From Verrucomicrobiales bacterium (GTDB lineage: Bacteria; Verrucomicrobiota; Verrucomicrobiia; Limisphaerales; SXTU01), in contig SXTU01000190.1 in NCBI GenBank assembly GCA_005791875.1, positions 1 through 33,081 of the forward strand: 33,081 nt of DNA, given 5' to 3'. The translations under genes and the position numbers were made by a program. Under the pieces are notes generated by a model, which searched no databases, was not told the DNA's origin, and saw only the letters and a program-made list of their open reading frames with translations. The stretch's first letter is position 1. Every line of letters begins with the position of its first letter. Positions 1-33,081 of this stretch are shown piece by piece.

Positions 1-17
1 AGCGGCGGTCGAGCTGG

Positions 18-56
18 CTCCCTCTCCCAGCGGGAGAGGGCCGGGGTGAGGGAGAA
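18..56. repeat. REP-like palindrome (CCCTCTCCC/GGGAGAGGG family)
   Basis: A short palindrome of CCCTCTCCC and GGGAGAGGG is followed by the tail CCGGGGTGAGGG. The same core with the same kind of tail recurs at 5011-5052, 5144-5184, 11755-11799 and 11855-11897. The copies are intergenic, which fits a REP-type element. No function can be read from the sequence. Confidence 0.7.
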
Positions 57-103
57 CGGGTGCGAGAAGTTCGCAGCATCCAGCACCGCTTTGGCGCACG
101 GGT

Positions 104-331
104 TGATACCAATTCCGAAGGACATCCGGGGGAATGGATTGGGGACTGCGACGCGCGCTGACTCCCTCTCCCTTCATCGGATGAGGGGTGAGGGGTTACG
201 TGCGTCGGCGTTGGCAGCCCCACCCCTCATCCGGCCTGCGGCCACCTTCTCCCCTCCTCCGCGGGAGGGAGAAGGCGTGCGGCGTGCCCTTCGCTTGGCA
301 TCCCACCGGTTGGCATTCGGAATTGGTATCA
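104..331. repeat. 228-base MITE-like element with 16-base terminal inverted repeats
   Basis: The left end reads TGATACCAATTCCGAA (104-119) and the right end carries its exact reverse complement (316-331). Inside lies a second inverted repeat around CGGATGAGGGG: 177-197 pairs with 216-234. There is also a purine-rich block at 260-275. No transposase and no clear target-site duplication is visible. The right end lies inside the coding region of the first gene, contributing its probable start codon (GTG 277), the Shine-Dalgarno-like GGAGGGAGAAGG and the first 18 codons or so. The element nature is inferred from the perfect termini; no second copy is present in the window. Confidence 0.6.
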
Positions 332-3300
332 GTCTCCTTCTCGTCTGCCTCGCCCTCCCCACTTTCGCCGCCGCTCCACTCCCTGCCGACCACGCCGAGC
401 GGATGTCGCGCGGCCTCGTCACCTTCACCCAGCATATCCGCCCCGTGCTCGTGAGGAGCTGCCTGTCCTGCCACGGCGGCGAGAAGACCAAGGGCGGGCT
501 CGACCTCGCCACGCGCGACGAGTTGCTCAAAGGCGGCACCGAAGGCGCGGCCATCGTGCTCTTCAGCGCGAAGGACAGCCGGCTGCTCAAGCTCGTCCGT
601 CACGCTGAGGAGCCGCACATGCCGGAGAAGGCTGACAAACTTTCCCCCGAAGTCATCGCGCGCCTCGAATCGTGGATTGACGACGGTGCGCCATACGACG
701 GTCCGCTCATCGCCGGCAAGGTTGCGAAGGACACATCGAAGGTGACGGACGAAGACCGGAAGTGGTGGGCGTTTCAGCCGCTGCGGAAGATCACGGTGCC
801 AAGTGTCCAGTCTTCAGTATCCAGTGTTCAGTCGGGGCCACGGAGTCCGAGTGCCAAACTGAATACTGCCCCACTGAACACTGAACACTCCTCCCCGATT
901 GACCGCTTCCTCCTCGCCAAAGCTGCCCCGCGCCAGCTCGCCCCGGCCGCCGACAAACGCACGCTCATCCGCCGCGCGCACCTCGACCTCCACGGCATCC
1001 CGCCGTCACCAGACGCCGTGGACGCCTTCCTCGCGGACAACACCCCCGACGCATGGACGAAGCTCATCGCCCGCCTCCTCGACTCCCCGCGCTACGGCGA
1101 GCGTTGGGCGCGGCACTGGCTTGACGTGGCGCGCTTCGCCGAGAGCAGCGGCTTCGAGCACGACTACGACCGCCCCGGCGCGTTCCACTACCGCGACTTC
1201 GTCATCAAGGCGCTCAACAGCGACATGCCGTTCGACCAGTTTCTCCGCTGGCAACTCGCGGGCGACGAGTTCGAGCCGGACAACCCGCTGGCTCTCAGCG
1301 CCACGGGCTTTCTCGGCGCGGGCGTTTTCCCCACGCAAATCACCGCCAACGAAGTCGAGCGCACGCGCTACGACGCGATGGACGACATGCTTTCCACGAC
1401 CGGCTCCGCGTTCCTCGGCCTGACCATCGGCTGCGCCCGCTGCCACGACCACAAATACGACCCGCTCCCCGCCAACGATTACTATCGGATGCTCTCCACG
1501 TTCACGACGACCGTCCGCAGTGTCGTGGACTTAGAGATGGAGCCGGAGAAAACCCGCGAAGCGAAAGCGAAATGGCAGGCCGAAGCCACACCGCTCGCCG
1601 CTGAACTCAAGCGCCACGAAGCCGAGCTCGCGCCGAAGTTGGACGGTTGGCTTGCCGCCGGCGCGGCGATGCCCACAGGCGGCGTGTGGAGTGTCGTTGA
1701 GCTGGCCAGCACGAAGTCGAAGGCTGGCGCGACGTTCAAGAAACTCGACGACCTGTCCTACTTGGTCGAGGGCGCGAACGGCGCCAGCGACGAATACACC
1801 TTCACCTTCACCACTCAGCAGCGACGGCTCACCGGCCTGCGGCTCGAAGCCTTGGCTCACGCCTCGATGAGGGAGGGAGGCCCCGGCCGCGCGGACAACG
1901 GCAACTTCGCCCTCAGCAAAATCACCGTGACTGCCGCGCCGCGTGGCAGCGCGGAAGCCAAGCCTGTGGCGCTCGTCAAAGCCGTGGCAGACTTTGAGCA
2001 GAACAAGGGATACCTCTCCATCGCGTCGTCGCTCGACGACAACCCCAGCTCCGGCTGGGCCGTGGACCCGCAGTTCGGCAAGGACCACGCGGCGGTGTTC
2101 ACTTTTGGCGAAGTGGTGGACTACGCGGGCGGCGCGACCTTCACGGTGAAACTTCAGTTCGCGGTCAATGGGAAGCACAACATCGGTCGCCCGCGCCTCG
2201 CGCTGATGGCCGACGCGGAGCCGACGCTGAAAGGCGAGGACTTGCCTGCGAAGGTCGCCGAGGTGCTGCGGAAGGCGAAGCAGCTGGACTTCAAGTTGTC
2301 CGCTGCCGAGCGCGCGACCTTGCTGGACTGGTGGCTCCGCAAAGACGCCGGCTGGCGCGACCGGCAGGCCAAAATCACCACTCACGCGAGTCGCGAGCCC
2401 GGTGTGAAGACGCAGGTGCTCGTCTGCGCGGAGGGCAACAAGCCGCTGCGGATGCACACGCAGGGCGCGGATTTCTTTGAGCAGACGCATTTCCTCCGGC
2501 GCGGCAGCACGGACCAGAAGCTCGGCGTCGCGCCGCAGGGATTCCTGCAAGTGCTGACTCGCTCGGCCGACGCGGACAAACGCTGGCAGTGGCAGCCGCC
2601 CACTGGGTCGAAGTTCTCCGGTCGGCGCCGCTCGCTGGCGAACTGGCTGACTGACCTGGAGAGCGGGGCAGGGGCCTTGGTCGCGCGCGTGGCGGTGAAC
2701 CGGCTGTGGCAGCACCACTTCGGTCGCGGCCTCGTGGCGACGCCGGATGACTTCGGCCGCACCGGCGCGCTGCCGTCGCATCCGGAGTTGCTCGACTGGC
2801 TGGCGGGGGAGCTGGTTCGGGGCGGGTGGAAGTTGAAGGCGGTGCATCGGCTTATCATGGAGAGCGCGGCTTATCGGGCCGGAAGTGTTCAGTATTCAGT
2901 GTCCAGTGTTCAGTCGGGGAAGGTGGCGGCTGGGCGGTCTGGGCAACTGCCTTCACTGAATACTGACTCACTGAACACTGAACACTTTCTTCATCGGCAG
3001 CCGCGTCGCCTCGAAGGCGAGGCCCTCCGCGACGCGATGCTCGCGGTCAGCGGCCAGCTCGACGCGACGATGTTCGGGCCCGGCACGAAGGACGAGCGCA
3101 GCAAGCGGCGGAGCATTTACTTCACGATGAAGCGCAGCCAACTCATCGGCTCGATGGTGGTCTTCGACCAGCCCGAGCCGCTCGTGAGCCAGGGCGCGCG
3201 GCCCACCACGACCGTCGCCCCGCAGGCACTGCTTCTGATGAACGGCCCACAAGTCCGCGAGTGGGCCGAAGCCTTCGCGCGACGCCTGGAGTCGGACACG

Positions 3301-3513
3301 CCCGGCACCGAGTCACCGGCGCAAGTCGCCCGCGCCTACCTCCTCGCCCTGAGCCGCCCGCCCGCGGTGAAGGAGCAGGCCAGCGCCGCCGCTTTCCTCG
3401 CGTCGCAGACCGCCAGCTACGAAGCCGAGAAGAAGCCGAACGCCCGCAGCCTCGCGCTCGCGGACTTCTGCCAAGTCCTCTTCGGCCTGAACGAATTTGC
3501 GTATGAGAATTGA
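277..3513 (+). CDS. Secreted planctomycete-type cytochrome c / DUF1549 / DUF1553 protein (PSD1 family)
   Basis: This is a 1078-residue exported protein of unknown biochemistry. GTG 277 was chosen because it follows a purine-rich GGAGGGAGAAGG and gives a signal peptide (basic start, hydrophobic core about residues 13-29, AAA near 31-33). The open frame runs back to position 46 but covers only repeat DNA there. Domains in order: PSCyt1 haem domain with CLSCH at 62-66; DUF1549 from about 206, with a second CXXCH (CARCH, 386-390); a beta-sandwich, carbohydrate-binding-like middle region at about 455-655; DUF1553 from about 786 with the family signature VNRLWQHHFG. Two palindromic repeats are inserted in frame (residues about 176-205 and 870-903). 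It overlaps the DUF1501 gene by 11 bases. Such pairs are common in Planctomycetota and Verrucomicrobiota and are usually linked to polysaccharide use; that role is inferred. Confidence 0.9.
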   Translation: MRRALRLASHRLAFGIGISLLLVCLALPTFAAAPLPADHAERMSRGLVTFTQHIRPVLVRSCLSCHGGEKTKGGLDLATRDELLKGGTEGAAIVLFSAKDSRLLKLVRHAEEPHMPEKADKLSPEVIARLESWIDDGAPYDGPLIAGKVAKDTSKVTDEDRKWWAFQPLRKITVPSVQSSVSSVQSGPRSPSAKLNTAPLNTEHSSPIDRFLLAKAAPRQLAPAADKRTLIRRAHLDLHGIPPSPDAVDAFLADNTPDAWTKLIARLLDSPRYGERWARHWLDVARFAESSGFEHDYDRPGAFHYRDFVIKALNSDMPFDQFLRWQLAGDEFEPDNPLALSATGFLGAGVFPTQITANEVERTRYDAMDDMLSTTGSAFLGLTIGCARCHDHKYDPLPANDYYRMLSTFTTTVRSVVDLEMEPEKTREAKAKWQAEATPLAAELKRHEAELAPKLDGWLAAGAAMPTGGVWSVVELASTKSKAGATFKKLDDLSYLVEGANGASDEYTFTFTTQQRRLTGLRLEALAHASMREGGPGRADNGNFALSKITVTAAPRGSAEAKPVALVKAVADFEQNKGYLSIASSLDDNPSSGWAVDPQFGKDHAAVFTFGEVVDYAGGATFTVKLQFAVNGKHNIGRPRLALMADAEPTLKGEDLPAKVAEVLRKAKQLDFKLSAAERATLLDWWLRKDAGWRDRQAKITTHASREPGVKTQVLVCAEGNKPLRMHTQGADFFEQTHFLRRGSTDQKLGVAPQGFLQVLTRSADADKRWQWQPPTGSKFSGRRRSLANWLTDLESGAGALVARVAVNRLWQHHFGRGLVATPDDFGRTGALPSHPELLDWLAGELVRGGWKLKAVHRLIMESAAYRAGSVQYSVSSVQSGKVAAGRSGQLPSLNTDSLNTEHFLHRQPRRLEGEALRDAMLAVSGQLDATMFGPGTKDERSKRRSIYFTMKRSQLIGSMVVFDQPEPLVSQGARPTTTVAPQALLLMNGPQVREWAEAFARRLESDTPGTESPAQVARAYLLALSRPPAVKEQASAAAFLASQTASYEAEKKPNARSLALADFCQVLFGLNEFAYEN
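802..889 (+). repeat. In-frame heptamer palindromic repeat, copy 1
   Basis: The left arm (802-833) is four and a half units of a 7-base motif of the form AGTNNYC. A spacer of about 23 bases follows. The right arm (857-889) is built from the reverse complement (ACTGAACACTGAACAC). It is translated in frame as SVQSSVSSVQS, then spacer residues, then LNTAPLNTEH. It lies in the linker between the haem domain and DUF1549, where the third paralog (28490-31060) has an ordinary linker. Confidence 0.85.
2884..2985 (+). repeat. In-frame heptamer palindromic repeat, copy 2
   Basis: The left arm (2884-2915) consists of the heptamers AGTGTTC, AGTATTC, AGTGTCC and AGTGTTC. The right arm (2953-2985) is their inverted counterpart, after a spacer of about 37 bases. 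It is translated in the same frame as copy 1, giving SVQYSVSSVQS and LNTDSLNTEH. It sits directly after the SAAYR motif of the DUF1553 domain and displaces the short segment that joins SATY to RRLE in the paralog at 28490-31060. Confidence 0.85.
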
Positions 3514-4948
3514 AACCGAACCCCGTGCCGGCACGTTCTCCCGCCGCCAACTCCTCCAACGCGCCGGTGGCGGCCTTGGCTGGCTCGCCGCCGCGAGCTT
3601 GCTCGGCCGAGACGCGCTCGCCGGGTCGCTGAACCCGCTCGCCCCGAAGTCCGCGCACTTCACTCCACGCGCCAAGTCCGTCATCTGGATTTTCGCCAAC
3701 GGCGGGCCGAGCCAGGTGGACACTTGGGATTACAAACCCGAGCTGGTGAAGCGCGATGGCACGGAGCTCGGCGGCTTTGACAACAAGACCGGTTTCTTCC
3801 CCGGCTCCGTCGGGCCGCTGATGAAGTCGCCCTTCGCGTGGCAGCAGGGCGGGCAGAGCGGCACCTGGACCTCCGAGCTTTTCCCGCATCTCTCGGGGCA
3901 GGTGGACAAGCTTGTCTTCATTCACTCGTGCTTCACGAACTCGAACAACCACAGCCCGGCGCTGTTCATGATGAACACCGGCGTCACGCGCATGGGCAGT
4001 CCGTGCGTCGGCTCGTGGGTGACCTACGGCCTCGGCTCGGAGAGCGACGCGCTGCCGAGCTTCGTGGTGATGAGCGACCCGCTGAATCGCGGCCTGCCGA
4101 AGGGCCATGCGCTCAACTGGGGCGCAGGTTTCCTGCCGAGCGTGTATCAAGGCACCTGGCTCAAGCCGCAGGGCGAACCCATCACCAACCTCAAGCCACC
4201 GGCGAACCTCAACGAGTCGCGCCAGCGCGCGCAGCTCGACCTGCTCGCGTCACTGAACCGCGACCACCTCGCGCAAGGCCCGCTGGACAACGAGCTAGGC
4301 GCACGCATCGAGAGCTTCGAGCTGGCGTATCGGATGCAGACAGCCGCGCCGGAGGCGTTCGATGTGTCGCGCGAGCCGGAGCACATCCGGCGGCTCTACG
4401 GCATCGGTGAGAAGCACTGCGGACACTTCGCCGCGCAATGCCTGACCGCGCGCCGGATGGTCGAGCGCGGCGTGCGCTTCGTGCAGGTTTACAGTGGCGG
4501 CATGGAGAATCAGCAGAGCTGGGACTGCCACTCGGACTTGATTGGCAACCATCGCGGCTTCGCGGCGGAGGCAGACCAACCCGTCGCCGCGCTGCTGGCG
4601 GACTTGGAGCAACGCGGCTTGCTGAAGGACACGCTGGTCATCTGGGCCGGCGAGTTCGGGCGGCTGCCGGTGTCGCAGAAGGGCGGCAAACCGGGTCGCG
4701 ATCACAACCCGCACGCGTTCACCGCGTGGCTCGCGGGCGGCGGCGTGAAGGGCGGCTTCCACTATGGCGAGACGGATGAGATTGGTTTCCGCGCCGCCGT
4801 GAACAAGGTGAGCGTGCGCGACTTCCACGCGACGATCCTCCACGCCCTTGGCCTCGACCACGAGCGGCTGGCGTTCAAATTCCAAGGGCTTGACCAGCGG
4901 CTGACCGGCGTGGAACACGCGCGGGTGGTGAATCAGATTTTTGCGTGA
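3503..4948 (+). CDS. DUF1501 protein no. 1, Tat-exported
   Basis: A 481-residue member of DUF1501, a family related to the alkaline phosphatase/sulfatase fold and nearly always encoded beside DUF1549/DUF1553 proteins. ATG 3503 overlaps the end of the upstream gene, suggesting translational coupling; an in-frame TTG lies 6 bases earlier. The N-terminus has a twin-arginine signal (SRRQLLQ, then a hydrophobic stretch ending near DALAG). Family signatures visible are the NGGPSQVDTWDYKP segment near the N-terminus, ERGVRFVQ in the middle, then WAGEFGR, GRDHNPHAF and DFHATILHALGLDHE towards the end. The substrate is unknown. Export and partnership with the upstream PSD1 protein are well supported by context; hydrolase activity is only implied by the fold. 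Confidence 0.92.
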   Translation: MRIETEPRAGTFSRRQLLQRAGGGLGWLAAASLLGRDALAGSLNPLAPKSAHFTPRAKSVIWIFANGGPSQVDTWDYKPELVKRDGTELGGFDNKTGFFPGSVGPLMKSPFAWQQGGQSGTWTSELFPHLSGQVDKLVFIHSCFTNSNNHSPALFMMNTGVTRMGSPCVGSWVTYGLGSESDALPSFVVMSDPLNRGLPKGHALNWGAGFLPSVYQGTWLKPQGEPITNLKPPANLNESRQRAQLDLLASLNRDHLAQGPLDNELGARIESFELAYRMQTAAPEAFDVSREPEHIRRLYGIGEKHCGHFAAQCLTARRMVERGVRFVQVYSGGMENQQSWDCHSDLIGNHRGFAAEADQPVAALLADLEQRGLLKDTLVIWAGEFGRLPVSQKGGKPGRDHNPHAFTAWLAGGGVKGGFHYGETDEIGFRAAVNKVSVRDFHATILHALGLDHERLAFKFQGLDQRLTGVEHARVVNQIFA

Positions 4949-5010
4949 GCCGAGTGATGAACAGCCACCACTTTCAATGGGCAGAGGATGCGGGTGGGCG
5001 TCCGGCGTTC

Positions 5011-5184
5011 TCTTCCCTCTCCCCCATCGGGGGAGAGGGCAGGGTGAGGGGGCAAGCGCGCGGAGTAGCGGGGCGTTCGGCTTCAAGAGATGGCGGGGAG
5101 GGCCGCGCTGAATTTCTGACTGCTCGAACTGCTGGACGACTTTCCCCCTCACCCCGGCCCTTTCCCCCGGTGGGGGAGAGGGAG
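5011..5184. repeat. REPIN-like doublet: two inverted REP-like palindromes
   Basis: One copy (5011-5052) reads CCCTCTCCCCCATCGGGGGAGAGGG with a TGAGGGGG tail. The second (5144-5184) is in the opposite orientation, starting CCCCCTCACCCC and ending GGGGGAGAGGG. About 91 bases with no recognisable gene separate them. With the hairpin at 5235-5311 they fill most of the 376-base gap between the two DUF1501 genes; I see no gene there. Confidence 0.65.
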
Positions 5185-5234
5185 TCGAAGTGCGCTAGCT
5201 TCGTGCGGTGCGGGCTGAAGTTTCGCTCATCGAT

Positions 5235-5311
5235 TGGAGCGCGGACGCCTACGTCCGCAGTCGCGACACTTCCCAAACCAAGCTGCTGCGGACGTGGGCG
5301 TCCGCGCTCCA
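5235..5311. repeat. Long hairpin just before a DUF1501 start codon
   Basis: A 26-base arm at 5235-5260 pairs with 5286-5311 at every position except one (T5250 opposite G, a GU wobble in RNA), with a 25-base loop. The foot of the stem lies 13 bases before ATG 5325. It may be a mobile palindromic repeat, a terminator for the upstream gene pair, or a structure in the 5' leader of the DUF1501 gene. There is no T run after it, so a canonical intrinsic terminator is unlikely. Confidence 0.75.
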
Positions 5312-5324
5312 TTTGCTTTTAGTT

Positions 5325-6791
5325 ATGAACTGCAACGACCACCAATTCCGCAACCTCGACGCAGCACAGCGGCTCGCGGTCACGCGCCGGACTTTCCTCG
5401 CGAACTCCGCCGCTGGGCTGGGCCTCGGCGCGCTCGGTTCGCTCATGGGCAACTCGGCCAGCGCCGCGCCCACGCCCACCGCCACGTTTCCAAACTTCGC
5501 GCCCAAGGCCAAGCGCGTCATCTATCTCTTCCAGTCGGGCGCGCCGTCGCAGATGGATTTGTTCGACCCGAAGCCGGTGATGGAGAAGCACCGGGGCGAG
5601 GACTTGCCGGAGTCCATCCGTAAGGGCCAGCGGCTCACGACGATGACGAGCGGGCAGGCGAAGTTCGCCATCGCGCCGAGCCTCTTCCAGTTCGCGCAGC
5701 ACGGGCAGAGCGGTGCTTGGCTCAGTGAACTCCTCCCGCACACGGCGCGCATCGCGGACGACCTCTGCATCATCCGCACGCTCAACACGGACGCCATCAA
5801 CCACGACCCAGCCATCACGTTCTTCCAGACCGGGCACCAGCTCCCCGGCCGGCCCAGCATGGGCTCGTGGTTGAGCTACGGCCTCGGCAGCGAGAATCGC
5901 GATCTGCCGGCTTACGTGGTGCTCACCTCCTTTGGCTCCGGTCGGCCGGATGACCAGCCGCTCTACGACCGCCTGTGGAGCAGCGGCTTTCTCCCGACGC
6001 AGCATCAAGGCGTGAAGTTCCGCAACAAGGGTGACCCGGTTCTCTATCTTTCCAACCCGCCCGGCATGGACCGCGAGACGCGCCGCGAGACGCTCGATGA
6101 ACTCGGCGCGTTGAACAGCCGCCGCTTCAAGGCGCTCGGCGACCCGGAAATCCAGGCGCGCATCGCCCAATACGAACTGGCCTTCCGCATGCAGACCAGC
6201 GTGCCCGAGCTGACGGACTTCTCGAAGGAGCCGCAGGCCATCCTCGACAACTACGGCCCCGACGTGAAGCGCCCCGGCAGCTACGCCGCGAACTGCCTGC
6301 TCGCGCGCCGGCTCGCCGAGCGGAACGTCCGCTTCATCCAGCTTTTTCACATGGGCTGGGACCACCACGGCGGTTTGCCGAAGGCCATTCGCGGCCAGTG
6401 CAACGACACCGACCAGGCCACGGCGGCGTTGCTGCTCGACTTGAAGCAGCGCGGCCTGCTCGACGACACGCTCATCGTCTGGGGCGGCGAGTTTGGCCGG
6501 ACGATTTACTCGCAGGGCGGGCTGACCGCCGACAACTACGGCCGCGACCATCACCCGCGCTGCTTCACGATGTGGCTGGCCGGCGCAGGCGTGAAGCCCG
6601 GCATCACGTTCGGCGAGACGGACGACTACTGCTACAATGTCGTCCGCGACCCCGTGAGCATCTACGACCTGCACGCCACGATGATGCACCTGCTGGGCAT
6701 CGAGCACACGCGCCTGACCTACCGCTTCCAAGGCCGCAACTTCCGGCTCACGGACATCCACGGCGAGCTGGTGAAGCCCATTCTCGCGTGA
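5325..6791 (+). CDS. DUF1501 protein no. 2, Tat-exported
   Basis: A 488-residue DUF1501 protein. ATG 5325 is the first start after the hairpin; the frame is open back to 5208 but covers the repeat. The N-terminus carries the twin-arginine motif TRRTFL and a hydrophobic stretch ending near NSASAA. Family signatures are [47 protein letters not shown] and [14 protein letters not shown]. Its stop codon overlaps the GTG of the next gene (GTGA), so the two are probably translated together. No clear Shine-Dalgarno sequence is seen. The function is unknown beyond family membership and export. Confidence 0.92.
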
Positions 6792-9322
6792 CCAATCTGC
6801 TGCGAACACTCCTCTTCACATTGTTCACCGGTGCGCTCATGGCAGCGCCGGCTCAACGCGGAACCGGTGCCGAGCTGCGCGAGCATTGGGCCTTCAAGCC
6901 GGTGTCGAACCCGGTCCCGCCCATGACGAAGGACAAGTCCTGGCCGCGCAACGCCGTGGATCGCTTCAGCCTCGCGCGGTTGGAGAAGGAAGCCTTGCGC
7001 CCCTCGCCGGCGGCGGCGCGTGCGACTTGGCTTCGGCGTGTGTCGTTCGACCTCATTGGCCTGCCTCCAACGCCGGAGCAGGTCACAACCTTCGTAGCAG
7101 ACACGCGGGCTGATGCCTTCGAGCGGGTGGTGGATGAACTGCTCGCGTCACCGCGTTACGGCGAACGATGGGCGCAGCACTGGCTCGACGTGGTGCGTTA
7201 CGCGGACACGCACGGCTTCGAGGTGAACACCGAGCGCCCGAACGCCTGGCCTTACCGCGACTACGTGATCGCCGCGCTCAACCGCGATACTCCCTACGAC
7301 CGTTTCATTCGTGAGCAGATTGTTGGCGACGCGCTCGGACAGGATGCAGCGACGGGTTTCCTCGTCACGGCTTCCGTGCTGCTGCCGGGGCAGATCGGCA
7401 GGGATGAGCCTTCCAAGCGCCTTGCGCGGCAGGATTCACTGGACGAGATCGTGATGAACATCGGGCAGACGTTTCTCGGCCTGAGCGTGGGCTGCGCGCG
7501 GTGCCACGATCACATGTTCGATCCCATCACGCAGCGCGATTACTACGCGATGCAGGCGTTTGTCGCGGGCGTGGAGTATGGCGACCGCGAAGTCCGCACG
7601 CCCGAGGCGGAGGCGGCGCGCGCGGAGGAGAAGCGGCTCACGGCACAGGCAGCGGAAGTCGAGCGGCAGCTCGCGCGCTTCGTGCCGCTGGCGAAGGTTG
7701 GCGGAGAGCGTCCGTCCGTGAACGCGCGGATGAACACCGACCGCTTCGCTCCCGTGACTGCGAAGCGGGTTCGCTTCACGATCAAGGCAACGAACAATCT
7801 GGAGCCGTGCATTGACGAGCTGGAAGTCTTCGACACGTCGGGAACGAACGTCGCGCTGGTCGCCGCAGGTGCGACGGTCACGGCTTCAGGCAGCAACGTC
7901 TCTGCCGACCGCCATGAATTGCGCTTCCTCAATGACGGGCGCTACGGCAACTCGCGCAGTTGGATGTCGAGCGAGATGGGCAGGGGATGGGTGGTGGTCG
8001 AGTTTTCGCGCGAGCACACGATTGATCGCGTCGTGTGGGGCCGCGATCGCGAGGAGAAGTTCACCGACCGGCTCCCGACTGACTACGTCGTCGAAGTCTC
8101 CACGGCCGAGGGCGAGTGGCGCGTCGTGGCGGATGTGACGGATCGCGCGAAGTTCGAGCCGGGCAAAGCCAAGCCGACCGCTTTCTCCACTGCGGGCCTG
8201 AGTGCAGGCGACGCGGCGGAGGCGACGCGTTTGCAGCAGGAGCGCAAGGCACTCGAGGCGAAACTCAAGACCACTGCCTCTGCACAGATGGCGTTCGCCG
8301 GGAAGTTCCGCGCGCCTGACAACATCCGCCTGCTGCATCGCGGCGACCCGGAGCAGCCGAAGGACGAAGTGATGCCCGCAGTTCTCAGCGCGCTGGGCAA
8401 GGTGCAACTCCCGAAGCACGCCGCCGAGCAGGACCGCCGGACGGCACTTGCGGACTGGGTCGCCAGCCCGCAGAACCCGCTCACCGCACGCGTGATGGTG
8501 AACCGCATCTGGCAGGGGCACTTCGGCGCCGGCCTCGTGGAGACGCCGAGTGACTTCGGGCGGAACGGCGCACGGCCCTCGCATCCCGAACTCCTTGACT
8601 GGCTCGCGTCGGAGTTCGTGCGCTCCGGTTGGTCGATGAAGCACATGCACCGGCTCATTGTGCTGTCGGCGACGTATAGGCAAGGGAGTGCTCAGTCTTC
8701 AGTGTTCAGTAATCAGTCCCGAGGGCGCCCGACGGCCAAACTGAACACTGAACACACCAAGGCGCAGCAGGTGGATGCCGACGTGCGGCTCTTCTGGCAC
8801 TTTCCCTCCCGCCGCCTCGCAGCCGAGACCATTCGCGATGCGATGCTCGCGGTAAGCGGGCGGCTGGATACGAAGATGTTTGGCCGTGGCTTCAACCTCT
8901 TCGCGCAGCGCGGTGGGTTGAGCGGCTTCACGCCGGTCGAGTCCTACAGTGGCGACGGTTTGCGTCGCATGATCTACGCGCACAAGGTCCGTCGCGAGCG
9001 CGAGGCGGTGTTCGGCTCGTTCGATTGTCCCGACGCCGGCCAGAGCACCGCGCGCCGCCGCGAGAGCACGACGCCCATTCAGGCGCTGAACTTGTTCAAC
9101 AGCCGGTTCACGCTCGATGAATCCGCCGCACTAGCTGACCGCGCAAAGCGGGAGGCAGGCGATGATTTGGAGAAGCAGATTCACCGGGCGTATCAACTCG
9201 CCCTCGGACGTGCGCCTAGCGCGAGCGAACTGGCTGAGGTTGAACCTGTCGTCCGCGAACATGGCCTCGCGACACTTGGCCGGGCACTGTTCAACTCGAA
9301 CGAATTCCTCTTCCTGCCGTGA
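6788..9322 (+). CDS. Secreted DUF1549 / F5-8C-like / DUF1553 protein lacking the N-terminal cytochrome domain
   Basis: An 844-residue protein starting at GTG 6788, which overlaps the previous stop (GTGA); the frame is open further upstream only as a shadow of the DUF1501 gene. A short signal peptide ([15 protein letters not shown], then LMAAPA) leads straight into EHWAFKP, the segment that normally follows the PSCyt1 domain, so the N-terminal haem domain is absent. DUF1549 spans about 56-260 and includes CARCH at 236-240. A discoidin-like (F5/8 type C) domain lies at about 315-450, with the typical IDELEVFD and FLNDGRYGN segments. DUF1553 runs from about 555 to the end. An in-frame palindromic repeat occupies residues about 634-656. 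Its stop overlaps the next DUF1501 start (GTGA). The biochemical role is unknown. Confidence 0.9.
8687..8755 (+). repeat. In-frame heptamer palindromic repeat, copy 3
   Basis: The left arm (8687-8718) is AGTGCTC, AGTCTTC, AGTGTTC, AGTAATC, AGTC. The right arm (8738-8755) is the shortened inverted counterpart AACTGAACACTGAACAC. It is translated in the same frame as the other copies ([11 protein letters not shown] and KLNTEH). It is inserted after SATYRQ of DUF1553, the position homologous to copy 2. Confidence 0.85.
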
Positions 9323-10791
9323 GCAACTCCGCCGAACGCCTCTCGCCCACAGGCCGTCACCTCCTCGACCGCCGGCACTTCCTCGGCCAGTCCGGCACGG
9401 CGCTCGGTTCCATCGCGCTGGCGAATCTGCTCGGGCGCGATGGATTGCTCGCGGCGCAAGGCCCGGTGATTGATTCCGCGCGTCCGTTCGCGCCGCGCCC
9501 GTCGCACTTCCCGGCGAAGGCGAAGAACGTGGTGATGATTTTCTGCGCGGGCGCGGTGAGCCAGTTGGAGACGTGGGACTACAAGCCGGAACTGATCAAG
9601 CAGGACGGCAAGCCGCTGGAGGGCGGCCCGGCGGTGACGTTCCAAGGGCCGGCCGGAAATCTCGCGAAGCCGCAGTATGACTTCCGCCCACGCGGTCAGA
9701 CGGGCAAATGGGTCTCGGACATGATCCCGCACCTTGCGGAGCTGACGGATCAAATCGCGTTCGTCCAGTCACTCACGAGCAACAGCAACACCCACGGGCC
9801 GGCGGAGAATTTTCTTTCCACCGGCAACGTGCTCGACGGCTTCCCCAGTGTCGGCTCGTGGGTGAGCTACGCGCTGGGCAGCGAGAGCCAGGACTTGCCG
9901 GCTTACATTGCGATTCCCGATCCGCGTGGCGTGCCGCAGGCCGGTTCAAACAACTGGGGACCGGGCTTTCTGCCGGCCGTCTTCCAAGGCACGCCGATGA
10001 GCGCGAAGGAACCGGTGCGTCATCTCACGCCGCCGGCTGGTGTGACGAAGGCCGGCGACGACGCGGCGCGTTCGCTCTTGCAGCGGATGAACGCGCGCCA
10101 TCTCGCGCAGAATCCCGGCGACGGCAAGCTCGCCGCGCGCATTGCCAGCTACGAACTCGCCGCTCGGATGCAGCTCTCTGTGCCGGAGATCAGCGATCTC
10201 TCCACCGAGCCGGCGCACATCTTGAAACTCTACGGTGCGGACGACGCGACGAATCCGAACAAGGCCGGCTTCGCGCGCAATTGCATTCTCGCGCGCCGGA
10301 TGATCGAGCGCGGCGTGCGCTTCGTGCAGCTCTTCAACGGTGCTTACGCCAGCGGCGGCGAACTGAACTGGGACGGCCACAGCAAGCTCAAGGAGCAATA
10401 CGACAAGCACGCCGCCATCCTCGACCAGCCCGCTGCCGCGCTCATCCGCGACCTGCGCCAGCGCGGCTTGCTGGAGGACACGCTCGTCGTCTGGTGCACG
10501 GAGTTTGGCCGGATGCCGATGTTCCAGAAGGGCGCGCAAGGCCGCGACCACAACCCCGACGGCTTCACCTGCTGGCTCACTGGCGCGGGCGTGAAGCCGG
10601 GCGTCAGCCACGGCGTCACCGATGAACTGGGTCGCAAGGCGGTGCAGGACATCCATCCTCTCTACGACTTCAACGCGACGATTCTCCATCTGCTCGGCCT
10701 CAATCACGAGCACCTCACCTTCGAGCACAACGGCATTCAGCGCCGGCTGACGAACGTGGAGGGGAACGTGATTCGCGAAGTGCTGGCTTGA
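9319..10791 (+). CDS. DUF1501 protein no. 3, Tat-exported
   Basis: A 490-residue DUF1501 protein starting at GTG 9319, overlapping the upstream stop by 4 bases. The twin-arginine signal is DRRHFLG followed by a hydrophobic stretch ending near LLAAQG. Family signatures: [32 protein letters not shown] (cysteine where the other copies have Gly or Ala), GRDHNPDGF and [15 protein letters not shown]. It closes a DUF1501 - DUF1549/1553 - DUF1501 run whose three cistrons are all overlapped. It converges with the SGNH hydrolase gene, with 27 bases between the stops and no obvious terminator hairpin. Confidence 0.92.
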
Positions 10792-10818
10792 AGCACGTTC
10801 CCCCGAACCGATGGCAGC

Positions 10819-11652
10819 TCACTTAACCTTGGCTTTGCGCTCGCGCAAGATGGGCGCGAGGAATTTTGCGGTCTCGTCCCCGATGACGTGGTAGCCGGCG
10901 AGATTTGGGTGGCGGTCCCCATACCAGCCGGGCAGGTGGCCGAAGTGCGCGTCCAGGCGGTTGTCCATCACGACGACCGTCGTCGGCGTGCCGCTGGCGA
11001 AAGGTTTGGCGAACTCCTGAAGCTTCTCCGGGATTTTCGCGAGTGGGAAGCGTCGGTAGTTCAGCATGTTCGGCCCCTTCTCCAACTCGGCGGCGTAGCG
11101 GGGGTAGATGTCGAAGATCCGGAGCTTCTCTTTCTCCGCGACCTGCCGGATGAGGGCGTTCACGCGCTCGCTGTTCGGCGGGTCGAGATAGGGGATGACC
11201 GTCATGGGAATCAGCATCGCGCTCGGATGGTCCTTCCGCAGCCGGGCGAGCAACGCATGAAAATCCTTCGGGAAATTGATCGCGAAGTCCTCGCGGCGCG
11301 CGTTGTCGTTCAGGCCGTAGCGGACGAAGATGTAGTCCAGGCCGGGCAGCTTCGACGCGAGCTTCTCGTAACGGCCCGAGTCCACGAGCCGTTGGATGTA
11401 TTCGCCGCTGAGCGCGAGGTTGATGACGTTGCACGGCGGCAGGTCGCCCTCGGCGGCGAGGAGTTGGCGGATGACGTCTTCGAGGTGCGGGCCTTCCTTC
11501 ACGAGTTTGCGCGGGACGCTGCCCTCCGCCGTGCTGTCGCCGAGGATGAGGATTTGCACCTTGCCCTCGTGCTCGGCGCGGAGCGGCGAGGACAGCACGG
11601 ACATGAAGGTCAGGAGGGCAAGCAGTCGGATGCTGCGGCGTAGCGTGGTCAT
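10819..11652 (-). CDS. Secreted SGNH/GDSL-type esterase
   Basis: A 277-residue exported SGNH hydrolase. The start is taken as ATG 11652; a GTG 18 bases upstream is possible. The signal peptide is RRSIRLLALLTFMSVLSS, with likely cleavage near LRAEH. Block I is ILGDST with nucleophile Ser40, the YGLNDN motif supplies the block III Gly-X-Asn-Asp, and DRHPNLAGYH near the C-terminus supplies the Asp/His pair. Family members remove acyl groups from carbohydrates or lipids; a role as a polysaccharide deacetylase would fit the neighbours but is inferred. The gene is divergent from the Tat-exported protein at 12015, with repeat DNA between them. Confidence 0.88.
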   Translation of the reverse strand: MTTLRRSIRLLALLTFMSVLSSPLRAEHEGKVQILILGDSTAEGSVPRKLVKEGPHLEDVIRQLLAAEGDLPPCNVINLALSGEYIQRLVDSGRYEKLASKLPGLDYIFVRYGLNDNARREDFAINFPKDFHALLARLRKDHPSAMLIPMTVIPYLDPPNSERVNALIRQVAEKEKLRIFDIYPRYAAELEKGPNMLNYRRFPLAKIPEKLQEFAKPFASGTPTTVVVMDNRLDAHFGHLPGWYGDRHPNLAGYHVIGDETAKFLAPILRERKAKVK

Positions 11653-11754
11653 GTGTGGAGCTTGCGTCACGGAGACGAAGCGTCAATCGCCGAGTGGGTG
11701 AACAATCACCGTGGGCGCATCTCACTTTCTCGCACGCGGCGGGAGTTGGGGCGT

Positions 11755-11897
11755 CGTTCTCCCTCACCCCGCCCCTCTCCCGCTGGGAGAGGGAGAACGT
11801 CAGCCAGCGCCCGAAGTGCTTTGGCGTTCCTGTCGGCAGAAGGCGGAGTGCGTCGCTCCCTCTCCCGGATGGAGAGGGCCGGGGTGAGGGGGAAAGG
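11755..11897. repeat. REPIN-like doublet in a divergent promoter region
   Basis: A copy at 11755-11799 (CGTTCTCCCTCACCCC ... GAGGGAGAACG) and one at 11855-11897 in the opposite orientation (CCCTCTCCCGGATGGAGAGGG with a GGGGTGAGGGGG tail) flank a 55-base spacer. The 362-base gap 11653-12014 between divergent genes holds this doublet; otherwise I see nothing there, and no promoter can be assigned with confidence. Confidence 0.65.
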
Positions 11898-12014
11898 CGC
11901 CTGCGACGCGACAGCCCCGGTTCGAGTCTGTTCTGCTTCGACCTGCAAAAAACTGAGATGCGCCCATCATCCGCCCGCCTTGCCTTCCCTTCTTCGCAGT
12001 GTTTAATCGCTCGC

Positions 12015-13304
12015 ATGACCACCGCACCACGCGCCTCCCGCCGCGACTTCCTCACCACCGTGGCCGCTGGCCTTTCTTGCGCCGCGGGCGGCCTACCCGC
12101 CCTGGCCGCGCCCGCCGCCCGCCCGAAGCGCCTCGCTGTCGTCACCACCGAGTGGCGCTTTCACTCGCATGCGTGGCACATGGCCGAGCGCTTCCTCAAC
12201 GGCTACCCGGTGAAGGGCCGCTGGCATCGCCCGCCGCTCGAAGTCGTCTCCGCCTACGTGGACCAGACGCCGGAGAAGGACTTGAGCCGCGACCGCGCCA
12301 AGGAGTTCGGCTTCACGATTTACCCGACCGTCGCCGAGGCGTTGCGCTGCGGCGGCAAGCAGCTTGCCGTGGACGCCGTGCTCCTCATCGGCGAACACGG
12401 GAATTATCCCAACAACGAACTTGGCCAGAAGAAATACCCGCGCTACGAGCTGTTCAAACAAATCACGGACGTCTATCGCGCGGATGGCCGCACCGCGCCC
12501 GTCTTCAACGACAAGCACCTCTCGTGGAATTGGGAGTGGGCGCACGAGATGGTCGCCCTCTCACGCGAGCTGAAATTCCCCTTCCTCGCCGGCTCGTCGC
12601 TCCCTGTCACCTGGCGCATGCCTGCCCTTGAGATGCCGTTCGGGGCCGACGCGCAGGAGGTCATGTGCGTGGCGATGGGCGGCGTGGACAGCTACGACTT
12701 CCACGCGCTCGAAGTCATCCAGTGCATGGCCGAGCGACGGCGCGGCGGGGAAACCGGCGTGAAGGCCGTGCAAGCCCTGCGCGGCGACGCCGTCTGGCAG
12801 GCGATGGAAAAGCCCACTTGGGCCGCCGGCGGCTGGGATGCGTCGCTCTTCGCCGCCTGCCTCGCGCGCACGCAAACCTTGGCGCAGCCGCCCAACGGCA
12901 GCCACCGCCACCCCACGCCCGCGCAGATGCGCGCCTTCGTCAAGGACCCGGTCGCCTACCGCATCGAGTATGTGGACGGCCTCCGCGCCACGATGTTCCT
13001 CCTCAACGGCCTCGTCGGCGACTTCACCTTCGCCGCGCGGCTGCGCGGGCAGGCCGAGCCGCTCTCCACGCTGTTTTATCTGCCGCCGAATCCAAACGTC
13101 GTCTATTCCGCCGCGCTCATGGCGCAGGCCGAGCGGATGTTCATGAGCGGCAAGGCGCCGTATCCCATCGAACGCACGCTGCTGACCAGTGGCATCCTCG
13201 CCGCCGCGCTGCAAAGCCGGGGAGTCGACGGCCAGCGCCTCGAAACACCCCACCTCGCCGTGAAGTATCAGCCCCAGAAGGAATCGCTCTTCTGGAAGGA
13301 GTGA
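12015..13304 (+). CDS. Tat-exported protein of unknown function
   Basis: A 429-residue protein that I do not recognise by family name. ATG 12015 opens a twin-arginine signal (SRRDFLTT followed by a hydrophobic stretch and ALAAP). The mature part starts with a beta strand, RLAVVTTEW, then a histidine-rich helix HSHAWHMAERF. The internal segment LLIGEHGNYPNNELGQKKYPR looks conserved and could be a binding site. The long frame open from 11655 is repeat DNA, not protein. Similar Tat-exported proteins of unknown function seem to occur beside Gfo/Idh/MocA genes in Planctomycetota and Verrucomicrobiota; that is recollection, not a search. The next gene follows after 102 bases on the same strand, so an operon is plausible. 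Confidence 0.82.
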   Translation: MTTAPRASRRDFLTTVAAGLSCAAGGLPALAAPAARPKRLAVVTTEWRFHSHAWHMAERFLNGYPVKGRWHRPPLEVVSAYVDQTPEKDLSRDRAKEFGFTIYPTVAEALRCGGKQLAVDAVLLIGEHGNYPNNELGQKKYPRYELFKQITDVYRADGRTAPVFNDKHLSWNWEWAHEMVALSRELKFPFLAGSSLPVTWRMPALEMPFGADAQEVMCVAMGGVDSYDFHALEVIQCMAERRRGGETGVKAVQALRGDAVWQAMEKPTWAAGGWDASLFAACLARTQTLAQPPNGSHRHPTPAQMRAFVKDPVAYRIEYVDGLRATMFLLNGLVGDFTFAARLRGQAEPLSTLFYLPPNPNVVYSAALMAQAERMFMSGKAPYPIERTLLTSGILAAALQSRGVDGQRLETPHLAVKYQPQKESLFWKE

Positions 13305-13406
13305 AAAAGAGAGGCGGCCAACTCAGCACGTCCGCTGCGTCGGCTTCGCGCAGTGGCTGCCACCTGCAAGGTTGACACTGCGCCGGGACTGGAAAGAGAA
13401 TTTGTT

Positions 13407-14798
13407 ATGAACTCGCCCACAGTTGTTCCCTCCGCTGGTCTTGCATTGTTGAAAACTCCCGGCCAGCTCGCCGCCGTGGGCGCGCTTGCGGGCGTCGCGT
13501 TGCCACACGTCCACGCCGCTGGCAGCGATCAGGTGAGCGTCGCGCTCGTCGGCTGTGGCGGTCGCGGTGGCGGCGCAGCTTCCAATGCGATGAGCCAGAG
13601 CGGTCCGCCCAAGCTCGTGGCGATGGCGGATGTCTTCGATCACCGCTTGAAGGGCAGCTACGAGACGCTCAAGCGCAAGCACAAGGACCAGGTGGATGTG
13701 CCGGATGACCGCAAGTTCATCGGCTTCGACGCCTACAAGGGCGCGATGGACTGCCTCAAGAAGGGCGATGTGGCCATCTTCACCACGCCGCTGGCCTTCC
13801 GCTGGGTGCATTTCAAATACGCCATCGAGAAGGGGATCAATGTCTTCATGGAGAAGCCGCTGACCGCCGACGGCCCGACCTCGCGCCGGATGCTGAAGCT
13901 CGCGGAGGAAGCGACGGCGAAGAATCTCAAGGTGGGCGTGGGCCTCAAGTCGCGCCACAGCCGGGCGCTACAGGAATTGCACAAGCGGATTCAGGACGGC
14001 GAGATCGGCGACATCACGCTGATGCGCGGCTACCGGATGCAGGGGCCGATTGGGTCGGCCTTTTCCACGAAGTGGCCCAGACAGCCGGGCGAGTTGATGT
14101 GGCAGATTTCGCGCTTCCACAGTTTCCTCTGGGCGAGCGGCGGCGGCTACAGCGACTTCAACATCCACCACATTGACCACCTCTGCTGGATGAAGAACGC
14201 GTGGCCGGTGAAGGCGCAAGGCGTCGGCGCGCGTCATTACCGGACCAGCCCTGACGGCGCGCCGTATGTGGACCAGAACTTCGATTCCTACTCCGTGGAA
14301 TACACCTTCGCCGACGGAGCCAAGATGATCATGGACGGTCGCGGCATGGTGGGCGCGACTCCCATTTACTCCAGCTACGCGCACGGCACCAAGGGCATGG
14401 CTATCGTGTCGAAGCAAGGCGACTGCGGCCGCCCGTCCAGCACCTACCGGACGCAAAGCCCGACCAGCGAAAGCCTGCTCTGGAGATCCAAGGACGTGAA
14501 GGATGGCCCGGATGATCCGTTCCTCAACGAATGGGCCGCGTTGATTGATGCCATCCGCAATGACAAGCCGTTCAACGAAGCCGCGTCCGGCGTCAACGCC
14601 AGCGTCACGACGTCCATGGGCCGCTACGCCGCGCACACGGGCCAGGAAGTGACCTTCGAGGAGTTCCTCAACCACGAGCACGAGTATGCGCCCGGCGTGG
14701 ACAAGCTCACGTTCGACAGCCCGGCTCCCGTGCAGGCCGACAAGGATGGGAAGTATCCAGTGCCGCAGCCGGGAATCAAAACCAAGCGCGAGTATTGA
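13407..14798 (+). CDS. Exported Gfo/Idh/MocA-family oxidoreductase
   Basis: A 463-residue NAD(P)-dependent sugar oxidoreductase. It has the Rossmann motif VALVGCGGRGGG at about 45-56, the family motif MEKPLT near 150, and the GGGYSDFNIHHIDHLCW segment, typical of the C-terminal alpha/beta domain. A hydrophobic N-terminal segment ending in ALPHVHAAG looks like an export signal, but the usual twin-arginine pair is missing. ATG 13407 follows GGAAAGAGAA by about 6 bases. Relatives oxidise or epimerise sugars and glycosides; some exported members carry a tightly bound cofactor. The nearby DUF1080 and lactonase-like genes suggest glycoside oxidation, which is inferred. It converges with the alpha/beta hydrolase gene. 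Confidence 0.9.
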   Translation: MNSPTVVPSAGLALLKTPGQLAAVGALAGVALPHVHAAGSDQVSVALVGCGGRGGGAASNAMSQSGPPKLVAMADVFDHRLKGSYETLKRKHKDQVDVPDDRKFIGFDAYKGAMDCLKKGDVAIFTTPLAFRWVHFKYAIEKGINVFMEKPLTADGPTSRRMLKLAEEATAKNLKVGVGLKSRHSRALQELHKRIQDGEIGDITLMRGYRMQGPIGSAFSTKWPRQPGELMWQISRFHSFLWASGGGYSDFNIHHIDHLCWMKNAWPVKAQGVGARHYRTSPDGAPYVDQNFDSYSVEYTFADGAKMIMDGRGMVGATPIYSSYAHGTKGMAIVSKQGDCGRPSSTYRTQSPTSESLLWRSKDVKDGPDDPFLNEWAALIDAIRNDKPFNEAASGVNASVTTSMGRYAAHTGQEVTFEEFLNHEHEYAPGVDKLTFDSPAPVQADKDGKYPVPQPGIKTKREY

Positions 14799-14823
14799 TC
14801 CGTCGGGCCTACCGGGCTGCTCG

Positions 14824-16143
14824 CTACTTCGATTTAAGCCCGGCCGTGTTGACCGCGATCACGCGATACTGGTGCGTCTTTCCAGCTCCCGCCTTTGTGT
14901 CCGTGAAGCGCATCTGGACGAGAGGCTGAGTCGGCGTGTCGCTGTATTGGAGGTTCTGGAAGATCGGACGGCCGAACGGATTCTTCGGCTGCTCGGGCAG
15001 CTTGGCGACCTCCTTGCCGTCGCGCTCGATGATGAAACCCGCGAGGCCGCTCTCGACATCGGCTTCGGCTTCCCACGTGAGCTCGTTGCCCTTCACGCGG
15101 AGGTTCGTCGGCGCAGGCGGAGGCGTGGTGTCGGGCAGGGCGGTGTCTTTCACGTAAGCCATCCAGGCCTTGGCAACTGACTCGTTCGGGAGCCAAACCG
15201 CCTTGGCCGGGTCGCCGGAGAACTTCGTCACGGACACAGCTTCCTTGCCGAGCAGCGGCGCGAACCAGGATTGGTTGCCGGGCATGAGGTTGAGCGGCGC
15301 TCCGTTTTGTTTCGGCAGGCGCACGGCGAGGCACGCGTCGAGCCACGCGATGGCCATGTAACGCTGGTTGCCGCACTCGTGTGCCGTGAGCGGGTCCACG
15401 GCCACGCCGACGAGTCCGCCCTTGCCGCGCAGTTCGTTGAAGAACGTCTCGTTCGCGGGCCAGACGCCGGCGAAACGGTTCGTCTTGTCGGTGACGCCCT
15501 CCTTCGTGCCGGGGTTGCACATGATGGGGACGAGCAACGCGGCGTTGGGCACAGTGTGGGCCTTAATGCTGGTGCGCGCGGGGTCGGCCTTGAGCAGCGG
15601 AACGCCCGAGCGCAGCCACGCGGCGGCCACGCGGTCGGGATGCAACAGCGTCATGCCACCGGCCCAATGCCCGCCGCCGCTGTGGCCCCACAGCGCCCAC
15701 GGGACTGTCGCGAGTTCGGGATGACCGGACTTCGCGCCCAGGTCGGCAAGGCACTTTTGGAAGGCCGCGCTGGAACCATTGCGCGGGTCGCACCACATCT
15801 GGCAGTCGGCCTTGTCGGGCTGCTCATACGACGGCGAGAGCAGCGCGCAGCCGTGTTTCTTCGCGAGCGCCTGCCAGTGCAGGTCGTAAGCGCCGGTGAG
15901 GCCGGACTTGCACGAGCCTTCGCCGCAGCCGTGCTGGTGGACGATGACGCCGCGCAGCGTCTTGATTCCCGGCGGCACCCAGATGGTGTAGTTCACGGCA
16001 TAAACCAACTCGCCGGGTTTGGTCGAGGCATCGTAGCGCACGCGGTGGTATGGCGGATCAGCCGGAGGAAAGACGGCATACGGCGGCTGCTGGGCAAGGA
16101 CAGTGGTCGCGAGGACGGGGAACAGAAGAGCTAAGGAGCGCAT
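14824..16143 (-). CDS. Secreted alpha/beta hydrolase with C-terminal fibronectin type III-like domain
   Basis: A 439-residue protein. ATG 16143 gives a clean signal peptide ([18 protein letters not shown]). The hydrolase domain includes [11 protein letters not shown] near 66-76 and the nucleophile elbow GHSGGG at 153-158 (Ser155). After a proline/threonine-rich hinge ([10 protein letters not shown], near 350) the last 90 residues look like a fibronectin type III module, with [20 protein letters not shown] as the core strands. This suggests an extracellular esterase acting on a polymer, but the substrate cannot be read from the sequence. It is 25 bases from the convergent Gfo/Idh gene. The beta-lactamase-like gene lies upstream on the same strand. 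Confidence 0.85.
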
Positions 16144-16207
16144 GGTTTGAATGAAGCTGCCGATGAGGTCAGGAAGTTGCAAGCAAGCGAAGCGAGGCCT
16201 GTGTCCA

Positions 16208-17305
16208 TCACCGCGCCGAGGCGGCGACGGCGTTCGCCGCGAGGTCGCGCGGGTGCGGCTGCACGGCCCGAGCGGGGAGCGAAGTCAGCACGACGCAGAT
16301 GGTGTGTGTAACCGGGTCGGCCCAGGCGATCGTTCCGGTTGAACCGGTGTGGCCGAAAGTTTTCTCCGAACAGCCCTTGCTTCCGGCGGCGGCACCAACT
16401 GCAAGCCCGAGTCCGCGCGGAGTGAATCCGGCTGGATTGTGGTTCCGCACCATCAGCCTGGCGGTCTCGGGTTTGACTGCGGCTGCTGTCTCATTGAGGA
16501 GCTCGGCCAGGAATCTCGCGACATCCGGTGCCGAGGCGTGTGTGCATCCCCACGGCGCACCGAGCTTGCGCCAGTAGGGGCTGTTCCAATCCCAATGCTT
16601 CGCGTTGGGATCGCCACCGCCGGCTTCGGGGGCCGCGCGATCAGTCTGGCACGGCACCAAGTCTTCCAGCTTGAACCGGCCGAGGCCCTGCGCGGAGTGC
16701 TGCATCTTCAGCGGCTGGAAGACGGCGCGGGCAACGAGCTTCAGGATGTCGGTCCCGCTGATGAGCTCCGCCACGCGCGTGGCCAGCAGGATCGCCATGC
16801 TCGAATACTGATACTTCGAACCCGGAGCGAATTGCAGCGGCGTGCGAATCGCGTGCTCGACGAACTCCGCGAGCGGCGCGTGCTTGCGGCGCAGCGCGTC
16901 GTTGTCCGCCAGCTGGTCGGGCAGTCCCGAGACGTGCGTGAGCAGGTGCTGGATCGTGACCTGCTCGCGGTTGTCGCCAGTGAACTGCGGGATGAACTTC
17001 TTCAGCGGATCGGCCAGCTTGAACTCGCCGCGATCAAACAGCGACATCAGCGCAGTCACTGCAATCGGTTTGGAGATCGAGCCGAGGAGGAACATCGCGT
17101 GTTCGCTCCCAGCCTTTCCGAACGCACGGGTGAACGAAGTCTCGCGCTGCACGACGTGCATCACCGCCGAGGCGACTTGCCCCTCGCGCGTGGCGCGGGC
17201 CAGCACTTCTGCCGCCTCGTCCAGTCGCTCGCGCTGCAAGGCAGCGAACACGGGAGTTCCCAGTCCGACTACCAAGCCGCTCTGGATGAAGGCGCGTCTT
17301 TTCAT
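16208..17305 (-). CDS. Serine beta-lactamase-like / class C-type hydrolase
   Basis: A 365-residue protein of the beta-lactamase superfamily (PF00144 type). ATG 17305 begins [10 protein letters not shown], a twin-arginine-like signal followed by a hydrophobic stretch. The catalytic SXXK tetrad is SISK (Ser76, Lys79). The tyrosine motif is [10 protein letters not shown] (Tyr-Ser-Ser in place of Tyr-Ala-Asn), and the third motif is HTG in FGHTGSTG near the C-terminus. [11 protein letters not shown] is the usual helix after the active site. Members include esterases, D-aminopeptidases and penicillin-binding-like proteins. I would not call this an antibiotic-resistance enzyme. The lactonase-like gene ends 17 bases upstream on the same strand. 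Confidence 0.87.
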
Positions 17306-17322
17306 GGGATCGGTTTGGCGAG

Positions 17323-18599
17323 TCACTTCTTCGGCGCTGTGTCGCCAAGGTCGAGGAAGACGATGATCGAGGGGTTGCCGACGGGCGTGTAATGGCCGGT
17401 GAAGGTCAGGCCGCCGGATTTCTTGTCCACGCGGAAGACGGCGACGTTGTCGCCGCGCTGGTTGCAGGAGTAGAGGAACTGGCCGGTGGGATCGAAGTTG
17501 AAGCTGCGCGGATAATTGCCGCGCGTCCCCTCCTCGCCGATGAAGGCCAGCTCGCCGTTCTTGCCGACGGAGAAGATGGCGATGCTGTCGTGCAAGCGGT
17601 TGCCCGCATAGACGAAGCGGCCATCGGCGGAGACCATGATCTCCGAGCAGAAGTTGCTGCCGGCGAAACCGGGCGGCAGGCTCGAAATCGTCTGTCGCGC
17701 GGTGAGCCGTCCGGTGGCGGCGTTGTAGTCGAAGAGGACAACGGTCGAACCTTCCTCTTGAATGGAGTAGAACCAGCGGCCGTTCGGGTGGAAGTGGAAA
17801 TGTCGCGGCCCGTCGCCCGGTGGCAGCGAGATGGCGGGCGGATCGTTCGGCGTGAGCAGCCCTTTCTGCGCATCGAACTTCCATGTGAAGATTTGGTCGA
17901 GGCCAAGATCAACGTGCAACACGAAGCGCCCGGATGGATCGGCCTCGATCATGTGCGCGTGCGTTCGGTCGTGGCCGCTGAAGGCGAAGCTGCCCGGCGG
18001 CGCGTTGGCGGCTTTGGTCGGCCCGATCTTGCCGGCGTCAATCTTCACGTCGGTCGCGGCCCCAGGCTGCCGTCGGGTTGAATCGGCAGCACGGCCACGG
18101 AGCCGCCGAAGTAATTTGCCACCAGCACGAACTTCCCGGACTGATGGATGCTGACGTAGGTCGTGCCAGCACCGCCGGAGCGGACGATGTTGAGCAGTTT
18201 CAACTGGCCGTCTGCGCGGTTGATGGTGAAGGCGCTGACGGGGCCTTCCTTGTTCTCGCCGACGCGGTCCGTCTCGTTCGCGGAATACAGGCGCGTGCCG
18301 GCGGCGTTGATCGCGAGGCAGCTTGGACTCGTTCCCAACTCATGCACTCCGCTCGGTGTCAGCGCGCCGGTGGTGCGGTTCACCTGGAACAGGTGAATGC
18401 CGCGGCCGTTGCCGGGCGGCAGGTCAACTTGCGTGGGCAGCATATCGCGGAGCGGGGAGCTGAAGGTGCCCACGTAAGCCATGAGCGGTCCTTTGGCGGC
18501 GGACTGGGCGTGGAGCACGACGGCGAGAAACGGGGAGCTCCCCGCGAGTGCGGTGGAGGACTTGAGGAACGAAGGGCGTGAGAATGTCGGCGAGATCAT
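17323..18599 (-). pseudogene. Beta-propeller lactonase-like gene (6-phosphogluconolactonase fold) with a frameshift
   Basis: Two adjoining minus-strand frames together form one seven-bladed lactonase-family protein of about 424 residues. The 5' part (18599 down to 18045) starts MISPTFSRPSF with a signal-like segment, continues through MAYVGTFSSPL and LYSANETD, and stops after GSLGPRPT. The 3' part (18048 down to 17323) continues the same fold with GPRHFHFHPNGRW, VYAGNRLHDSIAIF and LYSCNQRGDNVAVFRVD. Adding one base to the run of four C at 18060-18063 (plus strand) joins them as GSLGAATDVKIDAG. The reading is therefore either a recent one-base loss or a homopolymer error. If intact, an exported lactonase or sugar-binding propeller is expected. 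Confidence 0.85.
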
Positions 18600-18708
18600 G
18601 TTGTCAGGTGGTTGAGCGGAAGATCTGGACGATACGAGCGAGCGGCAGAAACGGTCGAGACAAACAGCGCCAGTTGGTTCATCCGGGCGCAAACCAGCTT
18701 TTGAGAAG

Positions 18709-18777
18709 TCGCGTAGCGACGGGCGATGGTAGCCGTGGTTTGAAACCCACGGCTACCATCAAGCTCTCGCTACGCGA
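18709..18777. repeat. Nested palindromic repeat
   Basis: An outer inverted repeat TCGCGTAGCGA (18709-18719) pairs with 18767-18777. Inside it an inner hairpin has 14-base perfect arms (18725-18738 and 18747-18760) around an 8-base loop. It lies in the 223-base gap between the EthD-like gene and the lactonase gene, both on the minus strand. It could end transcription of the upstream gene or be a dispersed palindromic element; there is no T run. I see no gene in 18600-18822. Confidence 0.7.
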
Positions 18778-18822
18778 GGCAATCGGCCGGGGCGCATCGC
18801 TCAAAACCTGATTTGCGCCCCT

Positions 18823-19539
18823 TCACTCGGCTTCATCCGACCGCGCCAGCCGAGTTGACTCCAGGCGGTAAATGCCGATGAGCGGAGCCGCCGTCGCTCC
18901 GTGCAGCGTGAGGGCTGACGCAGCGAGCGGTTCGGCGCATGCACGACGAAGGTGTTCGGCCGAGATGCCCTGGACCAGCAGCACCCACGGCGGAACATCG
19001 GTGGAGTTGCTGCGCGCCTGTCGCTCGGCGGTTTCAACCTTGGAGCCTGGCTCGTCGGTGACGCCGAGATGCGCGCCCAGAATTCCGATGCTGTTCAGCA
19101 GCGCGGGAAAGGCTTCGCGCAAAAGAAACCGCCGCAGTGATTCATCGCGGCCCTCGGCGACGGCGAAGCGAAGCGTGGCGATCGTGCCGCCCTGACCGAT
19201 GCCTTGCGAGCCGGCCACCCGGCATAGCCCTCGCGTCACGTTGCGAAAATGTGCGACAGCCTGCTTGGTCCATTGTGTCGGCGCGTTGAGCCGGGCGAGG
19301 TAGTCCGGTCCGACAAGAACTTCGAACGTGTCCACCTCGTAGAGATTGAAGAAATCCTGGCCGTCGCCCTCGACGCGAAGGTATCGCCGGCCGCGCCGGA
19401 AGCCGGGGATGGCCAGCCGCTCCGGCATGTGCTCGCGGTGATGCCATTCGTAAAACGTCTGCAACCCCTCGGGCGCAATGTCGTGCCAGATGGCGACGAA
19501 AGCTTCACCTGCCAGTCCGCTCGTGGGCTGCGCGCTCAT
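18823..19539 (-). CDS. EthD-like dimeric alpha/beta-barrel protein
   Basis: A cytoplasmic protein of 238 residues from ATG 19539 (ATG 19551 would add four). There is no signal peptide. The N-terminal half begins FVAIWHDIAPEGLQTFYEW and continues HHREHMPERLAIPGFRRGRRY, the pattern of small ferredoxin-like dimeric barrels such as the EthD family: a WH pair, HMPER and an FRRGRRY strand. The second half appears to repeat the fold less clearly. Such proteins are often assigned to catabolism of small organic compounds, but the reaction is not known. The gene lies just downstream of the DUF1080 gene on the same strand, 15 bases or less away, so they are probably cotranscribed. Confidence 0.75.
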   Translation of the reverse strand: MSAQPTSGLAGEAFVAIWHDIAPEGLQTFYEWHHREHMPERLAIPGFRRGRRYLRVEGDGQDFFNLYEVDTFEVLVGPDYLARLNAPTQWTKQAVAHFRNVTRGLCRVAGSQGIGQGGTIATLRFAVAEGRDESLRRFLLREAFPALLNSIGILGAHLGVTDEPGSKVETAERQARSNSTDVPPWVLLVQGISAEHLRRACAEPLAASALTLHGATAAPLIGIYRLESTRLARSDEAE

Positions 19540-19554
19540 CAGGGTTGCCATGCC

Positions 19555-20289
19555 CTACTGCTTGACCTCGGGCGCGGTCTGCTCGGGAGTGGTGACGCCG
19601 GGCGGCAGCTCGAGGATGCGGAGGTTTCGGAAGTGGATCTCCGAACCCTCGGACTCCAGGCAGAGATAACCCTTCTTCACAGAAGCCTGGCTCACGCCGT
19701 TGACGAACTTGCCGTTGATCGAGAGCTTCACCACGCCGTCCACGGCGACGACATCGTAGGTGTTCCACTCGCCCTTGCCCTTGCAGCGCATCTCGACGGA
19801 CTGGCTGCGGCTCCCGCGTGGATTATCGGGAGTGGTCTTCAGTCCTCCGGCACCGAACAGTTCGCCCGAGACGTAGCCGAGCGGCCGTGGCTTTCCGTCT
19901 TTCTCCGGATTCAGGACGGGCCAGTGCAACTCGAGCATCTGCACCTCCATGCCCTTGGGCAGGTTTCGGCCCGGCGGCACCGCGCCCTCGCTCCAGATGA
20001 AGACGCCGGAGTTGCCACCGGCCTGCATATGCCGCCATTCGATGTGGAGGATGAAGTTCTCATACTGTTTCTCCGAGCGCATCACGCCGATGGGCCGGCC
20101 GCTGCACACGAGCAATCCATCCCGCACGGTCCACGTCTCCTTGCTGGTGTTCACGTCCACCCAGCCGGTGAGGTCCTTGCCGTTGAACAGCTCGCGAAAA
20201 ACTGCGGGAGCATTCGTCGAGGCTGACTGCGCCGTTGCCAAAACCGGGAGGAGAGCGAGCAGGAGGGCGAGGGGGAAGGTCGTTTTCAT
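19555..20289 (-). CDS. Secreted DUF1080 protein (3-ketodisaccharide hydrolase-like)
   Basis: A 244-residue protein. ATG 20289 gives a signal peptide ([21 protein letters not shown]). The mature protein starts with the DUF1080 signature [13 protein letters not shown], followed by [12 protein letters not shown], the NSGVFIW strand, and the terminal strand [16 protein letters not shown], a concanavalin-like jelly roll. Some DUF1080 proteins hydrolyse 3-keto-glycosides produced by Gfo/Idh-type oxidoreductases; this is known for the family and not shown here. Length and architecture are normal. The gene is divergent from the cytochrome gene at 20511, with 221 bases between starts and no clear promoter motif. 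The EthD-like gene follows closely downstream. Confidence 0.92.
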
Positions 20290-20510
20290 GGCGAAGAGGA
20301 ATGAGGTTGCTGGACTGACATATGGGGATGGTTTGGAAAGGCGCGGTCCAACGCAAGCCCGATAGTCAGCCTTCACCTCTTCCCTGCACGTTCACCATTC
20401 CATGCCGAGAAGTGGGCAACGGATGGTGAGTTCTCCAGATCAATCCTCGCGAGGATGGCGGCGTGATAGCAGACAACTCAGCAGGAGATCAGCAGGAGAA
20501 GGATGGCGGA

Positions 20511-20951
20511 GTGCCGGGTCGGCGGCGGCTGGCTTCCAGTCCGGTGGGGGCGCTGGTCGGCGGCGTGCTCGCGGCGGCGGCGACAGTGTCGTGCGCCACG
20601 GTCACGCGGACTGTGGTGGACCTGCCCAACATCCCCGCAGCCGAGTTCGTCGGGAACCAAAACTGCGCGCAGTGCCACGCGGAGCAGGTGCGGGATTTCA
20701 AGACCTCCAGTCACGCGCGACTTCAGGCCAAGGGCACGAACGCCGTCCAGCTCGGATGCGAGGCTTGCCACGGGCCGGGCAGACTCCACGCGCAGGCGGG
20801 CAGCGGTAAACACAACATCCTCAACCCGCGCCGCGACTCGGAGTCGTGCTACAAGTGCCATCTCGACAAGCAGGGCGAGTTCCGCCTGCCGCATCATCAC
20901 CCGGCGCCCGAGTGCAAGATGAGCTGTGCGGAGCTTACCGGAGATCGATGA
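20511..20951 (+). pseudogene. Truncated multihaem cytochrome c (porin-cytochrome conduit type)
   Basis: The remaining frame encodes 146 residues. GTG 20511 is preferred over GTG 20463 because AGGAGAAGGA precedes it and it opens directly into a basic, hydrophobic export signal (GRRRLASS, then a stretch ending near TVSC). Three haem sites are visible: CAQCH (52-56), CEACH (83-87) and CYKCH (113-117), with the spacing and flanks of DmsE/MtrA-like decahaem proteins. After HHHPAPECKMSCA, where the next CXXCH normally follows, the sequence turns into ELTGDR and stops. The next frame is the end of an outer-membrane barrel. I read this as the 5' part of a cytochrome gene whose 3' half was deleted together with the start of the porin gene. 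Confidence 0.7.
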
Positions 20952-21360
20952 AATCAGGAACCGCGTGCTGGCTGACTTGAAGCACCCGGTTGGCCGGTCT
21001 GACTTTGGCATCGGACTCCGTCTGGACATGGCGGACATGGACAACAAGTTCAAGGAGCGGCGGACTCCGGAAGCCGCCGGTGTTGGCAACCGCTACGTCA
21101 CGCGGCCCGACGTGTTCGAGTCGGACATGTTCAACGTCCGGGCGTTCACCGAGACGCGGATCAATGACCAGACCCTGTTGACTAGCGGATATTCCTACAC
21201 GCGGATGGACACGGACAACGTCGGGATCACTCGCAAGTTCAGCAAAGCCGTCCGCGGCTCGCTGAGTTACGGGTTCTTCCGCCACCGCGACGAAACCTCT
21301 GGCGGGTTCGACAACTACGACGCGCACCTCGTCTTCTCCACCATCACCTACCGCTTCTGA
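20926..21360 (+). pseudogene. C-terminal remnant of an outer-membrane beta-barrel (MtrB/PioB-like porin)
   Basis: An open frame of up to 144 residues with alternating polar/hydrophobic strands (FGIGLRLDMADMDNKF, then NVRAFTETRINDQTLLTSGYSY, then VRGSLSYGFFRHRDET) and a C-terminal ITYRF; ending in phenylalanine is typical of barrels recognised by the Bam complex. No signal peptide and no good start exist: the only start-like codon is GTG 20926, inside the cytochrome frame, and a stop lies two codons before it. Position after a multihaem cytochrome suggests the porin half of a porin-cytochrome conduit. MtrB/PioB assignment is by context and strand pattern only. Confidence 0.6.
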
Positions 21361-21381
21361 GTCAACCCATCCATCCATCCC

Positions 21382-21717
21382 ATGAAAACCCAAACCCTCC
21401 TCCTCGTGACCATGGCGTTGCTGCTGGTCGGAACCTCCACCCGGCGTGCCGCCGATGTCGCGGAGAACTGGACCAAGCACTGCGGCTCCTGCCACGGCGC
21501 GGACGGCACGGCCAAAACCAAGGCGGGCCGCATGGCCGGCGCGAAGGACCTAACCGACGGGGCTTACCAGAAGCAGTTCACCGAGGAGCAAATGCTCCAG
21601 CGCCTGAAGGACGGCGTGGTGGACAAGGGCAAAGAGAAGATGAAGCCCTTCAAAGCCGTGCTCTCAGACGAAGAGCTGAAGGCGCTCGTCGCGAAGGTTC
21701 GGACGTTCGCGAAGTAG
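21382..21717 (+). CDS. Small periplasmic class I cytochrome c
   Basis: A 111-residue exported monohaem cytochrome. The signal peptide is MKTQTLLLVTMALLLVGTST, with a likely cleavage before ADVAENW. The haem site is CGSCH (34-38) in HCGSCHGADGTAKTK, and a candidate axial methionine lies in KEKMKPFKAVLSDEEL, the usual distal segment before the C-terminal helix. Size and layout match soluble electron carriers of about 8-10 kDa. It follows the porin remnant by 21 bases and probably belonged to the same electron-transfer operon. It looks intact, so it may still serve other periplasmic oxidoreductases. No Shine-Dalgarno sequence is evident. Confidence 0.88.
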   Translation: MKTQTLLLVTMALLLVGTSTRRAADVAENWTKHCGSCHGADGTAKTKAGRMAGAKDLTDGAYQKQFTEEQMLQRLKDGVVDKGKEKMKPFKAVLSDEELKALVAKVRTFAK

Positions 21718-21729
21718 CCGCCTCTCGCC

Positions 21730-21912
21730 GTGGTGCTGTGCTCGCTGACGCTGCTGACCGGCAGCGCCGTCTTTTCCGGTGTCGGCGTTGGGTTGGCCGC
21801 GCTCGGCGTCGTGCTGGCTGGCATGGCGTTTTTCCAGAAGCCAGATGCGCCGAAGGCAGAGGCACCGCCCGCCAAGCCCGCGGAGACGACGAGCACGCCG
21901 GCAAAGAAGTGA
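21730..21912 (+). CDS. Tiny single-span membrane ORF, doubtful
   Basis: A 60-residue frame from GTG 21730. A hydrophobic stretch at about 2-34 (VLCSLTLLTGS, then VGLAALGVVLAGMAFF) is followed by a Lys/Ala/Pro/Thr-rich tail ending in TPAKK. It is in the same frame as the cytochrome c before it, separated by a TAG and four codons, and has no visible ribosome-binding site. It may be a real small membrane protein, or the C-terminal fragment of a larger lost gene in this damaged locus. I do not recognise a family. The 147 bases after it, up to 22060, hold nothing I can name. Confidence 0.35.
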   Translation: MVLCSLTLLTGSAVFSGVGVGLAALGVVLAGMAFFQKPDAPKAEAPPAKPAETTSTPAKK

Positions 21913-22059
21913 CCGGAGCAGGCGAGGGCAGGTGACGGATGCGGAGAGCCGGGCGATGGATCTCCTCCGGATGCGGCTGCGGCGTGGCCTTTGCGGTGTT
22001 CAAGCTTGCTGCCGGCCCCGGCCTTCTTGAAACTCGGCGCGTTGCACCCCGCTTCCGCC

Positions 22060-23037
22060 ATGCGCCTCGCCTCGGTTCTCACGCCGCTGAACGAGCACCA
22101 CCTCACGCTCGCGGCGCAGTGCGGCGTGCAGGACATCACGGTGCGTTACCCTGGACCTGACCCGGAGGAGTTGCCGCGTCGCCAACGGCAAATCACCGCG
22201 CACGGCCTACGACTCGCCATCGTGGAGGGCTACCTGCCCATTGAGCGCCTCAAGCTCGGGAGCGACGACGGCTCCGAGCTGGCCGCGATGACGTCTCTCA
22301 TCCGCCAGATGGGAAAGCTCGGCATCCCCATCCTCTGCTACAACTTCATGGCGGGCACCGACTGGGTGCGCACTCGGCTGGATGCGCCGGAACGCGGCGG
22401 CGCGCGCGTGACGGAGTTCGACCTCGCGGCGGCGGAGCGCGCGGTGTCCCTGAGCGCGAGGGCCAGCACCATCGGGAGCGACCGCATCTCGGTGGAGGAG
22501 CTCTGGACGAACCTGGAGCGGCTCTTGCGCGAGCTAGTCCCCGTCGCTGAGGAATGCGGTGTGTTCCTCGCGATGCACCCGGACGACCCGCCGCTGCCGG
22601 GGTTCCGAGGCAAGGCGCGCATCATGAACTCGGTCGAGAATTTCGAGCGGCTCGTCGCGCTCTTGCCCAGCGCGCACAACGGCGTTTGTTTTTGTCAGGG
22701 CACGTTCGCCGCGATGGGCGTGGACATTCCCGCCACGATACGCCGGCTTGGCCCGCACATCCGCTACGTCCACTTCCGTGACGTGCGTGCGACCGGCCCC
22801 GATCACTTCGTCGAGACCTTCCACGACAACGGCCCGACCGACATGGTGGCCGCGATGGCCGCGTATCGCGAAGCTGGCTTCACCGGCCCGATGCGGCCCG
22901 ACCATGTCCCGCAGCTCATCGGCGAGGAGAACGGCGAGCCGGGCTACACGATGCTGGGCCGGCTCTTTGCCTACGGCTACATGAGGGGACTGATGCAATC
23001 GGCGGAGAAGTTCGTCCGAGCTCCCAGCCAATCATAA
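22060..23037 (+). CDS. uxuA: Mannonate dehydratase (UxuA-like)
   Basis: A cytoplasmic 325-residue TIM-barrel enzyme expected to convert D-mannonate to 2-keto-3-deoxygluconate in hexuronate catabolism. Motifs of the family are visible in order: CYNFMAGTDW, MHPDDPPLPGFRG, the metal-binding region around VCFCQGT, YVHFRDV, FHDNGPTDM and MRPDHVPQL, followed by PGYTMLGRLFAYGYMRGL. It is shorter than the E. coli enzyme (about 390 residues), as in many short bacterial homologues. ATG 22060 starts the barrel at once. An MFS transporter follows after 29 bases on the same strand, a frequent pairing for sugar-acid uptake and use. An unrelated xylose isomerase-like TIM-barrel is much less likely. Confidence 0.88.
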   Translation: MRLASVLTPLNEHHLTLAAQCGVQDITVRYPGPDPEELPRRQRQITAHGLRLAIVEGYLPIERLKLGSDDGSELAAMTSLIRQMGKLGIPILCYNFMAGTDWVRTRLDAPERGGARVTEFDLAAAERAVSLSARASTIGSDRISVEELWTNLERLLRELVPVAEECGVFLAMHPDDPPLPGFRGKARIMNSVENFERLVALLPSAHNGVCFCQGTFAAMGVDIPATIRRLGPHIRYVHFRDVRATGPDHFVETFHDNGPTDMVAAMAAYREAGFTGPMRPDHVPQLIGEENGEPGYTMLGRLFAYGYMRGLMQSAEKFVRAPSQS

Positions 23038-23066
23038 AACGCACTCGCGCCACGCCTCACTCTTTC

Positions 23067-24365
23067 ATGTCCACCATCGCTCCCACGAACATCCGTCACC
23101 GCATCATCGGCGTCAGCATGCTGATGGCCTTCATCCTTTACCTCGACCGCATCTGCATGGCGGACATCTTGAAGTCCGCCTCGTTCAGGGCCGACGTGCC
23201 GCTCACCAAGGAGGAGTTGGGCCGCGTCCTCGGAGCGTTCTTCCTCTCATACGCGCTCTTTCAAGTCCCCGCCGGCTGGGCCAGCGACCGCTTTGGCGCG
23301 CGCAAGATGCTCACCGCCTACCTTGTGCTCTGGTCGCTGCTCACTGGCTTGACCGGTCTGGTATCCAGCTTCGCTGGGCTGATGGTGGTGCGCCTGCTCT
23401 TCGGCGCGGCGCAGGCCGGCGCGTATCCGACCAGCGGCGCGGTCATCCGCCGGTGGATTCCGCTGACCTCGCGGGCGAAGGCCAGTTCCATGGTGGCGCT
23501 CGGGGGCCGGCTCGGCGGCACGCTGGCGCCGCTTCTCACTGCCTGGATGGTCATCAATCTCGGCCACTGGCGGCGGCCTTTGTGGGTGGACTGCGCCCTC
23601 GGTCTCATCATCGCGGCGCTTTACTGGCACATCGTCCGGGACCGCCCCGAGGAGCATCCCGACTGCAACGATGCCGAGCGTGCGATCATCGGCCAGCCGC
23701 CGGTGGAAACCCCCGTCCCCACGGGCGAGTTGCTCGCCATGCTCGGCGCGTTCTGCCGCAGCCGCAGCCTCTGGCTCAACGCCATCGGGCAGTTCCTCGT
23801 CAACGTCGGCTGGGTCTTCCTCGTCACCTGGCTGCCCCTATACCTGAAGGAGCAGAAGGGCGTCGAGGATGTTGCCGGTGGGCGCATGGTCTCGTTCGCG
23901 CTCGCGTTCGGCATCGCGGGGCAGCTTGTTGGCGGCGTGCTGGCGGACTGGAGCGTGCGCCGGTTTGGCCTGCGTTGGGGGCGCGTGCTGCCGATGTCGG
24001 CCTCGGGCTTCCTCGCCGGCTCCGCCTATCTTGCCTGCCTGCAAATGGACACCGCATGGGGCGTCATCGCCTGCTGCTGCGTCGTGTCCTTCGCGGTGGA
24101 CATGGGCAACCCCGCCATCTGGGCTTTCATGCAGGACGTGGGCGGGCGCGCGACCGCCGCCGCGTTCGGCTGGGGCAACATGTGGGGCAACCTCGGCGCG
24201 TCCGCCATGTCCATGCTCGTCCCGGAATTGATGAAGCTGGGCCAGACCGGCGAGGCCGGGCAGCGCATCGTCTTCTTCGTGTGCGCGGGCGCCCTGTTCC
24301 TCTACGGCGTGCTCGTGCTCGGTCTGGACGCCACCAAGCAGGTGCTCAAGCCGGCGACGACTTGA
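23067..24365 (+). CDS. MFS transporter, anion:cation symporter type (sugar acid uptake)
   Basis: A 432-residue inner-membrane protein with about 12 hydrophobic spans. The first helix carries LYLDRICMADI, and the loop between helices 2 and 3 has GWASDRFGARKM, the conserved MFS motif. RLLFGAAQAGAYPTSGAVIRRWIP is typical of the ACS subfamily (hexuronate, glucarate, phthalate carriers). A central cytoplasmic loop (RDRPEEHPDCNDAERAII) divides two six-helix halves. Coupling with uxuA suggests glucuronate, galacturonate or mannonate as substrate; this is inferred. It converges with the esterase gene, with only 7 bases between the stops. Confidence 0.9.
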   Translation: MSTIAPTNIRHRIIGVSMLMAFILYLDRICMADILKSASFRADVPLTKEELGRVLGAFFLSYALFQVPAGWASDRFGARKMLTAYLVLWSLLTGLTGLVSSFAGLMVVRLLFGAAQAGAYPTSGAVIRRWIPLTSRAKASSMVALGGRLGGTLAPLLTAWMVINLGHWRRPLWVDCALGLIIAALYWHIVRDRPEEHPDCNDAERAIIGQPPVETPVPTGELLAMLGAFCRSRSLWLNAIGQFLVNVGWVFLVTWLPLYLKEQKGVEDVAGGRMVSFALAFGIAGQLVGGVLADWSVRRFGLRWGRVLPMSASGFLAGSAYLACLQMDTAWGVIACCCVVSFAVDMGNPAIWAFMQDVGGRATAAAFGWGNMWGNLGASAMSMLVPELMKLGQTGEAGQRIVFFVCAGALFLYGVLVLGLDATKQVLKPATT

Positions 24366-24372
24366 CCCCGCT

Positions 24373-25278
24373 TCACTTCACCGACAGCCGCTCGCGGAAG
24401 AACTTCACGGACTTCGCCATCACCTCGTCGAAGAACTTCGCGTCGTTCCAGAACGCGTGCGACGCGCCCATCTTCACCAGCTTCACCGGCACCTTCGCGT
24501 CTGACAACTTTTTCAGCAGCAGCTCCGATTGCTCCATCGGCACGGTCTTGTCCGCGTCGCTGTGCAGGAGCAGCGTGGGCGCGGAGTCCTTGCTGACGTG
24601 TGTGAGCGGCGAGATGAGCGTGGCAAGTTCTTTAGTCATGCCGCTGCGGTCGGCGAAGCGCGTCATGTCCGCCGGCGTGGCCATCGCCACGACCGCCTGC
24701 ACGCGGCTGGAGACACTCGCGTTGCCGCCGTCGCCTTCAAGCTTCGGCTCCGCGTGGCTCGTGCCAAGCATTGCCACGAGATGCCCGCCCGCCGAGCCGC
24801 CGATGGCTCCGATGCGGTCGGGGTCGAGACCATGCTTCGCGGCGTTGGCGCGCACCCAGCGCACCGCTGCTTTGCAGTCCACGACCGGCGCGGGGAACTG
24901 CACCTCTGGCAGGAGCCGGTAGCCAATGCACGCCGCCGCGAAGCCCTGCTCCGCGAGCCGCGCCGCGATGGACGCAAAGCGCGTCTTGTCCCCGCTGCGC
25001 CAACCGCCGCCGTGGATGACCACGATGCAGGGAATTTTTTGCGACGCGGATTTTTTCGGCAGGTAAAGGTCGAGCTTCACCTCGCGGTCGCCGTATTTGG
25101 CATACACGATGTCGCGCTCGACCTTCACCGACTCCGGCAGCGTGCGGCGCAACGGCTGCCCCTCCGCATCGGCGGCCTTGCCCTTCTTCGCCTTCTCTTG
25201 GGCGGCAGCGGGTTGGGTGCAGAAAACGCCCGTGGTGAACAGGACCACAGCGAGGGTGAGCAGCGGCTGGCGAGTCAT
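24373..25278 (-). CDS. Secreted alpha/beta hydrolase (feruloyl/acetyl-esterase-like)
   Basis: A 301-residue exported esterase of the BD-FAE/hormone-sensitive-lipase-like type. Signal peptide: MTRQPLLTLAVVLFTTGVF with AAAQ at cleavage. A lysine/alanine-rich linker leads into the hydrolase domain: oxyanion motif HGGGW (89-93), nucleophile elbow GGSAGG (160-165, Ser162), acid in LLHSDADKTVP and His in MGASHAFW. Members remove acyl or aryl ester groups from plant polysaccharides or small esters; the exact substrate cannot be told. The gene is divergent from the ClpX-like gene; the 143 bases between the starts show no promoter I can assign. Confidence 0.88.
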   Translation of the reverse strand: MTRQPLLTLAVVLFTTGVFCTQPAAAQEKAKKGKAADAEGQPLRRTLPESVKVERDIVYAKYGDREVKLDLYLPKKSASQKIPCIVVIHGGGWRSGDKTRFASIAARLAEQGFAAACIGYRLLPEVQFPAPVVDCKAAVRWVRANAAKHGLDPDRIGAIGGSAGGHLVAMLGTSHAEPKLEGDGGNASVSSRVQAVVAMATPADMTRFADRSGMTKELATLISPLTHVSKDSAPTLLLHSDADKTVPMEQSELLLKKLSDAKVPVKLVKMGASHAFWNDAKFFDEVMAKSVKFFRERLSVK

Positions 25279-25421
25279 ACGGGGACTGACGTGGTCGGGC
25301 GCAACGGAGTTTCAATTCATTCTGCCGGGAAGAAACTCTTGCGTGTGATCATGGCCGGAGACATCTCGCGTTGCCTCCTACAGCTTGCAAAGCCCCGCCT
25401 CAATGCCACCGTTCCGCCGCC

Positions 25422-26978
25422 ATGAACGATGTGTTCGCCAGCAGCCAGCCGACGCCCGAGGAATTTCAGCGCCGCCTCAACGACTTGATGCGTCATCTCC
25501 AAACGCCCCCGCCTGCCACCGGCGACGCGCAGGCTGGCCACGACCACAGCGCGGAATCGCCGGCCGCTGACCCCGCGAGCACCGGGCTGGCCTTCGACCG
25601 CAAGCCGCGCGAGGTCAAAGCGCACCTCGACCGCTTCGTCATCCAGCAGGACGAGGCGAAGAAGGTCTTGAGCGTCGCGCTCTGCGACCATTACCACGCC
25701 GTCCAGGCCGCGCTCGCAGGCAAGGCGATGCCGAACTATACGAAGCAGAACATCATTCTCCTCGGGCCGACCGGCGTCGGGAAAACCTATCTCGTCCGCA
25801 GCATGGCGGACTTGATCGGCGTGCCGTTCGTGAAGGCGGACGCGACCAAGTTCAGCGAGACCGGCTACGTGGGCGGCGACGTGGAGGACATCGTCCGCGA
25901 GCTGGTCCGCCGGGCCGACGGCGACGTGGCCCGCGCCGAGCACGGGATCATTTACATAGATGAGATCGACAAGCTGGCCAGCGCGACCAACGCCTCCGGG
26001 CGCGACGTGAGCGGGCGCGGCGTGCAGACGAACCTGCTCAAGCTCATGGAGGAAACCGAGGTGCCTGCGCGCTCGCCGCAGGACATGGCCGCGCAGATTC
26101 AGGCGATGATGGAAACGCAGCGCGGCGGCAAGAAAGGCCCGGCCACGATCAACACCAAGCACATCCTCTTCGTCGTCAGCGGCGCATTCGACGGGCTGGA
26201 CAAGCTCGTCCGCAAGCGCCTGCGCGAGGCGACGATCGGCTTCGCCGCCAAGCCGAACTCGACCGCCGACCGCGAGCGCGTGCTCGACGAGGCGCAGACG
26301 CGCGACTTCATTGACTTCGGTTTCGAGCCGGAGTTCATCGGGCGTCTGCCGGTGCGCGTCGTGTGCCAGCCGCTAGCGGTGGACGACCTCTTCCACATTC
26401 TCAAGACCAGCGAGGGCAGCATCATCCGCCAATACGAGCAGGACTTCGCCGCCTACGGCATCGAGGTGCTGTTCCACGACGACGGGCTACGGCGCATCGC
26501 CGAGCGCGCCGGCGAGGAGAAGACCGGCGCGCGCGGGCTGATGACCGTGTGCGAGCGTGCGCTGCGCGACTTCAAGTTCGAGCTGCCCAGCACGCACGTG
26601 AAACGCTTCGTCGTGACGCGCGAACTCGTGGACAACCCTGCCACCGCGCTCAAGCAACTTCTCGCCGAGCACGCCAGCGAGGAGCGCGTCGTGATGCGGC
26701 AGCTTGTCCACGACTACGGCGAACGCTTCGCGAAGGAACACTACCTCGCCCTGCGCTTCACAGACGCGGCGGCGGACGCGCTCATCGCCGAGGCCTTGGA
26801 AAAGAAGCTCTCCGTGCGCGACCTCTGCGGTCAGAAGTTCAAGGACTTTCAGTTCGGCCTGAAGCTCATCGCCGGGAACACGGGCCGCAAGGAATTCACC
26901 CTCGACGCCGACGCAGTGGCCGCTCCGGAAAAAGTCCTGAGCGAGTGGGTCGTGGTGAGCTACCGGAAGGAAGAATGA
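25422..26978 (+). CDS. ClpX-like AAA+ ATPase lacking the zinc domain, with an apparently duplicated C-terminal small domain
   Basis: A 518-residue AAA+ unfoldase paralog. The N-terminal zinc-binding domain of ClpX is replaced by about 60 residues of low-complexity sequence. Core motifs: Walker A GPTGVGKT (115-122), pore loop GYVG (148-151), Walker B IIYIDE (176-181), arginine-finger region FIGRLP (305-310) and sensor 2 GAR (369-371). The ClpP-docking tripeptide IGF is present at 272-274, so ClpP partnership is plausible. ClpX normally ends soon after the small domain; here about 100 further residues follow. Their FTDAAADALIAEALEKK and KFKDFQFGLKL resemble FHDDGLRRIAERAGEEK and ALRDFKFELP of the first small domain, but GAR is missing. 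ATG 25422 gives the first natural start. Target proteins are unknown. Confidence 0.9.
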   Translation: MNDVFASSQPTPEEFQRRLNDLMRHLQTPPPATGDAQAGHDHSAESPAADPASTGLAFDRKPREVKAHLDRFVIQQDEAKKVLSVALCDHYHAVQAALAGKAMPNYTKQNIILLGPTGVGKTYLVRSMADLIGVPFVKADATKFSETGYVGGDVEDIVRELVRRADGDVARAEHGIIYIDEIDKLASATNASGRDVSGRGVQTNLLKLMEETEVPARSPQDMAAQIQAMMETQRGGKKGPATINTKHILFVVSGAFDGLDKLVRKRLREATIGFAAKPNSTADRERVLDEAQTRDFIDFGFEPEFIGRLPVRVVCQPLAVDDLFHILKTSEGSIIRQYEQDFAAYGIEVLFHDDGLRRIAERAGEEKTGARGLMTVCERALRDFKFELPSTHVKRFVVTRELVDNPATALKQLLAEHASEERVVMRQLVHDYGERFAKEHYLALRFTDAAADALIAEALEKKLSVRDLCGQKFKDFQFGLKLIAGNTGRKEFTLDADAVAAPEKVLSEWVVVSYRKEE

Positions 26979-27079
26979 GTCGTGAGGCTTGGGCGGTCGT
27001 GGCCGTGTGCAACTAACCGGCCTTTGCGAAACCTGTGGCTCGCGCTTGCCGTCCTTACCTGCAAGATTCGTCCAGCCTT

Positions 27080-28480
27080 ATGAACCCGCTCGAACATCAA
27101 GCCCAGCTCCCCGACTTGTTCCTCACGCGCCGCCAGTGGCTTTCCCGCTTTGGCATGGGCATGGGCGCGGTGGGTCTTGCCTCCATGCTCGGCGATGAGG
27201 CGCGCGCCGCCGCCAACGACCTCAACCCGCTCGCGCCCAAGAACCCGCACTTCCCCGCCAAAGCCAAGCGCGTCATCCACATTTTCGCTCAGGGCGCGCC
27301 CTCGCACGTGGACACTTGGGACCCGAAGCCCGCGCTTACCAAGAACGACGGCAAGTCCATCTCCGGTGGCAACGGCGTCGCGTTTGGCTCGCCGTTCAAG
27401 TTCACCAAGCAAGGCCGCTCGGGCATTGAATTCAGCGAGGTTTTTCCGAACTTGGCGAAGCACGCGGACAGCATGGCCGTGGTGCGCTCGCTGCACACCG
27501 ACATCCCGGCGCACGACGTGGCGACGGTGTTCATGAACACCGGTTCGCTCCGGCTCGCCAAGCCCTCGCTCGGCGCATGGACGCTCTACGGTCTCGGCAC
27601 GGAGAATCAGAACATGCCCGGTTTCATCTCGCTGCGGCCCGGCGGCGGGGCACCCGGCGGCGCGCAGAATTACCAAGCTGCGTTTCTGCCCGGCGTCTTC
27701 CAAGGCTCGAGCATCAACACGCAGGCGCAGTCCGTGGACCAGATGATTGAGAACATTCGGAACAACTACCTTGCCCCGAAGGAGCAGCGCCGCCAGCTCG
27801 ACCTCGTGCATCAGCTCAACGCGATTCACAGCCAGAACTTGCAGAAGGACGCGCAACTCGAGGCGCGCATCGAGAGCTTCGAGATGGCTTACAAGATGCA
27901 GACGGCGGCGACGGACGCGTTCGACATCAGCAAGGAGCCGGAGAATATCCGCTCGATTTACGGCAGCTCGGCGCAGGGCAAGCAGCTCCTCATCGCGCGG
28001 CGGCTCGTCGAGCGCGGCGTGCGTTTCGTGCAAGTCTGGGCCAGCGGCTGGGACCACCACAACGACCTCGCGGACCGGCTGCGCCAGAAGGCCGGCGAGA
28101 TTGACGGCCCAGCGGCGGCGCTGCTCACGGACTTGAAGCAGCGAGGGATGCTGGACAACACGCTGGTCATCTGGGGCGGCGAGTTTGGCCGCAAGCCCAC
28201 GCGCGACAAGAACGGCAACGACGACCCCGGTCGCGACCACAACAACCGCGCGTTCTCCCACTGGCTCGCGGGCGGCGGCGTCAAGGGCGGCACCGTCTGG
28301 GGCGCGACGGATGAGTTCGGCGGCAGCGCGGTGAAGGACAAGGTCCACATCCACGACTACCACGCGACGCTGCTCGCGCTGATGGGCTTCGACCACGAGA
28401 AGCTGACGTATCGCTACAACGGCCGGGACTTCCGCCTGACGGACAACTTCGGGAAGGTCGTGAAGGGGATCATTGCTTAA
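27080..28480 (+). CDS. DUF1501 protein no. 4, Tat-exported
   Basis: A 466-residue DUF1501 protein. ATG 27080 begins about 20 residues before the twin-arginine motif TRRQWLS, which is followed by a glycine/methionine-rich hydrophobic stretch ending near ARAAA. Family signatures: [55 protein letters not shown] and DYHATLLALMGFDHE. It precedes the PSD1 gene by 9 bases, the reverse of the order at 277-4948. It is separated from the ClpX-like gene by about 100 bases without recognisable signals. Function beyond export and pairing with the PSD1 protein is unknown. Confidence 0.93.
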   Translation: MNPLEHQAQLPDLFLTRRQWLSRFGMGMGAVGLASMLGDEARAAANDLNPLAPKNPHFPAKAKRVIHIFAQGAPSHVDTWDPKPALTKNDGKSISGGNGVAFGSPFKFTKQGRSGIEFSEVFPNLAKHADSMAVVRSLHTDIPAHDVATVFMNTGSLRLAKPSLGAWTLYGLGTENQNMPGFISLRPGGGAPGGAQNYQAAFLPGVFQGSSINTQAQSVDQMIENIRNNYLAPKEQRRQLDLVHQLNAIHSQNLQKDAQLEARIESFEMAYKMQTAATDAFDISKEPENIRSIYGSSAQGKQLLIARRLVERGVRFVQVWASGWDHHNDLADRLRQKAGEIDGPAAALLTDLKQRGMLDNTLVIWGGEFGRKPTRDKNGNDDPGRDHNNRAFSHWLAGGGVKGGTVWGATDEFGGSAVKDKVHIHDYHATLLALMGFDHEKLTYRYNGRDFRLTDNFGKVVKGIIA

Positions 28481-28489
28481 AGAGACAAC

Positions 28490-31060
28490 ATGAAACCCGC
28501 AATACTCCTGTTGGCCTGCCTCGCACTCGTCGTCGGCGTGGCACCCGCTGCGGACGCGAAGAAAAAAAAGCAGCTATTGCCCCCCGCAAAACCAGCACCG
28601 GCTTCCGCTGCGAAGCCAGCGTCGCCTGCGGCACCGACTGGAAAGGCCCCCGCCGCGCCAGCCACACTCACGGCCGACCAGTCCGCGTTCTTCGAAAACA
28701 AAATCCGCCCCATCCTTGCCGCACATTGCCTCAAGTGCCACAGCGCCGCCGAGGGCAAGACGAAGGGCGGCCTCGCGCTCGATTCGCGCGATGGCACGCT
28801 CAAGGGCGGCGATTCCGGCCCCGCAGTCGTCCCCGGCAACCCGGACAAGTCCCCGCTCATCCGCGCCGTCCGCTACGCCGACCCAAATCTCCAGATGCCG
28901 CCCAAAGGCGAGAAACTTTCCGACGTCCAAGTCGCCGACCTCGTCGCGTGGGTTCGGATGGGCGCGCCCGACCCGCGCACCGGCGCGGCCAAGGGCAAAT
29001 ACGCCAACGCTGGCGAGCGCAAAGTCTGGTGGGCCTTCCAACCCGTGAAGCTCACGCCCGCGCCCGCCGTGCAGAACAAGGCTTGGGCCGCGAATCCCGT
29101 GGACAACTTCATCCTCGCCAAGCTGGAGGAGAAAAACCTCAAGCCCAGCGCACCCGCCGACAAACGCGTGGTGATTCGCCGCCTTTACTTCGACATCATC
29201 GGCCTGCCGCCGTCACCGGAAGAAGTCGAGTCGTTCGTGAACGACAAATCTTCCACTTCCTACGAGAAGCTCGTGGACAAGCTGCTCGCCTCGCCGCACT
29301 ACGGCGAACGTTGGGGCCGGCACTGGCTGGACGTGGCCCGCTATTCGGACACCATCGGCGACCCCGCCAAGCGCCGTGAGTCGCCCGCGTATCCGTTCGC
29401 GTGGACGTATCGCGACTACGTCGTCAAGGCGTTCAACAGCGACAAGCCTTACGACCAGTTCATCCGCGAGCAGATTGCCGCCGACAAGCTGCCCAACAAC
29501 AAGGACCGCACTTCGCTCGCCGCGCTGGGCTTCATCACCGTGGGCGACCACTTCGATGGCAACCGCGACGACATCATCAACGACCGCATTGACGTGGTGA
29601 CGAAGGCTTTTAGCGGCCTGACCGTCGCCTGTGCGCGCTGCCACGACCACATGTTTGACCCGATTCCGACGAAGGATTACTACGCGCTGCACGGCATCTT
29701 CGCGAGCACCGAGGAGCCGAAGGAGTTGCCCATCATCGGCGCGACGGATCGGGTGAAGTATGCGGAATACCTCAAGGAGAAGGCCGCGCTGGACAAGGCC
29801 GAGGCCGACCTCGTGGCGCAGGCGAAGGCGGCGAAGGCGAAAGGCGGCAAGCCAGCCAACAAGAAGGAACTCCAGAAGCAGGCGCAGCAACTCACCGTTC
29901 AAGGCGACCGGCTCGACATGACACATCCCGGTGCGCCCGCCCGCGCGATGGCCGTGCAGGATTCGGACAGGCCGAAGGATTCGCCGGTCTATATCCGCGG
30001 CGAGAAGGACAACAAGGGCGACCTCGTCCCGCGCCGTTACTTGGAAATTTTCCGCGCGCCGAATGCAAAGCCCTTCACCTACGGCAGCGGGCGTCTGGAA
30101 CTTTCCTACGCCATCGCGAACAAGAGCAACCCGCTCACCGCGCGCGTGCTGGTGAACCGCGTCTGGCAGCACCACTTCGGCGAGGGCTTCGTGCTGACGC
30201 CGGACGACTTCGGCACCATGAGCACGCCGCCCAGCCACCCGGAGTTGCTCGATTACCTCAGCACCTATTTCATGGACAGCGGCTGGTCGGTGAAGAAACT
30301 CCACAAGCTCATCGTGATGTCTGCGACTTACCAGCAGGCGAGCACGGACAACCCGCGTTACGCGCAGCTCGACCCGTTCAACCGCCTGCTCTGGCGGCAG
30401 AACGTGCGCCGGCTGGAGTTCGAGCCGCTGCGTGATTCCATCCTCGCGATGGCCGGCTCGCTCGACCGAACGATGGGCGGCCAGCCCGTGAACCTTGGCG
30501 GCGGCAGTGCCAACAACCCCGGCAAGGAAAAGGCCAAGACCGGCGGCGCGCTGCGTCCACAGGGCAGCTACTCCACGCGCCGCACGCTCTACGGCTACAT
30601 TGACCGCGCGAACGTGGCCGAGGTGCTGAACCACTTCGACTTCGCGCAGCCCGAGATGCCCAACGGCAAGCGCTACCAGACCACCGTCCCGCAGCAGGCG
30701 CTCTTCCTGATGAACAACCCGCTGGTCATCGAGCAGGCGCGGAAGATTGTCGAACGCACCGACTTCAAGGGCGTGGAGGACGACGAGAAGCGCATCGCGT
30801 TCCTCTATGGACTGATTTTCCAACGCCCGCCGACCGCGCAGGAAGTCCAGCTCGGCCTCGCGTTCTTTGAGGAAGCGCCCGCGCCAGGTAGCAAGTCTGC
30901 GGCAGCCACGCCGACCGTTCAGGTCGCACCGGTGCGCGTCGCCGCAGCAAAAGGCAAGCTGCCCATTTCCGTGCCGCGCATCACGCCGCGCCCGCTGAGT
31001 GCGTGGGCGGAATATGCCCACGCGCTCATCCTCGCGAACGAGTTCACGTTTGTGAACTGA
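28490..31060 (+). CDS. Secreted planctomycete-type cytochrome c / DUF1549 / DUF1553 protein, no inserted domain
   Basis: An 856-residue member with the plain architecture. Signal peptide: MKPAILLLACLALVVGVAPAADA. A Lys/Pro/Ala-rich linker (24-60) starts with a run of lysines encoded by eight A's in a row (28562-28569). The PSCyt1 haem site is CLKCH (80-84). DUF1549 runs about 200-405 and includes CARCH (381-385). Next comes a helical, alanine/lysine-rich segment instead of the beta-sandwich of its paralogs, and DUF1553 from about 535 with VNRVWQHHFGEGF and LMNNPLVIEQARKI. It contains no heptamer repeat and so serves as the reference for where the other two genes carry insertions. It is probably cotranscribed with DUF1501 no. 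4. Confidence 0.93.
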   Translation: MKPAILLLACLALVVGVAPAADAKKKKQLLPPAKPAPASAAKPASPAAPTGKAPAAPATLTADQSAFFENKIRPILAAHCLKCHSAAEGKTKGGLALDSRDGTLKGGDSGPAVVPGNPDKSPLIRAVRYADPNLQMPPKGEKLSDVQVADLVAWVRMGAPDPRTGAAKGKYANAGERKVWWAFQPVKLTPAPAVQNKAWAANPVDNFILAKLEEKNLKPSAPADKRVVIRRLYFDIIGLPPSPEEVESFVNDKSSTSYEKLVDKLLASPHYGERWGRHWLDVARYSDTIGDPAKRRESPAYPFAWTYRDYVVKAFNSDKPYDQFIREQIAADKLPNNKDRTSLAALGFITVGDHFDGNRDDIINDRIDVVTKAFSGLTVACARCHDHMFDPIPTKDYYALHGIFASTEEPKELPIIGATDRVKYAEYLKEKAALDKAEADLVAQAKAAKAKGGKPANKKELQKQAQQLTVQGDRLDMTHPGAPARAMAVQDSDRPKDSPVYIRGEKDNKGDLVPRRYLEIFRAPNAKPFTYGSGRLELSYAIANKSNPLTARVLVNRVWQHHFGEGFVLTPDDFGTMSTPPSHPELLDYLSTYFMDSGWSVKKLHKLIVMSATYQQASTDNPRYAQLDPFNRLLWRQNVRRLEFEPLRDSILAMAGSLDRTMGGQPVNLGGGSANNPGKEKAKTGGALRPQGSYSTRRTLYGYIDRANVAEVLNHFDFAQPEMPNGKRYQTTVPQQALFLMNNPLVIEQARKIVERTDFKGVEDDEKRIAFLYGLIFQRPPTAQEVQLGLAFFEEAPAPGSKSAAATPTVQVAPVRVAAAKGKLPISVPRITPRPLSAWAEYAHALILANEFTFVN

Positions 31061-31065
31061 GCCAG

Positions 31066-31107
31066 CGCGAGCGCGAGTCCGCACTTTCCCCTCGCTTCGC
31101 GCTCGCG
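31066..31107. other. Hairpin between PSD1 gene and zinc-ribbon gene
   Basis: The arm CGCGAGCGCGA (31066-31076) pairs with TCGCGCTCGCG (31097-31107) across a 20-base loop, just after the stop at 31060. It could act as a transcription end or attenuator; there is no T run and the loop is long, so this is only a candidate. Confidence 0.35.
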
Positions 31108-31135
31108 GCGCCCGAATCATCTGCGCGTCCCGACC

Positions 31136-31912
31136 ATGAGCGACAGCGGCTTTTACAAGTGCGCCTGCGAGAACTGCAGAGAGCATCTCGAATTCCCCAC
31201 GCACGCCGTCGGCATCACCACCACTTGCCCTCACTGCGGTGTGGAGACCCGCCTTGTCGCGCCCGCGGCAGCACAAGTTCCGAGCCCCGCGACTCCTTCG
31301 CCTCCGTCATCGCCGCCTCCGGCCGCTCCCTCCGAAAACCCGGTGGCAATCACGCTTGAGCCGCTGGAGCCGCCTTCCGCTGGATCCAAACTCAAACGTG
31401 CACTCAACATCGTCGGAAGTGTCGTCGTCGGGCTGGCGGTGCTGGGCTACTTCGGCTGGAAAGGCTGGCGCGCGTATCGCAAAGGCGATCGTCTAGTGGA
31501 AGCCGTTAAAACAGAGCCCAGTTCGCCCGCCGCCAAGGATGCGCCCAGCCCAGTCCCTAAAGCCGCGCCGCCGGTCGCCGTGCCCGCGACCTCCATCGTC
31601 CTCGCCACTGGCGCTCCGCCCGCGCGAAAGCCCGGTGAAGACTTGCAGATCCTGAGTTTCGAGATTCACAAAGCCAAGGACGGCAACCTGCAATACATCG
31701 TGGGCGTCGTGACCAACCACGCGGCGAAGCAATACTTCAACGTGAAGTTGACCTTCGACCTCACGCGGCAGGGCGGCAAAACGGGCGACACCGCCACCGA
31801 CACATTGCGCAACCTGCCAGCCAACGTCGGCTCGACCTTCAAGGTCAACATCATCGGCACCACGCCCGTGACCAGCGCGAAGCTGGCCAAGCTGGAAGGA
31901 GATATTGAATGA
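31136..31912 (+). CDS. Zinc-ribbon, single-span membrane protein with FxLYD-like C-terminal domain
   Basis: A 258-residue protein. Two CXXC pairs (Cys11/Cys14 and Cys31/Cys34) form a probable zinc ribbon in the cytoplasm. A Pro/Ser/Ala-rich linker (about 44-80) leads to one membrane span (about 89-107, LNIVGSVVVGLAVLGYFGW) followed by basic residues. A second Pro/Ala-rich linker leads to a beta domain (about 175-250) with YIVGVVTNHAAKQYFNVKLTFDL, the pattern of FxLYD domains. There is no signal peptide. Membrane-anchored zinc-ribbon/FxLYD proteins occur in PVC bacteria, with unknown function. The stop overlaps the next start (ATGA), so the two are likely translated together. Confidence 0.8.
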   Translation: MSDSGFYKCACENCREHLEFPTHAVGITTTCPHCGVETRLVAPAAAQVPSPATPSPPSSPPPAAPSENPVAITLEPLEPPSAGSKLKRALNIVGSVVVGLAVLGYFGWKGWRAYRKGDRLVEAVKTEPSSPAAKDAPSPVPKAAPPVAVPATSIVLATGAPPARKPGEDLQILSFEIHKAKDGNLQYIVGVVTNHAAKQYFNVKLTFDLTRQGGKTGDTATDTLRNLPANVGSTFKVNIIGTTPVTSAKLAKLEGDIE

Positions 31913-32775
31913 ACACAGACTTCCTCACCGACCTCGGACGCGGGTTGCTGCGATTAGTCGTCGCGCTCATCCTGACTTTCACCTGGCTTGCCCGCGCCTC
32001 TGCCGCCGACACGGAATACAAGCTTGTCCGCGTTGAGACTGCCGGGCAGGCCCTCCGCGTCCGCCTCCCGCTCACCGATGTGGCGGGCAAGGTCCGTCCG
32101 AAAGAGCGCACGCCGGACGGCTACGGCGAGCCGCTCGCGCCCACCAAGACTGTGCTCGGCGAAAAGCATTTTCTCGAATGGCAAATCGGCTACGACACCC
32201 GCGAGGCCGACGCGCCGAATGTCGTGAAGGCGATTCAGTTCGTCCGCAAGGGCGAGACGAAGTTCGGCGCGGAGTTGAGCAAGATGCTGGTGGACGCGCT
32301 GCGGCTCGGCGTTATCTCGACGAACGACCTGCTCCGCGAACGCGACCGACTCGCCAAACTTGCCGAGGCCACGCTGGAGGAACGTGAAGGCATCACCACG
32401 GAGAAAACGCCGCTGGACGCGAAAGGCGGCTTGCCCGATGGATTCACGCGCTGGACGCAGAAGGTGCCGCAGTTCCTGCGCGAGACCGAGCACGGCTGGA
32501 TTCAAATCCAACTGAAGCCCCGGCAGCGCGCCGTCGGCAATCAGGCAATGGTCTATGTCTGCATCCCGATGAAGAGCGTCCTCACTGCCGATGGAAAACC
32601 GCGCGCGCCCGGTCCCGCGAAAACGAAGGAAACCGTCTTCTACGAATTCAGCCGCGCCAACGCAGGCTTCCTCCTCGACATCGTCCGCGCCTTCGCCATC
32701 GCCTCGAAGCAGCACAACGAGGACATCGGCCAGATACTTGGGAAGATTCTCGAAAGCAAAACGCCGAGCCCATGA
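31909..32775 (+). CDS. Secreted protein of unknown function coupled to the zinc-ribbon gene
   Basis: A 288-residue protein with a signal peptide (LLRLVVALILTFTWLARASAA, about residues 13-33). The mature part opens with strands EYKLVRVETAGQALRVRLPL and includes a conserved-looking FLEWQIGYDTREAD segment. A helical region at about 110-160 (LSKMLVDALRLGV, DLLRERDRLAKLAEATLEER) may be a coiled coil. I do not recognise a family. ATG 31909 overlaps the upstream stop by 4 bases, so it is probably a partner of the zinc-ribbon membrane protein. It converges with the aconitase gene at the window edge. Confidence 0.75.
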   Translation: MNTDFLTDLGRGLLRLVVALILTFTWLARASAADTEYKLVRVETAGQALRVRLPLTDVAGKVRPKERTPDGYGEPLAPTKTVLGEKHFLEWQIGYDTREADAPNVVKAIQFVRKGETKFGAELSKMLVDALRLGVISTNDLLRERDRLAKLAEATLEEREGITTEKTPLDAKGGLPDGFTRWTQKVPQFLRETEHGWIQIQLKPRQRAVGNQAMVYVCIPMKSVLTADGKPRAPGPAKTKETVFYEFSRANAGFLLDIVRAFAIASKQHNEDIGQILGKILESKTPSP

Positions 32776-32787
32776 CGAGGCTCAGCG
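32762..32787. terminator. Possible bidirectional terminator hairpin between convergent genes
   Basis: The arm CGCCGAGCC (32762-32770) pairs with GGCTCAGCG (32779-32787) with one mismatch and an 8-base loop, at the 3' end of the secreted-protein gene. On the plus strand it is followed by TTGTTGTTG. The acnA stop lies 20 bases away on the other strand. A weak candidate. Confidence 0.35.
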
Positions 32788-32806
32788 TTGTTGTTGAACT
32801 TTGGAA

Positions 32807-33081
32807 TCAGGCCTTCGCCACCAACTGCCGCAACACATACGGCAGGATGCCACCGTGTTGGTAGTAGTCGATCTCGATGGGCGTATCGATGCGGCAGGCG
32901 ACCACGATGTTCTCCACGGTGCCGTCTTTACGCGTGATTTTCAACGTGAGGTCTTGCTGGGGCTTAAGGTTCGCGTCGAGGCCCGCGATGTCGTAGGTCT
33001 CGCTGCCGTCGAGCTTCAAGGTTTGCGCGGTGGTGCCCTCCTTGAATTGCAGCGGCAGCACGACCATGCCGACTAGGTTGC
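32807..33081 (-). CDS. acnA: Aconitate hydratase A, C-terminal part (cut by the window edge)
   Basis: Only the last 91 residues are present; the frame runs off the right edge. They read [15 protein letters not shown], then [12 protein letters not shown], the 'swivel' domain end [23 protein letters not shown] and a short tail. The NL(V/I)GMGVLPLQF segment and the [10 protein letters not shown] ending are diagnostic of the AcnA/iron-regulatory-protein class of TCA-cycle aconitases (citrate to isocitrate, [4Fe-4S] enzyme, cytoplasm). The second residue of the signature triplet is Val instead of Gly (MVVLP for MGVLP), a minor variation. Start and iron-sulphur cysteines lie outside the window. Confidence 0.93.

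Follow-up and report, generated by a model that had tools for sequence, protein, structure and literature searches.

Are the short arrays of degenerate 7-bp units found inside genes for secreted proteins of a Verrucomicrobiales bacterium ordinary parts of those proteins, or copies of a dispersed DNA element that its hosts happen to read in frame? The question is raised by contig SXTU01000190.1, all 33,081 nucleotides of which were analysed (hereafter, the window). The preliminary description had placed three two-armed elements within two PSD1-family genes; all three lie where it put them, with the end of the second moved from 2985 to 2986. The elements and the PSD1 proteins of the window are as follows.

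46 to 3513, forward strand: host protein 1, with PSCyt1 (139-193), PSCyt2 (284-489) and PSD1 (860-1118); its true start codon probably lies downstream of 46
802 to 832, forward strand: copy 1, left arm of NNYCAGT heptamers (AGTGTCCAGTCTTCAGTATCCAGTGTTCAGT), translated as SVQSSVSSVQS
833 to 857, no strand: copy 1, GC-rich loop
858 to 889, forward strand: copy 1, right arm of ACTGRNN heptamers, translated as LNTAPLNTEH
2884 to 2914, forward strand: copy 2, left arm
2915 to 2954, no strand: copy 2, loop
2955 to 2986, forward strand: copy 2, right arm, translated as SLNTDSLNTEHF
6788 to 9322, forward strand: host protein 2, with PSCyt2, F5/8 type C and PSD1 (550-819)
8687 to 8717, forward strand: copy 3, left arm
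8718 to 8739, no strand: copy 3, loop
8740 to 8755, forward strand: copy 3, right arm of two units, translated as LNTEH
28490 to 31060, forward strand: empty-site paralogue, the window's third PSD1 protein, whose loop (SATYQQASTDNPRYAQLDPFN) is of the ordinary short kind

All three copies have the same build, namely CAGTNNY heptamers on the left, a GC-rich loop and inverted ACTGRNN heptamers on the right. Copy 1 lies in the PSCyt1-PSCyt2 linker of host protein 1 and copy 2 in its PSD1 loop, the very loop that copy 3 occupies in host protein 2. No solved structure matching PSD1 was found, and a structure of host protein 2 predicted from the window's three PSD1 proteins had a mean pLDDT of 33.4 and was set aside. 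Each of the 12 matches to ACTGAACACTGAACAC in the window (up to three mismatches) falls within the three elements, against a mean of 0.13 and a maximum of 2 in 100 dinucleotide shuffles of the window; AGTGTTCAGT (up to one mismatch) matches 18 times, against a control mean of 0.80. Hairpin folding of copies 1, 2 and 3 gave z-scores of -3.57, -6.43 and -3.22 as DNA and of -5.31, -7.98 and -2.04 as RNA, and an Rfam scan of the window returned no match. A single reading frame is indeed shared by the three copies (CAGT phases 0, 1, 2, 0; LNTEH in the right arm). They also share one orientation, as described, but this carries little meaning for an inverted repeat. The statement that no copies exist beyond the two genes holds for this contig and fails for the genome, in which a 16-mer with up to one mismatch has at least 57 and 53 matches on the two strands, the reversed pattern having none on either.

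This genome has at least 50 copies of the element, mostly 70-115 bp long, with the general layout GGGGAAGT, usually two to five NNYCAGT units, a GC-rich loop, usually two to five ACTGRNN units and ACTTCCCC. The G-rich ends are seen in only part of the copies (terminal consensus GGGGA|AGT). Terminal inverted repeats like those of MITEs are present as the inverted arms, with the GGGGAAGT...ACTTCCCC pair in part of the copies. Strong hairpins were obtained for all six copies folded. The 50 copies extracted are those at loci among the matches listed, and in some of them one arm is reduced to a single unit; four further ACTGANN copies in PSD1 loops (C44, C141, C287 and C111:23447) lie outside this set. 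With in-gene status defined by codon usage and an open frame, 20 of the 50 are within genes and 30 outside, and among copies with enough flank the in-gene share (20/48) is below that of random windows (373/594; p = 0.005). PSCyt/PSD1 proteins host 15 of the 20 in-gene copies (nine PSCyt1-PSCyt2 linkers, five PSD1 loops and one other site in a PSD1 protein); the remaining hosts are UvrA, QueG, a CusA-type ACR_tran protein and two proteins without a Pfam match. One copy outside genes (C173) spans the whole gap between a stop codon and a start codon, and in 12 of the 30 non-gene copies the flanks score as coding in a single shared frame, yet stops lie inside; three of these resemble gene junctions. 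Thus, dispersed palindromes lie open and in frame within unrelated proteins, which agrees with the RPE-like character first proposed for them. The copies may have spread by mobility, as first inferred. No target-site duplication was found among the 25 copies with both consensus ends, for which direct matches between flanks equalled those of shuffled pairs (the exact ends being uncertain), and no site was seen to be polymorphic within a species.

Hardly any frame is closed by a stop in the left arm, whereas the right arm contains TGA in every frame once it is longer than about two units; hence a copy inside a gene has a right arm of few units, a step of 8 bases (as in copy 1, where it passes over the TGA phase) or ACTGG in place of ACTGA at the dangerous phase. 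Among in-gene copies, the 17 that lie beyond the window have ACTGG in 8 of 8 units at the stop phase and ACTGA in 51 of 52 at the other phases, compared with ACTGG in 22 of 189 units of non-gene copies. We considered the 8/8 count as a sign of selection and rejected it, since it is forced by counting open copies alone as in-gene. Similarly, right arms resembling LNT/TEH occur in 15 of 15 open copies because the search pattern fixes those bases. Independent support for a frame effect comes from the non-gene copies, which have on average 0.7 of six frames open (none in 12 of the 30), compared with 3.8 of six in random windows of the same length; because of this deficit, the in-gene copies represent a filtered minority. 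Of the frame and orientation bias looked for among genome-wide copies, this openness deficit is the independent part; orientation is uninformative for an inverted repeat, and the in-gene frame rule follows from the definition.

The idea that the SVQ/LNTEH residues are an ordinary conserved or repetitive part of PSD1 proteins draws on the presence of several copies at the same PSD1 loop in paralogues, but can be practically dismissed, being refuted by the occurrence of the same DNA in such unrelated hosts as UvrA, QueG and the CusA-type protein, as well as between genes. Moreover, the unit of 7 is not a multiple of 3, and about 50 of the 69 PSD1 stretches of this genome, as judged by eye, have no such insert (74 rows with five pairs merged, partial stretches included). 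The orthologue in G003 has an 11-residue loop with neither set of residues, and orthologues from other species hold unrelated inserts. Solved relatives likewise lack the insert: 5d08/5d6s for QueG, 3pih/2r6f for UvrA and CusA itself (3t51) for the transporter. The residues are therefore not conserved protein sequence, the outcome that would have spoken against the first proposal. Collectively, the element is dispersed to unrelated sites, lies open and in frame in unrelated proteins and is absent from their homologues.

Comparison of the same loops between species places the element, as one word among others, in a larger set of 7-bp-step arrays. In each of the nine genus genomes with a comparable UvrA (G006 and G008 gave none), one loop of this protein is filled by an insert of 7-bp period, with five different words among them, and PSD1 loops display a similar change of word between species, whereas some genus members have a remnant or an empty loop at the PSD1 or QueG sites (G001 and G009 gave no QueG; the words, and the state of most sites, were judged by eye). 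In a relative outside the genus, QueG is naturally free of the insert. Eight UvrA loops from outside the genus are without a heptamer word, five of which were covered by the lag test. Across the loci scanned, a partly overlapping set selected for homology to PSD1, UvrA and QueG, 7-bp tandem arrays are about nine-fold more frequent than those of every other unit length. Three PSD1 loops of this genome hold a GTAG-type palindrome. In the QueG relatives checked, the in-frame stops lie upstream of QueG, in the wrong frame of the neighbouring gene.

Several explanations have to be weighed against this pattern. In a scenario without mobility, each site would have been built up locally, by slippage or by hairpin-templated (snap-back) synthesis; tandem arrays and palindromes can form in place, and unit length is strikingly uniform. 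We nevertheless consider this quite improbable, given that the same word recurs at many unlinked loci of one genome. Arm complementarity, 0.633 within elements versus 0.662 between them (p for lower 0.016, 35 elements), speaks against snap-back synthesis in particular, and spacer covariation between arms is absent, slightly below chance (30 elements; 0.3% of shuffles as low). Arrays templated by a retroelement or a telomerase-like enzyme are not supported, as RVT_1 (PF00078) does not track the element: it has no match in 10 of the 11 genus genomes, which are 71-95% complete, and two in G005. A functional insert, that is, a selected peptide or an mRNA or DNA hairpin that paces translation or binds a regulator, is rather unlikely: the folded copies have strong hairpins, sites remain filled across species and in 8 of 10 UvrA inserts the stem exceeds that of every one of 200 shuffles, but the other two have none inside the loop, different species have unrelated peptides at a given site, and in some genus members the loop at PSD1 or QueG sites is empty or has a remnant. 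Membership in the class of GTAG/CGTC-tagged REPs mobilised by RAYT transposases appears very unlikely. REPs do occur inside uvrA genes of Opitutus terrae (PMC3733652), and the GTAG-type palindromes noted above point the same way; however, the termini of the present element, by eye, resemble GGGGAAGT/ACTTCCCC with no GTAG or CGTC, the elements are longer (mostly 70-115 bp versus 20-40 bp) and built of heptamers, and Y1_Tnp (PF01797) seems not to track them, being found in 45 of 56 relatives and not in the element-bearing G001, G003 and G009, whose assemblies are incomplete.

The element is probably a non-autonomous, MITE-like or RPE-like selfish palindrome, tolerated in frame in surface loops and linkers, and one word of many. 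Copies of such a palindrome would arrive by transposition in trans, and purifying selection would remove those whose frame holds a stop; neither an autonomous partner nor a transposase turned up in searches with PF01797 and PF00078. That nine of nine comparable species have an insert in one and the same UvrA loop is not easily accounted for by random insertion. A tentative and rather speculative extension is that in these bacteria one machinery lays inverted 7-bp-step arrays with a changeable word and preferentially rewrites sites that are already so filled.

The two-arm pattern is found in all 11 genus genomes searched (2-74 per strand; reversed control 0-5) and in 7 of 47 other genomes of the order. 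Among the matches listed, named genomes from several phyla share the word, with records of Flavobacterium type strains such as F. xanthum DSM 3661 and F. soli DSM 19725 among them. Of 117 record labels, 11 appear unreliable (one Bifidobacterium, two Klebsiella, two Akkermansia and six from one "Proteobacteria" MAG), so that phylum counts are approximate. Matching stretches number five in viral_contigs versus at least 117 in genome_contigs.

Rickettsia palindromic elements (RPE) were reportedly described by Ogata et al. in 2000. They are dispersed palindromes of several families that lie in frame in unrelated proteins (PMC10969869), and the likeness to the present element is in these same features; here, in contrast, the units are of 7 bp with free spacer bases, several phyla are involved and different words occupy a site in different species. 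For GTAG/CGTC REPs, PMC3733652 describes palindromes inside genes, termini that can provide the stop codon of a neighbouring gene and two Xanthomonas species whose recB genes have distinct REPs at roughly one position; the heptamer arms, the lack of a visible GTAG/CGTC tag and the Y1 transposases that seem not to track the element set our case apart. Direct TAACTGA repeats of Beggiatoaceae, Cyanobacteria and Bacteroidetes are, according to PMC4679880, mostly intergenic with one inverted case, carry stops in one orientation, overlap gene ends and are left mechanistically unexplained. In general form the heptamers agree (ACTGATA is a case of ACTGANN), with stops in one orientation and overlap of gene ends, but those arrays run head-to-tail, mainly just upstream of start codons, whereas here the two arms are inverted, 20 of 50 copies lie in genes and insertions reach deep into them. 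Finally, GGGNATC heptamer repeats of Xanthomonas and Nostoc form dispersed 7-bp arrays near gene ends, which PMC4692102 presents as tandem, of G-quadruplex type and under-represented in coding regions; they resemble the GGGGAAT word that UvrA has in G003 and G009. Palindromes inside genes and arrays of heptamers are each known, whereas a description of their combination, or of the word turnover, was not found in the open-licence literature searched.

Heptamer arrays, which have been reported without a mechanism, and in-gene palindromes are here united in conserved genes, so that both occupancy and word can be traced from one species to the next. If rewriting of filled sites were true, UvrA and other conserved proteins would carry a species-specific in-frame heptamer palindrome at a fixed loop, with a common architecture but no common sequence, which would account for the over-representation of heptamer repeats among bacteria. 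Two questions become testable with this finding, namely what makes 7 bp the favoured unit of bacterial tandem repeats and by what route selfish DNA extends conserved enzymes with peptide segments. It is also a caution that proteins predicted from such genomes can hold repeat-encoded loops.

The three two-armed elements lie where the preliminary description had placed them, and such arms occur in the window far beyond chance. In each, NNYCAGT heptamers make up the left arm and ACTGRNN heptamers the inverted right arm, separated by a GC-rich loop of 22-40 bases; the two host proteins both carry PSCyt2 and PSD1 domains. Copies 2 and 3 occupy one and the same PSD1 loop, past the motif SA.YR, of which a third PSD1 protein has a short version.

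Elements and related loop in the window
802-889: copy 1, protein 1 (46..3513), linker immediately N-terminal of PSCyt2
2884-2986: copy 2, protein 1, PSD1 loop
8687-8755: copy 3, protein 2 (6788..9322), same PSD1 loop
28490-31060: third PSD1 protein, short loop

Other repeats are also present in the window: a second dispersed inverted repeat, CTCCCTCTCCC..GGGAGAGGGCCGGGGTGAGGGAG, at 18-58, 5014-5055, 5142-5183, 11755-11795 and 11856-11901; a near-perfect 26-base hairpin, TGGAGCGCGGACGCCTACGTCCGCAG (5235-5260 / 5286-5311); and, close to where the protein 1 frame begins, an inverted repeat TGATACCAATTCCGAA..TTCGGAATTGGTATCA (104-136 / 299-331).

Throughout the 4.7 Mb draft genome, to which the window belongs as contig C139, the 16-mer ACTGAACACTGAACAC has 57+53 matches with at most one mismatch (reversed control, 0), and the two-arm pattern is found at 56 places per strand, with overlapping registers (control, 0). 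Scripted extraction from the fetched loci yielded 47 two-armed elements which, with the three of the window, make 50 copies. The consensus reads GGGGAAGT, usually 2-5 heptamers, a loop of mostly 19-54 bases, usually 2-5 heptamers and ACTTCCCC; the G-rich ends are present in only part of the copies, some arms have a single unit, and one arm has seven. The commonest spacers in 30 clean elements are GTT, ATT, AAT and TTT. All six copies folded gave good stems, often with shifted register. The two arms of one element match each other slightly less well than arms of different elements do, indicating that arms share a vocabulary rather than being copied from one another. No target duplication was found in the flanks.

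Judged by flank codon usage and an open frame through the element, 20 of the 50 copies are in genes and 30 are not. Among elements with enough flank, 20/48 are in genes, compared to 373/594 random windows from the same loci (p = 0.005); thus, copies are depleted in genes, yet genes are not avoided. The in-gene copies are distributed as follows.

Hosts of the 20 in-gene copies
PSCyt1-PSCyt2 linkers: nine
PSD1 loops: five
PSD1 protein, another place: one
UvrA: one
QueG: one
CusA-type RND protein: one
Proteins without Pfam match: two

The solved QueG relatives 5d08 and 5d6s lack the insert and have a shorter loop at the site. The insert is likewise missing from solved relatives of UvrA and of the transporter. 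Around the UvrA insert (369-405), the alignment to 3pih breaks at residue 372 and restarts at 444, and that to 2r6f breaks at 368 and restarts at 446; around the transporter insert (448-510), the CusA alignment breaks at 441 and restarts at 519. Inside the loop of the transporter element (locus L131), a repeat resembling CTCCCTCTCCC..GGGAGAGGGCCGGGGTGAGGGAG was seen by eye, that is, a repeat nested within a repeat. In 12 of the 30 non-gene copies, a single frame scores as coding across the flanks yet contains stops. At some gene ends the element seemingly provides the stop codon (AAGTAATCAGT in loci L002, L012 and L037), and on contig C173 it occupies, by eye, the gap between a stop and a start codon. 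In two adjoining genes of contig C60, sulfatase-like by eye (L002 1391-1526, L030 1388-1516), the left arm falls at the preceding gene's stop codon and the right arm close to where the apparent signal peptide ends, which puts the start codon inside the 87-91 base loop.

Reading phase in the right arm shifts by one with each unit, so that a long right arm has to run into TGA. Outside the window, the 17 in-gene copies avoid this by having ACTGG at the stop phase, a step of 8 bases or a right arm that is short; units at the stop phase are ACTGG in 8/8 cases, a result forced by the definition of in-gene copies as open. In the other two phases, ACTGA accounts for 51/52 in-gene units, and ACTGG makes up 22/189 units of non-gene copies. 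On average, 0.7 of 6 frames are open in the 30 non-gene copies, 12 of which have no open frame at all; the mean for 922 random windows matched in length is 3.8. At the rate of the non-gene copies, roughly one element in nine landing in a gene would be open, which makes the in-gene copies a filtered minority.

Comparison of orthologues revealed different repeat words at the same protein site. Below, G000 is the genome of the window, G001-G010 are other genomes of its genus, and G019 lies outside it.

Repeat words at fixed protein sites
Copy-3 site, protein 2 orthologues: ACTGANN in G001, G002; a different palindrome in G005; NCGAATT/CGCAATC heptamers in G009; 8-base array in G010; no insert in G003
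Second PSD1 group: ACTGANN in G000; ATTAGTN in G007; GGAGTTT/AAACCCC in G004; TTACGNN in G005; ACTAATN in G003; short remnants in G006, G010
Third PSD1 group: ACTGANN in G000, G001, G002, G004; ATTAGTN in G007; TTACGNN in G005; 8-base array in G009; CTCGAC palindrome in G006
UvrA loop: ACTGANN in G000; GATAGAA in G001, G002, G007, G010; GGGGAAT in G003, G009; TTACGNN in G004; GTAG-type palindrome with GCGGAAC heptamers within its loop in G005

In the second PSD1 group, flanks were measured in four genomes (G004, G006, G007, G010) and are 87-94% identical to those of G000. Within G000 itself, 69 PSD1 stretches include, by eye, 17 clear inserts at the PSD1 loop and two more partial ones; the clear inserts comprise nine of ACTGANN, two of ACTAATN, three GTAG-type palindromes and three others. 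The in-frame palindromes starting with GTAG in PSD1 loops L152, L163 and L174 (GTAGCAGCCGACGTGAGGAGGCTC..GAGCCTCCTCACGTCGGCTGCTAC), and a similar in-frame one in UvrA of G005 (L340), look like GTAG-tagged REPs.

The UvrA loop carries an insert in all nine comparable genus genomes and in one of nine outside the genus (G019, TTACGNN). Autocorrelation peaks at lag 7 in all ten filled loops (z 3.1-7.7), and in eight the stem is stronger than in all 200 shuffles; five outside-genus loops tested have no lag-7 peak, one of which (G014) has a stem (p 0.01). On the UvrA tree, built with insert columns removed and poorly resolved within the genus, the ten filled rows require at least five word changes, or seven counting empty rows. 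Exact insert starts vary by word, which favours separate insertions into one permissive loop, whereas rewriting of already filled sites is favoured by the finding that the loop is empty in no comparable genus genome. As expected for a single old insertion, QueG of seven genus genomes has one word or near variants, and the forms in G003 and G006 are degenerate.

The preference for heptamers extends beyond any one word. A scan without a preset word (156 loci picked by homology; arrays of at least four units, unit lengths 4 to 12) recovered 128 distinct tandem arrays of unit 7, at most 14 of every other length and none of 9, 11 or 12. The unit-7 arrays represent 57 consensus words, near variants among them. 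An inverted partner within 110 bp accompanies 39 of the 126 arrays with enough flank (20/98 with ACTG/ACTAAT words excluded), against two with a direct partner and two for another word. Inverted two-armed pairs number 19 for unit 7 (one locus counted twice), four for unit 8 (two loci, both counted twice) and three for unit 5, with none at units 6, 9 and 10; shuffles yielded one (unit 5). Unit 7 is also preferred in other genera of the order, where its arrays are sparser (8.5 per 100 kb vs 14.1 and 30.2 in the genus). TTACGNN occurs at 27 places in G005 (reversed control, 2) and at 0-3 in each of ten other genus genomes, and ACTAATN is most frequent in G007 (6) and then G000 (4).

The two-arm pattern was found in all 11 genus genomes searched, at 2-74 places per strand (reversed control, 0-5; the 5 are in G010, vs 11 real), and in 7/47 other genomes of the order. 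A phylum draw gave 18/288 genomes, G000 counted and several with one place only, while the control reached 9 matches in one genome without real matches. A stricter pattern of 22 fixed bases retrieved at least 117 stretches from genome_contigs, with ~0.4 expected by arithmetic under even base composition. By record title, the 117 matches listed include Chloroflexota (57), Bacteroidota (20), Planctomycetota (12), Verrucomicrobiota (11), Pseudomonadota (11) and six others, eleven labels being doubtful. The content of L253, L303, L285 and L241/L312 seems at odds with the record names, namely, Bifidobacterium breve (33% GC), Klebsiella pneumoniae, Akkermansia muciniphila and 'Proteobacteria bacterium' (with a PSCyt-like protein), and these MAG labels may be wrong. 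Among the matches listed, long open frames cover 1/24 elements vs 115/240 random positions at loci below 50% GC, and 14/86 vs 549/860 above. These 15 open elements come from Chloroflexota (8), Verrucomicrobiota (3) and, by title, Pseudomonadota (4); their left arms are SVFSVQ-like and right arms LNTEH/TEHW-like, as any open copy must read. By eye, hosts include Anaerolineae NRPS adenylation domains. The nearest named relatives of the window mark it as verrucomicrobial: by eye, a Limisphaerales MAG encodes a protein 1 relative whose copy-2 site holds an insert.

In-frame palindromes occur in Rickettsia (PMC10969869), and REPs are described inside genes of several species, among them Opitutus terrae, a verrucomicrobium in which both uvrA genes hold them (PMC3733652). 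Arrays of TAACTGA (PMC4679880) and GGGNATC (PMC4692102) heptamers are already known, and the latter source remarks on an over-representation of heptamers in bacteria that lacks detailed study. In the open-licence literature searched, we found no description of the two-armed heptamer form within conserved proteins or of the exchange of one word for another at one fixed protein site. Of the 11 genus genomes, 10 gave no RVT_1 match, an argument against a telomerase-like, templated origin, and the presence of Y1 transposases does not appear to track the element. The best supported reading is that of a MITE- or RPE-like dispersed repeat, which a putative enzyme would move in trans and whose insertions would be tolerated in surface loops and linkers if the frame stays open.
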